From positions 44,505-108,504 of the forward strand of contig NZ_JABVED010000001.1 of the NCBI RefSeq assembly GCF_014323725.1: DNA of 64,000 nt, written 5' to 3'. Under the pieces are notes generated by a model that saw only the letters and a program-made list of their open reading frames with translations, searched no databases and was not told where the DNA came from. Shown here piece after piece: positions 1-64,000 of the stretch. Each line of letters begins with the position of its first letter. The stretch's first letter is position 1. Position numbers and translations under genes: made by a program. This stretch comes from Actinokineospora xionganensis (GTDB lineage Bacteria > Actinomycetota > Actinomycetes > Mycobacteriales > Pseudonocardiaceae).

Positions 1-4061
<4,061 letters not shown>

Positions 4062-4086
4062 CGACCATCAAAGGGGAGCCGATTTC

Positions 4087-6444
4087 GTGCACACGCCCAC
4101 TGAGCCGCAGCAGCCGCTCGAGGTGGAGGGGCGGGTGGGCGAGAACGGCGACAACGCCACTGCTGGGCTGGAGAGACTGGCCGAGACTGTGCGCGCCCTG
4201 CGCGCGCAGGTCGAGCGGGCACGCATCGGCGCGGACACCCGCGGGCTGATCGAGCTGGCCAAGGGTGTGCTGGTGGAACGCCTGCACATCGGGCCGGCTG
4301 AGGCGGCCCGGCAGGTCAGCACCCTGGCCGAGCAGGCCGGTCTGTCCCAGGCCGAACTGGCCGCCGACATCGTCAACCGCACCGCGCGCGACGGATTCGC
4401 CCAGCTGCTGATCGACGAGATCGCCGACCCGCCGCCCGAGGTCGGCGCCCGGCTGCGCACCGCCGAGAGCGGGGTGCTGGCCGCGGGCGACGTCCAGGCC
4501 GTCACCGAGGCGATCCTCGAACACGCCCTCGCACCTCTGGGCGCGACCGCCGCCGCCGTGTGGACCGTCGACCTCGACGCCTCGCTCACCCTGGCGGGCG
4601 CGGTCGGCTTCAACCCCGACGAGATCGAACGGTGGCACTACGTCCCACCCGGGGTCACCACCGCCGCGAGCAGCGCGCTCACCAGCAGGCGCACGATCTG
4701 GATCCGCGGCGGCGACTCCGGCGTCCTGCCGTCCATCGGCGGCGCGCAGTTCCGCGAGGGCGGGCGCGTGGCGACCCTGGCCACCTCCGGCGGCCGCATC
4801 CGCGGTGTCCTGGAGATCTGCTGGCCGACGGCGATGCCCACGCAGCCACCGCAGGTGGTCCGCCAGATCGACGCGCTGGCCGAGCTGTGCGGGCACGCCA
4901 TCGAGACCCGGCCGGAGTCCGCGGTCCAGGCGCCGCGCGCAGACCTGACCGCGCTCGCCGACGCGATGCTGGATCCGGCGATGGTCCTGGTGCCCGAACT
5001 GGACGAGGGGGGTGCAGTCATCGACTTCCGCGTCCACCACGCCAACGCCCGGTTCGTCGACCCGGAGGGCAGGCAGCGCGCCTCCGTCGTCGGCGCGACC
5101 CTGCTGGAGGCCTACCCGGTGGCGGCGGGGAAGTCGGCCCTGTACGACACCGTCGCCGAGGTCCACGCCACCGGCGCGCCATTCCGCGCCGAGCGGCTCG
5201 CGCTGAGCGTGTCGATCGACCAGCCGCCGCTGACCGAGCTGGAGGCGCTGAGCGTCAGCCGGATCGGCGGGGGAGTACTGATCACCTGGCGGCCCCAGGA
5301 CGAGTCGGCGAAGTCGACGATCCTGCTCAGCCACGCCCAGCGGCTCAGCCAGGTCGGCGGCTTCGACGAGGACAAGATCACCGGCGAGATCACCTGGACC
5401 AGCGAGCTGTACGCGCTCTACGGGCTGCCCGAGACCGAGGGGCCGATTCCGCTGGCCGACCTGGCCGAACACGCCCACCCGGACGACTCGGCGGCCATCA
5501 CGCGGTTCCTGCGCACGCTGCTGCACCACGGCCGCCCGGCGTCGACGGTGTTCCGGATGCGCAGGCCCGACGGCGCCTACCGGCACAGCCGGGTGATCGC
5601 CGAGCCGCTGCTCGATCCCAGCTCCGGGCTTGTCGCCGTGCGCGGCGCCTACCAGGACATCTCCGCGCAGCACTGGACCGAGGTCGCGCTCGCGGCCACC
5701 CGTGACCAGCTCGTCCTCACCGAGCAGGAGTCCGCCGAGCGCAACCGGCTGGCCCTGCAGCTGCAGCGGGCCATCATGCCGTCCACCCACGACCCGATCG
5801 AGCTGCCCGACCTGCGCATCGCCGTGCGGTACCGGCCCGCGGAGAAGGACCACCTGGTCGGCGGCGACTGGTATGACGCGGTGGTCCTGCCGTCGGGTCA
5901 GCTGCTGATCTCCGTCGGCGACATCGCGGGCCACGGCATCGACGCGGCCACCGGCATGGTCGTGCTCCGCAACGCCCTGCGCGGCCTCGCCGCCACGGGG
6001 GCGGCGCCGAACCAGCTGTTGACCTGGCTCAACAACGTCGCGGGCAACCTCGCCGACCATGTGCTGGCCACCGCGCTGTGCGGCCTCTACGACCCGGAGA
6101 CGCGCGTGCTGCGCTGGGCCAGGGCCGGGCACCTGCCGCCGGTGCTGGTCCGCGACGGGCACGCGAACACGCTGCCGATGCTCAAGGGGCTGCTGCTGGG
6201 TGTCAAGGCCGACGCCGAGTACGAGCTGGGCGAGGTGCGGCTGCGCGAGGACGACGTCCTGGTGATGTACACCGACGGGCTGATCGAGCGGCGCACCGCG
6301 TCCCTCGACGACTCGCTCGACCATCTGCTCGACATCGTCAGCACCTCCGCGATCGACCTCGACCAGCGCTTGGACCGGCTGCTGCTGCACTGCGACGCCG
6401 ACACCGACGACGACGCCTGCATCGTCGGCATCCAGGTGCGGTGA
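4087..6444 (+). CDS. Multidomain PP2C/SpoIIE-type serine phosphatase with ANTAR-like, GAF and PAS regions
   Basis: This 785-residue protein probably dephosphorylates a phospho-STAS anti-anti-sigma factor. The first 100 residues include an ANTAR-like helical segment (RGLIELAKGVLVERLHIG, about 53-97). A GAF-like region (about 120-270), a PAS-like segment, a second PAS with WTSELYALYGLPE (about 425-530) and a C-terminal SpoIIE PP2C domain (about 570-785) follow. Metal-binding motifs are visible: GGDWYDA, GDIAGHG, MYTDGLIERR and TDDDACIVGI. The GTG start at 4087 is preceded by AAGGGGAG about 8 bases upstream. It lies 25 bp after the hybrid kinase and is probably co-transcribed with it. The likely substrate is the STAS protein encoded next, by inference from order. 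Confidence 0.9.
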   Translation: MHTPTEPQQPLEVEGRVGENGDNATAGLERLAETVRALRAQVERARIGADTRGLIELAKGVLVERLHIGPAEAARQVSTLAEQAGLSQAELAADIVNRTARDGFAQLLIDEIADPPPEVGARLRTAESGVLAAGDVQAVTEAILEHALAPLGATAAAVWTVDLDASLTLAGAVGFNPDEIERWHYVPPGVTTAASSALTSRRTIWIRGGDSGVLPSIGGAQFREGGRVATLATSGGRIRGVLEICWPTAMPTQPPQVVRQIDALAELCGHAIETRPESAVQAPRADLTALADAMLDPAMVLVPELDEGGAVIDFRVHHANARFVDPEGRQRASVVGATLLEAYPVAAGKSALYDTVAEVHATGAPFRAERLALSVSIDQPPLTELEALSVSRIGGGVLITWRPQDESAKSTILLSHAQRLSQVGGFDEDKITGEITWTSELYALYGLPETEGPIPLADLAEHAHPDDSAAITRFLRTLLHHGRPASTVFRMRRPDGAYRHSRVIAEPLLDPSSGLVAVRGAYQDISAQHWTEVALAATRDQLVLTEQESAERNRLALQLQRAIMPSTHDPIELPDLRIAVRYRPAEKDHLVGGDWYDAVVLPSGQLLISVGDIAGHGIDAATGMVVLRNALRGLAATGAAPNQLLTWLNNVAGNLADHVLATALCGLYDPETRVLRWARAGHLPPVLVRDGHANTLPMLKGLLLGVKADAEYELGEVRLREDDVLVMYTDGLIERRTASLDDSLDHLLDIVSTSAIDLDQRLDRLLLHCDADTDDDACIVGIQVR

Positions 6445-6551
6445 TCACCCGCTGAAGGGGCGGACGGGGGCGGAACCTATACGCTTTGCCAGGATCGTGT
6501 GTCCCGAACACAGGCACGACTGCTGGTTCCAGCGCGCTGGAGGCGTCCGCG

Positions 6552-6899
6552 ATGACCAAGGCTCCGATGAACACGACCACCGAACGCGCAGGCGACTCGG
6601 TCCTCGTGCGGGTCGTGGGTGAAGTCGACCTCGCCACGGCCGCGGAACTCAAAGGTGTGCTCGCCGCGGCGGCCGATCTGGGCGATGCCCGCGTCCTCGT
6701 CGCCGACCTCAGCGATGTGACGTTCTTCGGGTCCGCGGGTCTGACCGTGTTGCTCACCGCGCACGAGCGCGGCTGTGAGACTGGTGTGCCGTTCGTCGTC
6801 GTCCCGGGTGTGGACAGCTCCGCCCGCCGAATCCTGGAGATCACCGAGATGCTCGAGGTGCTGACCACGGCCGACTCGGTGGACTCGGCCATCAGCTGA
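6552..6899 (+). CDS. STAS-domain anti-sigma factor antagonist
   Basis: A 115-residue single STAS domain. The phosphorylatable serine is S61 in DVTFFGSAGLTVL, the hallmark of SpoIIAA/RsbV-like antagonists that bind anti-sigma kinases when unphosphorylated. The ATG at 6552 has GGAGG eight bases upstream; an in-frame start at 6486 lacks a site. It is 107 bp downstream of the PP2C gene on the same strand, the usual place for the phosphatase's substrate. No anti-sigma kinase or sigma factor is adjacent here; the nearest lie at 39-40.5 kb. Confidence 0.88.
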   Translation: MTKAPMNTTTERAGDSVLVRVVGEVDLATAAELKGVLAAAADLGDARVLVADLSDVTFFGSAGLTVLLTAHERGCETGVPFVVVPGVDSSARRILEITEMLEVLTTADSVDSAIS

Positions 6900-7980
6900 C
6901 CGTTCGTTGAATCTCAGTGATTCTTCCTGCTTCGTTGACCGTTGCTCCGGCGGGCCGGAGCCTGATGTGGTCTCCACAGGCGTTTTGTCTCTCCGGGGAA
7001 CCTCCCGGCGAGAAGACCAGCTCAACCGGCATTGGCGAGCATTGCCGCGAGCAGGTTGGTGGCGGCGTTGCGGTCGCGGTCGTGGACCGCACCGCACCCA
7101 CCGCAGGTCCAGGCCCGGTCGGCGAGGTGAGCCCACCATGGCGCTGCCCACATCCGGGGGTGGAGCAGGTTTTGGAACTGTGCAACCAGCGGTCGGCTTT
7201 CCACATCCGCGACCCGTAGCACGCTGTCTTGTAGTCGAGTTGGCGGGCGAACTCGCCCCACCCGGCATCAGAGATCGCCCGGGCAACCTGCGGTTGCCTC
7301 CATCCCGATGATGTTGAGGGTTTCCATCGCGATGGCCGACTTGGTTCTCGCCAGCCCCGTGGTGGTCTTGTGCAGGAAATCAGTGCGCCGGTTGGCGACC
7401 CGCAGATGCACCCGGGCTACCCGCGCGCCGTTTGGCTCGGTTCGCCGGCCCCATTTGGGACCGGGCCAGCGCCTTGTTCGCCCTCCGCAGCTTCCGCAGC
7501 CCGGCTTTGAGCGGCTTCGGCGCGTGGATTTCGGTGAGCGTGCCGTCACTGTCGACGATGGTTGCGAAGGTGGTCAGACCGAGGTCCACCGTGCTCGCGT
7601 TTACGCCACGACGGGAACCCGACCTCGCGTCCCTTGCGTCTGCCCCTGCGGGAGTCGAAGAAAGTGCGGAACCCGGCCGCCATCACTCGACACGCCTCCT
7701 TCGGCACCCGGGAGGACAACCCGGCCTCGACAAACCACGGGAACCGGTCGGGGTGCGCGACACGCCACGCCGACTCCAACTCCGGAGCCGACCACGGCAC
7801 CAAGGTCAACTCGTCCTCGGGTATCCCGTAGGTCTGCTCCGCCGCACGCTGATCAAGGGCCGCCTTGACCCGTTCCAACGCGAAATTCTCCCCCAACCGC
7901 GACAACCCGGCGTGCTGCCCCAACCGGACCCGCTGCTCCTCGGTCGGGGCCAACTCCACCCGAAACCCCTGCTTACTCAC
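6895..7980 (-). pseudogene. tnpB: Degenerate tnpB (IS605 OrfB-like RNA-guided nuclease) remnant
   Basis: TnpB pieces follow one another on the minus strand in changing frames. There is an N-terminal helical part (from GTG at 7980, VSKQGFRVELAPTEEQ), RuvC-I (DLGLTTFATIVDSDG, near 7585), RVARVHLRVANRRTDFLHK and the second acidic motif ETLNIIGM (near 7430-7300). A zinc-finger half KADRWLHSSKTCSTPGC (near 7200-7150), its partner AWTCGGCGAVHDRDRNAATNLL with the third RuvC acid (near 7110-7030), and a C-tail ending near 6925 complete the series. At least four frameshifts are needed, and roughly 100 codons before RuvC-I are missing. It cannot make active nuclease. No tnpA was seen. Its right end abuts the STAS stop codon. 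Confidence 0.85.
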
Positions 7981-8258
7981 CGCTGAACCCCACCGGGGCA
8001 ACGCACTCGTGCGCGCACCCTCGCTCGCCGCGCAGACCGCAGATCACACACCATCCCAGATCACTCTGCACCGCTGCTGACACCCTCCCGGGGCGACCAC
8101 AAGCACGCTCCGACCACCCACCGACAAAATGGGTGACCCGACGCGCACGCGACCGGACAACCCAGCCCCCCGCGATCCGACAGCCATGATGAAGAACGTC
8201 AAATGAACACCGACGATCGCCGATTAAGGCCCCGGCAGATGCCAAGCCCGGACATACA

Positions 8259-8296
8259 CCGGGCCCCGACGACCATGACGGTCAGTCGGGGCCCGG
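8259..8296. terminator. Strong hairpin, probable bidirectional terminator
   Basis: CCGGGCCCCGAC at 8259-8270 pairs perfectly with 8285-8296. The loop adds a GACC/GGTC helix (8271-8274 with 8280-8283) and leaves one bulged A. There is no U-tract, as is common for actinomycete terminators. It could instead be a palindromic end of the old IS605-type element. Confidence 0.5.
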
Positions 8297-8324
8297 GGTG
8301 CCCGGCGGCGGGCCGAATAAGTTC

Positions 8325-8349
8325 GGTTGGGACGAGGTCCAGCGGGTAT
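8325..8349 (+). promoter_or_regulatory. SigF/SigB-type promoter candidate
   Basis: GGTT (8325-8328), a 15-base spacer and GGGTAT (8344-8349) match the actinobacterial SigF/SigB consensus GnTT-N15-GGGTAT. It would start transcription about 120 bp upstream of the MmpS-like gene at 8475. Confidence 0.5.
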
Positions 8350-8474
8350 GTACCCGGGCTTGCCCGATCTCACACGTGGTTCGGGAAAAAATCTCCACCG
8401 GTTTCGAACCCCTTCGGGTGTCGATCCGGTTCTCGGCTGGTGACCTGCGGCGATGCCCGGTTGATTAGGGAACC

Positions 8475-8930
8475 ATGACTCGCAAATCCGTGATCACGAC
8501 CGTGCTCGTCCTCCTCGGGGTGGCGGTGCTGGGCGTCGGTGTCGTCCTCGCCTACGACGCGTTCCGGACCCGCAAGATCGACTCCTACGCGATCACCTAC
8601 GAGGTGACGGTCGAGGGGGCGGGCGGCATCCGCAAGGTCGAGTACACGGCGGTGCCCGACGGGCAGCACCGGACCGCCGACCCGACCACCCGCACCGACG
8701 AGACCCCGACGGCGCAGCCGTGGAGCCGCGACGTGATCATCCCGGCGGGCCGTCAGGCCAGGCTCACCGTCACCCCGGCGGAAGGCGCGGTCGTCGGGTG
8801 CAAGATCGTCCTGGACAAGGACCTGGGCAGCCCGAAGACGAAGACCCTCACCGAGAACAGGGCGCCCGCGGCCGGGCAGCCCATCACCTGCTCGACGACA
8901 CTCGACGACGACCAGAGGTTTCGTCGGTAA
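8475..8930 (+). CDS. MmpS-like membrane-anchored protein
   Basis: 151 residues: one N-terminal transmembrane helix (about 7-27, VITTVLVLLGVAVLGVGVVLAYDAF) followed by an extracytoplasmic beta-rich domain with two cysteines (GCKIVLD and ITCSTTL). This is the layout of MmpS accessory proteins, which assist MmpL (RND) lipid or siderophore exporters. No MmpL gene is next to it. The ATG at 8475 follows AGGGA. A SigF-type promoter candidate lies upstream and a MarR gene starts 60 bp downstream. Family assignment rests on architecture and is moderate. Confidence 0.7.
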   Translation: MTRKSVITTVLVLLGVAVLGVGVVLAYDAFRTRKIDSYAITYEVTVEGAGGIRKVEYTAVPDGQHRTADPTTRTDETPTAQPWSRDVIIPAGRQARLTVTPAEGAVVGCKIVLDKDLGSPKTKTLTENRAPAAGQPITCSTTLDDDQRFRR

Positions 8931-8944
8931 AGGGTTCGGCGCCA

Positions 8945-8963
8945 CGTACGATCAGACCGTACG
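8945..8963. promoter_or_regulatory. Inverted repeat upstream of the marR gene
   Basis: CGTACG at 8945-8950 and again at 8958-8963, separated by 7 bases, gives a 19-bp symmetric element 28 bp before the MarR start codon. CGTACG recurs in the divergent sdr/crotonase intergenic region near 10397. It is a plausible autoregulatory MarR operator, but short and untested. Confidence 0.35.
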
Positions 8964-8990
8964 CAGGCCGAACGATGAGCAGGGTGAACG

Positions 8991-9506
8991 ATGACGGAGC
9001 CGCAGCCGCTGGTCCCCGGGACGGTGGGCGACCACACGAGTTGCCTGCTGGTGAAGCTGGGACAGGTCATGTTCCGGCTGGCCGAGGAGGAACTGCCCGG
9101 CCTACGGGTGCGGCACTACAGCATCCTGCAGGCCCTCGCCGACAACGGCCCCACGCCCCAACTCGCCCTCGGCGCGTACCTGCGGATCGACCCGGCCACC
9201 ATGGTGAGCAGCCTCGACGACCTGGAGAACGCGGGCCACGCCGCCAGGGTGCGCGACCCGGGCGACCGCAGGCGGTACCTGGTGAGGATCACCGAGAGCG
9301 GCCGGACGGCGCTCGCGGGCGCCAACGAGCGCCTTGGCGAGCTGGACGACCAGGCTTTCGCCGAGCTGTCGTCGGCCGACCGCAAAGCGCTGCACCGGAT
9401 CCTGTCGAAGCTGTCCTCCGGCACCACCCTGCCCGCCGCCTTCGACGCGATCCGGGACCAGCCCGGGTCACGGAAGCTGTCGGGTTCGCAGCAGGCGTCC
9501 GCGTAG
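8991..9506 (+). CDS. MarR-family transcriptional regulator
   Basis: 171 residues with the MarR winged helix: an N-terminal dimerisation helix, then RVRHYSILQALADNG, a recognition helix in YLRIDPATMVSSLDDLENAG and the wing GDRRRYLVRITESGR (about 88-105). MarR dimers usually repress nearby genes and release DNA on binding phenolic or acyl ligands. Likely targets are its own promoter (repeat at 8945-8963) and the divergent SDR/crotonase pair to the right. The ATG at 8991 was chosen because the domain begins soon after it. The ligand is unknown. Confidence 0.85.
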   Translation: MTEPQPLVPGTVGDHTSCLLVKLGQVMFRLAEEELPGLRVRHYSILQALADNGPTPQLALGAYLRIDPATMVSSLDDLENAGHAARVRDPGDRRRYLVRITESGRTALAGANERLGELDDQAFAELSSADRKALHRILSKLSSGTTLPAAFDAIRDQPGSRKLSGSQQASA

Positions 9507-9538
9507 CCGCTCCGCGCGCGGGGACGCGGGGGCTCGGA

Positions 9539-10366
9539 TCAGAACGCGTCGAGGAAGATGTCGAGGGCGAGGTCGCCGGTGGCGCCCGCGGCGCGGTAGG
9601 GCGACAAGTCGGTGATGCCCTCCTCGGCGAGCACCTCGTCGTCGACGAAGTGGTTGCCGGTGCACTCGCGGGAATCGCGGACCAGGATGGCGTGCGCGGC
9701 GTCGGCGACGATCTGAGGGCTGCGGGACTGGTCGGCGCCGCCCAGGAGGTTGCGTACGGCCGCGGTGTCGATCAGGGTGCGCGGCCACAGCGAGTTGGCG
9801 GCGATGCCGTCGTCCTTGAACTCCTCGGCCAGCCCGATCGTGCACAGGCTCATGCCGTACTTGGCGAGCGTGTAGCCAAGGTGCGCGCCGACCCAGTGCG
9901 GGGCCAGGTTCAGCGGCGGCGACAGCGTCAGGATGTGCGGGTTCGCCGCGGCGCGCAGGTGCGGGATGGCGGCCCGGCTCAGGACGAACGTGCCGCGGGT
10001 GTTGATGTCCTGCATGAGGTCGTAGCGCTTCAGGTCGAGCTTCTCGGTGCCCGAGAGGTCGATCGCGCTGGCGTTGTTGATCACGATGTCGATACCGCCG
10101 AAGCGGTCCACGGCCTGCTCGACCGCGCTGCTGACGTCGGCGTCCTCGCGGACGTCGCCGACCACGGCGAGCGCCTGGCCACCCGCCTTCTCGATCTCCT
10201 CGGCGGCGGTGAAGACGGTGCCTTCCAGCTTCGGGTGCGGTGTCGCGGTCTTGGCGAGCAGGACCACGTTGGCGCCGTCCTGGGCCGCGCGCAGGGCGAT
10301 GGCGAGTCCGATGCCGCGGCTGCCGCCGGACATGACGATCGTCTTGCCCGCAAGGGTCCTGACCAC
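9539..10366 (-). CDS. Short-chain dehydrogenase, HSDL2-like
   Basis: 275 residues with a classical SDR fold: cofactor loop GGSRGIG (residues 14-20), INNASAI, and an active site resembling HSDL2-type enzymes, with SPPLNL at the serine region and YTLAK (YxxxK) later. The typical HSDL2 stretch GYTLAKYGMSL is present. Family members act on acyl or hydroxyacyl substrates using NAD(P); the substrate here is unknown. The GTG start has GGAGG 6-10 bases upstream. It is divergent from the crotonase gene, sharing a 103-bp AT-rich intergenic region, which suggests a joint acyl-CoA pathway and joint control. Confidence 0.85.
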   Translation of the reverse strand: MVRTLAGKTIVMSGGSRGIGLAIALRAAQDGANVVLLAKTATPHPKLEGTVFTAAEEIEKAGGQALAVVGDVREDADVSSAVEQAVDRFGGIDIVINNASAIDLSGTEKLDLKRYDLMQDINTRGTFVLSRAAIPHLRAAANPHILTLSPPLNLAPHWVGAHLGYTLAKYGMSLCTIGLAEEFKDDGIAANSLWPRTLIDTAAVRNLLGGADQSRSPQIVADAAHAILVRDSRECTGNHFVDDEVLAEEGITDLSPYRAAGATGDLALDIFLDAF

Positions 10367-10469
10367 GGCCGACCTCCAGATGTGTGCGTTCCAAATCGTA
10401 CGTATTACAAATGATATGTTTCGCTATGTCAATTTGCGCTAGTCTGCGGTTCGCGACGAGGAGGCGACG
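10367..10469. promoter_or_regulatory. Divergent promoter region between the SDR and crotonase genes
   Basis: A locally AT-rich stretch (10395-10440) in a GC-rich genome, containing CGTACGTATTAC. CGTACG is shared with the inverted repeat upstream of the MarR gene 1.4 kb away. It probably carries both promoters and possibly a MarR site. Confidence 0.4.
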
Positions 10470-11264
10470 GTGGCGGAGACGGCAGGGGCGGTACAGGTCA
10501 CCCGGGACGTCGCGGTGACCACGATCAGCATCAACCGGCCCCACGTGCGCAACGCCGTGGACCGCCCCACCGCCGAGGCGCTCGCCGAAGCCTTCCGCGC
10601 CTTCGACGCGGATCCGTCGGCATCGGTCGCCGTCCTCTACGGCGAAGGCGGGACGTTCTGCGCCGGCGCCGACCTCAAGGCGATCAGTACCGGACAGGGA
10701 AACCGGGCCGCGCCCGACGGCGACGGCCCGATGGGGATCTCTCGGATGCGACTGTCCAAACCGGTCATCGCGGCGATCAACGGGCACGCGGTGGCGGGCG
10801 GGTTGGAGCTGGCGGTGTGGGCTGACCTGCGGGTGGCTGGGGAATCGGCCGTGCTCGGGGTGTTCTGCCGTCGCTGGGGAGTGCCGCTGATCGACGGCGG
10901 GACGGTGCGGTTGCCGCGGCTGATCGGCACCAGCGTCGCGATGGACCTGATCCTGACCGGTCGCCCGGTGGACGCGGCGGAAGCCCTGCGGATCGGCTTG
11001 GTGAACCGGGTCGTGCCGGACGACCGTGTGCTGGCCGAGGCGCAGGAGTTGGCGGCGCGGATCGCCGCGTTCCCACAGACCTGCATGCGGCAGGACCGAC
11101 TGTCGGTGTTGGAACAGGAGGGACTTGACGAACGGGTGGCCCTCACCAACGAGTTCAGCCACGGCTTGGTGTCCCTGGCCGCCGACACCCTTGCGGGCGC
11201 GACCCGTTTCGCTGAGGGCGCCGGACGGCATGGCACTTTCGATGGCCCGGAAAGTCCACTGTAG
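10470..11264 (+). CDS. Crotonase/enoyl-CoA hydratase-isomerase family protein
   Basis: 264 residues with the crotonase oxyanion-hole motifs [12 protein letters not shown] and [16 protein letters not shown]. The segment that carries the catalytic glutamate in classical enoyl-CoA hydratases is shorter and reads [18 protein letters not shown], so the usual Glu is absent. A different acyl-CoA reaction, or use of the nearby Asp, is possible. The GTG start at 10470 follows a GAGGAGG site. It is divergent from the HSDL2-like SDR, which fits beta-oxidation-type chemistry. Confidence 0.85.
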
Positions 11265-11344
11265 ACACTGCGGAATCGGCGGCGGAATGGGCGCTTTACC
11301 AGGCCGCCGCAGGTCCGTCGACACCAGTGCTGTTCCATGTCGGT

Positions 11345-12271
11345 ATGGACTCGAGCGTTTTGGTGCTGATGACGGATCACAGCTCGAGAGAGGGCAGCCG
11401 CAAGGTTCTGTCCCGCGCCGCCGAGAGGCTCACCGGAAAACCTCCGGTTTCGATCGACGCACGACACTTCTTCCCAGGTGGGAGCGGCAAGGTGACCGCC
11501 GTCGACGGCGGACTCCAGATTGAGGTTCCCGCCGAGAACCTGGTGGTCAGACCTTCGGCCCTGGTCATCTACGAGATACCACCGGAGAAACGCCGAGGGT
11601 TCGAGGCTGCCCAGCGGCAGCTGCACGCGTTCGGGGCCGCTTCCTTGGGCACCGACGTCGAGGCCTGGCGGGTGGCCACCGAGAAGGACCTCACTGTCGA
11701 GCGGTTCACCCGCGACGGCATCGCGCAGATGGAGACCATCAGCGTGACCGCGGACGCGAACCCGGCCGCGGTCTTCGAGCGGTTGGGCCGCGACGTCTGG
11801 GCCCGCCCGGTCGTCGGCATGGGCGGCAACGACGTCTTCCATGTCACCACCGACGAGCAGCTGAACGCCGCCACCCGCTACTACGGCGAATCCGGCCTCG
11901 GCTGGCTGATGGCTCGCGACGCGAACAACTTCACCCCCGACGGCGTCCGCCAGCAGTTCCGCGTCGTCGTGCTCGACGGGCGCGTGGTCTACGCCTGTGA
12001 GCACGTGCAGGCCCAACCCGACGCGCCGTGCAACGAGACCCGGGGTGCGGTGTCGACCAGGTTGTCACTTGATGAACTACCTCCGGAACTTCATCAGTTG
12101 GCGGTCTCGGCCACCAAGTCGCTGGGGCTCAACCTGGGCGGTGTGGACCTTGCGCTGGTGAACGGTGGCGTCGTGTTCGAGGTCAACGTGCATCCCGCGT
12201 TCAACACCTCGATCCCCGTCGAGGAGTCGTTCGCCACGCCGTACATCGAGGCCCACCTGGCGCTGCGCTAG
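11345..12271 (+). CDS. ATP-grasp (RimK-like) protein, substrate unknown
   Basis: About 308 residues from ATG 11345; an in-frame GTG at 11327 is the alternative. The C-terminal half resembles RimK-type ATP-grasp ligases: RPVVGMGGNDVF, QQFRVVVLDGRVVYA and a metal-site stretch GGVDLALVNGGVVFEVNVHPAFN. These enzymes ligate carboxylates to amines through acyl phosphates. The N-terminal region (LVLMTDHSSREGSRKVL) is a pre-ATP-grasp domain. No precursor peptide or transporter was found beside it, so a RiPP role is not supported. It ends before a hairpin at 12384-12414. Neighbours give no functional hint. Confidence 0.75.
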   Translation: MDSSVLVLMTDHSSREGSRKVLSRAAERLTGKPPVSIDARHFFPGGSGKVTAVDGGLQIEVPAENLVVRPSALVIYEIPPEKRRGFEAAQRQLHAFGAASLGTDVEAWRVATEKDLTVERFTRDGIAQMETISVTADANPAAVFERLGRDVWARPVVGMGGNDVFHVTTDEQLNAATRYYGESGLGWLMARDANNFTPDGVRQQFRVVVLDGRVVYACEHVQAQPDAPCNETRGAVSTRLSLDELPPELHQLAVSATKSLGLNLGGVDLALVNGGVVFEVNVHPAFNTSIPVEESFATPYIEAHLALR

Positions 12272-12383
12272 CTAGCGCTGGTGGTTCGTGTTGCCACATG
12301 GCACCTCGAGGCGCGTCTGGCGTTGCGGTCTAGGGTTGGAATGTGTCAGCCACGTGTCCTCGAGGCGCATGCGGTGCGCTGTA

Positions 12384-12414
12384 GCGCCGGGGCCCCGCTG
12401 TGGGACCCCGGCGC
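12384..12414. terminator. Bidirectional terminator hairpin
   Basis: GCGCCGGGG (12384-12392) pairs with CCCCGGCGC (12406-12414). CCC/GGG extends the stem across one bulged A, with a small GC-TGT loop. It sits between the convergent ATP-grasp gene and the exported-protein gene ending at 12423. Confidence 0.6.
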
Positions 12415-12422
12415 CGACTCGG

Positions 12423-13052
12423 TCAGCCGCGGCCGAACGAGTTGTTGCCCAGTGGCAGCGGGGCGCCCGCGGCGTCGAACGCGGCGAGGCTCGACGGCTC
12501 CTTGGTGGAGTAGTCGAACCACCACACCTTGATGGTGGGGTCCTCGCTCCAGTCGGCCTGCTTGGCTTGGACCGTCTTGCCGCCGATGGTGGCGGTGATC
12601 TTCGCGGCCGGGCCCGCGTAATAGCCGAACGCGGGAATCCGGCCGTTGCCGGAGGCGACGCTGGCGCCGTGGAAGCCGGGGGCCTTGTCGGAGCCCACGG
12701 TCTCGTTGGTCGCGTAGTGGCCGGTGAAGACCCCCTTCGCGTCGGTGCGGCCGCCCAGCAGGCCGAAGTGGACGTCGGGCAGGTGCTGCGGCTCGTCGAT
12801 CTTGATGAAGCGGAAGACAAGCTCCCCGCCGGGGCCGGTTGACCCCGTGGCCACCGGCTGTCCGAGGAAGACGTGCTCGGGCTCGGAGCTGTCGGCCCGG
12901 GGTGCGTCAGCCTTGGCGACCGGCTGGACGGCGGCGGCAGGCGCCTGCGCCGCGCTGGGCGCCGCGGTGGCCATGGCGACCCCGGTGGTCGCCGCTGCTG
13001 CCGCGACGGTGATCGCGATCGCGACCAGCGTGCGGCGGTGCACACGTGACAT
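12423..13052 (-). CDS. Secreted protein, soluble paralogue of the sigma-linked membrane protein
   Basis: 209 residues starting MSRVHRRTLVAIAITV. A Sec signal peptide (about 1-34, likely cut in the ATAAPSA region) is followed by a low-complexity Ala/Pro stretch and a folded domain (about 80-209). That domain is close to identical in long blocks with the C-terminal domain of the membrane protein at 13672-14385: DKAPGFHG, ADWSED, KVWWFDYST, GAPLPLGNN and the terminal FGRG. By eye about two thirds of positions match. I recognise no named family. The start at 13052 has AGGGGAAC upstream; the longer frame to 13136 would cross its promoter. It is divergent from the ECF sigma gene and has a nearly identical promoter, so it is probably in that sigma factor's regulon. 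Confidence 0.8.
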   Translation of the reverse strand: MSRVHRRTLVAIAITVAAAAATTGVAMATAAPSAAQAPAAAVQPVAKADAPRADSSEPEHVFLGQPVATGSTGPGGELVFRFIKIDEPQHLPDVHFGLLGGRTDAKGVFTGHYATNETVGSDKAPGFHGASVASGNGRIPAFGYYAGPAAKITATIGGKTVQAKQADWSEDPTIKVWWFDYSTKEPSSLAAFDAAGAPLPLGNNSFGRG

Positions 13053-13093
13053 GTGGTGTTCCCCTGTTCTGTGTGGTTGTCCTACGCCGGGAA

Positions 13094-13119
13094 AGACGGG
13101 TTGGACGATCGGAAAAGTT
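13094..13119 (-). promoter_or_regulatory. ECF-type promoter of the secreted protein gene
   Basis: Read on the minus strand, AACTT (complement of 13115-13119), 16 bases and CGTCT (complement of 13094-13098). The spacer is nearly the same as in the plus-strand promoter at 13135-13159: CGA, CG and CCA blocks are conserved. The implied start lies about 35 bp before the ATG. Confidence 0.6.
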
Positions 13120-13134
13120 CTGTCGTCGGCGCGC

Positions 13135-13159
13135 AACTTTTTCGAACGCCCACTCGTCT
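13135..13159 (+). promoter_or_regulatory. ECF-type promoter of the sigma factor operon
   Basis: AACTT (13135-13139), 15 bases and CGTCT (13155-13159). It matches the divergent promoter at 13094-13119 at about 21 of 25 aligned positions with one single-base gap. The CGTC -10 element is typical of ECF sigma factors, so autoregulation is likely. Confidence 0.6.
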
Positions 13160-13180
13160 CGATGGGTATGGGGGAAACGC

Positions 13181-13675
13181 ATGGGCCGTCGTGACGCCGA
13201 TTTCGTCGAGTTCGTTCAAGCCGCTTCCGGGCGGCTGCTGCACGCTGCCTACCTGCTGACCAGCGACCGGCACTACGCGGAGGACGTAGTGCAGACGGCG
13301 TTGGCCCGCAGCTATGCGGCCTGGTCGCGCATCCGCGACGACGATGCCTACGGGTATGCCCGGCGGATCATGGTCAACCACGTGATCGACCGGTGGCGCA
13401 GGCCGGTGCGCGAGCACTCGACAGAGGAGGTGCCGGAGCAGGCGGTGGCGGGCGGTGAGGCGGTGGTGGTCGAACGGGAGTGGCTGATGGACATGCTCGA
13501 CGGGCTCACCGCGCGGGAGCGGGCGGTGGTCGTGCTGCGGCACTACTTCGACCTGCCCGAGGCCGCGGTGGCCACCGAACTCAACGTCTCACTCGGCACA
13601 GTGAAGAGCACGAACGCCCGCGCGTTGAGCAAACTGCGCACCACCGTGGCCGCACCGAACGGAGGATCGCGATGA
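13181..13675 (+). CDS. SigE-family ECF RNA polymerase sigma factor
   Basis: 164 residues. Sigma region 2 covers about 1-75 (DFVEFVQAASGRLLHAAYLLTSD, then DVVQTALARSYAAWSRI). Region 4 covers about 100-160 (LTARERAVVVLRHYFDLPEAAVA, with the recognition helix VSLGTVKSTNARALSKLR). This is the compact two-domain ECF form of the SigE family common in actinomycetes. The ATG at 13181 has GGGGGAAA upstream. The stop overlaps the next start as ATGA, so a membrane protein is translationally coupled, the usual position of an anti-sigma factor. Twin promoters in the 128-bp upstream gap suggest it drives itself and the divergent secreted paralogue. Confidence 0.92.
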   Translation: MGRRDADFVEFVQAASGRLLHAAYLLTSDRHYAEDVVQTALARSYAAWSRIRDDDAYGYARRIMVNHVIDRWRRPVREHSTEEVPEQAVAGGEAVVVEREWLMDMLDGLTARERAVVVLRHYFDLPEAAVATELNVSLGTVKSTNARALSKLRTTVAAPNGGSR

Positions 13676-14385
13676 CCGACATCGACCGCCTGCGCGCGGC
13701 GCTGCGGGAACCGGTCGAGTTCGCCCCGGTCGACGTCGAGCAGATCATGGCGGCGGGCACCCGCATCCGCAGGCGCCGCCAACTGCGCAACGGCATGGCG
13801 GCGGTCGCCGGCGTGGCGGCTGTCATGGTGATCATCGTCGGTGGCGCGGGCCGGCTGCGCACGGCGCCTGTACAACCCGCGGGCACCCCTTCGCTGACCA
13901 TCACCTCGACGCCAAGGCCGGTCAGCCTGTCGGGAAAGCCGATCATCGGCGATGTGATCCGCACCGGCGACCTGCACGAGTGGGGTGAGCTCGCGTTCTA
14001 CCTGTACCCGATCGACGAGCCCAGCCTCCCGCAAACGCGCTTCGGTCTGGTCGCGGGTCGGATGTCGCCGGAGGGGCGAATCACCGACCTCTACACGATC
14101 AATGAGACCGATGGCCCCGACAAGGCCCCCGGGTTCCACGGGTCGAGCGTCGCCAACGCCGCCGGCAGGCTCCCCGCGTTCGGCTACTACACGGGCCCGG
14201 CCACGAAGATCACCGCGGTCATCGAGGGGAAGACAATGCAGGCACACCAAGCCGACTGGAGCGAGGACCGCTCGGTGAAGGTGTGGTGGTTCGACTACTC
14301 CACGGCGGAGCCGACGAACCTGGCCGCCTTCGACGCTTCAGGAGCGCCACTACCGTTGGGCAACAACGGATTCGGACGGGGTTGA
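13672..14385 (+). CDS. Membrane-anchored partner of the ECF sigma factor, putative novel anti-sigma/sensor
   Basis: 237 residues. The cytoplasmic head (1-41) is helical and basic at its end (RIRRRRQLRNG). One transmembrane helix follows (about 41-59, GMAAVAGVAAVMVIIVGGAG), then a linker and an extracytoplasmic domain (about 100-237) paralogous to the secreted protein at 12423-13052. The gene overlaps the sigma stop codon (ATGA) and has GGAGG. Position and topology suggest an anti-sigma factor or regulator. No known anti-sigma domain (zinc-binding HxxxCxxC, RskA) is visible, so this is inference. A hemerythrin gene follows after 6 bp. Confidence 0.75.
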   Translation: MTDIDRLRAALREPVEFAPVDVEQIMAAGTRIRRRRQLRNGMAAVAGVAAVMVIIVGGAGRLRTAPVQPAGTPSLTITSTPRPVSLSGKPIIGDVIRTGDLHEWGELAFYLYPIDEPSLPQTRFGLVAGRMSPEGRITDLYTINETDGPDKAPGFHGSSVANAAGRLPAFGYYTGPATKITAVIEGKTMQAHQADWSEDRSVKVWWFDYSTAEPTNLAAFDASGAPLPLGNNGFGRG

Positions 14386-14391
14386 GCCGCC

Positions 14392-14883
14392 GTGTCGACA
14401 GATCGCGCCATGGCACTCGGCAACCAGCTGATCGAGATCCACATCTGGCTGCGCGAGGAACTAACCGACCTCCGCGCCGATGTGGACGCCTACATCGAGG
14501 GCACGTCCGATCGGCAACGAAGCCTGCGCGCACACTGCCTCACGTTCTGCTCGGCCCTCACTCGTCACCACACGGGCGAAGACGTTGGGGCGTTCGCCGC
14601 ACTGGAGGCCGAATTCCCCGACCTGGGGCCGGTTCTGGCCGAACTCCGCCGCGATCACGTGCTGGTCGAGGACGCGCTGCGGAGGCTGCAATCGTTGGTG
14701 GATTCCTTATCCGAAACGGCGGATCCTGCGCGGACACGGGAGATCCGCGGGGACCTGGACACGTTGGCGGCGTTGATCGAGACCCACTTCACCTATGAGG
14801 AGAAGCGTCTCGTCGTGGCGCTCAATGAGTTGGAAGTCGCCGCTGCGACCGAAGATCTGCTTGGGGTGGTGCCGCCGGACTGA
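14392..14883 (+). CDS. Hemerythrin HHE-domain protein
   Basis: 163 residues, a four-helix bundle with the diiron ligand pattern: EIH (H17), RHHTGED (HHxxxD/E), RRDHVLVED and ETHFTYEE near residue 130. HHE proteins bind O2, NO or act in iron and redox sensing. The GTG start lies 6 bp after the stop of the sigma-linked membrane protein, so it is probably the third gene of the ECF operon. This hints that the system deals with oxygen, nitric oxide or redox stress, which is an inference from position. Confidence 0.85.
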   Translation: MSTDRAMALGNQLIEIHIWLREELTDLRADVDAYIEGTSDRQRSLRAHCLTFCSALTRHHTGEDVGAFAALEAEFPDLGPVLAELRRDHVLVEDALRRLQSLVDSLSETADPARTREIRGDLDTLAALIETHFTYEEKRLVVALNELEVAAATEDLLGVVPPD

Positions 14884-14954
14884 GGGCGCGATTCGGTTGT
14901 GCGACTCTGGCCGCGGGTCTCCGTCTGGGTGGCTCGCCGGCTCGGCGGGCTATG

Positions 14955-14969
14955 GAACTTGTCAAGTTC
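14955..14969. promoter_or_regulatory. Perfect palindrome upstream of the RidA-like gene
   Basis: GAACTT-GTC-AAGTTC, a perfect 6+6 inverted repeat 111 bp before the RidA-like start in a 197-bp intergenic gap. It is a typical dimeric regulator site by shape; the regulator is unknown. Confidence 0.35.
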
Positions 14970-15080
14970 ATCCCGCTGCTCTGATGCGGTACGACCCCTG
15001 GCCGGATAACCAAGGGGCGGTCCGAGGGGATCTTTGTGAAGATGGCGGCGTCTCATGCCTGATTCGCGAAGGGAACGACA

Positions 15081-15491
15081 ATGGCCCGTGGCATCACGTT
15101 GATCCGCTCCTCCTCCCTGTCCGACGTGGCCGAGTACGCCTACGCGGCCACGGCACCTGCCCGATCACGACTGATCTTCCTTGCCGGTTCGTGTCCGTTG
15201 AACGCCGACGGATCCACGGCCGCGGTTGGGGACTACGCGGGCCAGGCGGCGAAAGCCGTGGAGAACATGCGGATCGCTCTGACCGAGGCCGGGGCATCAC
15301 TCCATGACGTCATCAGCACGAGGGTTCTCGTCGCGTCAGCCCGCCGGGAGGATCTGGTGACCGCCTGGGAGGTAGTCCGGGACTCGTTCGGTGAGCACGA
15401 CGTCCCCAGCACTTTGATGGGCGTCACAGTGCTCGGCTACGACGATCAGCTTGTGGAGATCGAAGCCGTCGCCGCCGTGCTCGATTCCTGA
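15081..15491 (+). CDS. RidA/YjgF family protein lacking the conserved arginine
   Basis: 136 residues with the RidA chorismate-mutase-like fold: AVENMRIALTEAGASLHDVISTRVLVA and the C-terminal VEIEAVA. True RidA imine/enamine deaminases carry an Arg before the final strand (ARS/ART). Here the aligned position reads VPSTLMGV with Pro, so 2-aminoacrylate deaminase activity is doubtful, and it may belong to another Rid subgroup. The ATG has GAAGGGAA upstream. It stands alone between the hemerythrin gene and an IS110 remnant. Confidence 0.85.
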   Translation: MARGITLIRSSSLSDVAEYAYAATAPARSRLIFLAGSCPLNADGSTAAVGDYAGQAAKAVENMRIALTEAGASLHDVISTRVLVASARREDLVTAWEVVRDSFGEHDVPSTLMGVTVLGYDDQLVEIEAVAAVLDS

Positions 15492-15539
15492 GACGGTGGT
15501 CAACGGCACGTGCTTGTGTGGAATCTGTTTGTCACCAAG

Positions 15540-15690
15540 CCGCCCGGGATGTAAGTAGCTGGTCGAGGGCCCGGTCTCGGAGAGCATGGCGAACAGGACG
15601 TCGCAGCGGCGTCGGGCGAGGCAGATGAGGGCGGAAGACGGCGCGTTTGAGCTTGCGGTCGCCGGTTCTGGCGGGACCGCACCGATCCGG
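15540..15690 (-). pseudogene. IS110-family transposase C-terminal remnant
   Basis: Minus-strand translation gives GDRKLKRAVF (complement of about 15633-15675). In a second frame it gives ALICLARRRCDVLFAMLSE (about 15573-15632), both typical of the IS110 transposase C-terminus. The roughly 25 residues normally between them are deleted and the frame shifts. No catalytic N-terminal domain is present. The flanking 15492-15539 and 15691-15829 hold nothing recognisable. Confidence 0.7.
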
Positions 15691-15829
15691 GGCGTGGGAT
15701 CGCCGATCGCCCACCTTCTCGGAGGCGGCCACAGGTTGGGCGGTGGGGGCGGTCAGAGATACCTCATGATCGCCCCCACCGAGATGGATGGTGCCGCGAC
15801 CGGAGTCTTCACGGTCTGGCACTCACCGG

Positions 15830-16441
15830 TCAGAGCGCCGCCGCTGCCTTCGCCGCTGCCTCGATGGCTGCCCAGTCGCCGTCGACGATTGCGTTGGTGG
15901 GGGCGATCCAGGAGCCGCCGACGCAGCCCACGTTTGACAGTGCCAAGTAGTCGGGGGCGCTTGCCTCGGTGATGCCGCCGGTCGGGCACAGCCGCACCTG
16001 TGGCAGCGGGCCCGCCACCGCGCGCAGGTACTCCGGGCCGCCCGCGGCGGATGCGGGGAAGAACTTCATCTCGGTGATCCCGCGGTCGAGCATCGCCATC
16101 ATCTCCGACACCGTGGCCACCCCCGGCAGATACGGCAGCCCGGTCTCGGCCATCGCGTCGAGCAGTCGGGGGGTGCCGCCAGGGCTGATCAGGAACTTCG
16201 CGCCCGCCTTCGTGGCTGCTTCGACCTGGTCGGGAGTGGTGAGGGTGCCGACGCCGACCACCAGCTCGGGGACTTCGGTCGCGATCAGTTCGATGGCGGC
16301 CAGTGCGGCCTTGGACCGCAGGGTGACCTCGATGACCGGCACCCCACCCGCCAGCAGCGCTCGGGCGAGCGGGACGGCGTCGTCGGCGTCGCGGATGACG
16401 ACGACCGGGATGACGGGGGAGAGATCGAGGACCGAACTCAT
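15830..16441 (-). CDS. eda: 2-dehydro-3-deoxyphosphogluconate (KDPG) aldolase
   Basis: 203 residues, the full length of the class I KDPG aldolase. It splits KDPG into pyruvate and glyceraldehyde 3-phosphate, the last step of the Entner-Doudoroff pathway. Active-site residues are visible: general base E38 in PVIEVTLR, Schiff-base Lys K126 in EMKFFPA, and the phosphate-binding [12 protein letters not shown]. Its ATG overlaps the stop of the dehydratase gene by 4 bp (16438-16441), indicating translational coupling in an edd-eda operon. Confidence 0.95.
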
Positions 16442-18252
16442 GACGCGGTCTCCATTCCGAAGACGGTGGCACCCTGGTCGGCGGGGCCGATGGCGGCGCG
16501 GAAGGCGGCGAACAGTTCGCGGCCGGTTCCGGTGGGGGAGTTGGGTTCGCGGGGCTCTGGGGTCCGCGCGTCCAGGTCGGCGAGGACGTCGAGGGTCCCG
16601 GTCTCCGCGTCGACGGTGACCAGGTCGCCGTCACACAGTCGCGACAGCGGCCCGCCGTCGGCGGCTTCGGGGGTGACGTGGATGGCGGCGGGGATCTTGC
16701 CGGAGGCGCCCGACATCCGGCCGTCGGTGACGAGTGCGACCGCGTGCCCGCGGTCCTGCAGGACGCCGAGCGCGGGCGTCAGCTTGTGCAACTCGGGCAT
16801 CCCGTTCGCCTTGGGGCCCTGGTATCGCACGACGGCGACCAGATCGTGGAACAACTCGCCTGCCTGGAACGCGTCGAGGAAGTCCTGCTGGTCGTCGAAC
16901 ACCCGCGCGGGGGCGGTGACCACCCGGTGCTCGGCCTTGACCGCCGACACCTTCATGACCGCCCGGCCGAGCCTGCCCGACAGCATCCGAAGACCGCCGT
17001 CGGGGGCGAACGGGTCGGCCACGCCGCGCAGGACGGTCTTGTCGAGGCTGTCCGAGACCCCGCCCAGCCAGACGACCCCGCCGTCGCGCAGCACGGGTTC
17101 GGACCGGTATGCGGACAGTTCGCCCGCGACGGTCCGGGCATCCTCGTGCATGAGGCCCGCGTCGAGGAGTTCGCTGATCAGGTACGTGGTGCCGCCCGCG
17201 GCATGGAAGTGGTTCACGTCGGCGGTGCCGTTGGGGTAGATCCGGGTCAGCGACGGCACGACGGCCGACAGCTCGGCGAAGTCGTCCCAGCGCAGGGTGA
17301 TCCCCGCGGCGGCGGCGATCGCGACCAGGTGCATGGTGTGGTTGGTGGAGCCGCCGGTGGCCAGCAGCGCGACCACACCATTGACGATCGCGCGCTCGTC
17401 GATCACCTCGCCGATCGGCGTGTAGTTCTCGCCAAGGCTGGTCAGGTCGAGGACGCGGCGGCCCGCTTCCTCGGTGAGCGCGGTGCGCAGTGGCGTGCCC
17501 GGGTTGACGAAGGCCGCGGCGGGCAGGTGCAGGCCCATCGCCTCCATCAAAAGCTGGTTGGAGTTCGCGGTGCCATAGAACGTGCAGGTGCCGGGACCGT
17601 GATACGACGCCGACTCGGCGGCCAGCAGCTCCTCGCGGCCGACCTTGCCCTCGGCGTGCAGCTGCCGGACCCTGCTCTTCTCCGCGTTGGACAGGCCGGA
17701 GGTCATCGGGCCCGCCGGAACCAGGATCGTCGGCAGGTGCCCGAAGGCCAGCGCGCCGATGACGAGACCCGGCACGATCTTGTCGCACACGCCGAGCAGC
17801 AGCGCGCCGTCGAACATGTCGTGGGAGAGGGCGAGCGCGGTGGACATGGCGATCACGTCGCGGCTGAACAGCGACAGCTCCATGCCCGCGCGGCCCTGGG
17901 TGATGCCGTCGCACATCGCGGGCACGCCCCCGGCGAACTGGGCGACGCCGCCTGCTTCGGCGATGGCCCGCTTGAGGATGGCGGGGAAGGCTTCGAACGG
18001 CTGGTGGGCGGAGAGCATGTCGTTGTAGGCGGACACGATCGCGATGTTCGGCTTCACCGCGGCGCGCAATGTCAGCTTCTCGGCGGGGCCGCAGGCGGCG
18101 ACGCCGTGGGCGAGGTTCGCGCAGCCGAGTGATCCTCGGGCCGGGCCCTGGGCCGAGGCGGTGCGGATCCGGTCGAGGTAGGCGGCGCGGCCCACGGCGC
18201 TGCGCTCGGCGATGCGGGCGGTCACGGCGGCGACGGTGGGGTGGGTGCTCAC
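16438..18252 (-). CDS. edd: 6-phosphogluconate dehydratase
   Basis: About 604 residues, in the IlvD/Edd dehydratase family. It converts 6-phosphogluconate to KDPG using an Fe-S cluster. Cluster-region cysteines are visible in [20 protein letters not shown] and GVCDKIVPG, together with [13 protein letters not shown] typical of Edd. I prefer the GTG at 18252 (STHPTVAAV) because the longer frame to 18288 would run through the palindrome at 18276-18287. It is first in the operon with eda and divergent from a ROK regulator, which probably controls it. Confidence 0.93.
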
Positions 18253-18275
18253 GTGGTCCAGGTTAGCCAGACTTC

Positions 18276-18287
18276 TGTATCGATACA
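18276..18287. promoter_or_regulatory. Palindromic operator between edd and the ROK gene
   Basis: TGTATCGATACA, a perfect 12-bp palindrome 23 bp upstream of the edd start, in an AT-rich stretch (18271-18325) between divergent genes. It is the natural binding-site candidate for the ROK regulator. Confidence 0.5.
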
Positions 18288-18352
18288 AGCAACCTTAGGT
18301 ATTAAAGGTACTTTAGTGTTCAGTGGACCTCCGATAGACGGGAAGTGGTGTG

Positions 18353-19522
18353 ATGGCGGCAGGTGCGGTCATGGCCCCAGGCGCATCCGCGGGCGAGGTG
18401 TTCGGACTCATCCGGGGCGGCCTCGCCGAAACCCGCGCCGACCTGGGCAGACTCACCGGCCTGTCGCGCACCGCCGTCACCCTGCGGGTCGACCAGCTGA
18501 TCGACCGCGGCCTGGTGGTGGAGACCGCGGCGGGCGGGTCGACCGGCGGCCGTCCGCCTACGCGGCTGGTGTTCAACGCCGACGGTGGGGTCGTCCTGGC
18601 CGCGGCGCTCGGCGCGAGTCGCAGCCAACTGGCCGTGTGCGACCTGTCCGGCCGCGCCCTCTCGACGGCGACGGTCGAGTGGGCCGACGACCCGGCCGTC
18701 GTGCTGACCGCGGTGGCGGACTCCTTCGACCGGCTGCTGGCGGGCCGCAGGCCGCTGCGCGGCATCGGTGTCAGCGTGCCCGGCACGGTCGAGGCGGGCA
18801 CCACCCGCAGCGTCAGCCCGTCGGCCTGGGTCGATGTCGACATCCCCGCGTTCTTCGCCGAGCGGTACGGCGTCCCGGTGCGGGTCGACAACGACGTCAA
18901 CGCCCTCGCGCTCGCCGAGCACCGCGCCCACCCCGACATCGACGACCTGCTGGTGATCAAGGTGTCCACCGGCATCGGCGCCGGGATCATCTCCGGTGGC
19001 GGTCTGCGTCGCGGCGCCATGGGGGCCGCGGGGGAGATCGGGCACACCAAGGTCGCGGACGGCGGCGGCGCGGTGTGCCGGTGCGGCGGCGTCGACTGTC
19101 TGGAGGCGGTCGCGGGCGGCTGGGCGCTGGTCCGCGAACTGGCCGCGCGCGGCCGACAGGTCGGCACCGCGCTCGACGTGGCCGAACTGGCCCGCGCCGA
19201 CGACCCGGAGGCGCTGCGGCTGGTTCGGGCGGCCGGGCGGCACATCGGCGGGGTGGTCGCGGCCGCGGTGAACCTGCTCAACCCGGCGATGGTCATCGTC
19301 GGCGGTGACCTCGCGCGCGCGTACGAGCCGCTGGTCGCGGGGATGCGCGAGCTGATCTACCAGTCCGCGGCCGCCACGGCGACCCGTGACCTGCGGATCG
19401 AACCGGGCACCCTGACCGACGGCGGCACCCGGACCGGCTGCGCGGTCATGGTCCTCGACGATGTCCTGTCGGCGGCGTCGGTGAACGCGGCTGTCGCGGG
19501 CAGGCCCGTCGCCGTCGGCTAA
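18353..19522 (+). CDS. ROK-family transcriptional regulator
   Basis: 389 residues from ATG 18353; the adjacent GTG 18350 is possible, but GGAAG spacing favours the ATG. An N-terminal winged helix (about 20-75, DLGRLTGLSRTAVTLRVDQLIDRGLV) precedes a ROK sugar-kinase-like domain. That domain has VKVSTGIGAGII and the ROK signature GEIGHTKV followed by a CxCGGxDCLE zinc motif. ROK regulators bind sugars or sugar phosphates. Divergence from edd-eda suggests control of the Entner-Doudoroff genes. Confidence 0.9.
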   Translation: MAAGAVMAPGASAGEVFGLIRGGLAETRADLGRLTGLSRTAVTLRVDQLIDRGLVVETAAGGSTGGRPPTRLVFNADGGVVLAAALGASRSQLAVCDLSGRALSTATVEWADDPAVVLTAVADSFDRLLAGRRPLRGIGVSVPGTVEAGTTRSVSPSAWVDVDIPAFFAERYGVPVRVDNDVNALALAEHRAHPDIDDLLVIKVSTGIGAGIISGGGLRRGAMGAAGEIGHTKVADGGGAVCRCGGVDCLEAVAGGWALVRELAARGRQVGTALDVAELARADDPEALRLVRAAGRHIGGVVAAAVNLLNPAMVIVGGDLARAYEPLVAGMRELIYQSAAATATRDLRIEPGTLTDGGTRTGCAVMVLDDVLSAASVNAAVAGRPVAVG

Positions 19523-19563
19523 TCGGTTGTCCGGGGGCCGCGCGATGCGATGGAATCGGCGGC

Positions 19564-20295
19564 GTGCATGAGCTGAAGACCCCGGCGGACGTGGCCGCCG
19601 CGACGACCGATCCCGTGCTCAATTGGGGCGCCCAGGCCTTGGCGGATGGATACCCCAATGAGCGCGGCCAGGCATGGGAGCACGACGGCGCGGTGCTTGT
19701 CCACGCGCCCGGTCTCTATCGGCGTGACCGCGTGATCCTGACCGGCCCGGCCGAGCAGGCGCTCAAGCTGGTGACGTCCGTGCGCCTGCCGACCCCTGGG
19801 GCCCCGATCGCCCGCACCGAACTGGCCGACCAGATGTGTCAGCTGGAACCCGGTTGGGCGGCGTACGCCAGGTTCGGCTGGATGACGACCACGGGTGATC
19901 CAGGCCCGCGCCCCGACGGTGTCCGCTGGCTCGTCGAGGACGACCTCGACCAAGCCGACCACCTGGTGCGCACGGCGAACCCGCACGGCTGGCTGGTCCC
20001 GCGCGAAACCGGAACCCGTCGCTGGGCGGGGATGTTCGACGGCGACACCCTCGTCTCGATGGCGGGCGACGCCTGGCCCGCGCCCAACATGGGGTTCATC
20101 GCCGGCGTCGCCACCCACGAGGACCACCGCGGCAAGGGCGCCTCCAACGCTGTCTGCGCCTTCGTGCGGGACACGCTGCTGGCTGAACACGGGTCTTGCG
20201 GGCTGATGGTCTACGCGGACAACGCAACCGCGATCCGCCTCTACGAACGGTTGGGCTTCACCTATCAGAGCATGACCGCGTTCGGTCCTGAGTAG
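19564..20295 (+). CDS. GNAT-family N-acetyltransferase
   Basis: 243 residues. The C-terminal half holds the GNAT acetyl-CoA site (GVATHEDHRGKGASNAVCAFV, pyrophosphate loop RGKGA) and the closing motif YADNATAIRLYERLGF. The N-terminal half (1-120) is divergent and may bind the acceptor. GTG start at 19564. It is 41 bp after the ROK gene on the same strand and may be read through from it. The acceptor is unknown. Confidence 0.85.
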   Translation: MHELKTPADVAAATTDPVLNWGAQALADGYPNERGQAWEHDGAVLVHAPGLYRRDRVILTGPAEQALKLVTSVRLPTPGAPIARTELADQMCQLEPGWAAYARFGWMTTTGDPGPRPDGVRWLVEDDLDQADHLVRTANPHGWLVPRETGTRRWAGMFDGDTLVSMAGDAWPAPNMGFIAGVATHEDHRGKGASNAVCAFVRDTLLAEHGSCGLMVYADNATAIRLYERLGFTYQSMTAFGPE

Positions 20296-20366
20296 ATCGG
20301 AATCGTCGGTCCGCTTCTCGGGCTCACGCTGCGGCGAGCGGGTCGCGGCGCTCGTTCGGCCCGGTC

Positions 20367-21392
20367 TCAGGCGGATTCCCGCTCCACCAACCGAGTCGGC
20401 AGGACTACTGGGGAGCTTGGTGGGCCGCCGCCGATTTGGGTGAGGAGTAGTTCGGCCATGATCCGAGCCTGGTCGACCACCGGCTGGTGGATGGTCGTCA
20501 GTGGCGGTTCGGTGTGTTGGGCCATCTCGATGTCGTCGTAGCCGACGACGGCGACATCCTCAGGCACCCGCCGCCCGGCGGCGCGTAGCGCTCGTAGGGC
20601 TCCCATGGCCATCAGGTCGCTGGCGACGAAGACGGCGTCGGTGTCCGAGCGACGGCTGAGGATTTCTGTCATGGCCTGTTCGCCGGATTCTCGGGTGAAA
20701 GCGCCGCGTGCGATGTGGTGGGGTTTGAGGCCCGCCGTGCGGAGGGTGTCCTGGAAGCCGGTCAGACGGTCGACGCCCGCGGTCATGTCCGGGGGGCCGG
20801 TGACGGTCGCGATGCGGGTTCGGCCTGCCGCGATCAGGCGTTCGGTGGCCAGCACGGCACCGCCGAGGTTGTCGACGTCGACATAGGTGAGGCCCGGCAA
20901 CTGGTGCTGGGGGCGGCCGCCGACCACGGTCGGGATTCCCGCGCTGAGCAGCAGTTCCGGCAGCGGGTCGTCCCCGTGCATGGACACCAGGAGCACGCCG
21001 TCGACGTGGCCGCCGCGTACGTAATCGGCGAGGCGGGCGTGTTCGGCGTCGTTCTGGGCGTTCATCAGGACCAGTTGGACGCCGGTTCCCATCAGGGTCT
21101 GACTGGTCGCGATGATCATGTTGCCGAGGTACGGGTCGGCCAGCACCTTGGCGTCCGGTTCGCGCATGACCAGGGCGATCGAGTCGGTTCGGCGGGTCGC
21201 CAGGCTGCGGGCGGCGCGGTTGGGGACGTAGCCGAGGCGGACGATGGCGGCGTCGACGGTGGCCTTGACCTCGGGCGACACCTTGGGCGAGCCGTTGATC
21301 ACCCGCGACACGGTCGCGCGCGAGACGCCCGCTTCGGCGGCGACCGTGTCGAGGGTTGGCTGCCGTCGTGTGGCCGTCCCGTCCGCGCTCAT
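20367..21392 (-). CDS. LacI-family regulator of the beta-glucan operon
   Basis: 341 residues. The N-terminal LacI helix-turn-helix ([29 protein letters not shown], about 13-42) is followed by a hinge and a periplasmic-binding-protein-like sugar domain ending [17 protein letters not shown]. The ATG at 21392 overlaps the GH1 stop by 4 bp, so it is the last gene of the glucan operon. This resembles CebR/CelR control of cellobiose genes in Streptomyces and Thermobifida. Its probable operator is TGAAAGCGCTCTCA at 28510-28523, close to the CebR box TGGGAGCGCTCCCA. Confidence 0.9.
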
Positions 21393-22726
21393 ACCGTCCC
21401 GTTGGTCCCGTGGTTTTTGATCACTTCCCGATACCAGTATGCGCTGTCCCTCCAGACCCGGCGCTGCGTGGCGTAGTCGACGTGGACGATGCCGAACCGC
21501 TTCGCGTACCCATAGGCCCACTCGAAGTTGTCGAGCAACGACCACACGAAGTATCCCCGCACATCCACGCCCGCCCGCAGCGCCGCGTGCACCGCGGTGA
21601 GGTGGTCGCGTAGGTAGTCGACGCGGTCGGTGTCGTGCACCTCGTCGTCGAAGGCTGCGCCGTTCTCGGTGATCATGATCGGTATCGCCGGGTACTCGTC
21701 GCGCAGGCGGGTGAGGATCGTGGCGAGACCGCCCGCGTCGATGGGCCAGCCCATGGCGGTGAGCGGGCCGCTGACGACAGGCCTGACATCTCCGCACCCG
21801 GGCCACGGACCGTCGGCCCCCTCTTCTCCCAGTTCCACGACAGTCGGGCTGTAGTAGTTGACGCCCAACAGGTCCATCGGGGTGGCGATCACCGCCTCGT
21901 CACCTTCGTGGACGAAGGCCCAGTCGGTGAGCCGCGCGGTGTCGCCACGCACGTCCTCGGGGTAGCCGCGACCGAAGAGCGGGTCCAGGAAGATCCGGTT
22001 GGCCAGCCCATCGATGCGCCGCGCCGCGTCACCGTCGGCGGGGGACGCGGGCGTCACTGCCGCCAGGTTGAGCACGATGGACGTCCGGGCCGTGGCGGGC
22101 AGGGCCGCCCGGAGCGCCTGGGTGCCCAGCCCGTGGGCGAGCAGCAGGTGGTGCGCGGCGCCGAGGGAGACACCGGGATCGGTGCGGCCGGGCGCGTGCT
22201 CACCGGAGGAGTAGCCGAGGAACGCCGAGCACCACGGTTCGTTGAGCGTGGTCCACAGCGGCACCCGGTCGCCGAGCCTGCGCGCCACGAGCCCTGCGTA
22301 CTCGGCGAACCGGGCGGCCGTGTCGCGCTCGGCCCAGCCGCCCGCGTCTTCCAGGTCCTGGGGCAGGTCCCAGTGGTACAGCGTGAGCATCGGGGTGATG
22401 TCGTGGCTGACCAATTCGTCGACGAGCCGGTCGTAGAAGTCCAGCCCGGCGGTGTTGGCGGGCCCGCGCCCGGTCGGCTGCACCCGGGGCCACGCCACGG
22501 AGAACCGGTAGGCGTCGAGCCCCAGGTCGCGCATCAGGGCGACGTCGGAGCGGTACCGGTGGTAGTGATCGGCCGCGATGTCACCGGTGTCGCCGCCCGC
22601 CACCTTCCCCGGGGTGTGCGCGAAGGTGTCCCAGATGGACCGGCCGCGTCCGCCCTCGTCGACCGCGCCCTCGATCTGGTACGACGCCGTCGCCGCACCC
22701 CACATGAAGCCTTCCGGGAACTTCAT
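21389..22726 (-). CDS. GH1 beta-glucosidase
   Basis: 445 residues, full-length family GH1. Acid/base E163 lies in TLNEPW and nucleophile E354 in MITENGA; the family start [19 protein letters not shown] is intact. There is no signal peptide, so it hydrolyses imported beta-glucosides such as cellobiose or laminaribiose in the cytoplasm. ATG 22726 overlaps the upstream permease stop by 4 bp, and its own stop overlaps the LacI start. The partner secreted GH16 enzyme points to beta-1,3- or mixed-linkage oligosaccharides rather than only cellobiose. Confidence 0.95.
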
Positions 22727-23649
22727 CCCTTCACCGCGCCCTGCATGATTCCTCCAATTATCTGTCTGCCGAGGACGAGAAACACGATGAGAATCGGGAA
22801 CGTCGCGATCACCGTCCCGGCCAGCACCAGCGAGTAGTCCACCTCGATGCCGCTCGCCGTGTTGGCGATGGCGACCTGGACGGTGGGGTTCTGCGTGTTG
22901 AGCAGGATGAGCGGCCAGAACAGGTCGTTCCAGTAGGTGATGAAGATGAGCAGGCCGAGCACCGCCGCCCCCGGCCGGGCGATCGGCAGCACCAGGCTCC
23001 AATAGATGCGCAGGGTGGAAGCGCCGTCGACTCGGCCTGCCTCGATCAGCTCGTCCGGCATGGCGGAGGTGAGGTACTGGCGCATGAAGAACACGCCGAA
23101 CGCGCTCACCAGGGCGGGGACGATCACCCCGCGCAGGTCGTTGGACCAGCCGAACCACTGGGTGACCATGATGTAGAGCGGGATGATCGCCAGCTGGGTC
23201 GGCACCAGCATCGTCGCCACCACCATCGTGAAGAGCGCGTTGCGGCCGCGGAAGCGCAGCTTGGCGAACGCGAACCCGGCGAGGGTGGAGGTGAGGACGA
23301 CCGACAGCGTGATGGACCCGGCGACCACAGTCGAGTTGATCAGCGCCAGGCCGAACTTGCCCTGGATGAACGCGGTGGACAGGTTGTCCCACAGGTTGCC
23401 GCCGGGCACCAACGGCGGCGGATACCGCCCCACCGACGACTTGTCGCGTGAGGACACCACCACCGACCAGTACAGCGGAAAAGCCGACACCAGCACGATG
23501 GTTATCAACAGCCCGTAGGTTATCCACAGGCTGCCGTCTTTCCCACGTTTCCGTCGCCCCCTCCCGATAGACTGGCCAAGGGCTGTCCCCCCAGGGAAGG
23601 GCGGGGGCTGCGCGGCGGCGGGTTTTGCGGTTGTGGGTGTGGTGGGCAT
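22723..23649 (-). CDS. Carbohydrate ABC transporter permease (MalG type)
   Basis: 308 residues with a Pro-rich cytosolic N-terminus and six predicted membrane spans. The EAA loop [24 protein letters not shown] contacts the ATPase. It is the second inner-membrane subunit of the glucan-oligosaccharide importer. No ATPase gene is in the operon; a shared MsiK-type ATPase elsewhere would be expected in actinomycetes. Its ATG overlaps the stop of the small upstream ORF (TGATG), and its stop overlaps the beta-glucosidase start. Confidence 0.92.
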
Positions 23650-23840
23650 CAGGGCGTCCGCTCTTGGGAGGGCGGCGGTTGTGTGGGTGCCGGTCTCGGG
23701 TTTGTCGTGGGCATAGGGGTGCCCTTCGGGGATTCGTCAGGCGGGGTGCGTTTCGAGGGGTGTGGGACGCAGTGGAGATGGCGTTCCCAGGCTCGTGTGG
23801 TGCCGTCGGGAGCGGGCCGGGTCGTGGGTTCGTCGCTCAT
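23649..23840 (-). CDS. Small proline-rich ORF between the two permease genes
   Basis: 63 codons, beginning [19 protein letters not shown] and ending [11 protein letters not shown]. It has AGGA at proper spacing, starts 8 bp after the first permease stop, and its TGA overlaps the next permease ATG as TGATG. The product is hydrophilic and Pro/Thr-rich, with no family I recognise. It may be a real small protein or only a translated bridge that couples the two permeases. Confidence 0.4.
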
Positions 23841-23848
23841 GAGGTGTC

Positions 23849-24796
23849 CTATTCGCTTGACCGGATACGGCGGGTCAACACGAAGTTCACGGCGGCGATG
23901 ATCACGGTGATCAGGAACAGCGTCCATGCGATCGCCGCTCCATAGCCGTACCGGCCGTTGGTCCAGAACTGTTGGTACAGGTACAAAACGATCGTCTGGA
24001 ACTGCCGTTCCGAGCCGCCGTTGTTGTTGCGGGTGGTGTCGAACAGGAACGGTTCCGCGAACAGTTGCAGGGCTCCGATGGTGGAGACTATGACGGTGAA
24101 GATGATCGTCGGCCGCAGGCTGGGCACGGTGATGTGCCAGAACTGCTGCCACCTGCTCGCCCCGTCGATCGACGCCGACTCGTACAGGTCGTACGGGATC
24201 GTCTGCATCGCCGCCAGGTAGATCAGGGCGTTGTAGCCCGTCCAGTGCCACATGACCATCACCGACACCGCGAGCCACGACGACCAACTGTCCGCCCGCC
24301 AGTCGATCGGACTGTCCACAAAGGGCTGAAGCAGCCAGTTCAGCAGCCCGAAGTCGCGGGCGAACATCTGGTTGAAGATGAGCGCCACGGCCGCCACCGA
24401 CGTCACGTACGGGACCAGCACCCCCATGCGCAGAGCCAGTCGTCCGCGCAGGCGGTAGTTCAGCAGGTGCGCGATGCCGAGCGCCAGCAGCAGTTGCGGG
24501 ACCGTCGACACCAGGCCGATGCCGAGAGTGTTGATCAGCGCGTTGTGGAAGTTCTCGTCCGACAAAAGGGTGCGGTAGTTCTCCAAACCCACCGACACGT
24601 CCGCGCTGCCCGGTCTGCGCGGGCTCCACGCCGTCGTCGAGATGATCGCCGTGTACGCCAGGGGAAACAGCCCGAACACGGCGAACAGCAGGAAGAACGG
24701 CGAGATGTACAGGTACGGCGAGACCGTCAGGTCAAGCCGGTGGAGTCGGGACCGCCACGGTTGGCGGTCCCGACTCCGCTGGAGCCCGGCCGTCAT
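23849..24796 (-). CDS. Carbohydrate ABC transporter permease (MalF type)
   Basis: 315 residues with six membrane spans. The EAA loop YESASIDGASRWQQFWHITVPSLRP is visible. It pairs with the MalG-type permease. The N-terminus MTAGLQRSRDRQPWRSRLHR is cytosolic. The ATG at 24796 overlaps the solute-binding-protein stop (24793) by 4 bp, continuing the chain of coupled genes. Confidence 0.92.
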   Translation of the reverse strand: MTAGLQRSRDRQPWRSRLHRLDLTVSPYLYISPFFLLFAVFGLFPLAYTAIISTTAWSPRRPGSADVSVGLENYRTLLSDENFHNALINTLGIGLVSTVPQLLLALGIAHLLNYRLRGRLALRMGVLVPYVTSVAAVALIFNQMFARDFGLLNWLLQPFVDSPIDWRADSWSSWLAVSVMVMWHWTGYNALIYLAAMQTIPYDLYESASIDGASRWQQFWHITVPSLRPTIIFTVIVSTIGALQLFAEPFLFDTTRNNNGGSERQFQTIVLYLYQQFWTNGRYGYGAAIAWTLFLITVIIAAVNFVLTRRIRSSE

Positions 24797-26076
24797 CCCG
24801 CGGCGGCCTTGATGTCGCCCAGTGTCTTGCGCCAGGCCTCGTTCGGGTCGGTGCCCTGTTCGACGCTGTTCAGGGCAGCGGCGAAGATGTTGCCGATGAC
24901 GCCGCTCTCCGGACCCTGCACCTGGGCAGGTGCCTTCGCCAGGGACTCCGGGAAGATGGTTCCGGCGGGCGCGTTGTTGAAGAACGGCGAGGTGAACCCG
25001 GCGACCTCCTTGTCCTTCCACGTGCTCTGCTGGCTCGGGAAGTTGCCGATCGCCTTGAACAGCTTGACGCCCTGCTCGGGGGCGGTCAGCCACCTGGCCA
25101 GCTCGACGGCGGCCTTGGTGTTCTTGCCCTGGCTGGGAACCGTGACGTAGGAGCCGCCCCAGTTGCCGGAGCCGCCGGGGATCTTCGCGATGTCCCACTT
25201 GCCGCTGGTCTCCGCGGCGTTGCCCTGGATGTAACCCATCATCCAGGCTGGGCAGGTGATCGTGGCGAACTGGCCACGCTGGAACCCGGTGTTCCACTCC
25301 GGTGAGAACTCCGGCAGCGCCGCCGACTGGCCCGCCTGGATCGCCTTCACCGCCAGGTCCCACGCCTTGCGCACGGCCGGGTTGGTCTCGGCGATGAGCT
25401 TGCCCTCGGCGTCGTAGAAGGTTTCCTTCTCGTTGCCCAGGACTCCCATGAACACGTGCCCACCCGCGTCGAACCACTTCACACCCTGCGGCGCCTTCGA
25501 ACCGAAGCGGGACCCGGTGGCGACGTAGTCCTCCCAGGTAGGCCACAGTGCGGACACGGCGGCCCGGTCGGTCGGCAGACCCGCGGCGGCGAACAGATCC
25601 GTGCGGTAGCACATCGCGAGACCGCCGATGTCGGTCGGCAGCCCGATCAGCGCCTTCCCGTCCGGTGTGGACGCCCGCGCGACGACCGCGTCCGTCCACT
25701 GCGCGGTGTCGACGCCCTCGTCGCGGAAGTTGACGAACTTGTCCGGCTGGCCGATGTAACCGGCTACCTGCCCGACCTCGATGAGTTCGATGTCGGCGGC
25801 GCCGCTGCCCGCGGTGAGGCGGGCTTGGATGTTCTTGTGGTGGGTGCCGAAGTCGCTGCGGTTCTCCACGATCTTGACGCCGGGATGGGTCCGCTCGTAC
25901 TCGTCGTAGATGGACCTGTCGTTCGGTAAGGAGAAGTTGTCACCGAAGACGTTGACCGTGAGGGTGACGGGACCGGACTGCGCGGTCTGGCCACTGTCGC
26001 CGCACGCCGTGAGCGCCAGGGCGCCCACGGCGAGCGTCGCGACAACGGCCATGCTCGGCCGCCGTGCGTTGTGCAT
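24793..26076 (-). CDS. Sugar ABC transporter substrate-binding lipoprotein
   Basis: 427 residues with a lipoprotein signal: a hydrophobic segment ending in lipobox LTAC (Cys25), then CGDSGQTAQ. The rest is a family-1 extracellular solute-binding fold (LPNDRSIYDEYERTHPGVKI). It captures oligosaccharide outside the membrane for the two permeases. The start at 26076 has GGAG upstream. It lies 11 bp after the DUF1996 gene, so transcription must come from upstream. It corresponds in place to CebE of cellobiose importers, but specificity cannot be read from sequence. Confidence 0.92.
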   Translation of the reverse strand: MHNARRPSMAVVATLAVGALALTACGDSGQTAQSGPVTLTVNVFGDNFSLPNDRSIYDEYERTHPGVKIVENRSDFGTHHKNIQARLTAGSGAADIELIEVGQVAGYIGQPDKFVNFRDEGVDTAQWTDAVVARASTPDGKALIGLPTDIGGLAMCYRTDLFAAAGLPTDRAAVSALWPTWEDYVATGSRFGSKAPQGVKWFDAGGHVFMGVLGNEKETFYDAEGKLIAETNPAVRKAWDLAVKAIQAGQSAALPEFSPEWNTGFQRGQFATITCPAWMMGYIQGNAAETSGKWDIAKIPGGSGNWGGSYVTVPSQGKNTKAAVELARWLTAPEQGVKLFKAIGNFPSQQSTWKDKEVAGFTSPFFNNAPAGTIFPESLAKAPAQVQGPESGVIGNIFAAALNSVEQGTDPNEAWRKTLGDIKAAAG

Positions 26077-26087
26077 GGTGTCTCCTG

Positions 26088-27014
26088 TTACTGCTGGATG
26101 GGGATTCCGTCGGTGCCGCACACGTAGCCGGCCTTGATGCAGTTGTCGACCCGGCGCTGCAACTCGCCGGGATCCCAGGCGTTGAGGAAATCGCCGTGGA
26201 AGGTGTAGCCCGGCGCGGTGGTGACGTTGACGCCGTTCCGCGTCCCCGCAAGGGAAAGACCGCCGCCGCTGACCGGATAGGTGATCAGGAACTCCAGCCT
26301 GGGCAGCACCACGGGGTGGCTGCTCGGGCAGACTCCCGCGACCGCGAACGCCATATGGTCACGGTGGTTGGGTGAGTCCAGCCGGGACCCGTCCCAGCAG
26401 GTCGGGAAGTCGAGGTAGTTCTCCAACTTCGACCCGGCAGGGCAGGAACGGAAATCCCGACTGGACTCCGGATACCCGACACACGACCAGCGTGCGGCCG
26501 GGTTCTGGTCCGGGCTGGTGGCCAGCGCGTTGCCGATCACGTAGCGCAGCCCCTGCGGATGGGCGACCGCGCGCGTGTGGTCGGTGATGCCCTGGTAGTA
26601 GATCGTCACGCGCTCCGGCGCGACCGGTGTCCCGTTCTGGTAGAGGGTCGGCACCCAGTAGGCGGACTTGTCCGACACCGGGTCGCAGTTGGTTCCGCCC
26701 AGCCGCAGCGATTGCAGCGTCGAATGGGCGTCGGTCGTGGTGTTCCCGAAGAACTCGTGGATATGGGAGACACCGGCCCGGCCGGGGAAGACGATCGGGT
26801 CGTCCCCGCGCCGGTGACTGCTGCGGCACTCGGCCCGAAACTCCGAACCCCGCAGCGGAGCCGCCTGCTGCGCCACCATCGCGGCCGCCTGATCCTCACT
26901 CGGCGCGCCACCGTGTCCACTGTGGTCGATGGTCTCGGCGTTGCCGATCACCGCCGTGGTCAGGCATGCGGCGATCGCCAGGCCGACGGTCAGTTTGAGC
27001 AGTCGGGTGGCCAT
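26088..27014 (-). CDS. Secreted DUF1996 protein
   Basis: 308 residues. A signal peptide or anchor (about 1-24) is followed by a DUF1996 domain. Hallmarks are DPIVFPGRAGVSHIHEFFGN, SAYWVPTL, a His/Cys-rich core (RDHMAF, SCVGYPESS, FPTCWDG) and a C-terminal CIKAGYVCG. DUF1996 occurs in fungi and actinomycetes, often joined to sugar-binding modules; to my knowledge its activity is not settled. It sits 3 bp after the GH16 glucanase stop and 11 bp before the sugar-binding lipoprotein, which implies a role in glucan attack or binding outside the cell. Confidence 0.88.
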   Translation of the reverse strand: MATRLLKLTVGLAIAACLTTAVIGNAETIDHSGHGGAPSEDQAAAMVAQQAAPLRGSEFRAECRSSHRRGDDPIVFPGRAGVSHIHEFFGNTTTDAHSTLQSLRLGGTNCDPVSDKSAYWVPTLYQNGTPVAPERVTIYYQGITDHTRAVAHPQGLRYVIGNALATSPDQNPAARWSCVGYPESSRDFRSCPAGSKLENYLDFPTCWDGSRLDSPNHRDHMAFAVAGVCPSSHPVVLPRLEFLITYPVSGGGLSLAGTRNGVNVTTAPGYTFHGDFLNAWDPGELQRRVDNCIKAGYVCGTDGIPIQQ

Positions 27015-27017
27015 GGC

Positions 27018-28439
27018 TCACTTCCCGAAGGTGAACCAGTTCAGGTTGACGAAGTCAGCGGGCTGGCCGCTGGCGAACGTCACGTACACGTCGTGGACCC
27101 CGGTGACGCCGCTGATGTTGGCCGGGATCGTCCGCCAGCTCTGCCAGCCGCCGGTGTTGCCGATGGCGAAGCTGCCGATGGGCGGGTTGGTGCGACTGTC
27201 GAGCCGGACTTCGACCAGCCCGCTCACCCCGCCCGCCGCACCCGAGGCGGCGCGCGCCACGAACTGCGTCGCAGGTGAGCCGGAGCCGAAGTCGATGCCC
27301 CGGTACAGCGCCCAGTCCCCGTTGCCGATCGCGCCGAGGTGTCCGCCGCCGCCGGTGTCCTGGGCGGTGTAGACGCTCATGCCGGACTGCTGCTGGAACG
27401 CCTCCGCCTGGATCGTGCCGTAGGCGCTGCCCCCGCCGGGCGGCGGTGTCGTGGTGGTCGTCGGGGGAGTGGTGGTCGTGGTGGGCGGCGCGCCGCCGCT
27501 GGTCCACACGGCGACGTAGTCGACGACCATCGGGTGCCCGGGGACCGTCGCCCCGGTCGGGGTCGCATGCCCCGCGACCCCGTCCGGGAACGCGCCGCCG
27601 ATGGCGACGTTGAGCAGGATGAAGTAACCCGCGTGCGCGGTCATGTTCTGCCACGCGTCGGCGGGCATCTGGTTCTGGCTCACCGAGTGGAACTGCTGCC
27701 CGTCGACATACCAGCGCAGTTGGTTCGGCGAGACGCTCTGGTCCCACTCGAACCGGTAGGTGTGGAACGCCGACTGGCACGAGGCGCCCGGGCACACCCG
27801 GCTCGCGCCGAGGCCGTTCGTCTCGTTGCACGGGCCACCCGGGTTGACTCCACAGTGGAGCACGCCCCACACGGAGTTGATCCCGTTGACGTTCTCCATG
27901 ATGTCGAACTCGCCGATGCCCGGCCAGTTCCAGTAGTTCCCGCGGTAAGGCGAGCCCAGCGCCCAGAACGCGGGCCAGTAGCCGAGGGCGGCCTGCCCGG
28001 TCACGTTGGGCATCTGCACCCGGCCCTCGATGCGCAGGATGCCGCCCGCGGGGGCCTTGAAGTCGCCTCGGTGAGTTTCCAGGCGCGCCGACGTCCAGTT
28101 CCCGGCGGCGTCGCGCCGAGGCGTGATGCGCAGGTTCCCGGCGCCGTCGAGGCTGACGTTGTTGGGGTTGTTGGTGTGGGCGGCAATCTCGCCGGTGCCC
28201 CAGTTGCCTGGGCCGCCGGGGTAGCCGTGGCCGAGATCGAAGATCCAGTTCGCCGAGGACGGCAGTTGTCCGGCGGCGCCGTTGAAGTCGTCGCTCCACT
28301 GCAGTGTCCACCCGGCAGGGGTCGGGGGGACGGCGGCCTGGGCGGAGACGGTGAGAGGGATGACGACGGCCAAGGCGGCGACGGCGGCGCCGATCGCGAA
28401 GCGGCCGCGGCGGGGTGGGGAGAGGGAGAAGACGGGCAT
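27018..28439 (-). CDS. Secreted GH16 endo-beta-glucanase with CBM6
   Basis: 473 residues. A signal peptide (about 1-35, cut near AQAA) precedes a GH16 catalytic domain (about 42-313). Its signature is E177-F-D179-I-M-E182: nucleophile, helper Asp and acid/base. A Thr/Pro linker (about 319-337) joins a family-6 carbohydrate-binding module (about 339-473, IQAEAFQQQSG and GDWALYRGIDFGSG). GH16 enzymes with this form usually cut beta-1,3- or beta-1,3-1,4-glucan. The ATG has GGAGG upstream. It is the first gene of the operon, behind the LacI-type operator at 28510-28523. The product would feed oligosaccharides to the downstream importer and GH1 enzyme. Confidence 0.93.
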   Translation of the reverse strand: MPVFSLSPPRRGRFAIGAAVAALAVVIPLTVSAQAAVPPTPAGWTLQWSDDFNGAAGQLPSSANWIFDLGHGYPGGPGNWGTGEIAAHTNNPNNVSLDGAGNLRITPRRDAAGNWTSARLETHRGDFKAPAGGILRIEGRVQMPNVTGQAALGYWPAFWALGSPYRGNYWNWPGIGEFDIMENVNGINSVWGVLHCGVNPGGPCNETNGLGASRVCPGASCQSAFHTYRFEWDQSVSPNQLRWYVDGQQFHSVSQNQMPADAWQNMTAHAGYFILLNVAIGGAFPDGVAGHATPTGATVPGHPMVVDYVAVWTSGGAPPTTTTTPPTTTTTPPPGGGSAYGTIQAEAFQQQSGMSVYTAQDTGGGGHLGAIGNGDWALYRGIDFGSGSPATQFVARAASGAAGGVSGLVEVRLDSRTNPPIGSFAIGNTGGWQSWRTIPANISGVTGVHDVYVTFASGQPADFVNLNWFTFGK

Positions 28440-28714
28440 GGGCGGTGACCTCCAAGTCACGGGCAGGGAAACCCATGTTGCGGTGCACAACAAATCTTGC
28501 CGAGTCTGATGAAAGCGCTCTCACGGCCGAATGTCAACGGCTCGGTACGCATCCGTAAAACTGGTCGGGTACAGCGTGACCGCTGGTTGTACTCCCGCGG
28601 TGACTCAGCCGGGGGACGACGCCACCGTCGCACGCGCCGCGACGTGGCCAGGTCGTTGCCAGCCTCAGCACGCGGGTCTTGTGAAACAAAGCGACGAATT
28701 TGTACCATCGTCAC
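28440..28714. other. Divergent intergenic region, glucanase operon / mpaB-like gene
   Basis: 275 bp. The left end carries the glucan operon promoter and operator. The right end (28676-28712) is AT-rich just before the MpaB-like start and probably contains that gene's promoter and a site for the TetR regulator encoded downstream. No further gene is visible. Confidence 0.5.
28510..28537 (-). promoter_or_regulatory. Promoter with LacI-type operator for the beta-glucan operon
   Basis: On the minus strand a perfect TTGACA (-35; complement of 28532-28537) is followed by TGAGAGCGCTTTCA (complement of 28510-28523), a near-perfect LacI-family palindrome with the central CGCT/AGCG core. The operator fills the spacer and -10 area, so bound repressor would block polymerase. 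It is about 70 bp before the GH16 start. Confidence 0.6.
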
Positions 28715-29566
28715 ATGGATGCGACCGAAATGCCGGGACCTGGCTCGCTGCACTGGCGCTACGGGGGTGACCGGCGCGGCTACTTGCTCTTGGTCAGGGC
28801 TGGTTTGCTGCAGCTGATGCACCCGGGACTCGGGGCCGGGGTCGAGCAGCACTCGGACTTCTTCAACGAGCCCTGGCAGCGCGTGCTGAGGTCGGTGCCG
28901 CAGATCCAGGGCACCACGTTCGACTGGCCCGAGGGTGGGGCCACCGCGCGCAAGATCCGGGATTACCACACGGAGATCAAGGGCATTGATCAGCAGGGCA
29001 GGCGCTATCACGCCCTCGATCCCGAGGTGTACTTCTGGGCGCACGCGACGATCTTCGACGCGCTGTTCCAGTCGATCGACATGTTCGGCAAGCCGCTGAG
29101 CGAGGCGGACAAGGACCGGCTCTACGCCGAGGGCTGCGAGATATACCGGGCCTACGGCGTCAGCGACCGGGTCATGCCGCCGAACTGGCCCTCGTTCCAG
29201 GCGTACTTCGACAGGATGTGCCGGGAGCGGCTGGAGATCACCCCGGCGGCCCAGGCGCTCATCGACTTCAGCAAGAACCCGCCGAAGGAGTTCCCGCTGG
29301 TGCCCGCGCCGATCTACCGGCTGCTGCGCAAGCCCAGCGGCAATCTGCTGTGGTGGCTGTCGGTGGGCACGCTGCCCGCGTCGGTCCGCGAGCGCATCGG
29401 CGAGTCCTGGACCGACGCCGACCAGCGCAGGTTCGACCGTGTCCGTCGGGTTGTCAGCTCTGGTTGGTCGGCCGTGCCATCACGGCTGCGCCACACCGCG
29501 CGGGCACGGCAGGGGTATCTGCGGACCGGGTCGGGCCCGGAGGTCGCCAGTAGGCTCACGGTGTGA
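28715..29566 (+). CDS. Oxygenase MpaB family (DUF2236) protein
   Basis: 283 residues from ATG 28715. It has DUF2236/MpaB-type features: LLLVRAGLLQLMHPGLGAGVEQHS with the conserved HP, and YFWAHATIFDALFQS mid-protein. The family includes haem-containing oxygenases (fungal MpaB, bacterial latex-clearing relatives) and many mycobacterial members of unknown substrate. No strong ribosome site is seen, so it may be leaderless. Its stop overlaps the start of the TetR gene (GTGA), so the two are coupled. Confidence 0.85.
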   Translation: MDATEMPGPGSLHWRYGGDRRGYLLLVRAGLLQLMHPGLGAGVEQHSDFFNEPWQRVLRSVPQIQGTTFDWPEGGATARKIRDYHTEIKGIDQQGRRYHALDPEVYFWAHATIFDALFQSIDMFGKPLSEADKDRLYAEGCEIYRAYGVSDRVMPPNWPSFQAYFDRMCRERLEITPAAQALIDFSKNPPKEFPLVPAPIYRLLRKPSGNLLWWLSVGTLPASVRERIGESWTDADQRRFDRVRRVVSSGWSAVPSRLRHTARARQGYLRTGSGPEVASRLTV

Positions 29567-30192
29567 GATCGCCGGACTCCGCCAGCCTCCTCGACCTCGT
29601 CACCGCCGCGACCGACACCGACGCGGTGGGCGAGACGATCCTCGACGCCGCCCTCGCCGAGATGCTCGACTTCGGGCTGCGCCGCACCAACGTCGAGGTC
29701 GTGGCCAAGCGCGCGGGCGTGTCCCGGGCAACGGTGTACCGCCGGTTCGAGACGAAGGACGCGCTGATCCAGGCCGTGCTGGTACGCGAGAGCCATCGGT
29801 TCTACACCGTGATCGCCGAGGCCGTCTCCACGCTGCCGACGGTGGCCGAACGGTTGGTCGAGGGTTTCGTCGTCGGCGTCCGCCACGCCCGCACCGAGCC
29901 GCTGATGAACCGGCTGCTCGCGACCGACCCCGAGGCCCTGCTGCCGTACCTCACCACCCACGGGTACGCGGTCGTCGCGGCGTCGCGGGACTTCCTGGTG
30001 TGGCAGGGCGAACAGGTCGCGGGAAAGTTGCTCCCGGTGGAGAACCGCGATCCGGCGGGGGTCGCGGAGATCTTCGTCCGGCTCGCCATCTCCTTCACCC
30101 TGACCCCGCAGACCTGCATCCCGTTCGACTCTGACGAAGACATCCGAAGGTTCGCGACCAGCTATCTCGCGGTGCTCATCCGTGACGCCTGA
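29563..30192 (+). CDS. TetR-family transcriptional regulator
   Basis: 209 residues. The N-terminal TetR helix-turn-helix ([28 protein letters not shown]) spans about 45-75, followed by an all-helical ligand domain. The GTG at 29563 overlaps the MpaB-like stop codon, and the two are likely one operon with this protein as its own repressor. The effector is unknown. Confidence 0.88.
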   Translation: MRSPDSASLLDLVTAATDTDAVGETILDAALAEMLDFGLRRTNVEVVAKRAGVSRATVYRRFETKDALIQAVLVRESHRFYTVIAEAVSTLPTVAERLVEGFVVGVRHARTEPLMNRLLATDPEALLPYLTTHGYAVVAASRDFLVWQGEQVAGKLLPVENRDPAGVAEIFVRLAISFTLTPQTCIPFDSDEDIRRFATSYLAVLIRDA

Positions 30193-30257
30193 TCACCTCG
30201 GCGAACCGGGCGGCGGGTCCGGCCGACTCGGGGCGGTCGTCGGGCCGCGGTCCAGGC

Positions 30258-30857
30258 TCAGGCGCGACCGAAACGCATGCGGAAGTCCAGTAGGGCGAAG
30301 CTGGCGAACGGGCGCCTGCCGTCGAGGTAGCCCAGTGGTCCGTTCGGGTCGATCTTCCAGGCTGCCCGCGCGGGCGCGAGTCGGCCGCTGGCACGCACCG
30401 GGCTCTTCTTCGGGCCCGCCTGGATGACCGAGAAGCTCGCGGGCAGCCGAAACGGAAACCGTCCCAGGACGCGGTATTCGGCCTCCGCGATGGGTCCTTC
30501 GGCCGTCCGGGCGCTCGCGGTGAATCGTGAACCATGGGTCATGTCGAACTCGGCCAGGTCCTTCGGGATGTTCCACAGCGCCCGACCACCCGCGACGGAC
30601 ACCGGGCTGTCCACCCAGATGTGGGTGATCGACGCCGCCAGGCCATCCCGGACGGGGACAGTCGCCATTATCTCGCGGTAGCTCAGCACCCCACCCTCCT
30701 GGTAGTCCACCCAGGCGGTCACCACGAAACCGTTGCCGCCCACCACGATCGGTCGGACACCGGCGGGCAGCTCCGGCAGCGCGGAGACAGGCAGCTTCCA
30801 GGCCGACAGGTAGGCCTGGCCGACCATCTGCCACGGCTCCGGCGGGTAACTCTCCAC
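30258..30857 (-). CDS. Acetoacetate decarboxylase-like protein
   Basis: 199 residues in the acetoacetate decarboxylase-like superfamily: MVGQAYLSAWKLPV at the start, EGGVLSYREIM, IWVDSPVSVAGGRALWNIPKDLAEF and FRLPASFSVIQ. It is shorter than classical Adc (about 245 residues), and I cannot place the Schiff-base lysine with certainty. The GTG start has AGGAG upstream. It starts 9 bp after the GMC oxidoreductase stop and is the third gene of a BVMO-GMC-ADC operon. That fits sequential oxidation of a ketone or sterol-like lipid. Confidence 0.8.
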   Translation of the reverse strand: MESYPPEPWQMVGQAYLSAWKLPVSALPELPAGVRPIVVGGNGFVVTAWVDYQEGGVLSYREIMATVPVRDGLAASITHIWVDSPVSVAGGRALWNIPKDLAEFDMTHGSRFTASARTAEGPIAEAEYRVLGRFPFRLPASFSVIQAGPKKSPVRASGRLAPARAAWKIDPNGPLGYLDGRRPFASFALLDFRMRFGRA

Positions 30858-30866
30858 AATGGACTC

Positions 30867-32555
30867 CTAAACCAGCCGTAGGGCGCCGGGCGCCGAGGTC
30901 GGGACGGTGGGCCGGACCGGTGGGACGGGCGCGACCCGCTGGTACGCGGACCCGAGTTCCGGCCGCGGGTCCGGCTCGCCCTTGTTGGGCCAGAACGACA
31001 TCGCCCGCTCCGCCTGCGCGGTGATCGTCAGCGACGGGTTCACCCCGAGGTTCGCCGACACTGCCGACCCGTCCGCGACATGCAGTCCAGGGTGTCCGTA
31101 GACCCGCTGGTACGGGTCGATGACCCCGGTCGAAGGGGAGTCGCCGATGACGCAGCCGCCGATGTAGTGCGCGGTCGACGGGATGTTGACCACGTCCATG
31201 TACGTCCCGAGGGTGTCGCCGTCGATCTTGTCGGCGTAATGCTTGTTCGCCTCGTGGCCGATCGGGATCCAGGTCGGGTTCGGGTCGCCGCCACCCTGCC
31301 GCGTCGACAGGTGTTTGCCGAACAGGCCGCGTTTGCGGAACGAGGTCAGCGAGTTGTCCAGCGACTGCATCACCAGCAGGATCACCGACCGCTCGGCCGC
31401 GCCGCGGAAGTTCAGCGACCGCAGGAAACGCAGTGGGTGGGCGAGCACCATCAGCACGAACCGCAGCCAGCGCATCCGGCCGCCGTCGACCATGGGGGCG
31501 GCCAGCGCGAACATAGCGTTCTGGCCCTTGCCGTAGTGGCAGACCTCGATGTGGGTGTCCGGCCGCGGGTGGATCGACGACGTGATGGCGATGCCCTGCG
31601 CGAAGTCGTCTCGGGTGCGGCTGCTGGCGGTGAGGATCGCCTCGGAGTTGGTCCGGGTCAGCTCACCGAGGCGGTCGGAGATCCGGGGCAGCGTGCCGCT
31701 GTCCTTCATGGCGTGCAGCAGTTTCTGCGTGCCCAGCGCCGCGGCCGAGAACACCACCTGCTCGGCGGTGAACGTCCGGCGCTGCTTGCGGAGCAGCCTG
31801 CCCGAGCGGACGGCGGTGATCTCGTAGCCGCCGTCGATCGGCTTGACCTCGGTCACCGTGGTCATCGGGTGGACGTCGGCGCCGCCCTGCTCGGCGAGGT
31901 AGAGGTAGTTCGTCGTGGTGGTGTTCTTCGCCCCGACCGGGCAGCCGGTGAAGCACCGCGCGCAGTGGGTGCAGCCGGTGCGCTCCGGGCCCGCGCCGCC
32001 GAAGTACGGGTCGGCGACCCGCTTGCCCTCCTCGCCGAAGAACACGCCGACCTGCGTCGGGTGGAACGTGTCCAGGACGTTCATCTCCACCGCGACCTGC
32101 CGCAGCACGTCGTCGGCCGGGGTCATCCGCGGGTTCGTCGCCACGCCCAGCATCCGCTTGGCCTGGTCGTAGTAGGGCGCGAGTTCGCTCTTCCAGTCGG
32201 TGATGTGCGACCAAGACCGGTCGGTGTAGAAGTTCTCCAGCGGCTCGTAGAGCGTGTTGCCGTAGATCAACGAGCCGCCGCCCACACCGGCGGCGCTGAA
32301 GATGGCGCACTTGCCGACGACACTGACCCGCTGCGGCCCGGTCATCCCCAGCTTCGGCGCCCAGATGGAGTCACGCAGGTGCCAGTTGGACTTGGGGAAG
32401 TCCTGCGGCTCCCACCGCCTGCCGGACTCCAGCACCGCGACCCGGTATCCCTTCTCGGTCAGCCGCAGCGCGCTCACGCTTCCGCCGAAGCCGGACCCGA
32501 TCACGACCACGTCATAGTCGAAGGAGGGCATCTCCGCCTGCTTTCCTCGGCTCAT
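30867..32555 (-). CDS. GMC-family FAD oxidoreductase (cholesterol-oxidase-like)
   Basis: 562 residues. FAD-binding GSGFGGSVSALRL sits near the N-terminus. GVGGGSLIYGNTLYEPL is typical of cholesterol-oxidase/ChoD-like GMC enzymes. A Cys-rich CTHCARCFTGCPVGAKNT insert resembles an Fe-S or structural motif, and the C-terminal HYIGGCVIGDSP with GLHVADGSAVSANLGVNPSLTITA closes the fold. The ATG at 32555 overlaps the monooxygenase stop by 4 bp; an internal ATG at 32531 (MPSFDYD) is the alternative. It probably oxidises a lipid alcohol to a ketone for the partner monooxygenase. Confidence 0.88.
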   Translation of the reverse strand: MSRGKQAEMPSFDYDVVVIGSGFGGSVSALRLTEKGYRVAVLESGRRWEPQDFPKSNWHLRDSIWAPKLGMTGPQRVSVVGKCAIFSAAGVGGGSLIYGNTLYEPLENFYTDRSWSHITDWKSELAPYYDQAKRMLGVATNPRMTPADDVLRQVAVEMNVLDTFHPTQVGVFFGEEGKRVADPYFGGAGPERTGCTHCARCFTGCPVGAKNTTTTNYLYLAEQGGADVHPMTTVTEVKPIDGGYEITAVRSGRLLRKQRRTFTAEQVVFSAAALGTQKLLHAMKDSGTLPRISDRLGELTRTNSEAILTASSRTRDDFAQGIAITSSIHPRPDTHIEVCHYGKGQNAMFALAAPMVDGGRMRWLRFVLMVLAHPLRFLRSLNFRGAAERSVILLVMQSLDNSLTSFRKRGLFGKHLSTRQGGGDPNPTWIPIGHEANKHYADKIDGDTLGTYMDVVNIPSTAHYIGGCVIGDSPSTGVIDPYQRVYGHPGLHVADGSAVSANLGVNPSLTITAQAERAMSFWPNKGEPDPRPELGSAYQRVAPVPPVRPTVPTSAPGALRLV

Positions 32556-34006
32556 GCCGATTCCCATGCCGTGTGGTGGTAGTCGTCCGGGTTCAGTGTG
32601 CGCGTGGCCAGCCGGTACGCGCTCACCGTGCCCGGCCAGTTGTTGGTGATCCGCCCGGCGGCGGTGCGGTACCAGCTCGAACAGGTCGTCCACACCGAAC
32701 GGGCCAGCCGGGCCTGGATCCTGCGGTCATACCCGTCGGCGACCTCCGCGCGAACCTCCAAAGAGGACCGCCCGTCCAGCCGGAGCACCGCTTGGCGGAT
32801 GTAGCGCGCCTGCGACTCCAGCATGTAGACGATCGAGCCGACCCCGAGGTTCGTGTTCGGCCCGTACATCATGAACAGGTTGGGGAACCCCGGCACCGCC
32901 ATGCCGAGGTAGGCGTGCGCGCCCTCGCTCCAGGTGTCGGTCAGCTTCTGGCCGTCGACGCCGTGTACGGCCATCGGCGCGAGGAACTCCGTCGCCTTGA
33001 AGCCGGTGCCGTAGACGATCACGTCCACCTCGTGGACGACCCCGTCCGCCGTGCGGACCCCTTCGGGGACGATCTCGGTGATCGCCGCAGTCTCGACCGA
33101 CACGTTCGGCTGGGCCAGCGCGGGCAGGTAGTCGCCGGAGAACAGGCCGCGCTTGCAGCCGGGTTCGTGGTCCGGGGCCAGCTTGGCGCGCAGCACCGGG
33201 TCCGGCACCTGCCTGCGGAGCTGGAACCGGGACAGCGCGGCGAACGCCCGCCCCATGGGCTTGGCGTCCACCAGCGCCAGCGACAGCACCTCGCAGAACA
33301 GCCAGAACGCGAACCGCTCCGCCTTCTGGGTGACCGGGAACGCGCGGAACATGGTGTGCCGCCACGGCCGGTACTCGACCTGGGGGCGCGGCAGGATCCA
33401 CGGCGCCGACCGCTGGAACACCGTCAGCCGATCCACCTTGGGCTGGATCTCCGGGACGAACTGCACCGCGCTGGCGCCGGTGCCGATCACGGCGACGCGC
33501 TTGTCCGTGAGGTCCACCGAGTGGTCCCAGGTCGCCGAGTGGAACGCCGGTCCGGCGAAGGACTCGAGGCCTGGGATATTCGGCATGGCGGGGCGGGAGA
33601 GCTGGCCGGTCGCGGGGACGAGGACATCGGCGGTGATTTGCTCGCCCGCCGCCGTGTCGATCTGCCAGCGGCCCTGGTCGAAGGTCACGGCGGTGACCTC
33701 GACGCCGAAGCGCAGGTGCGGGCCCAAGCCGTACTTGTCCACGACTCGCTTGAGGTAGTCCTGGATGTCGGGCTGGCGGGAGAAGCGCGAGGGCCAGGCG
33801 GGGTTCGGCTCGTAGGAGAACGAGTAGTAGGGCGAGGGGATGTCGCAGGCCGCGCCGGGATAGGTGTTCTCCCGCCAGACGCCGCCGACCTCCGTGCCCT
33901 TCTCCAGGATGGTGAACGAGTCGATGCCCGCCCGCTTGAGCTCGATCGCCATGCCGATCCCGCCGAACCCGGTGCCGATGATCACGACCTGTGGCGTCTG
34001 CGTCAT
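32552..34006 (-). CDS. Flavin-containing / Baeyer-Villiger-type monooxygenase, MymA-like
   Basis: 484 residues. FAD site GTGFGGIGMAIEL, NADPH site GTGASAVQFVPEI, and between them the BVMO-like fingerprint FAGPAFHSATWDHS (FxGxxxHxxxW). It inserts oxygen into ketones or oxidises heteroatoms. It is divergent from a VirS-like AraC regulator, the same arrangement as mycobacterial virS-mymA. It is the first gene of an operon with GMC and ADC-like genes. Confidence 0.88.
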   Translation of the reverse strand: MTQTPQVVIIGTGFGGIGMAIELKRAGIDSFTILEKGTEVGGVWRENTYPGAACDIPSPYYSFSYEPNPAWPSRFSRQPDIQDYLKRVVDKYGLGPHLRFGVEVTAVTFDQGRWQIDTAAGEQITADVLVPATGQLSRPAMPNIPGLESFAGPAFHSATWDHSVDLTDKRVAVIGTGASAVQFVPEIQPKVDRLTVFQRSAPWILPRPQVEYRPWRHTMFRAFPVTQKAERFAFWLFCEVLSLALVDAKPMGRAFAALSRFQLRRQVPDPVLRAKLAPDHEPGCKRGLFSGDYLPALAQPNVSVETAAITEIVPEGVRTADGVVHEVDVIVYGTGFKATEFLAPMAVHGVDGQKLTDTWSEGAHAYLGMAVPGFPNLFMMYGPNTNLGVGSIVYMLESQARYIRQAVLRLDGRSSLEVRAEVADGYDRRIQARLARSVWTTCSSWYRTAAGRITNNWPGTVSAYRLATRTLNPDDYHHTAWESA

Positions 34007-34068
34007 GGTCTCACGCTAAGGCCGGTCGGTGCCCCCGGCTAAGAGAACCGCGGCCGGGAAATCGAGAA

Positions 34069-34110
34069 TTTCGGCCATTCGAGCCGCCGGTGATCCATAC
34101 TTTCGGCCAT
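34069..34110. promoter_or_regulatory. Direct repeats in the VirS-like / monooxygenase intergenic region
   Basis: TTTCGGCCAT occurs at 34069-34078 and again at 34101-34110, 32 bp apart (three helical turns, same orientation). Spaced direct repeats are typical of AraC-family sites. The second copy covers the regulator's start codon. Confidence 0.5.
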
Positions 34111-35137
34111 GGTGGAGCTCGGGCGGCCAGTAGTCGCCGAATGGACCTTCCCGCGCGCGGCGGGCAGCGTGCTGCTGATGATCCGGTTCGCCGAGGAACA
34201 CGGGGTCGCGGCGGCCGACGTGCTGCGCGGCAGCGCGCTCACCGAATCGGCGCTGGCCAGGCCGGACGTGCAGCTCGAGGCCCACCAGGAACTCGCCGTC
34301 GTTCGCAACCTGGTCCGCCTGCTCGGGCGACGCCCGGCGCTCGGCGTGGAGGTCGGGCTCCGCTACCGGGTCACCACGTTCGGGATTTTCGGCTTCGCCT
34401 GCGTCAGCAGCCCCACGGTCCGGGACATGATCGCGTTCGCGCTGCGCTACTGGGACCTCAGCTTCGCCTTCTGCATCCCGGTCGTGCACGTCGACCGCGA
34501 GGAGATCCGCTGGGAGCTGCGCGACGACCGCGTCCCCGCCGACGTGCGCGCCTTCCTGGTCCAACGCGACATGTCGGCCATGTACAAGGTGATGTCCGAC
34601 CTGCTCCCGGAGCCGATCCGGCTGCGCTGGCTGGAGCTGCGCTTCCCCGAGCCGCCGGGCTGGCCCGACGATGCGTTCGGCGTGCACCCGACGTTCGACG
34701 CGCCCGCGAACCTCGCCGCCCTCGAGCTCAACCTCGACCAGCCCCTGCCGCAGGGCGACGAGCACACCGTGGCGCTGTGCGAGGCGCAGTGCCGTGACCT
34801 GGTCGCCCGCAACCGGGCGCGCACCGGCATCGCGCGCGAGGTCCGCGACCGCCTGATCAAGGTGGGCGGCGCGGCGACCATGGACGAGGTCGCACACGCG
34901 CTCGCGCTGAGCCCGCGCACCCTGCGCCGCAAACTCGACGACGCGGGCACGAGCTACCGCGCGCTGCTCGACGAGGTCCGCGAGACGCTGGCGGAGGAGA
35001 TGCTCGCGACCGGCGCCCTGTCGGTGCACGACGTCGCGCTACGCCTCGGGTACGCGGAGGCGTCGAGCTTCATCTACGCCTTCAAGCGGTGGAAAGGCAC
35101 CACCCCGGCCGCGTACCTGCGGGCAGTCAAGAACTGA
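34109..35137 (+). CDS. AraC-family regulator, VirS/OruR-like
   Basis: 342 residues. An N-terminal ligand-like domain (about 15-200) of the VirS/OruR type (LGVEVGLRYRVTTFGIFGFACVSSPTVRDM) is followed by a C-terminal double HTH (MDEVAHALALSPRTLRRKLDDAGTSYRALL; VALRLGYAEASSFIYAFKRWKGTTPAAY). It is expected to activate the divergent monooxygenase-GMC-ADC operon. The start codon sits inside the second direct repeat, which hints at autoregulation. The effector is unknown, perhaps a fatty or sterol-type lipid. Confidence 0.9.
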   Translation: MVELGRPVVAEWTFPRAAGSVLLMIRFAEEHGVAAADVLRGSALTESALARPDVQLEAHQELAVVRNLVRLLGRRPALGVEVGLRYRVTTFGIFGFACVSSPTVRDMIAFALRYWDLSFAFCIPVVHVDREEIRWELRDDRVPADVRAFLVQRDMSAMYKVMSDLLPEPIRLRWLELRFPEPPGWPDDAFGVHPTFDAPANLAALELNLDQPLPQGDEHTVALCEAQCRDLVARNRARTGIAREVRDRLIKVGGAATMDEVAHALALSPRTLRRKLDDAGTSYRALLDEVRETLAEEMLATGALSVHDVALRLGYAEASSFIYAFKRWKGTTPAAYLRAVKN

Positions 35138-35226
35138 ACGGCGAAAAATAGTCATGTCCCCGTGACGCTTGGGCGAATGGCTCGTTAAGCGGGCTACACG
35201 TCGTCCGCACCGCGATCGGAGCCGGT

Positions 35227-36795
35227 ATGGGAACGAAGTCCACGGGATTCGGTCGGCTGCGCGTGGCGGCGATCGTGGTGGCCGCCGCGGTGGCGACGGT
35301 CGTCGCCGCGCCCATCTCACAGGCGGCGTCCACGGTCTCGAACGGCTGCGTCACCGGTGTGCCTGATCCCGGGACGACGGTGCCGGTCCAGATCTGCTAC
35401 ACGATCTTCCGACCCGAGAGCGCCTCCAGCGCGAACCGGGTGCCGGTGGTTTTCCACAGCCATGGATGGGGCGGCAGCCGCACCACCGCGCCGGAGGGTT
35501 TCGCCGATTTCCTGGGCGCGGGCTTCGGTGTGCTCAGCTTCGACCAGCGCGGGTTCGGGGAGAGCGGCGGAGTCGCCCAGTTGGAGAACCCGGACTTCGA
35601 AGGCCAAGACGTGCAGCGGCTCGTCGACGTCGTCGCCGGGCTCGACTGGGTCAAGATCCAGCGGCCGGGAGACCCGGTGATCGGCGCGATCGGCGGCTCC
35701 TACGGCGGCGGCTACCAGTTCGTCGGCGCGTTCGGCGAACTCCGCGATCGCGGCGCCACTCGGTTCGACGCGCTCGCCCCCGAGATCACCTGGCACGACC
35801 TGGGCGAAAGCCTTGCGCCGCAAGGCGTTCCGCGGACCCTGTGGGCACTGCTGCTCTACGCGGCCGGGACGCCGTCCGCCGCGAATTCCCAAGCCGCGAC
35901 CGTCGGCCTCGTCGAGGCGTCGGCGACCGGCAACTGGCCGCCGAGCCTGGCGGCGTTCATCGCGAAGAACGGTCCCGCCTGGCACGTCTCGCAGGGGCGC
36001 AAGCTGAACATCCCGGTCCTGTTCGGACAGGGCGAGACCGACAATTTGTTCCCACTCGACCAGGGGCTGAAGAACTTCCAGCGGGCACTGACCCCGGGCG
36101 CGCGGGCCCGCAGCATCATGGTCGGCTACAACGGTGGGCACACGCTGCCCAGCGTGCTGCCCATGGGCGCGCCCGACGCCGCCGCGTTCCTCGCCGCCAC
36201 CGCCGCGGGCGGGCTGCCCACCGACGACCCGTGCTCGAAGAAGCTGAACAACAGCAACTTCCGGGCGCTGTCACTGCGCTTCTTCCAGGAGGAGCTGCAG
36301 GGCAAGTCGACCGGCTTGGTCGGGCGCGGGCTCTACCACCTCGCCACCCTGGGCGGCCGCTGCCTCACCCTGACCGACACCGCCGCCACCAAGTCCGTGG
36401 GGCTGGGCTCGGTCGTGAACACGGTCGGCCTCGGGGTCCCGCTGCACTACCCGATCGCCTCCGGCCCGATCACCATCGCGGGGACGCCGACGCTCGACGC
36501 GAAGGTCACCTCGCTCTCGCTCGACAGCAGGCTGATGCTCGCCCTGTCCGTCGGCACCTCGCCGCTCGACGCGCGGATCGTGCAGAACAACATGCTCCCG
36601 CTGCGCGAACCCGGGATCGTCCTCGGCAAGACCCGGACCGGCGTGGAACTGCCGTCGATCGCGGTGGACGTGCCCGCGGGCAAACACCTCTACCTGACGG
36701 TGTCGCCGTTCTCGGACATGTCGTTCGGGCACGGCAGCCGTCTGCCGGGCGCGATGGCCCTCAGTGACGTGGTGGTCAACCTGCCCGTGCGGTGA
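35227..36795 (+). CDS. Secreted CocE/NonD-type alpha/beta hydrolase
   Basis: 522 residues. A signal peptide (about 1-36) is followed by an alpha/beta-hydrolase domain with FHSHGWGGS, FDQRGFGESGG and nucleophile elbow GGSYGGGYQ. A lid with His in YNGGHTLPSVLP follows, then a C-terminal jelly-roll (about 390-522) like X-Pro dipeptidyl-peptidase/CocE proteins. It is likely an extracellular esterase or peptidase. The ATG follows GGAGCCGG. It lies 89 bp after the VirS-like gene with no clear link. Confidence 0.85.
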   Translation: MGTKSTGFGRLRVAAIVVAAAVATVVAAPISQAASTVSNGCVTGVPDPGTTVPVQICYTIFRPESASSANRVPVVFHSHGWGGSRTTAPEGFADFLGAGFGVLSFDQRGFGESGGVAQLENPDFEGQDVQRLVDVVAGLDWVKIQRPGDPVIGAIGGSYGGGYQFVGAFGELRDRGATRFDALAPEITWHDLGESLAPQGVPRTLWALLLYAAGTPSAANSQAATVGLVEASATGNWPPSLAAFIAKNGPAWHVSQGRKLNIPVLFGQGETDNLFPLDQGLKNFQRALTPGARARSIMVGYNGGHTLPSVLPMGAPDAAAFLAATAAGGLPTDDPCSKKLNNSNFRALSLRFFQEELQGKSTGLVGRGLYHLATLGGRCLTLTDTAATKSVGLGSVVNTVGLGVPLHYPIASGPITIAGTPTLDAKVTSLSLDSRLMLALSVGTSPLDARIVQNNMLPLREPGIVLGKTRTGVELPSIAVDVPAGKHLYLTVSPFSDMSFGHGSRLPGAMALSDVVVNLPVR

Positions 36796-36808
36796 CCCCG
36801 GGGCGCGT

Positions 36809-37456
36809 TCAGCCGAGCAGGGCAGGCAGGTCGGCGACGCTGGGCAGGAGATGTGTGTGCCGGACCGCGCCCAGAGAGGTGGCGTCGAGGCCGCCGCTCA
36901 ACACGCCCACGACCATCGCGGCCCCGGCGTTGGTTCCCGCTTCCAGGTCGCGCACGGTGTCCCCGGCCGTGAGCACCCGGCGGACATCCCGGGCGCCGGT
37001 CAGCTCCATCGCGCGGAACACCATGTACGGCGCGGGTCGTCCTGCCGCCACGTCGTCCACACAGACGACCGCGTCCACGACTGAGTCGTCCACCCCGACG
37101 ACGGCCGGCAGCGAATCGGTGATCCCTCGGTCGAACCCGGTCGTGAGCGCGATCTTGATCCCGTCCGCCCGCAGTTTCGCGAGTGCCCCGCCGACACCGG
37201 GCAGCAGGTGCGGCGGCCGGGCGGCGTAGGCGGCGGCCAGCCGGGAGCCGAAGTCCGCCAACGCGCCATCCACAGTGGACTGATCGGAGGCCATGCCCGC
37301 GATCGCCTCGCGCTTGTCGCCCCCCATCCACCGCTGGATGTCGGCCTTGGTCGGCGAACCGCCCGCCGCCCGTACGGCTTCCTCCAGCGCGACATAGACC
37401 GCCGAGTACTCCTCGACGGTGGTGCCCGCGGTGTCCAGGACGACGAGTTCGATCAC
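36809..37456 (-). CDS. HAD hydrolase, phosphonatase-like (PhnX-like)
   Basis: 215 residues. HAD motif I reads VLDTAGTTVEE, with nucleophile D8 and Ala where most phosphatases have a second Asp, typical of the phosphonatase subgroup. Motif II is LTTGFDRG, and GDTVRDLEAGTNAGA is the acidic motif. MGGDKREAI places a lysine (K48) near the cap-domain Schiff-base site of PhnX. It may split a phosphonoaldehyde or act as a phosphatase. The start overlaps the GntR fragment's stop by 4 bp, showing an ancestral regulator-enzyme operon. Confidence 0.85.
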   Translation of the reverse strand: MIELVVLDTAGTTVEEYSAVYVALEEAVRAAGGSPTKADIQRWMGGDKREAIAGMASDQSTVDGALADFGSRLAAAYAARPPHLLPGVGGALAKLRADGIKIALTTGFDRGITDSLPAVVGVDDSVVDAVVCVDDVAAGRPAPYMVFRAMELTGARDVRRVLTAGDTVRDLEAGTNAGAAMVVGVLSGGLDATSLGAVRHTHLLPSVADLPALLG

Positions 37457-38035
37457 GAAGCCGACTTCTCTCGCTCGGTGGCCGGGCGCCGGCTGCGCAC
37501 CAGCGCGGGCTGGGCGGCCTGGTGGGAGTTCTCGGTGGTGAAACTGATCATGTCCGGGCGGTACCGGTCGTCGGAGTACTCGATCTCCTCGCCCCCGGAC
37601 CCTCGGGCGAGCCGCCGTTCACGGAGCAGGGGAGCACCGAGCGGGACGCCGAGCAACTCGCTGTCGGTCTGGTCGGCGGCGACCGCGTCGATCAGGTGGT
37701 GGGCGACGGCGATGTCCACGCCCTGATCCGCCAGGTATGCGTAGATCGAGCCGGAGTCGCAGTCGAAGTCGAACAGCAGCCGCCCGGCCGACTCGACGAA
37801 CGTGGACCGCTCGGCCATGGTCGGCCGGTCGTCGATCAGGCGCAGCCGCACCAGTTGCACGACCGGGGTGCCCTCGTGGATGTGCAACGGGTCGGCCACT
37901 TCGGCGGGCGCTGGCCGCAGTGCGACATCGAGGGGCCGCTGACCCGCCGTACGGTCGAGACCGTCGACCCACCGGGAGAACGACGGGAACGTGTCGAACG
38001 GCTGGCTCAGCGCCTGCCTGCGCCGCCCTGGACGG
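37453..38035 (-). pseudogene. GntR-family regulator fragment: UTRA domain without the DNA-binding head
   Basis: From GTG 37899 an intact UTRA ligand-binding domain is readable (PLHIHEGTPVVQLVRLRLI to YRPDMISFTTEN, 148 residues). The frame stays open and GntR-like upstream (PFDTFPSFSRWVDGLDRT, about 37905-38020) but has no start codon and no winged helix. The sequence beyond about 38040 instead matches a broken SGNH hydrolase on the other strand. A deletion or rearrangement seems to have removed the head. A separate UTRA-only protein could still be made and is coupled to the HAD gene. Confidence 0.65.
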
Positions 38036-38089
38036 CCAGGTCCTGGGCACGGCGTCGACCGACCCGTTCGAGGCCGTCACCCTGAAGCC

Positions 38090-38563
38090 GAGGGTGGACG
38101 AGACGGCATCCCGAGCGACGTGCTGGGCCACAACTACGCGGGCAACGTGGCCAAGGCTTTGGGCGCCCGGTTGGACGACCGCAGTTGCGGCTCCGCCCAC
38201 GCCCGCGCACATGACCACACCGCGGTCGACCCAGCTGTTCGGCACCAACCCGCCCCAGTTCGACGGCCTCACGACGACCCGCGGGCCGCTGACCGTGACC
38301 GACCCGCTCGGCAACCGGTGTGAGCACCACAACAACTCGCGACCGGCACCGACAAGCTGGTGGCCAAGATCGACGAGATCGCGCCGAAGATCGCGGCGGT
38401 GATCGAGGGCGTCCGGGCGCGTGCGGGCCACGACGTGTGTCAGCTGCCGTGGAACCGGTGGGTGGAGCCGGTGCTGCCTGCGGCGCCCACCACGCCGTTC
38501 CACCCGAACCAGTCGGGCCAGCGTGGCGTCGCGGACCTGGTCCTGACCATCCTAGGAGCCTGA
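38090..38563 (+). pseudogene. SGNH/GDSL hydrolase remnant
   Basis: Pieces of an SGNH hydrolase appear in order in three frames: NYAGNVAKALGARLDDRSCGSA (about 38130-38195), MTTPRSTQLFGTNPPQFDGLT (about 38210-38272), and VAKIDEIAPKIAAVIEGVRARAG through the catalytic-His tail FHPNQSGQRGVADLVLTIL (38360-38563). The GDSL nucleophile block and the GGND block are missing. At least two frameshifts and large deletions mean no active enzyme. Confidence 0.7.
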
Positions 38564-38690
38564 ACGAACCCTCGCGCTACCAAACGCACCCAAGGGGACC
38601 GCGACGACACCTGACCACGGTTGCCCACGAACCTGCACCATCACCCGCCGGGTGACTCAAACCCAAAATTCCGGGGAGGCGGAACTGCAA

Positions 38691-38732
38691 AGCGGTTCCC
38701 GGTGGTCGGGGGGCGTGCCACCGGGAACCGCT
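38691..38732. terminator. 15-bp perfect hairpin
   Basis: AGCGGTTCCCGGTGG (38691-38705) pairs perfectly with 38718-38732 around a 12-base loop. It lies between the SGNH remnant (plus) and the STAS gene (minus) and is probably a bidirectional terminator. The rest of 38564-38810 shows no gene; an AT-rich patch with AAAAATTTT lies at 38781-38791. Confidence 0.55.
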
Positions 38733-38810
38733 CGCTAGCCCTATCGGAGTAGAGGGGTGTGGCGTTAGCAGTAACCCGATAAAAATTTTCCGGGTCTGTC
38801 CAACCGCTGG

Positions 38811-39218
38811 TCAGGTGCCGTCAACGGCCTCGTCCACGGCTTCGTCGACGGTGCCGTGGAGATCGAGTTCGGTGTTCAGCCCGGTTAGCTCCAGGGGCCG
38901 CAGGACGGCGGTCCCGGAGGCCACGATGGGCAGCCGGACGCCGCGCGCGGCGGCGTTGGCGGTGTGCTGCACGAGGATCGTGATGCCCGCCGAGGACAGG
39001 AACGTCACCCCCGACAGGTCGACCACGACCCGTCGGTGCCCGCCGCCGGCGGTCTCGGCGAGGCTGCGGTCCAGCGCGGGGGCGGTGAGCATGTCGATCT
39101 CGCCGGTCACCAGCAGGATCACGGTGTCGACCGACGCCTGCCGCGCGGTCACCTCGAGGCCGGGCACGACCATGGCCGAGTCGGTCACGGCGGCGGTGGG
39201 CTCGTCGGGCTCGGTCAT
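38811..39218 (-). CDS. STAS-domain anti-sigma factor antagonist
   Basis: 135 residues. A STAS domain (about 20-125) has the phospho-acceptor region SGVTFLSSAGITIL (S76 by alignment). It is an RsbV/SpoIIAA-like switch: unphosphorylated it should sequester the RsbW-like kinase encoded at 40084. The acidic tail repeats DEAVDEAVDG. ATG 39218 has AGGGAG upstream. It lies 74 bp after the sigma gene on the same strand, so it may be read with the rsbW-sig operon. Confidence 0.88.
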   Translation of the reverse strand: MTEPDEPTAAVTDSAMVVPGLEVTARQASVDTVILLVTGEIDMLTAPALDRSLAETAGGGHRRVVVDLSGVTFLSSAGITILVQHTANAAARGVRLPIVASGTAVLRPLELTGLNTELDLHGTVDEAVDEAVDGT

Positions 39219-39292
39219 GGTGGCACTCCCTCGGGTCGCAGCGCCAACACTACCGTCGCGGGGCCGATCGACCCAGCCGGCGGACCGTCCCC

Positions 39293-40087
39293 TCAGGAGT
39301 CTGCGATCCCGTCGCGGAGTCCTTTCAGCGTTTTGGCGAGGAGTCGGGACACGTGCATCTGGGAGAGACCGACGCGGTGGGCGATCTCGGTCTGGGTCAT
39401 GTTGCCGTAGAACCGAAGGATCAGGATCCGGCGTTCCCGGGCGGGCAACTGGTTGAGCAGCGGCCGCAGAGTCTCGTGGTACTCGACGCCGTCGAGGGCG
39501 TCGTCGTCGACACCGAGCCGGTCGGCCATGGCGGTGTTGTCCTCGCCGGGGCTCAGAATCTCGTCAAGGGACTGCGACCGGTAGACGTTCCCGGCCTCGA
39601 TCCCCTCGTATACCTCCTCTTTGGACAGACCGAGGTGCGCGGCGATCTCACTGGGCGTCGCCGCCCGGCCCAGCTGCTGCGCCAGCTCGGAACTCGCCGT
39701 GCTGACCGCGAGATGGCGTTCCTGCAGGCGCCGGGGAACCCGGACCGACCATCCGGTGTCGCGGAAGTGGCGCCGCACCTCGCCCATGATCGTGGGGATG
39801 GCGAAGGACAGGAACTCCGTGCCGCGGTCGGGATCGAAGCGGTCGACCGCGTTGATCAGGCCGACGGTGGCGACTTGGAGCAGATCGTCGTGCGCTTCGC
39901 CGCGGTGGCTGAACCGCTGCGCGATGTGCTCGGCGACGGGCAGGTGTCCGGTGACGAGTTCGTCACGCAGCGCGGCCTTTTCGGGCCCGGGCTCAAGTTG
40001 CGCCATCTTCTCGAACAGCGGCCGCAGGTGGGCGTAGCCCTCGGAGGAGTCCCGCCACGCGGCGTTGACCAGGTGTGGGTGGGTCAT
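39293..40087 (-). CDS. SigF/SigB-family RNA polymerase sigma factor
   Basis: 264 residues. Region 2 (HDDLLQVATVGLINAVDRFDPDRGTEFLSFAIPTIMGEVRRHFRD) is followed by region 3 (SSELAQQLGRAATPSEIAAHLGLSKEEV). Region 4 reads LPARERRILILRFYGNMTQTEIAHRVGLSQMHVSRLLAKTL. This is the general-stress group-3 sigma type. The ATG at 40087 overlaps the anti-sigma stop by 4 bp. Promoters of its own consensus flank the operon (40537-40562 minus, 40595-40619 plus), implying positive autoregulation. Confidence 0.93.
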   Translation of the reverse strand: MTHPHLVNAAWRDSSEGYAHLRPLFEKMAQLEPGPEKAALRDELVTGHLPVAEHIAQRFSHRGEAHDDLLQVATVGLINAVDRFDPDRGTEFLSFAIPTIMGEVRRHFRDTGWSVRVPRRLQERHLAVSTASSELAQQLGRAATPSEIAAHLGLSKEEVYEGIEAGNVYRSQSLDEILSPGEDNTAMADRLGVDDDALDGVEYHETLRPLLNQLPARERRILILRFYGNMTQTEIAHRVGLSQMHVSRLLAKTLKGLRDGIADS

Positions 40088-40527
40088 GGCGCGCTCCCGC
40101 CTCTGCGCACAAGCACGTCGATGCGCAGCAACGGAAGCGGGCGGGACGTGTCGACGCCGTGCGTGATGTCGTCCACCAGGGAGACCAGCAGCCCCCAGCC
40201 CAGGGTCGTGTCGTCGATCGGCCGCGCGTCGAACCCCTCGACCGCGGCGGCGAACCGGATGGTGCCCGGCTCGATCTCGAACCGGCAGACCAGCTGGGTG
40301 CCCGCCACCGCCCGGTCCACCAGCAGGGAACAGGCCTCGTCGACGATCAGCTTGACATCGGCGATCGCCTCGATGTCGTAGTCCTCGCGCATCGCGATCG
40401 CGCCCGCCACCGTGCGCACCAGCGGCATCTCGGCCATACCGACAGTGAGCTCCACCAGGCGCGACGTAGCGGTCGCCCTGTGTTCGCCGGTGGGCCCGAG
40501 CAGGGCACGGCCAAGGTGGTCGGTCAC
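40084..40527 (-). CDS. RsbW-like anti-sigma factor (serine kinase fold)
   Basis: 147 residues from GTG 40527. A GHKL ATPase domain begins near residue 25 (LTVGMAEMPLVRTVAGAIA), with N-box DVKLIVDEACSLLVD and a glycine loop DDTTLGWGLLVSLVDD. It should bind the adjacent sigma factor and phosphorylate STAS antagonists. The candidate promoter puts the start of transcription near 40530, so GTG 40527 would be leaderless; a start at 40437 with GGAG is possible but would cut the domain. It is coupled to the sigma gene. Confidence 0.85.
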   Translation of the reverse strand: MTDHLGRALLGPTGEHRATATSRLVELTVGMAEMPLVRTVAGAIAMREDYDIEAIADVKLIVDEACSLLVDRAVAGTQLVCRFEIEPGTIRFAAAVEGFDARPIDDTTLGWGLLVSLVDDITHGVDTSRPLPLLRIDVLVRRGGSAP

Positions 40528-40536
40528 ATATGTGGA

Positions 40537-40562
40537 CTACCCACGATCGGGTCATGCCAACC
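40537..40562 (-). promoter_or_regulatory. SigF-type promoter of the anti-sigma/sigma operon
   Basis: Minus strand GGTT (complement of 40559-40562), 16 bases, GGGTAG (complement of 40537-40542). The predicted start of transcription is within a few bases of the GTG start codon at 40527. Confidence 0.5.
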
Positions 40563-40594
40563 GGTCACGCCCACTCAGGGGTGAATCGGTCGAG

Positions 40595-40619
40595 GTGTCG
40601 AAAACCAGGGAACGGGTAG
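40595..40619 (+). promoter_or_regulatory. SigF-type promoter of the membrane-protein gene
   Basis: GTGT (40595-40598), 15 bases, GGGTAG (40614-40619), 43 bp before the ATG at 40662. It is divergent from the sigma operon promoter, whose -10 hexamer is the same. Confidence 0.5.
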
Positions 40620-40661
40620 TCATTCCGTAAGCGATCAATGACAGTCGGCTGAAGGGGCGTC

Positions 40662-41147
40662 ATGGACAGCTTCGTCTTATTCCTTGTGCTCGGTATCGTT
40701 CTGGTGGCCGTGGATGGGCAGATCATCTACCGCGCCGGATCGCGATACCTCGAAAACTCTTACACAGACGACAGTTCAGCGGGTTCGATGGCCCGTCTGG
40801 TGTCGGTTCTGTTCCACCTCGCGGTGCTCGGTGTGCTGGCGCTGCTCTCGACCATCGACTTCTCCGCGGACAGCCCGATCGAGTCCGTCGTCATCCGCCT
40901 GGGCGTGCTGCTGCTGGTTCTCGCGATCGGCCACGCGATCGCCATCAAGGTCCTGACCCGGATGCGCGACCGGCTCGACGCCGAGGGGATGTCGGCGCGG
41001 CGGTTCGAGCACACCGAGGCCGTCGAGCACGCCGACCCCATCGACCGGGTCGAGCCCGCCGATCCGGAGATCATGGTCCCGCCGAACGACAACAGGACCG
41101 CGCCCACCGTTCGCGGGCCGCATCGCGACCCGAGCCCGCCCCGCTGA
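40662..41147 (+). CDS. Three-span membrane protein of unknown function
   Basis: 161 residues with hydrophobic segments at about 4-23, 46-64 and 72-95, and a hydrophilic, acidic then Pro-rich C-tail (about 100-161). I recognise no family. It is divergent from the SigF-type operon, carries a matching promoter and precedes a glycosyltransferase by 27 bp. It is therefore likely a stress-regulon envelope protein. Confidence 0.75.
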   Translation: MDSFVLFLVLGIVLVAVDGQIIYRAGSRYLENSYTDDSSAGSMARLVSVLFHLAVLGVLALLSTIDFSADSPIESVVIRLGVLLLVLAIGHAIAIKVLTRMRDRLDAEGMSARRFEHTEAVEHADPIDRVEPADPEIMVPPNDNRTAPTVRGPHRDPSPPR

Positions 41148-41174
41148 CGAGTCGCCATCGGACAGGAGCCCGTC

Positions 41175-42389
41175 ATGAGAATCGCGATGGTCTCGGAGTG
41201 CGCGGATCCACCCATCGCGCCGCGCGAGCCGGACGACGAGCACGGCGGGCGGGTCGCCGACCTGGCCGCGGCCCTCGCCCGACATGGCCACGACGTCACG
41301 GTGTACACCCGGCGGGCCGACCCGGACCAGCAGGAGATCGTCCGCGTCGACGGCGGCTACGACGTGGTGCACGTCCCGGCGGGCCCACCGCGTCCGCTGT
41401 CCCGTGACGACCTGCTGCCGACGATGGGCCAGTTCACCCGGTTCCTCCTCGCGCGCTGGCGCGAGGACCCGCCGGACGTGGCGCACGCGCACTGCTGGAG
41501 GTGCGGGCTCGCCACGGTTCTGGCGGGGCGCAGGCTGGACATCCCCACCGTGCAGACCTTCTCGACGCCGGGCTCGCGCCAAGGGGCGGCGGGGCACACC
41601 GGTTCGGCCGAGCGGATCGAGACCGAGGAGCTGATCGGGCGGCGGGCCGACCGGATCGTGGCCCGCTGCACCGACGAGGTCTTCGAGCTGACCCGGAGGG
41701 GAGTGCCCCGCTCGAAGATCGCCATGATCCCCGCGGGCGTCGACGTCCACCGGTTCGCCCCGTCGGGGCCGACCGCCCCGCGCGAACTCGGTCATCGCCT
41801 GGTGGCGCTTGGGGAGTTGTTGCCCCGCAACGGATTTCAGTCCCTCGTGCAGGCCATGCCGATGCTGCCCGACACCGAGCTGGTGATCGCGGGCGGGCCT
41901 GCCGGGGCGGCCCTGGCCGCGCACCCGCATGCCGCGGCGCTGCTCGACGATGCGGCGCGGCTCGGTGTCGGCGACCGGGTCTGGCTGGCGGGTCAGGTGA
42001 GCCCGGCGGACGTGCCCGCCCTGCTGCGCTCCGCCGACGTGGCCGCGTGCGTCCCCTGGTCCGAGGCGTCCGGCACAGCGCCCCTGGAAGCCATGGCCTG
42101 CGGGCTGCCGGTGGTCGCCACCGCCGTCGGCGCGCTGAACGACACGGTGGTCGACGGGGTGACCGGCCTGCACGTGCCGCCGCGCGACCCGGTGGCCCTC
42201 GCCTCGGCCGTGCTCGCCCTGCAGGCCGACGACGCCGGTCGGGCCGCGCTGGGACTGGCGGGCCGCGACCGGGTGCGGGCGCGGTACCGGTGGGATCGCG
42301 TCGCTCTCGACGCCGTCCGCGTGTACGCGCGGGCGCGCTCGGACATCGGTCACCCGACCGGGGGAAATGCGCTGCGGGTTGAGGCATGA
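41175..42389 (+). CDS. GT4-family glycosyltransferase
   Basis: 404 residues with a two-domain GT-B fold. The N-terminal glycine-rich loop GGRVADLAAALARHGHDVTVYTRR and the C-terminal donor site EASGTAPLEAMACGLPVVATAVGA (E-x7-E type) with GVTGLHVPPRDP are typical of retaining GT4 enzymes using nucleotide sugars. ATG 41175 has ACAGGAG upstream. It is probably co-transcribed with the membrane protein and so under the SigF-type promoter. The acceptor is unknown. Confidence 0.9.
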   Translation: MRIAMVSECADPPIAPREPDDEHGGRVADLAAALARHGHDVTVYTRRADPDQQEIVRVDGGYDVVHVPAGPPRPLSRDDLLPTMGQFTRFLLARWREDPPDVAHAHCWRCGLATVLAGRRLDIPTVQTFSTPGSRQGAAGHTGSAERIETEELIGRRADRIVARCTDEVFELTRRGVPRSKIAMIPAGVDVHRFAPSGPTAPRELGHRLVALGELLPRNGFQSLVQAMPMLPDTELVIAGGPAGAALAAHPHAAALLDDAARLGVGDRVWLAGQVSPADVPALLRSADVAACVPWSEASGTAPLEAMACGLPVVATAVGALNDTVVDGVTGLHVPPRDPVALASAVLALQADDAGRAALGLAGRDRVRARYRWDRVALDAVRVYARARSDIGHPTGGNALRVEA

Positions 42390-42408
42390 CCGGGCCGCCG
42401 TGGGGTAC
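42384..42408 (+). promoter_or_regulatory. Possible SigF-type promoter of the 41-residue protein gene
   Basis: GCAT (42384-42387), 15 bases, GGGTAC (42403-42408), 26 bp before ATG 42435. The -35 is a weak match, so confidence is lower than for the other sites. Confidence 0.35.
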
Positions 42409-42434
42409 CTCGCCCGCAGAGGAGGCGAGATCCG

Positions 42435-42560
42435 ATGCCCGACCCGCTGCCACAGCCGAGACCCGACGACGAGGCGGCCGACCCCGCCGGGGGCGTGACC
42501 ATCCCGAGTCCGCGTGACGAGGAGGAACTCGAGCCCACGATCGTCCTCGGCCGCGAGTAA
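42435..42560 (+). CDS. Small acidic protein, 41 residues
   Basis: Begins MPDPLPQPRPDDEAADPAGG and ends EPTIVLGRE. A strong GAGGAGGCGAG site lies 6 bases before the ATG at 42435, the codons keep the high-GC third-position pattern, and the stop is TAA. It is hydrophilic, acidic and Pro-rich with no recognised family. Position between the GT4 and phosphatase genes and a possible SigF-type promoter suggest a small stress-regulon product. Confidence 0.55.
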   Translation: MPDPLPQPRPDDEAADPAGGVTIPSPRDEEELEPTIVLGRE

Positions 42561-42676
42561 ACCTCGGCGAACCACCGCGCGAACAGTCTCGCCACGCTTT
42601 GTCGCCGCGCCCGGCGCCTGACATGATCGGGCCCCGAGCGGGGTCGCTCCCGCCCACAGGTGGAAGGCGTGGCGCG

Positions 42677-44359
42677 ATGGCCGACGACGCGGTGCCCTGG
42701 GAGATGATCGGGCGCGCGTTCGACACCGCGCCCGCCCAGGTGCTGGTCGTCACCGGGCCGGACCATGTCCTGCGCTATGCCAACGAGTCCGCGGTGCGGG
42801 TCGGGGGACACCGCGGGATCGGCGAGCCCGCCCGGACCGGCTTCGCCGACGTCGAACGGGCCGACACGCTGATCGAGCAGCTGGACCGCGTGCTCGACAC
42901 CGGTGAGCCGGTGGACGTGCGCGAGTCCCGGCTGCGGTTCGTGGTCGACGGCGCCCCCTGCGAGGCGGTGGTCCACTACAGCCTCTCGCCGCTGGTCGGC
43001 GGCGCCGGTGCTCCGGTCGGCGTGCTGATGATCGCCGTGGACATCACCGACGAGGTGACGGCCCGCGACGAGCTGCGTGGGCTGGCCGAGCGCAGGCGGA
43101 TCGCCTTCGACCGGGTCGCGCTCCTGGCCCGGGTCACCGAGGCGGTCAGCGTCGCCGACGACCCGCGCGCCGAGCTCGCCGCCTTGGCCGACATCGCCGT
43201 CCCACAGCTCGCCGACAGCTGTCTCGTGTTCACCATCGACGACACGGCGCCCCCGGACCCGAACGGCATGGTCCTCACCACCGTCGCGCGCACCCAGGTC
43301 GACTCGCTTCCGGTGCCGCCGCCCATGCGGGTGCGGTCGCTGGATGTCACCGGCTCCTGCCCGGTGGCGACCGCTATCCGCACCGGCGTGGTCGCGCACT
43401 GGCAGGGTCCGCCCGAGCGGCCGCCGTGGTCGCCCGGGCTGCGGCTCGACGAGTGGCACCGCGGCAACCGCGTGCACGCCGCCGTCGCACTGCCGCTGCA
43501 CACCGAGTCGCAGATGGTCGGGGTCGCGCTGTTCGGCGTGTGCGCGCCGCGCGGGCCGATCGGTGACGAGGACGCCGACTTCCTGGCGCTGCTCGGGGCG
43601 TGGCTCAGCAAGCCGCTGGCCCGCGGCAGGCGCCAGCAGCGCACGCGCGACGTCGCGGCCACCCTGCAGGGCGCGATGATCACCGACCCACCCACGGTCC
43701 CGGGAGTCGCCCTCGCCGTGCGCTACCAGCCCGCCCAGTCCGGCGTCGCGGTCGGCGGCGACTGGTACGACGCGTTCGAACTGCCCAACACAGACCTGGT
43801 GCTCGCCGTCGGCGACGTCGCGGGCCACGACATCGGCGCCGCGGCGACCATGGGGCAGCTGCGGGCGGCGCTGCGGGCCATCGCCTTCGACGACGCCCTG
43901 CGCCCCGGCGGCGTCCTGTCCCGGCTCGACACCGTCGTCGAGGGCCTGGACATCGCGCCGTTCACCAGCCTCGTCCTGGCCACCCTCGAACGCCGCCCCG
44001 GGCTTCCCGCCCGGCTGCGCTGGAGCAACGCGGGACACCCTCCCCCGCTGCTGATCGGCCCGACCGGCCCGCCCGAGTACCTCACCCGGGGCGCGGGGCG
44101 CGTCATCATGGGCGTGCTGCCCCGGCCCACCCGCACGACGGCGAGCATGGTCGTCATCCCCGGCACGACGGTCGTGATGTTCAGCGACGGGCTGGTGGAG
44201 AACCGGGCCCGCTCCATCGATGAGGGGCTGGCTGAGCTTGCTGTCCTGGCCGACCGTGCCCGCGACCTGTCCGTCGACGAGCTCAGCGAGTACCTGCTCG
44301 AACACTCGAGCGGCAACACCGACGACGACATCGCCCTGCTGGTCGCCCGACTCGATTAG
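42677..44359 (+). CDS. PAS-GAF-PP2C (SpoIIE/RsbU-type) serine phosphatase
   Basis: 560 residues. An N-terminal PAS domain (about 8-125, FDTAPAQVLVVTGPDHVLRYANESAVRVGG) precedes a GAF-like domain (about 155-320) and a C-terminal PP2C domain (about 335-560). Metal motifs are GGDWYDAFE, GDVAGHDIG, FSDGLVENR and DDDIALLVARL. It would dephosphorylate STAS antagonists and release the SigF-type factor; the STAS at 38811 is the nearest candidate. ATG 42677 was chosen over the longer frame because GGAAGG precedes it and the PAS domain starts just after. Confidence 0.9.
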   Translation: MADDAVPWEMIGRAFDTAPAQVLVVTGPDHVLRYANESAVRVGGHRGIGEPARTGFADVERADTLIEQLDRVLDTGEPVDVRESRLRFVVDGAPCEAVVHYSLSPLVGGAGAPVGVLMIAVDITDEVTARDELRGLAERRRIAFDRVALLARVTEAVSVADDPRAELAALADIAVPQLADSCLVFTIDDTAPPDPNGMVLTTVARTQVDSLPVPPPMRVRSLDVTGSCPVATAIRTGVVAHWQGPPERPPWSPGLRLDEWHRGNRVHAAVALPLHTESQMVGVALFGVCAPRGPIGDEDADFLALLGAWLSKPLARGRRQQRTRDVAATLQGAMITDPPTVPGVALAVRYQPAQSGVAVGGDWYDAFELPNTDLVLAVGDVAGHDIGAAATMGQLRAALRAIAFDDALRPGGVLSRLDTVVEGLDIAPFTSLVLATLERRPGLPARLRWSNAGHPPPLLIGPTGPPEYLTRGAGRVIMGVLPRPTRTTASMVVIPGTTVVMFSDGLVENRARSIDEGLAELAVLADRARDLSVDELSEYLLEHSSGNTDDDIALLVARLD

Positions 44360-44489
44360 TCCGCCTCCAGTCCTGCATGGACCGTGGCGACGGGAGTACC
44401 GTGAACCGGCGAAGAAGTCATGTCGCGCCCTTCGTGTCCCCGCGCCACCGGACCGGCGCCGACCAAAGTCTCCGTTGGAGGTGTCGCCG

Positions 44490-45413
44490 GTGCCCGACCC
44501 GGCCCCGCCCGGTCACAGCGTGGCGTTCTACCGCGACGAACCGAGCTACGTGACGGCGGTGCTCCCGTTCGTCGTCGGCGGTCTGGACGCCGCCGACGCG
44601 GTGGCTGTCGCGGTGCCGCAGCCGAATATCGACATCCTGCGCGCCGCGCTGACCCCGGCGGCGTCCAGAGCGGTCGAGTGGATCGACATGTCGCTCGCCG
44701 GGCGCAATCCGGGGCGGATCATGACCGGCGTCCTGGGGGCGTTCGCCGACAAGCACCGCGACGAGACGGTGCGCATCGTCGGCGAGCCGGTGTGGCCGGG
44801 CCGCAGCTCCGAGGAGTATCCCGCGTGCGTGCAGCACGAGGCGCTGATCGAGGACGCGTTCGCCGGTCGGCCGGTGTCCATCCTGTGCCCCTACGACATG
44901 GCGGTCGGGCCCGCGGCGCTCGCCGACGCCATGGCCACGCACCCGTCGATCCTGGAGGGCGCGCGGGGCACGCCCAACCCGTACTACGACCGCCACCGCG
45001 CGCTGGCCGCGCACAACGTCCCGCTGCCCGTCCCGGACCACGCCCGGACGTGGTCGGTCACCCCGTTCGACATCGCCGCGCTGCGCGTCGCCGTGGCGGA
45101 CCTCGCCGCGACCGCCGGGCTGACCGCGGGACGCATCCAGGACGTCGTGTTGACTGTCGTGGAGCTGGCGACCAACAGCATCGAACACGGCTCCGGCACG
45201 GCGACGCTGTCGCTGTGGGAACGCTCCGACGCGCTCATCGTGCGTAACTGGGACGCGGGGATCATCAGCGACCCGCTCGCGGGCAGACGCACGGTCGCAC
45301 CGACCCGGGGCCGCGGTCGGGGCCTGCTGCTGGTCAACGCCGGAGCCGACCTGGTGCGCACGCACGTCGACGAGGCGGGCACCACGATCCAGGCCTGGTT
45401 CCGCCGGGGCTGA
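44490..45413 (+). CDS. MEDS-domain protein with C-terminal anti-sigma-type ATPase
   Basis: 307 residues. The N-terminal MEDS (DcmR sensory) domain (about 5-175, GHSVAFYRDEPSYVTAVLPFV) is followed by a GHKL ATPase region with VVELATNSIEHGSG (N-box) and GRGRGLLLVNAGADLV. Such fusions are predicted anti-sigma regulatory kinases that sense an unknown cue. The GTG at 44490 has GGAGG at 44477-44481; longer frames lack a site. It is downstream of the PP2C gene in the partner-switching island. Confidence 0.85.
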   Translation: MPDPAPPGHSVAFYRDEPSYVTAVLPFVVGGLDAADAVAVAVPQPNIDILRAALTPAASRAVEWIDMSLAGRNPGRIMTGVLGAFADKHRDETVRIVGEPVWPGRSSEEYPACVQHEALIEDAFAGRPVSILCPYDMAVGPAALADAMATHPSILEGARGTPNPYYDRHRALAAHNVPLPVPDHARTWSVTPFDIAALRVAVADLAATAGLTAGRIQDVVLTVVELATNSIEHGSGTATLSLWERSDALIVRNWDAGIISDPLAGRRTVAPTRGRGRGLLLVNAGADLVRTHVDEAGTTIQAWFRRG

Positions 45414-45453
45414 CCGGAAGTTTCGCGTTCGCGGTTTGGGGAACCACTCAGGA

Positions 45454-46059
45454 ATGAGTGCCCAGGGAGACCTACTTCGCACGGTGACGAAGGTGTCCGC
45501 CGCACTGCACACCGCGGGTATCCGCTTCGCCCTCACGGGTGGCTGCGCGGTGTACGCCCGAGGCGGACCGGAGACCGAACACGACGTGGACGTCCTGGTG
45601 AAGCGGTGCGACGTCGACGACGCCGTCCGCGCGCTGGTCGCGCAGGGGATGCGGGCCGCGCCCCCGCCGGAGGACTGGCTCACCAAGGTCTACGACGGCG
45701 ACCGCCTGGTCGACCTGCTGTTCCGCCCCAACGAGCGGCTGGTCACCGACGAGGTCCTCGACCGCTCCGAGGTGATGCGGGTCGGCCCCGCGACGATGCC
45801 GGTCCAGAGCGCCACCGAGGTCATCATCGGCAAACTGCTGGCGCTGGGACCACACCGCGGCGACCTGAACGAACCCATGCAGTCCGCGCGGGCCCTGCGT
45901 GAGCAGATCGACTGGTCGAAGGTGGCCTTGGCGACCTCCGAATCGCCGTACGCCGAGGCGTTTCTGCTCCTCGCGGGCAGGCTCGGCGTCACACCGAGAC
46001 TCATCCGCATCCCCGACGAACGACCGCGCGGCACCGACGACCGGGAGGAACTCGCATGA
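45454..46059 (+). CDS. Nucleotidyltransferase-fold protein
   Basis: 201 residues. The N-terminal NTase core has GGCAVYARGGPETEHDVDVLV (GG...DxD, residues about 28-50) and LVDLLFRP as the third strand, followed by a helical part. It resembles AbiEii/MNT-type nucleotidyltransferases in the motif but has no paired antitoxin. It starts a tight operon: its stop overlaps the BON-gene start (ATGA), and that gene's stop overlaps the metallophosphoesterase start. Whether it adds nucleotides to RNA, protein or a small molecule is unknown. Confidence 0.8.
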   Translation: MSAQGDLLRTVTKVSAALHTAGIRFALTGGCAVYARGGPETEHDVDVLVKRCDVDDAVRALVAQGMRAAPPPEDWLTKVYDGDRLVDLLFRPNERLVTDEVLDRSEVMRVGPATMPVQSATEVIIGKLLALGPHRGDLNEPMQSARALREQIDWSKVALATSESPYAEAFLLLAGRLGVTPRLIRIPDERPRGTDDREELA

Positions 46060-46322
46060 CCGGCGACCACAGCACGGGCGCGCCCCAGTACCAGGTCGCG
46101 GCCGTGCGCCGGGCGCTGGCCGAGGATGAACGCACCGCCGAACAGGGCATCAAGGTCACCGTCCGCGGCGACACCATCCTGCTCTCCGGCGACGTGGAGT
46201 GCGCCCGCAGGCGCGACGAGATCGCCGAGGTGGTCCACGAGGTGGTGCCCGCGATGCGGATCTACAACGACATCAAGGTCACCGAGGCGGGCGAGCCCAC
46301 GGGCCGGGAGGAGTTTCGATGA
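46056..46322 (+). CDS. BON-domain protein
   Basis: 88 residues, a single BON domain (AVRRALAEDERTAEQGIKVTVRGDTILLSGDVECARRRDEI, then IYNDIKV). It has no signal peptide, so it is cytoplasmic, unlike the usual periplasmic OsmY-type BON proteins. BON domains bind phospholipid or act as partners. It is translationally coupled on both sides to the nucleotidyltransferase and the metallophosphoesterase. Confidence 0.85.
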   Translation: MTGDHSTGAPQYQVAAVRRALAEDERTAEQGIKVTVRGDTILLSGDVECARRRDEIAEVVHEVVPAMRIYNDIKVTEAGEPTGREEFR

Positions 46323-47029
46323 TCCGCATCGCCGCCATCGGGGATGTCCACCTGAGCAAGGACACCGGCGGTCGATTCCGGCCTGCCCTGCGAACCCTGG
46401 ACGAACACGCCGACGCCCTGCTGCTGGCAGGCGACCTCACCCGACACGGGACGGTCGAGGAGGCGAAGGTCGTGGCGGCCGAATTCGGGTCCCTGTCCGT
46501 GCCGGTGGTGGCCGTCCTGGGGAATCACGACTACCACAGCAACCGCTCGGCCGAGGTCACCGAAGTGCTGGCCGACGCGGGCATCTCGGTGCTGGAGGGA
46601 CAAAGCGCGATCGTGCCGGTCGACGGGCGGAAGGTCGGCATCGCGGGCGTCAAGGGATTCGGCGGCGGTTTCGCGGGCAAGTGCGCCAGCGCGTTCGGGG
46701 AACCGGAGATCAAGGCGTTCGTGGAACACACAGAAGTGGCGGCGGCAAAGCTACGCGGCGCCCTGGAGGCAATGGACTGCGACGTGCGGATCGCCCTGAC
46801 TCACTACTCGCCGGTCTCGGACACGCTGCGGGGGGAGCCGCCGGAGATCTACCCGTTCCTGGGCTGCTACCAACTGGGCGAGGCGATCGACTCGTGCGAC
46901 ACGGCTCTGGCCATTCATGGGCATGCCCATTACGGGACCGAACAAGGCTTCACTCCAGGCGGGGTCCGCGTACGCAACGTCGCCCACCCGATCATCCGAG
47001 CGGCATACGCGATTTATTGCATCGAATGA
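46319..47029 (+). CDS. Calcineurin-like metallophosphoesterase
   Basis: 236 residues with all metal motifs: GDVHLSKD (D-x-H), LLAGDLTRHG, VLGNHDYHSN (GNHD), THYSPVSD and IHGHAHYG (GHxH). It hydrolyses phosphodiesters or nucleotides. The ATG at 46319 overlaps the BON stop (ATGA). The pairing with a nucleotidyltransferase suggests a make-and-break nucleotide modification cycle, an inference from the operon alone. Confidence 0.92.
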   Translation: MIRIAAIGDVHLSKDTGGRFRPALRTLDEHADALLLAGDLTRHGTVEEAKVVAAEFGSLSVPVVAVLGNHDYHSNRSAEVTEVLADAGISVLEGQSAIVPVDGRKVGIAGVKGFGGGFAGKCASAFGEPEIKAFVEHTEVAAAKLRGALEAMDCDVRIALTHYSPVSDTLRGEPPEIYPFLGCYQLGEAIDSCDTALAIHGHAHYGTEQGFTPGGVRVRNVAHPIIRAAYAIYCIE

Positions 47030-47120
47030 TCCGTACGATCACAACGCAGGCCCAGACCAACAAGCCCAAACCCGAACAACAACCCTCAGTGCAACGAGCC
47101 GCCCCCGCGTGACAACAAAG

Positions 47121-47172
47121 CCCCCACCCACCTCGGGGGGCTGCCCTTGGCCAGTCTATCGGTGGGTGGGGG
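47121..47172. terminator. Long-stem hairpin after the metallophosphoesterase operon
   Basis: CCCCCACCCACC (47121-47132) is perfectly complementary to 47161-47172, with a 28-base loop. It lies between convergent genes (metallophosphoesterase plus, LLM oxidoreductase minus) and probably terminates both. Nothing else is visible in 47030-47282. Confidence 0.45.
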
Positions 47173-47282
47173 GGTGGTGATCGGTGTGCGGATTCCTGTG
47201 GATGGATCGGCGGGGCTGTGGATATACCAGCCGCCCAAGCCAGGATCACCACGTAATCGCCAGCTGTGGAACCTGCCCAAAG

Positions 47283-48257
47283 TCAAGCGGGAGCAGCGGA
47301 TCGCAGGGCGGGCAGCAGTTCCTTCTCCGCCACATCGAAGAACGCGTCCTGGTGCTCCCCGCCGATCTGCACCAGCGCCACATCCGTAAACCCAGTCTCC
47401 CAGAACTTCGACACCGCCTCGACGATTGGCTCAAGCTCCGGTCCACAAGGGATCGCACCCGCCACATCCTCCGGCCGAACGAACTTGGAAGCCCCCTCAA
47501 ACCCTGCCGGCGTAGGCAAATCCGCGTTCACCTTCCACCCACCGCCGAACCAGCGGAACTGGTCGTGCGCCCGCTCGACGGCGGCGTCGCGGTCGCGGTC
47601 CCAACAGATCGGGAGCTGGCCGATCTTTCGGCCTTGCGGGTCGGCGATCTCGTCCCATCCCTGGCACAGCTCGGGTTTCGGGTCGGTGGCGACCATGTGG
47701 TCCGACAGCGGCGCGAAGTGTTCGATCGACTCGCGCCCGGACACGGCGGTGGCGATCGGGACGCGCACGTCCGGGCAGTCCCACAGCTTCGCCGAGTCGA
47801 CCCGGAAGTGGGTTCCGGAGTAATCGACCAGTCCGCCGTCGAAGAGCGCGGCGATGATCTTGATCGCCTCGGTCAGCATCTCGTGGCGCATCGCGACCGG
47901 AGGCCAGCCCTGGCCGACGACGTGTTCGTTGAGGTTCTCGCCAGCGCCCAGGCCCAGGGTGAAGCGGTTGCCCGACAACAGCTGCGCGGTCGCGGCCTGC
48001 TGCGCCACGATCGCCGGGTGGTACCGCAGGATCGGACAGGTCACGTAGGTCATCAGGCCCACGGTCTCGGTGGCGTGCGCGACCGCGCCCATCGTGGTCC
48101 ACGCGTTGGGGGCGTGGCCCTGCGACGCGAGCCAGGGGGAGTAGTGGTCGCTCATCACCTCGAACTCGAACCCGGCGCCCTCGGCGGCCACCGCGTGGCG
48201 GACCAGTTCGGCGGGGCCAGCCTGCTCGGTCATCAGGGTGTAGCCGAAGGCAACCAT
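47283..48257 (-). CDS. F420-dependent LLM-class oxidoreductase (TIGR03557-like)
   Basis: 324 residues, a luciferase-like TIM barrel of the F420 glucose-6-phosphate-dehydrogenase-like subgroup: [57 protein letters not shown], and [17 protein letters not shown]. The substrate is uncertain. ATG 48257 has GAGGAG upstream. A SigF-type promoter (GTTT-N15-GGGTAG, 48291-48315) precedes it, divergent from the FAD/Rieske enzyme. Confidence 0.9.
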
Positions 48258-48290
48258 CGCACGTGCTCCTCTTCCTCGGTTTCCCCTGGG

Positions 48291-48315
48291 CTACCCGTCG
48301 TCGACCGGCGCAAAC
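48291..48315 (-). promoter_or_regulatory. SigF-type promoter of the LLM oxidoreductase gene
   Basis: Minus strand GTTT (complement of 48312-48315), 15 bases, GGGTAG (complement of 48291-48296), about 34 bp before the start codon. It is the closest match to the consensus among the sites found here. Confidence 0.55.
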
Positions 48316-48322
48316 GGGTCGT

Positions 48323-48348
48323 GCTTGAACCCCACCGGACCGGGGTAC
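48323..48348 (+). promoter_or_regulatory. SigF-type promoter of the FAD/Rieske gene
   Basis: GCTT (48323-48326), 16 bases, GGGTAC (48343-48348). The predicted transcript would start about 2 bases before the ATG at 48357, so translation may be leaderless; no ribosome site is seen. Confidence 0.45.
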
Positions 48349-48356
48349 CCGCTCGC

Positions 48357-49856
48357 ATGACGACGACGACCTCCGAGCAGTCGCTCTGGCTGCGAACCGC
48401 GCCCGCTACCGCTTACCCCTCCCTCACCCAGGACACCCACGTCGACGTCGCCGTGGTCGGCGGCGGGATCACCGGGCTCACCACGGCGCTGCTGCTCAAG
48501 CGCGCCGGGCTGCGGGTGGTGGTGCTGGAGGCGGACCGCATCGGCCAGGGCGCCACCGGCAACAACACCGCGAAGGTCAGCGCGCTGCAGGCCACCACGT
48601 ACTCGCGAATCACCCGCAAACACGGCGCGGCCGCTGCCGCCCAGTACGCGGCGGCGAGCACGGCCGGGGTGGAACTGGTCGCGAGCCTCGCCGCGGAGGA
48701 AGCGATCGACTGCGACCTGCGACGCCGCGCGGCATACACCTACGCCATCGCCGAGGGCGAGCGCGACGCGGTCCGCGCGGAAGCGCAAGCGGCCGAACGC
48801 GCCGGCCTGCTCACCGAGTACCAGGCCGAAAGCGACCTCGACGTGCCGTTCCCGGTCTTCGGCGCGGTCCGGCTGGCCGACCAGGTCGCCCTGCACCCCC
48901 GCCGCTACGCCATCGGGCTGGCCGCGGCGGTCGACGGCGACGGGTGCGTGGTGCACGAGAACAGCCAGGTGCTCGACGTCGAGGGCGGCGCCCCGCCCCT
49001 GGTGCGGACCGCGGGTGGGGTGGTTCGCGCCGACCACGTCGTCATCGCCAGCCACTATCCGATGCTCGACCGGGGCCTGTTCTTCGCCCGCATCGAGGCC
49101 GTCCGCGCGTACTGCGTGGCGATTCGACTGGCCTCGGGCACCCCACCGCAGGGCCTCGCGATCAGCGCGGGCAGCCCCGCCTGGTCGATCGCGCACTCGG
49201 GTGACTCGCTGATCCTGGCCGGGCAGAGCCACCGGACCGGCGCGTCGGACACGTCGGGCCGCTACGCCGCGCTGGAGGCCTTCGCCCGCGAGCACTGGGA
49301 TGTCGCCGAGGTGACCCACCGCTGGTCGGCGCAGGACGGCAGCCCCTACGACGGGCTGCCGATGATCGGCACCTACCTGCCCGGGTCCGAGTGGCTGACC
49401 GTCGCCACCGGCTACCAGAAGTGGGGCCTGTCGACCGGTTCGTTCGCCGCGCTGCTCCTCGCAGGCCACGTCACCGGCCAGGAACAGCCGTGGGCGCGGC
49501 GCTTCAGCCCGCACCGGCTCTCACTCAGCGGCCTGGGAAGCCTCGCGAAGATGAACGCGACCGTCGCGCGCGACCTGGTGGGCGACCGCCTGGCCCCGAT
49601 GCTCGACAGCTCGGACGAGGTCCCCGCCGGCGGCGCGGGGATGGTCCGCGACGGGTCGGGCCGCAAGGCCGTCTACCGCGACGAGACCGGCCAGGTCCAC
49701 GCCGTGTCGGCCCGGTGCACCCACCTGGGCTGCCTGGTGCGCTTCAACGACCAGGAACGCAGCTGGGACTGCCCGTGCCACGGCTCTCGCTTCGACGTCG
49801 ACGGCGTGGTCCTGGAAGGCCCGGCGACCAAGCCGCTGGAACCGCGCGACCCCTGA
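48357..49856 (+). CDS. FAD-dependent oxidoreductase fused to a Rieske [2Fe-2S] domain
   Basis: 499 residues. A DAO-type FAD fold (about 25-380; [21 protein letters not shown], then [22 protein letters not shown]) is followed by a C-terminal Rieske domain (about 400-499) with CTHLGC and [12 protein letters not shown], the Cys-x-His...Cys-x2-His cluster ligands. Electrons could pass between flavin and cluster. The substrate is unknown, perhaps an amine. The start at 48357 matches the fold; the frame is open far upstream only by chance. A SigF-type promoter suggests stress induction. Confidence 0.9.
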
Positions 49857-49859
49857 GCG

Positions 49860-50618
49860 TCAGGGGAGGCTGGGCAGGTTCGCGCGCGGGACCTCGCTGA
49901 CCGAGCGCAGGGCGGTGAGGGTGGCGTGCCCCTCGGCCAGGAGGGCGGCGTCCGTCCCCGGTTCCAGTTCGGTGTCCACCGCGACCGTGGTGACGTCGAT
50001 GAACCCGTCGCGCAGCCGTTCGACGCGGCTCTGCACGACACCGAAGTCGGCCAGCGCCGCCCACCGCGCCGGTTTCACCTGGTCGGACGCCACGTTCGGC
50101 ACGTTGAGGTTGAGCACGGACCCCGTGGGCAGGTCGGCGAGCAGCTTGAGGGTGTCGCCGACCAGGGCCGCCGCCGTGTCCCAGTGGTGGTCCTCCGCCG
50201 GGTCCAGGCCCACATCGAGGGACACCGCCAGCGCGGACACGCCGTTGATGGCCGCGGTGAGCGCGGCGCCGACCGTGCCCGAGTGCAGGATCGCGCGACC
50301 GACGTTCGCCCCGCGGTTGATGCCGGATAGCACCAGTTCCGGTGTCTCGCCGAAGCCGCCGCGGCACGCGGTGAACGCGATGAGACCCGGGTGCGCCGCG
50401 ACCGCGTGCGTGACCGAGGGGCGGGTCAAGCCGGGCAGCTCACGGTTCTCCACCCCGACCCGGCGCCCGTCCACCGCCGCGGTGAGGCCGGCGCTGGTAC
50501 CACTGGACTCGGCGGCGGGCGCGGCGATGGTGACCTCGAAGCCCGCGGCGAGCGCGGCGTTCGCCAGGCCCAGCAGGCCGGGGGAGTCGATGCCGTCGTC
50601 GTTGGTCACCAGGATCAT
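49860..50618 (-). CDS. surE: 5'/3'-nucleotidase SurE
   Basis: 252 residues with the SurE motifs: N-terminal [14 protein letters not shown] (metal-binding DD), [10 protein letters not shown] and HSGTVGAA. SurE is a survival phosphatase that removes phosphate from nucleoside monophosphates and short polyphosphate. The ATG at 50618 has GGAGG and overlaps the PfkB gene's stop by 4 bp, so the kinase and the phosphatase are co-translated. Confidence 0.93.
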
Positions 50619-51577
50619 CGGTCCTCCATCACGCACGGCGTCAGCCGCACTCGATCGCTCAGCTCGCGCACCGCGCGGCCGCTGCCGGTGCCCAGGCCAT
50701 GCCTTGTCACGTTGATCGCGCCTGCGGCCCCGGCCAGTCGCAGCGCCGCGTCCCACGGAAGGTCGGCGGCCAGACCGTATGCGAGCGCCGCGGTCATGGA
50801 GTCGCCCCCGCCCCAGGTGTCGACCGGCACCAGCCCGGGCGACTCCACCAGGTATGCCTGGCCGTCGAAGTAGGCGAGGGACGGGTGTTCGGCGCGCGAG
50901 ATCACCACGATCTCGGCTCCGCTCTCGGCCAGCCGGGCCGCGGCCTTGCCGAGCGGCTCGTCCTCGGGCACCTCGTCGGCACTGACCTTGATCACGGTCG
51001 GCCCGCCCTCGCACGCCGCGTCCAGCCGCGAGCCCGACAGGTCGACGACGACCTTGCAGCCGTTGCCGGTGAGGTCCGCGGCGAGCCGTTCGTAGAGGGA
51101 GTCCGGGACCACGCCGTCGTCCAGCGGTCCGCCCAGCACCGCTACCCCCGTCCGCAGACCGGCGAGGAGGATGGCCTCGTAGAGGTCGTCGAGTTCGTGT
51201 CTGGTCAGCGGGTCGGCGGACATCCGCACCACCTCCGTGCGGCTTCCGTCGCGCCGATCGTGCACATAAGACCCGTTGCGCGCGGCCACGTCGACCGACT
51301 GGACCCGCAGTTCGGGCTCGATGAGGTGGCGCAGCGCCTGCCCGGTCTCGCCGCCGAACGTCGCGCACACGGTGACCTCGGCGCCGAGGGCGGCCGCCAT
51401 CCTGGCCTGCCAGATCCCCTGGCCACCGGCGTGCAGGTGGATGTCGGGCCGCCCGTCGAGTTCCTCGACGGTCACCGTCAGGTCGGGCGCGGGCGCCAGC
51501 ACCGCGATTGAGACGTCGCCGATGATCCCACCACCTTTCTGATCGAGATGTACCCAAACTTCGCCGGGTGGAACCAC
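50615..51577 (-). CDS. PfkB-family sugar or nucleoside kinase, start uncertain
   Basis: About 305-320 residues. The ribokinase fold has the substrate part [33 protein letters not shown] and the anion-hole/catalytic motif [16 protein letters not shown]. The start is unclear. GTG 51577 is the first standard codon, but a SigF-type promoter (51550-51575) would start RNA near 51543, below it. The only ribosome site after that (AAAGGTGG, complement of 51531-51538) leads to ATC codons at 51521-51526, matching the expected family N-terminus ([12 protein letters not shown]). It overlaps surE, so the pair may phosphorylate and dephosphorylate related metabolites. Confidence 0.8.
51550..51575 (-). promoter_or_regulatory. 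SigF-type promoter of the pfkB-surE operon
   Basis: Minus strand GGTT (complement of 51572-51575), 16 bases, GGGTAC (complement of 51550-51555). If used, it excludes the GTG at 51577 as the kinase start. Confidence 0.45.
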
Positions 51578-51711
51578 CCGATCGACGCGGTGTTCTTGAC
51601 CACAGGCGAGCACGGAATCGGCGACGTGCCCGCGGCAGGCGCGGTACGGTTGCCGCGAAGCCGCGCCGTCGCGGATTCCCACTTCCCTCGCTTGTGGACA
51701 GGAGTAGACGC

Positions 51712-51753
51712 GTGCGCACTATTTCGCCCCGTTCCCTGTCCTGCCCGCCGTAG
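51712..51753 (+). CDS. Possible 13-residue leader peptide upstream of the SulP gene
   Basis: GTG start, product [13 protein letters not shown], stop TAG. ACAGGAG sits 7 bases before the GTG, a better ribosome site than that of the transporter itself. The single Cys near the end could make it a cysteine- or sulfur-sensing leader, but no poly-Cys run exists. Speculative. Confidence 0.35.
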
Positions 51754-51778
51754 CGGTCGGCACCAGATCCAGGGCGTG

Positions 51779-51850
51779 ATGTCGTCCCTCTGGACCACGG
51801 TCCCTCTGATTGTCTTGCGCGCCAAGGGTTTCGCCATCGACGCGCCCTGA
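51779..51850 (+). CDS. Possible 23-residue leader ORF immediately upstream of the SulP gene
   Basis: ATG at 51779, product beginning [17 protein letters not shown] and ending AIDAP, stop TGA 16 bp before the transporter's TTG. It is hydrophobic in the middle with a basic end. It is in the same frame as the transporter. It has only a weak AGGG ribosome site. It could couple translation to the transporter start. Confidence 0.35.
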
Positions 51851-51866
51851 CCCGACAAGGTTGTCC

Positions 51867-53348
51867 TTGAGCACCATCACGAATCTGTACCGGCTCGCCC
51901 CGAAGTGGTCCCCCAAGGTCCTGCGCACCGAGGTCCTCGCGGGTCTCGTCGTCGCCCTGGCCCTGATCCCCGAGGCGATCTCGTTCTCCATCATCGCCGG
52001 CGTCGACCCGAGCCTCGGCCTCTACGCCTCGTTCACCATGGCCGTGGTCATCTCCTTCGTCGGCGGACGTCCGGCGATGATCTCCGCCGCCACCGGCGCG
52101 GTCGCGCTCGTCGTCGCGCCCCTGGCCCGTGAGCACGGCGTCGGCTACCTGATCGCCGCGGTCATCCTGGGCGGCCTGTTCCAGATCGCGCTGGGCGGGC
52201 TCGGCGTTGCGAAACTGATGCGGTTCGTGCCCCGCTCGGTGATGGTGGGCTTCGTCAACGCGCTCGCGATCCTGATCTTCATGGCCCAGGTGCCCGAGCT
52301 GATCGACGTGCCGTGGCCGGTGTACCCGCTGGTCGCGGGCGCGCTCGTGCTGATGGTGCTGCTGCCCAGGCTGACCAAGGTGGTCCCGGCGCCGCTGATC
52401 TCGATCATCGCGCTGACCGCGCTGACGATCGGCGCGGGCATCGCCGTCCCGACCGTGGGCGACAAGGGCGACCTGCCGTCGTCGCTGCCGGTCCCGGGGC
52501 TGCCCGATGTGCCATTCTCGATGAGCACCCTTTCGGTGATCGCGCCGTACGCGCTCGCGCTGGCCCTGGTCGGCCTGATGGAGTCGCTGATGACCGCGAA
52601 GCTGGTCGACGACCTCACCGACACCCACTCCAACAAGACCCGCGAGTCGATCGGCCAGGGCATCGCCAACGTCGTCACCGGCTTCTTCGGCGGCATGGGC
52701 GGCTGCGCGATGATCGGGCAGACGATGATCAACGTGAAGAGCGGCGCCCGCACCCGGCTCTCCACGTTCCTGGCCGGCGTGTTCCTGATGGCGCTGTGCG
52801 TCGCGGTCGGACCGCTGGTCTCGCGGATCCCGATGGCCGCGCTGGTCGCGGTCATGGTGCTGGTCGCGGTCGGCACGTTCGACTGGCACTCGGTCGCCCG
52901 CGCCACGCTGCGGCGGATGCCGGTCGGCGAGATCACCGTCATGGTCGTCACCGTCGCCGTCGTGGTGGCCACGGACAACCTGGCCATCGGCGTCATCGTC
53001 GGCACCATCACCGCGATGGTCGTCTTCGCCCGACGCGTCGCCCGGCTCGCCACGGTGGAGCCGCTGCTCGACCCGGACGGTTCACAGGTCGTCTATACCG
53101 TCACCGGAGAGCTGTTCTTCGCCTCCAGCAACGACCTCGTCTACCAGTTCGACTACGCGGGCGATCCGGACAAGGTCATCATCGACCTGGCCGCCGCGCA
53201 CATCTGGGACGCCTCCTCGGTGGCCGCGCTCGACGCGATCACCACGAAGTACGCCGCCCGCGGCAAGACCGTGGAGATCATCGGCTTGAACGGGCCCAGC
53301 GCGAAACTCCATGGCAACCTGACCGGCGAACTCGCTGGCAGCCACTAG
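51867..53348 (+). CDS. SulP-family anion transporter with STAS domain
   Basis: 493 residues from TTG 51867 (AAGG 7 bases upstream); an in-frame TTG lies at 51861. About ten to twelve membrane spans begin [33 protein letters not shown], the SulP signature. A short C-terminal STAS domain (about 405-493, [20 protein letters not shown]) follows. SulP members carry sulfate, bicarbonate or other anions; the sequence alone does not decide which. It stands alone, with two possible leader ORFs in the 5' region. Confidence 0.9.
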
Positions 53349-53408
53349 GGGCTTCGCGCATCGCCCGTCGGTCCGGCGAAGCCGCGTCAGAGTCGGTTCA
53401 GCCGCGCC

Positions 53409-54869
53409 CTAGACGCGACTGAACCGCATGGCGCTGTCGGCGATGGGCGAGTGGCGCAGGGTGAACACGTCGCGGATGTAGTTCATCCGCAGCCGCCATG
53501 GCGCTTTCTCGCCCTGCTTGGGGAAGTTGCCGATGGAGCGCTGGACATAGCCCGCTGAGAAGTCCATGAACGGCTCCTCGGCCACCGCCGGATCGCGTTC
53601 GGGGACGCAGGAGTCGTAGCCGTTGTCGTCCATGTGCTTGAGCAGCCTGCAGATGTACTCGCAGGCGATGTCGGCCTTGAGTGTCCACGAAGCATTGGTG
53701 TAGCCCACGATGTAGCCGAAGTTCGGCACACCCGAGAGCATCATCCCCTTGTACGCCATGGTTTCCGGGAGCTTCACCGGATTGCCGTCGACCACGATTT
53801 CCATGCCGCCGAAGGCCAACAGGTTCAGGCCGGTGGCGGTGATGATGATGTCGGCGTCGAGCTTCGCGCCGGACGCGAGCCGCACACCTGACTCGGTGAA
53901 GGTGTCGATCCGGTCGGTCACGATGGAGACCTGCCCCGCGCGGATCGAGCGGAACAGGTCGCCGTCGGGCACCAGGCAAACCCTCTGGTCCCAGGGGTTG
54001 TACGACGGCTTGAAGTGGGTGTCGATGTCGTAGTCGGCGGGCAGCTGCCGCTGCAGCGCCTTGCGGAGCAGCTTCTTCACCAGGCCCGGCCTGCGCCTGC
54101 TGAGCTGGTAGAAGCCGGTCGCGATGAGCACGTTCTTCCACCGCGTGATCGCGTAGGCGAGCTTGCCGGGCAGCACCTTGCGCAGCGCGTTGCCGATGGC
54201 GTCCTTCGCCGGGATGGACACGATGTAGCTCGGCGAGCGCTGCAGCATCGTCACGTGCGCGGCGTCGGTGGCCATCGACGGCACCAGCGTCACCGCGGTC
54301 GCCCCGCTGCCGATCACCACCACCCGCTTGCCCGCGTAGTCCAGGTCCGCAGGCCAGTGCTGCGGGTGCACGATCTGGCCGCCGAAGCGCTCGGTGCCCG
54401 CGAACTCGGGCTGGTAACCGGCGTCGTAGCGGTAGTAGCCGCAGGCGCTGAGCAGGAAGTCGCAAGTCAGGTCCAGAGCCGCGCCCGTGTCGCCGCGCAG
54501 CGCCCGCACTGTCCAGCGGGCCCGCTCGCTCGACCACTCGGCGGAGACGACCCGGTAGCCGAACCGGATGTGCCGGTCGACGCCGTGCTCGCGGGCGGTC
54601 TCCTTGAGGTAGCGCAGGATGTCGTGGCCGTCGGCGATGGCCTTCTGCTCGGTCCACGGCTTGAACCGGTAGCCCAGGGTGAACATGTCTGAGTCGGACC
54701 GGATACCGGGATAGCGGAACAGGTCCCAGGTGCCGCCGATGCTTTCGCGGGCCTCGAGGATCGTGTAGGTCTTGGCGGGCAACTCGGCCTGGAGGTGACA
54801 GGCCGCGCCGATCCCGGACAGGCCCGCCCCGACGATCACCACGTTCACGTGCTGCGGCTGGTCCGTCAT
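53409..54869 (-). CDS. Flavin-containing monooxygenase, EtaA-like BVMO
   Basis: 486 residues. FAD site GAGLSGIGAACHLQ, EtaA-type YPGIRSDSDMFTLGYRFKPW, BVMO fingerprint FGGQIVHPQHWP and NADPH site GSGATAVTLVPSM are all present. EtaA (Mycobacterium) oxidises long-chain ketones and activates ethionamide. The ATG at 54869 has GAGGAG upstream. It is downstream of a VirS-like AraC gene on the same strand (65 bp after its stop) and may be transcribed separately. Confidence 0.9.
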   Translation of the reverse strand: MTDQPQHVNVVIVGAGLSGIGAACHLQAELPAKTYTILEARESIGGTWDLFRYPGIRSDSDMFTLGYRFKPWTEQKAIADGHDILRYLKETAREHGVDRHIRFGYRVVSAEWSSERARWTVRALRGDTGAALDLTCDFLLSACGYYRYDAGYQPEFAGTERFGGQIVHPQHWPADLDYAGKRVVVIGSGATAVTLVPSMATDAAHVTMLQRSPSYIVSIPAKDAIGNALRKVLPGKLAYAITRWKNVLIATGFYQLSRRRPGLVKKLLRKALQRQLPADYDIDTHFKPSYNPWDQRVCLVPDGDLFRSIRAGQVSIVTDRIDTFTESGVRLASGAKLDADIIITATGLNLLAFGGMEIVVDGNPVKLPETMAYKGMMLSGVPNFGYIVGYTNASWTLKADIACEYICRLLKHMDDNGYDSCVPERDPAVAEEPFMDFSAGYVQRSIGNFPKQGEKAPWRLRMNYIRDVFTLRHSPIADSAMRFSRV

Positions 54870-54934
54870 GGGCACTCCTCCGGCTCGTCGGATGTTCCCG
54901 AGTCTGCCACGGTCATCCGGCCGTGGCGCGCGAG

Positions 54935-55939
54935 TCAGTCGCGGGGGCGGTAGGAGCGCGGTGACGTGCCGGTCCAGCGGGTGAAGGCGTGGGTGAAGCT
55001 GGTCGGGTCCGAGTACCCGAGACGCTGGGCGACCTGGGCGACGGTGAGCCCCACGGTGCCCAGCATCTCGACCGCCAGGGTGTGGTGGATCTCGGCTTTG
55101 AGCGCCCGGAAGGACGTGCCCTCGTCGGCCAGCCGCCTGCGCAGGGTGCGCACGTCGTGGTGCAACCGGGCGGCGACCTCGTCCATGCCGACGTTGTGCT
55201 CGGGATGGGCGAGCAGGGCTGAGCGAACCCGCGCGGCCATCCCGGTGCGTTCGGCGGTGGTGTCCAGCAGGGCCTGGCACTGGCGCTTGCAGGCGTCCCA
55301 CGTGTGCTCGTCGGCCTGCGGCAGCGGTGTGCCGAGCAACTCGTCGGGCAGTGTGATCAGGTTACGCGGGCGTCCACTGAGGACCTGCAGGCCGGGGAGG
55401 ACGGCGGCGAGCGCCTTGGCCCTGACCGCCGGCAGTGTGACCTCCATCCGCACCTCCGGGACCTCCGGGATCAGCAGCCTGACCAGGGCGGCGACCGCCG
55501 CGAGGTCGCGCTCGACGAGCAGGTCGCGCACGTCGGCGGGCAGTTCGTCGTCGAGCAGGGCCAGCACGGTGTGGTCGTCGTCGCGGCGCAGAACCGGGTG
55601 GACGAACGCGGTAGTGAGGCGGAAGAAGCGGACCCCGACCTCGATCGCGTCGCGCCAGGTCGGGCTGGTCAGCAGGGCGAAACCCCAGACGCCCACCGCG
55701 CCCAGGGTGTAGCCGCGGCCCGCCCGCACGCCGAGTCCGGGTAGGTCACCGAGCCTGCGGACCAGGTTGCGACCCACCCGCAGCTCCTGCGTGGCGTCGA
55801 TCCGGTCGAGTTCGTCGAGGTCGTGTTCGGTCAGTCCGGTGCCGACCAGGCACTGCCGGGCGGTCAGTCCGTGGTCGAGGCCGGTTCTCAGCAGCAGCCG
55901 GGCGCCCACGGGGCCGCGGGGGAAGTCCCAGGTCGGCAT
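54935..55939 (-). CDS. AraC-family regulator, VirS/OruR-like (second copy)
   Basis: 334 residues with the same architecture as the regulator at 34109: a ligand-like N-domain (RAGRGYTLGAVGVWGFALLTSPTWRDAIE) and a C-terminal HTH pair (MDEVAARLHHDVRTLRRRLADEGTSFRAL; AQRLGYSDPTSFTHAFTRWTGTSPRSY). ATG 55939 has GGAGG; the longer frame to 55990 does not. It lies between two flavin monooxygenase genes, one divergent, and probably controls one or both. Confidence 0.9.
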   Translation of the reverse strand: MPTWDFPRGPVGARLLLRTGLDHGLTARQCLVGTGLTEHDLDELDRIDATQELRVGRNLVRRLGDLPGLGVRAGRGYTLGAVGVWGFALLTSPTWRDAIEVGVRFFRLTTAFVHPVLRRDDDHTVLALLDDELPADVRDLLVERDLAAVAALVRLLIPEVPEVRMEVTLPAVRAKALAAVLPGLQVLSGRPRNLITLPDELLGTPLPQADEHTWDACKRQCQALLDTTAERTGMAARVRSALLAHPEHNVGMDEVAARLHHDVRTLRRRLADEGTSFRALKAEIHHTLAVEMLGTVGLTVAQVAQRLGYSDPTSFTHAFTRWTGTSPRSYRPRD

Positions 55940-56059
55940 CGGCGGCCTCCAGCTGTCCGAAAAATACAGGTTGCTGACCGATTGAATCATGGCTCGGCCT
56001 GGTCCGGGTTCCTAATGTGATGTCGCAGGGATCGCTGGTGTCTTATGCGGGAGGTGGCG

Positions 56060-57511
56060 ATGGCAGCCGGGCAGCCGCGGGTGGCGATCGTCGGGGCGGG
56101 CATGTCCGGGCTGTGCATGGCCGCGAAGCTGCGGCAGGCCGGGTTCGACGACCTGGTGGTGCACGAGAGCGCCAGCGAGGTCGGCGGCACCTGGCGGGAC
56201 AACACTTACCCCGGCCTGAGCTGCGACGTCCCGGCGCGGTTCTACTCTTACTCCTTCGCGCCGCACGCCGGATGGAGCCGCAACTTCGCCCCCGGCGCGG
56301 AGATCCAGCGGTACTTCGTCGGCGCCTCGGCCGATCTCGGGCTGCGCGGACACATCCGGTTCAACTCGGAGATCGCGCGCGCCGAATGGGACGGCCGCCG
56401 CTACCGGCTGCGGACCTCCGACGGGCACACCGACCACGCCGACGTGCTCGTCGCGGCCACCGGCGTCCTGCGGGAGCCGCGGCTGCCTGACATCGATGGG
56501 CTGTCGTCCTTCGCCGGTGCGGCTTTCCACTCCGCGCGCTGGGACCACTCGGTTACGTTGCGCGGCAAGCGGATCGCTGTCATCGGGACCGGGTCGACGG
56601 GCGTGCAGCTCACCTCGGCGCTGGCGGGGGTGGCGAAGCCGCTGACGCTGTTCCAGCGGACCGCGCAGTGGGTCCTGCCGCTGCCGCAACTGCCGTACAG
56701 CCCGGTTTCCCGCGCAGCCCTGCGGGCCGTGCCTGGGCTCAACCGGCTGAGCTACCGGTCGTATCAGCACCTTATGGAGCTGGTGTTCGGCCACGCCGCT
56801 GTGGAGCCTGGGTGGCAGCGGACGGCGGTCGCGGAGATCTGCCGGTCGTACTTGCGACTCGCGATTCGCGACGCAGGCGTGCGGGCGAAGCTGACGCCGC
56901 CGGACGACCCGATGTGTAAGCGGCTCATCATGTCGGCCTCGTTCTACCCGGCACTGCGTCGTCGGGATGTCCACCTGGTCACCGACTCGATCACGCGGGT
57001 CGAGCCTGGCGGAGTCCGGACGTCCGATGGGCGGCTGCACGAGGTCGATGTGATCGTGCTGGCGACGGGGTTTGACGCGCATGCCTTCCTGCGTCCCATG
57101 GAGCTGGTGGGAGAGAACGGGCTAACCCTCGCCGACGCCTGGCAATCCGGACCGCGTGGGTATCGGACCGTTGCCGTGCCGGGGTTTCCGAACTTCTTCA
57201 CGCTGATCGGGCCGCACAGCCCGATCGGGAACCACTCGCTGATCGCGATCGCGGAGACGCAGGCCGACTACGTGCTGGGGTGGCTGGAGCGGATCCGGTC
57301 GGGCTCGGTGTCCACGGTCGTGCCGACCGCGGAGGCGACCTCGGAGTTCAACTCCGCGTTGCGTTCCGCGATGCCTTCGACGGTGTGGACGACCGGGTGT
57401 GACAGCTGGTATCTCGGCGCGGACGGGGTGCCCGAGCTGTGGCCTTGGACGCCTGCCGTGCATCGGCGGATGCTCGCTTCGCCTGTGCTGCCGCACTTTC
57501 AGGTCAATTAG
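56060..57511 (+). CDS. Flavin-containing / Baeyer-Villiger-type monooxygenase
   Basis: 483 residues. FAD site GAGMSGLCMAAKL, GGTWRDNTYPGLSCDVPARFYSYSF, fingerprint FAGAAFHSARWDHS, NADPH site GTGSTGVQLTSAL. It is closely like the MymA-type enzyme at 32552-34006. The ATG at 56060 has GGGAGG upstream (the earlier ATG 56045 contains that site). It is divergent from the VirS-like gene and followed 15 bp later by an SDR, an apparent two-gene operon. Confidence 0.9.
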   Translation: MAAGQPRVAIVGAGMSGLCMAAKLRQAGFDDLVVHESASEVGGTWRDNTYPGLSCDVPARFYSYSFAPHAGWSRNFAPGAEIQRYFVGASADLGLRGHIRFNSEIARAEWDGRRYRLRTSDGHTDHADVLVAATGVLREPRLPDIDGLSSFAGAAFHSARWDHSVTLRGKRIAVIGTGSTGVQLTSALAGVAKPLTLFQRTAQWVLPLPQLPYSPVSRAALRAVPGLNRLSYRSYQHLMELVFGHAAVEPGWQRTAVAEICRSYLRLAIRDAGVRAKLTPPDDPMCKRLIMSASFYPALRRRDVHLVTDSITRVEPGGVRTSDGRLHEVDVIVLATGFDAHAFLRPMELVGENGLTLADAWQSGPRGYRTVAVPGFPNFFTLIGPHSPIGNHSLIAIAETQADYVLGWLERIRSGSVSTVVPTAEATSEFNSALRSAMPSTVWTTGCDSWYLGADGVPELWPWTPAVHRRMLASPVLPHFQVN

Positions 57512-57526
57512 TCGATGGAGGGTACT

Positions 57527-58333
57527 ATGGGGCGCAGGTCGCTCAGCGGCAAGGTTGTGGTGATCACCGGTGGGGCTCGGGGAATCGGGGCGGCGACTGG
57601 TCGCGCTCTGGCCGCTCGTGGTGCTGTGGTGGTGATCGCCGATCTGGATGGGAATCAGGCCAAGTCGACGGCCGCGACTCTGGGTGGGTCCGGGCATGCG
57701 CTGGACGTGACAGATCATGCGGCGTTCTCGGCGTTTCTCGGTTCGCTTGGGCAGATCGATGTCTTGATCAACAATGCCGGGATCATGCCGTTGGCTGCTG
57801 TCACCGAGGAAGCGCCTTCAATCACGGCGCGGCAGTTGGAGATCAATCTGCACGCGGTGATCCATGGAACTCGCGCGGCTGTCGCCCTGATGCGGCCTCG
57901 TGGGTCCGGGCACATCGTGAATGTGGCTTCGGCGGCGGGAAAGTTCGGGTTTCCCAACGCGTCAACCTATTGCGCGACGAAGTTCGGGGTTGTGGGCTTC
58001 TCGGAAGCCGTGCGGGCTGAGCTGCGGGGGAGTGGGATTGAAGTGTCCTGTGTGATGCCCGGGATGGTTCGCACTGAGTTGATCTCCGGGTTGTCGGAGA
58101 TCGGGTTTTTGAAGCCTGTGACGGCTGAGACGGTGGCTCTTGGGATTGTTCGGGCGTTGGAGAAGCCTCGGTTTGAGGTGTTCGTGCCTCGGCGGTTGAA
58201 CGCTCTGACTCGGGCTCAGCGGTTCTTTCCCCGGGCCGTTTCCGAGTGGGCTATGCGGCTGGTTGGCGGGGATACCGCTCTGGTTGGTGCCTCTGCTTCT
58301 CGGGACGCTTATGAGGCGCGGGTGCGCGGCTGA
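57527..58333 (+). CDS. Short-chain dehydrogenase/reductase
   Basis: 268 residues, classical SDR: TGGARGIG cofactor loop, NNAGIMP, VASAAGKFGFPNASTYCATKFG with catalytic Ser and YxxxK, and a basic C-terminal tail typical of membrane-associated mycobacterial SDRs (Rv3085/MymA-operon type). It is coupled to the preceding monooxygenase. The ATG at 57527 is preceded by GGAGG that overlaps an earlier ATG (57515). Third-position T is clearly more common than in neighbouring genes. Confidence 0.9.
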   Translation: MGRRSLSGKVVVITGGARGIGAATGRALAARGAVVVIADLDGNQAKSTAATLGGSGHALDVTDHAAFSAFLGSLGQIDVLINNAGIMPLAAVTEEAPSITARQLEINLHAVIHGTRAAVALMRPRGSGHIVNVASAAGKFGFPNASTYCATKFGVVGFSEAVRAELRGSGIEVSCVMPGMVRTELISGLSEIGFLKPVTAETVALGIVRALEKPRFEVFVPRRLNALTRAQRFFPRAVSEWAMRLVGGDTALVGASASRDAYEARVRG

Positions 58334-58471
58334 GGGCTTGTGCGGGTGCACGGGTGCGCTTGTGTTGGATGAGTGCGGTTGTGTGGGTGTCGGGTTCGAC
58401 GAGGCCAGCCAGGCCACCCGGCCCGGCGTGGGTTTGGCTCAGCTACGGGCCGGCGGTTCTCTGCGTCCGCA

Positions 58472-60283
58472 TCAAAGGCGTCGCCAGAGCATTCTTGTCG
58501 CCGCGGCGGCCATGGCGGGTAGGCCTGCTTTGTCCTTTGGGCGGTCTGGCATTCCCTCGTAGCCGATGATGTGACCCAGGGTCCTGGTCGTGCGTGGGGC
58601 GATCATGCTCGCCAGTTCGGCGTGCCTGCCGAAGGGGAGCCATACCGACAGGGTCTCCGGCTTCTTGACAATCGCCTTGCGCACCAACGAAGCCGCCCGT
58701 TCCACCGTCATCATCGGCAGGGTTCCGAAGGCGTTGAAGCGTTCCGATGGGGCCGTCATGTCCGTGCTCACCAAGGGAAGTTTCACCGCTGTCACCGTGA
58801 TTCCGTGCGACAGCAGCTCCCGGCCGGTGACGATGCCGAACTCCTCCAGGGCCGCCTTCGACGCCAGGTAGGCGGAGAACCTGGGCGTGTGGTTCTGCAG
58901 TCCCTGAGTCGTGACGTTGACGATGTGGCCGCTTCGGCGTTCGCGCATCGACGGGAGCAGGCCCAGGGTCAGGCGCACGGCCGCGAAGTAGTTCAGGGCC
59001 ATGGTTCGCTCGTAGTCGTGGATGCGGTCGGTCGCGTCGATCACTGAGCGGCGGATGGAGCGGCCCGCGTTGTTGACCAGGACGTCGATAGCGCCGTGGT
59101 CGGCCAGGACCTGCTTGACCAAGGCGTCGACGGCGTCGTTGTCGGTCAGGTCGCAGGGGTATGACAGGGCTGTCCCACCCTGTCCGGCGATTGTCGCCTG
59201 GAGTACCGCCAGGTCTTCGGCGCGGCGGGCGACCAGCAGGACGTGGGCGCCCTCTCGGGCGACGCGCAGGGCCGTGTGTCTGCCGATGCCGGATGAGGCG
59301 CCGGTGATGAGGACCGTGCGGCCTCGCAGTGGGGGACGGCGGGTGGCGCGGTCGGGGTCGAGGTTGGCGGCCCAGTGGTGCTGGATCGTGCGGGCGTAGT
59401 CGCGCAGCGGCGGGACCGACAGACCGCTGCCCGCGAGAGCGTTGCGGGTGACGGCGTCGTTGGCGGTGGCGTTGGTCGACAGGCGGGCCACCGTGTCCCG
59501 CGACAGACCCAGCTCGGCCAGCACGGCGCGCCGGGTCGCGCGCAGGAGGCGGCTTCGGTCGATCAGGCCGAAGGCGGCCGTGGAGACCGTCGCGAGTCCT
59601 CGGGTCAGCCCGGCGGGGATGGTCGTGGTGATCCGGGGAGCGCCCGCGGCATCGGCGAAGGCGTTGTAGATCTCGTGGACCGGGACGGACGCCGGGGCCG
59701 TGATCGGGTACGTCAGGTGGGAGCCTGCCTGGTGGTGGATCAGGTGGTCGATCACCGCGGCGGCGTAGTCGACCGGGATCACGTTGGCCCGCCCAAGATC
59801 CGGGCACGCCAGCGGCAGCGCCCTCGGCAGTCGGGCCAGCCGGGAGACGAGGCTCAACAGGTCTCCTTCGCCGAACGGCTCACCGGTCCTCGAGTCGCCG
59901 AGCATCAGGGAGGGGCGGTAGATGCGCACGTCCATCCCGCGTTGCCCGCGCAGCAGCGTGTGGTCGGCGGGACCGGGGGAGAGTTGGTGGAACGCGAGGG
60001 CGCCCGCGGTGCGCGCGTAGGTGACCACCGCGGCCACCGACCTGGTCGACAGGTGGACGACGTGGTCGACGGAGTCGGGCAGGGCCGCGCCCAAGCCGGG
60101 CTCGTCGAGGTCGCAGGCCAACGTCACCACCCGGGGATCGTCGGACCAGCGCCGCTTGAGCCGGTCGACGGCCGACGCTCGCGCGAGCGCGTGGACGATG
60201 GCGCAGTCGGGGCGTTTGAGCAGGTTGTCGATCAGATCACGGCCGAGCGGGGTGGCCGCGCCGGTCACGAGATAAGTGGTCAT
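58472..60283 (-). CDS. Two-domain SDR protein (epimerase-like plus classical SDR), acyl-reductase-like
   Basis: 603 residues. The N-terminal extended-SDR domain (1-250; [40 protein letters not shown]) looks shortened: the YxxxK segment expected between [17 protein letters not shown] and VRIYRP is absent. The C-terminal classical SDR (about 320-560; [25 protein letters not shown]) keeps YxxxK, but Thr replaces the catalytic Ser (NVTTQG). The architecture resembles mycobacterial fatty acyl-CoA reductases such as AcrA1. It is preceded by an operator shared with the TetR/thiolase promoter. Confidence 0.85.
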
Positions 60284-60300
60284 AGCCCCTGCTCAAGTAA

Positions 60301-60319
60301 GTGAGACATCGTGTCGCAC
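60301..60319. promoter_or_regulatory. TetR-type operator upstream of the two-domain SDR gene
   Basis: GTGAGACA-TCG-TGTCGCAC, an inverted repeat with one mismatch, 18 bp upstream of the SDR start. An additional half-site TGTCGCAC lies at 60324-60331. The same half-sites occur in the TetR/thiolase intergenic region. Confidence 0.5.
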
Positions 60320-60353
60320 CCACTGTCGCACGCCGCTCAGGCTCGCGGCAAGG

Positions 60354-61052
60354 TCAACCGCCGATGAGCCGCCTGACCGGGAGATCCGGGTTGAAGTCGA
60401 CGCCGAGGGCCTTGAGGTTGCCGTCGAGGATCGCCCAGATCGAGCAGGTCAGGAAGTCGGCGAGCTGTGCCGTGGTGAGGGTGCGGCGCTTGTCGGCGAG
60501 CCACCGGTTGACCGAGGCGTCGACGAAGCCGACGATGCCGGACGCGATCGACGGCGCGAGGTTGGTGTCCTTGCCGGACATCTTCAGCGCCATGGCGAAC
60601 AGCTCGGCGGCCTGGGACGCGATCGCCGCCTTGGTGCCCGCGACGATGCGAGATCCGGCGGAGGGCGCGTCGGCTCGGACGGCGGCGCCCAGGAACGCGT
60701 GCAGCCGCGGGTGCTGCTCGATCCAGTCGAGATAGGCCACGACCGCCCGTCGGATCGCCTGGATCGGCGTGCCGTCGGGGCGCAGGGTCGGGTCGAGTTC
60801 GGCCATCAGCGAGTCGATGATCCGCTGCCGGATCTGCTCGTCGAGGTCCGCTCGGTCCTTGAAGTGCCGATAGACCACCGGGCGCGGCACGCCGACCCGG
60901 TCGGCGATCTGCTTGACGCCGACGTCGGGGCCGTCCTGCTCGATCGCGGCGACGGCGGCGTCAAGCACCTCCAGCCTGCGCTGCGCCTTGTGCGCGTCCC
61001 AGCGGGTCGACCGGCCGTCGACGTCTGGCTGATCCTTCTCGGCTTCGAGCAT
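60354..61052 (-). CDS. TetR-family regulator of the thiolase operon
   Basis: 232 residues from ATG 61052; a GTG at 61088 ([13 protein letters not shown]) is possible but overlaps the operator. The HTH is [31 protein letters not shown] (about 47-77), followed by a helical ligand domain. It is divergent from the thiolase/MaoC operon, with GTG(A/C)GACA sites both there and before the two-domain SDR gene, so it probably represses both. An acyl-CoA ligand is the natural guess. Confidence 0.9.
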
Positions 61053-61079
61053 CTCTGGAGGATACTTCGAAGAATCTGT

Positions 61080-61114
61080 GTGCGACACCTTGTCACAGTC
61101 AGATATGTGAGACA
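61080..61114. promoter_or_regulatory. TetR-type operator in the TetR/thiolase intergenic region
   Basis: GTGCGACA-CCT-TGTCACAG at 61080-61098 plus half-site GTGAGACA at 61107-61114, 41 bp before the thiolase GTG. It has the same geometry and half-sites as 60301-60319. Confidence 0.5.
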
Positions 61115-61154
61115 CACTGTTCCGGCAAGGGTTGCGACAAGCGAGGGAGGCCCG

Positions 61155-62345
61155 GTGGGCGGCAAGGCGTACGTGATCGGCGTCGGGATGACGAAGTTCG
61201 AAAAGCCCGGCAGTCGCGACTGGGACTACCCGGACATGGCGCGGGAAGCGGGCACGAACGCCCTGGCCGACGCGGGTATCGACTACTCCCAGGTCCAGCA
61301 GGCGTACGTCGGCTATGTCTACGGTGAGTCCACCTCCGGCCAGCGCGCGGTCTACGAGCTGGGCATGACCGGTATTCCGGTCGTCAACGTCAACAACAAC
61401 TGCTCCACGGGCTCCACGGCGCTGTACCTCGCGACCCAGGCGGTCAGGAGCGGCCAGGCCGACGTCACGCTCGCGCTGGGTTTCGAGAAGATGCAGCCGG
61501 GCTCGCTCGGCGCCACCTTCGAGGACCGTGAGCAGCCGATGATGCGGCACCTGCTCGCGCTCGCCGAGCTGCAGGAGTTCGCGATGCCGCCCGCGCCGTA
61601 CATGTTCGGCGCCGCGGGCCGCGAGCACATGCAGCGCTACGGCACCACGGCCGAGCAGTTCGCCAAGATCGGCGTCAAGAACCACAAGCACTCGGTCAAC
61701 AACCCGTACGCCCAGTTCCAGGTCGAGTACTCGTTCGAAGAGGTGCTGGCCGCGAAGCCGGTCTACGACCCGCTGACCAAGCTCCAGTGCTCGCCGACGT
61801 CGGACGGCTCGGGCGCGGCGATCATCGCGAGCGAGGCGTTCGTCGACAAACACGGCCTCGCCGCGCAGGCGGTGGAGATCGTCGGTCAGGCGATGGTGAC
61901 CGACCTGCGCAGCACCTTCGAGGACAAGAGCGCGATCACCCTCGTGGGCGCGGACATGACCCGGACGGCCGCCCGCATGGTCTACGAGCAGGCGGGCATC
62001 GGGCCGTCCGACGTGGACGTGATCGAGCTGCACGACTGCTTCTCCACCAACGAACTGCTCACCTACGAGGCGCTCGGCCTGTGCCCGGAGGGCGAGGGCG
62101 GCAAGTTGGTCGACGCCGGTGAGACCACCTATGGCGGCCAGTGGGTGGTCAACCCGTCCGGCGGCCTGATCTCCAAGGGCCACCCGCTCGGCGCGACCGG
62201 CCTGGCCCAGTGCTCCGAACTCACCTGGCAGCTGCGCGGCACCGCCGACAAGCGTCAGGTCGACGGCGCGAAGGTCGCCCTGCAGCACAACATCGGGCTC
62301 GGCGGCGCGGTCGTCATCACCGCCTACCGGCCCGCCGAGCGCTGA
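61155..62345 (+). CDS. SCP-x-type thiolase (lipid-transfer protein family)
   Basis: 396 residues. Nucleophile C83 lies in [23 protein letters not shown] and [10 protein letters not shown] complete the active site. The form matches SCP-x/Ltp thiolases used for branched-chain or steroid side-chain acyl-CoA cleavage rather than acetoacetyl-CoA thiolase. The GTG at 61155 has GAGGGAGG upstream. It is first in an operon with SRPBCC, MaoC and SDR genes and divergent from TetR. Confidence 0.92.
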
Positions 62346-62377
62346 CCAATCCCCTGAACAACCAAGGAGAGACCGAT

Positions 62378-62809
62378 ATGACCACCGTGAACGTCGCCGT
62401 CGACCTGCCCTGCACCCCGGAGAAGGCCTGGGCCACCGTGTCCGACCTGAGCCGCTTCGAGGAGTGGCTGACCATCCACCAGGGCTGGCGCGGCGACCTC
62501 CCGGCCACGATCGGCGTCGGCTCCAAGATCACCGAGGTCGTCTCGGTCATGGGCATGGCGAACAAGATCGAGTGGACCGTCGAGGAGTACGAGGAGCCCC
62601 GCTCGCTCAAGATCAGCGGCACCGGCATGGCCGGGGTCAAGGTCTCGTTCACCCTGTCCGTCGAGCCCAAGGGTGACGCGACCAGCGCGACCATCGACGC
62701 CGAGTTCACCGGCCAGATGATCGTCGGCCCGATCGGCATGGCGGTGGGCAAGAGCACCCGCGGTGAGCTGGAGAAGTCGGTGGCCAAGCTCGCCGAGCTG
62801 GTGGGCTGA
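62378..62809 (+). CDS. SRPBCC-family protein
   Basis: 143 residues, START/Bet v1-like fold: VAVDLPCTPEKAWATVSDLSRFEEWLTIHQGW at the start and a C-terminal helix KSTRGELEKSVAKLAELVG. Such proteins bind hydrophobic ligands in a cavity. AAGGAG precedes the ATG. It may carry or present the acyl or steroid intermediate handled by the neighbouring enzymes. Its stop overlaps the MaoC start (TGATG). Confidence 0.88.
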   Translation: MTTVNVAVDLPCTPEKAWATVSDLSRFEEWLTIHQGWRGDLPATIGVGSKITEVVSVMGMANKIEWTVEEYEEPRSLKISGTGMAGVKVSFTLSVEPKGDATSATIDAEFTGQMIVGPIGMAVGKSTRGELEKSVAKLAELVG

Positions 62810-63648
62810 TGCCCGAGTTCGACACGGCCGGACTCGGCCAGTGGACCGACCCGGATGTCTTCGAGGTCACCGCGGACCGGATCGGCCAGTACGCGGCGGC
62901 CACCAACGACCCGATCCAGCGCCACCTCGACGGCGAGGTCGCGCCGCCGGTGTTCGGCATCGTCCCCGTGTTCAACTCGCTGGTGCCCGCCGCGCTGTCG
63001 GTGGCGCCGCCCGAGTTGCTCGCTCGGCTCGTGCACGGTGAGCAGGATTTCCGCTTCCACCGGCCGATCCGTCCGGGCGACCGGCTGACCTCCCGGGCCA
63101 AGCCGGTCGGCGTGCACGGCAAACCGAACGGCACGGCGGTCCTCGTCTACACCGAGACCGTCGACGCGGATGACGACTTGGTCAACGAGCAGTGGATGAC
63201 GGCGTTCTTCCGCAAGGTCGACGCGGGAGTCACCACCGGAGACCTGGCCCCCTCGCATGCTTTCGACGAGTCTCTGCGCGAGGTCGACCCGGCCGCGGAG
63301 GTCAAGGCGCACGTCGACGACGACCAGACGTTCCGCTACTCACCGGCGTCGGGAGACCCGATGCCGATTCACCTCGACGACGAGTTGGCGAAGATGGCGG
63401 GCTTGCCCGGCATCATCGCGCATGGCTTGTGCACCATGGCTTTCACGTCGTGGGCGGTGCTGACCGAGTTCGCCGACAGCCGCGTCGAGCGGCTGGGCAG
63501 GCTGGCGGTCCGCTTCGCCAAGCCGGTGCTGCCCGGTCAGGACCTCACCACCCGGATCTGGCCGGGCGCGCCGGGATCCTTCGCTTTCGAGACCACTGTG
63601 GACGGTGAAACCGTCATCAAGGATGGGCTTGCCGAACTGACTTCCTGA
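62809..63648 (+). CDS. MaoC-type enoyl-CoA hydratase (double hot-dog)
   Basis: 279 residues, two hot-dog halves. The C-terminal half carries the hydratase-2 motif FRYSPASGDPMPIHLDDELAKMAGLPGIIAHG with catalytic Asp and His. The N-terminal half (PPVFGIVPVFNSL, FRFHRPIRPGDRL) is degenerate, as in (R)-specific 2-enoyl-CoA hydratases of the MFE-2 type. It hydrates 2-enoyl-CoA to 3-hydroxyacyl-CoA. It is coupled to the SRPBCC gene, and an SDR dehydrogenase follows, giving consecutive beta-oxidation steps. Confidence 0.92.
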   Translation: MPEFDTAGLGQWTDPDVFEVTADRIGQYAAATNDPIQRHLDGEVAPPVFGIVPVFNSLVPAALSVAPPELLARLVHGEQDFRFHRPIRPGDRLTSRAKPVGVHGKPNGTAVLVYTETVDADDDLVNEQWMTAFFRKVDAGVTTGDLAPSHAFDESLREVDPAAEVKAHVDDDQTFRYSPASGDPMPIHLDDELAKMAGLPGIIAHGLCTMAFTSWAVLTEFADSRVERLGRLAVRFAKPVLPGQDLTTRIWPGAPGSFAFETTVDGETVIKDGLAELTS

Positions 63649-63662
63649 ACGGAGACCTGAAC

Positions 63663-64000
63663 GTGGGAGCACTGGACGGCCGGGTGGCTATCGTCACCGG
63701 AGCGGGCCGAGGAATCGGCCGCGAGCACGCGTTGTTGTTCGCCGCCGAGGGCGCCTCGGTCGTGGTCAACGACCTTGGCGGAGCCAACGACGGCAGCGGA
63801 TCGGACGCGGGTCCCGCGCAGCAGGTGGTCGACGAGATCACCGCGGCGGGCGGCAAAGCCGTCGCCAACACCGACAACGTCGCCGACTGGGCGGGCGCCA
63901 AGGCGCTCGTCGACCAGGCCGTCTCGGAGTTCGGCGGGCTTGACGTGCTGGTCAACAACGCGGGCATCCTGCGGGACGCCTTCATCGCGAACATGTCGGA
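63663..64000 (+). CDS. SDR-family 3-hydroxyacyl-CoA dehydrogenase-like protein (3'-truncated by window edge)
   Basis: The first 112 codons are visible: VAIVTGAGRGIGREHALLFAAEGASVVVNDLGGANDGSGSD and NNAGILRDAFIANMSE. The NDLGG motif and the insertion after it are typical of MFE-2/HSD17B4-type (R)-3-hydroxyacyl-CoA dehydrogenases. The GTG at 63663 has GGAG upstream, 14 bp after the MaoC stop. It probably oxidises the MaoC product; the end of the gene is outside the window. Confidence 0.88.
   Translation, partial: MGALDGRVAIVTGAGRGIGREHALLFAAEGASVVVNDLGGANDGSGSDAGPAQQVVDEITAAGGKAVANTDNVADWAGAKALVDQAVSEFGGLDVLVNNAGILRDAFIANMS

Follow-up and report, generated by a model that had tools for sequence, protein, structure and literature searches.

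What controls an ECF sigma factor when the membrane protein coupled to it shares a domain with a secreted protein encoded divergently alongside? The question is raised by a locus of Actinokineospora xionganensis (genome of approximately 6.81 Mb), a member of the Pseudonocardiaceae, the family that includes Amycolatopsis. The locus lies in a stretch of 64,000 nucleotides that we analysed as a whole and refer to as the window. A first-pass annotation of the window had described membrane and secreted copies of one unrecognized domain flanking an ECF sigma gene, an arrangement that we confirm from the sequence: the range 12423–14385 is right, both open reading frames lie where it had placed them, and the range comprises three genes, that of the secreted protein (P0002) on the reverse strand and, divergent from it, those of the sigma factor and the membrane protein (P0001) on the forward strand. 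The reading that we favour, which on balance is probably, if only just, correct, is that the sigma factor and P0001 form an ECF sigma/membrane anti-sigma pair and that an autoregulated divergent promoter region also drives the secreted twin of the sensor, by the mechanism proposed below. The features of the locus, in coordinates of the window, are as follows.

13181..13675, forward strand: SigE-family (TIGR02983) ECF sigma factor of 164 amino acids, with regions 2 and 4 only, from profile scores.
13672..14385, forward strand: putative membrane anti-sigma factor P0001, 237 amino acids, translationally coupled to the sigma gene, from the ATGA overlap.
13672..13791, forward strand: cytosolic head of P0001, residues 1–40, from conservation in 71 distinct proteins and an AlphaFold2 model.
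13792..13851, forward strand: single membrane helix of P0001, about residues 41–60, from hydropathy, with low model confidence.
13942..14382, forward strand: extracytoplasmic copy of the beta domain in P0001, residues 91–237, from alignment and AlphaFold2.
12423..13052, reverse strand: secreted protein P0002, 209 amino acids, from the open reading frame and an AlphaFold2 model of its domain.
12426..12869, reverse strand: copy of the beta domain in P0002, residues 62–209, from alignment and AlphaFold2.
13135..13158, forward strand: predicted ECF promoter of the sigma/anti-sigma operon, AACTTTT-N13-CGTC, from the motif.
13095..13119, reverse strand: predicted ECF promoter of the secreted gene, AACTTTT-N14-CGTC, from the motif.

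The two promoter-like sites inside 12423–14385 were absent from the first-pass annotation. The sigma gene encodes a SigE-family ECF factor: it scores 162.6 bits against TIGR02983 (curated cut-off, 141.55), and Sigma70_r2 and Sigma70_r4_2 are above their Pfam cut-offs. Translation starts at the ATG at 13181, and the stop codon overlaps the start of P0001 as ATGA.

P0001 and P0002 have in common an all-beta domain of approximately 150 residues, with 53% identity over P0001 residues 31–237 (E = 1.6e-59), and both contain the blocks DKAPGFHG, ADWSED, KVWWFDYST and LPLGNN that had been picked out in the first pass. AlphaFold2 models the domain of P0001 as 11 strands (block pLDDT mostly 94–98) and that of P0002 with strands of the same number and order. 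In P0002, which has no head, the domain follows a signal-peptide-like N terminus (judged by eye) and an Ala/Pro linker. These two proteins are the only carriers of the domain detected in the genome, with no third copy in a search at E up to 0.001. A profile search of Pfam and structure databases with the shared domain had been suggested in the first-pass annotation as a check. Neither protein matches a Pfam family at E up to 1 or an NCBIfam family above its cut-off, neither has a PDB sequence relative at E up to 1, and structure comparison by VIA-align gave no clear fold relative of the beta domain. Among 46 aligned members scanned against Pfam and NCBIfam, we found weak matches only and no consistent enzyme family. 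The domain profile had one match in PDB, to glycophorin (E = 0.74), which we take as chance. Neither the domain nor its combination with a sigma factor and a secreted twin was recognized in the literature that we looked through, and an earlier mention is possible.

The part of P0001 that would face the sigma factor is a basic head (residues 1–40), which is followed by a hydrophobic helix (about residues 41–60), a Pro/Ala/Thr-rich linker and the beta domain; the arginines flanking the membrane helix orient it with the N terminus inside. Across 71 distinct membrane proteins (L054, L056, L059, L061, L162 and duplicates left out), mean pairwise identity is 54% in the head, 36% in the membrane helix, 30% in the linker and 48% in the ectodomain. 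The head pattern consists of an LRxAL helix, a linker and a D(L/V)xxIMxxGxRxRRRR helix, with R8, A10, D21, G29, R31 and R33–R36 nearly invariant. AlphaFold2 places helices at residues 3–12 and 22–56, the second of which enters the membrane stretch (block pLDDT of 85–90 at residues 1–30, 74 at 31–40 and 50 at 41–60).

As modelled, with a short two-helix head before one membrane helix, P0001 has a layout like that of the class II anti-sigma factors. In the CnrYXH system, in which CnrY is paired with the ECF sigma factor CnrH, CnrY has one membrane helix after its head. That head is cytosolic, short and made of two helices, according to the available parts of PMC4598750 and PMC7406223. The resemblance to CnrYXH has limits: CnrX is a separate sensor, whereas here the sensor domain would be within P0001 and a secreted copy exists besides; furthermore, the 40-residue head, a very short query, matched no CnrY-like PDB chain at E up to 10, and sigma binding is putative here. 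Zinc-type and RskA-type class I anti-sigma factors are likewise membrane proteins encoded with an ECF sigma factor, but the P0001 head has only approximately 40 residues. Class I anti-sigma domains average 101 residues, with 50 residues as the lower limit of length (PMC7406223, in the part available), and the head of P0001 is below this limit, with its membrane helix starting from about residue 41. The marks of class I are also absent from P0001, which has no cysteine, no HxxxCxxC and no match to an RskA or zinc-finger family; one of the 46 aligned members weakly matches RskA_C (E = 0.025).

We considered the head as a member of a known family and found sub-threshold profile matches only. NF052375 (‘anti-sigma factor’) is weakly matched by 11 of the 46 members, below threshold, and the match starts in the head in five of the ten members seen in detail. 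The model of the CU044_5270 family (NF038083) is weakly matched by 22 of the 46 (best E = 3.7e-6) and, in eight of ten membrane copies, its N terminus covers the head and membrane stretch; however, the matches seen in detail reach 13–24 bits against a cut-off of 100, and the beta domain is not covered. A profile of the head itself, run against 974 open reading frames from 28 sigma loci of the window genome, recovered P0001 and one other partner, L076 (E = 0.0005), with no convincing match beyond these two.

Short heads recur next to SigE-family sigma factors of the window genome. Among the ten best SigE-family sigma factors of the window genome (eight above the TIGR02983 cut-off and the next two), nine, including the one studied here, are followed by a partner with a membrane helix from residue 40–53 and no HxxxCxxC; this holds for seven of the eight above the cut-off. 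The other 18 ECF matches comprise nine with a partner whose helix lies at residue 85–145 (five of those with HxxxCxxC), two with short heads and seven for which no partner with a helix was found. One of the short-head partners has a LytR-CpsA-Psr domain, a scan of seven others showed no Pfam family (E up to 0.01), and a genome search found the P0001 domain in none of the other partners. Short heads thus recur with different outer domains, which suggests that the system belongs to a modular class. The first-pass suggestion of a new control system consequently stands for the unrecognized domain and the twin layout; it does not extend to the short head and helix, which recur in this genome and belong to a layout already known from class II. 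Taken singly, an ECF/anti-sigma pair, a class II-like head and a secreted feedback protein are all already known.

P0001 could instead be a different kind of membrane partner, with the sigma factor controlled by transcription alone. Such a reading would fit the profile scans, in which no Pfam or NCBIfam anti-sigma family scored above its cut-off for P0001, as the first-pass annotation had sensed in recognizing no known anti-sigma domain there, or for the ten other membrane copies scanned. It fits poorly with the frequent ATGA coupling, the conserved head, the two-helix model and the recurrence of the layout with nine of the ten SigE-family sigma factors, and the weak NF052375 matches also point the other way. 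We consider it very unlikely, and hold with moderate confidence that P0001 acts as an anti-sigma factor, its head presumably binding the sigma factor.

Relatives of P0002 occur in 80 of 390 genomes of Pseudonocardiaceae, and we fetched 40 regions from 38 of those 80 genomes. These were the 17 that, apart from the window, showed the divergent pair, and a number of the others. A same-strand SigE-family sigma gene immediately precedes the membrane copy in 39 of the 40 as well as in the window; the exception, L065, has no sigma gene and looks like a 5′-decayed remnant. An alignment search gave 48 named loci from Amycolatopsis, Micromonospora, Actinoplanes, Amorphoplanes, Paractinoplanes, Jidongwangia and Catenuloplanes (covering Pseudonocardiaceae and Micromonosporaceae, with some genomes shared with the 40 regions), and the sigma gene adjoins the membrane copy in all 48. 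The gene order, which the first-pass annotation had wanted checked, is thus conserved, and the homologues are therefore not scattered among loci without a sigma neighbour. Sigma and membrane genes overlap by four bases (−4, ATGA) in 36 of 40 loci, the window included, and in 46 of the 48 named loci. The divergent secreted copy is present in 17 of the 40 fetched regions, in the window and in 13 of the 48 named loci, and is therefore optional, though found in both families. All three genes are under purifying selection (dN/dS between the window and L033: sigma, 0.042/0.194; membrane copy, 0.099/0.290; secreted copy, 0.065/0.260).

Both divergent genes carry one ECF-type motif, AAC(C/T)TT(T/C)-N10-14-CGT(C/A). 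With identical upstream regions removed before counting, the motif is present in 63 of 72 distinct sigma upstream regions (shuffle mean 0.11, maximum 2) and, once the start of L166 is corrected, in 22 of 22 secreted-gene upstream regions (21 of 22 before correction; shuffle mean 0.13, maximum 2). These counts are not independent of the pattern, because it was drawn from the first-fetched Pseudonocardiaceae loci; in 20 Micromonosporaceae loci that were unseen when the pattern was first written, the motif precedes every sigma gene (20 of 20) and every secreted gene (4 of 4). In the window genome, AACTTTTN{11,14}CGTC has two sites in 6,813,329 bases, both of which are in this divergent gap (reversed-pattern control, one). 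The same local form, AACTTTT-N11-14-CGTC, was searched in congeners, in which two of three sites in G006 and the sole site in G018 fall at the same locus (control, one each). The Amycolatopsis-like form AACCTTT has three sites elsewhere in the window genome (control, zero). One AACCTTT site, L105, is 40 bases before an open reading frame that resembles, by eye, a secreted M23 peptidase.

A class A penicillin-binding protein was examined as a second target and dropped. A recurrent AACCTTTTC...CGTC site occurs just before its gene (read in L111, L114 and L128; the L111 protein has Transgly and Transpeptidase by profile), in 31 of 80 genomes of genus g10 and in none of the 12 of those without the domain, a set obtained by subtraction. 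Orthologue promoters, however, carry the motif in three of seven system-free genomes (G157, G086 and G094) versus three of nine system-bearing ones (G131, G113 and G126), with near variants in several others; no orthologue was obtained at E = 1e-100 from 10 of 26 genomes, including the window genus. We therefore do not claim the penicillin-binding protein as a target. Because its promoter has the motif in system-free Amycolatopsis too, other sigma factors of similar specificity seem to exist, and one of these, an ECF factor with AAC/CGTC specificity, might read the divergent promoters, making the locus a target of another pathway. Autoregulation is, however, the usual rule for ECF operons, as far as the available part of PMC8103513 goes, the motif is conserved on both sides of the locus in two families, and in the window genome the local form is confined to the locus; we regard control by a different sigma factor as highly improbable.

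The simplest reading of these sites is an autoregulated sigma factor, probably using both predicted promoters, with the secreted twin as its clearest other predicted target. As no other exact local-form sites occur in the genome, we argue that the twin may be a main output and not only a regulator, with the qualifications that exact-pattern searches miss weak sites and that most relatives seem to be without a secreted twin. The first-pass idea that a soluble copy competes for the ligand or feeds back on the membrane copy gains support, because the secreted gene shares its promoter type with the sigma operon. As far as it can be read from sequence, the architecture (the domain pair, the gene order, the coupling, the matching promoter-like sites and the confinement of the local form) is a part of our account in which we have high confidence.

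Does the soluble copy act on the ligand or on the sensor? The history of the two copies bears on this point. In a tree of 94 rows, which has several long branches, a deepest split with support of only 93/92 and one row (L162) from a gene split over two frames, the membrane/secreted label needs six changes, at least four of which are forced by starred branches. The deepest split (93/92) separates the membrane copies of Amycolatopsis from its secreted ones, whereas the membrane copies of the window genus, Catenuloplanes, Jidongwangia, Actinoplanes, Amorphoplanes and Paractinoplanes group with secreted copies. A secreted-type tail (LPxGxxxxxxG-like) is found in the membrane copies of the same genera, being partial in Paractinoplanes, and is absent from those of Amycolatopsis and Micromonospora. 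Two histories would account for this, a twin that arose more than once or an exchange of sequence between copies, and each of them suggests a need for twin and receptor to match. We also considered recent gene conversion and set it aside, as the site patterns for it are weak: comparing the window with L033 gave 4 species-split (conversion-like) sites against 57 ortholog-split and 1 cross-split, and with L034 10 against 22 and 8.

Another possibility is that the secreted copy serves as an accessory feedback protein, binding its membrane counterpart, or a wall partner common to both, and locking or unlocking it. In the CpxP–CpxA and HbpS–SenS systems, a secreted protein from the regulon of the sensor, often encoded divergently, acts back on the sensor kinase. 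The locus resembles these systems in its divergent secreted gene with a sigma-type promoter, but their sensors are kinases and their secreted protein is no copy of the sensor domain. Such feedback is consistent with the grouping of same-locus copies in Catenuloplanes (100/99) and Jidongwangia (100/88), and with the DNA identity of the window copies, which is 0.47–0.55 in the first windows and 0.73–0.84 from domain codon 46 onward. The higher similarity from there on might just as well reflect a ligand site common to both copies, or simply stronger constraint, and the few conversion-like sites in the L033 comparison also weigh against this alternative, which we judge somewhat unlikely.

The secreted copy may, alternatively, be an ordinary envelope effector, such as a wall-binding protective protein, that keeps the ancestral domain and has no action on the sensor. 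Anti-sigma factors and secreted products are known, in principle, to share a sensor domain, as in RsgI and cellulosome parts, and a predicted sigma target is what an effector would be. The available part of PMC10766802 does not directly show this sharing. Given that the secreted copy has no other domain and that the scans gave no enzyme family above a cut-off for the window proteins and none as a consistent match of the 46 members, a plain effector seems to us unlikely.

We return to the favoured reading, in which the pair controls both itself and the twin. At rest, the two-helix head of P0001 would hold the sigma factor at the membrane. An external ligand, possibly some part of the wall or an incoming protein, would engage the beta domain and free the sigma factor, by proteolysis or a change of shape. 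Acting at the matching promoters, the freed sigma factor would transcribe both the operon that encodes it and the gene of the secreted twin. The soluble twin would then bind the same ligand, both dealing with it and ending the signal, so that one binding domain would serve as sensor and as released trap; our confidence in this trap role, for which ligand binding by the twin is presumed, is low. Direct sensing by an anti-sigma factor has a precedent in RsiV/SigV of Bacillus subtilis, in which the extracytoplasmic part of the anti-sigma factor binds the external agent, lysozyme, directly (PMC4183432, PMC5014341 and PMC4598750, in the parts available). The proposed sensor here is likewise the extracytoplasmic part of a membrane anti-sigma factor, but it is a different domain, with no family match, and what the sigma factor is predicted to switch on is the sensor domain itself in soluble form. 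Taken furthest, the proposal becomes a closed sense-and-trap circuit: in genomes like this one, the principal output of the sigma factor would be a soluble copy of the receptor that removes the ligand and resets the switch, repeated duplication or gene conversion would maintain the similarity of the copies, and the receptor would be a new family of extracytoplasmic binding domains. We put this fuller version forward tentatively, as possible but doubtful.

If true, the locus would represent a compact form of signalling, with one domain as both receptor and product of a sigma pathway, and the matched divergent promoter pair would make reporter assays of function and of feedback straightforward. 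The sensor domain, new to the profile libraries searched, is present in at least two actinobacterial families, including many Amycolatopsis and Micromonospora. The system also points to a wider class of SigE-family sigma factors whose partners have heads of approximately 40 residues and varied outer domains, a class that would help to find partners for actinobacterial ECF sigma factors that have no recognizable anti-sigma domain.

In the window, the sigma factor, membrane protein and divergent secreted protein genes are bordered by:

11327-12271, + strand, RimK-like ATP-grasp protein, convergent to the secreted gene
14392-14883, + strand, hemerythrin HHE-domain protein (PF01814), immediately 3' of the membrane protein gene

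Two copies of the shared beta domain elsewhere appear disrupted. One looks like a decaying remnant, lacking a sigma gene, a head (the cytosolic N-terminus before the membrane helix) and a clear start; the other, in Amycolatopsis, is either genuinely broken or the product of a sequencing error:

L065:4535-5197, - strand, isolated domain copy
L162:3896-4774, + strand, membrane gene with its domain split across two reading frames

The predicted ECF-type promoter motif, AAC(C/T)TT(T/C)-N10-14-CGT(C/A), is absent upstream of the sigma gene at L054, L056, L059, L061, L063, L071, L157, L158 and L185. All nine loci are Amycolatopsis-type and lack the secreted copy, and several share a different conserved stretch resembling GTAACCTGGAC. 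Similar promoter-like sites also precede other genes:

L105:1501-2406, + strand, ORF resembling, by eye, a secreted M23 peptidase, with AACCTTT-N12-CGTC 40 bases upstream
L111:1533-3023 and relatives, gene encoding a class A penicillin-binding protein, its GTG start preceded at about 8 bases by a AACCTTTTC...CGTC site

The latter arrangement is present in many Amycolatopsis, and some genomes that lack the present system also have sites resembling AACCTTTTC...CGTC; the penicillin-binding-protein gene is perhaps a target of another ECF sigma.

Of the ten SigE-family sigmas that score best in the organism's own genome (L073-L082), nine, including the present one, are each followed by a single-helix protein. 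The heads of these partners span about 40-50 residues without a zinc motif, and the ectodomains at the other sigmas differ from that of the present system. One partner is possibly an anti-sigma fused to a wall-glycopolymer enzyme:

L080:1998-2990, + strand, LytR-CpsA-Psr domain protein of 331 aa with a short head, its gene in -4 overlap with a SigE-family sigma gene

Short-head proteins may constitute a general class of putative anti-sigmas.
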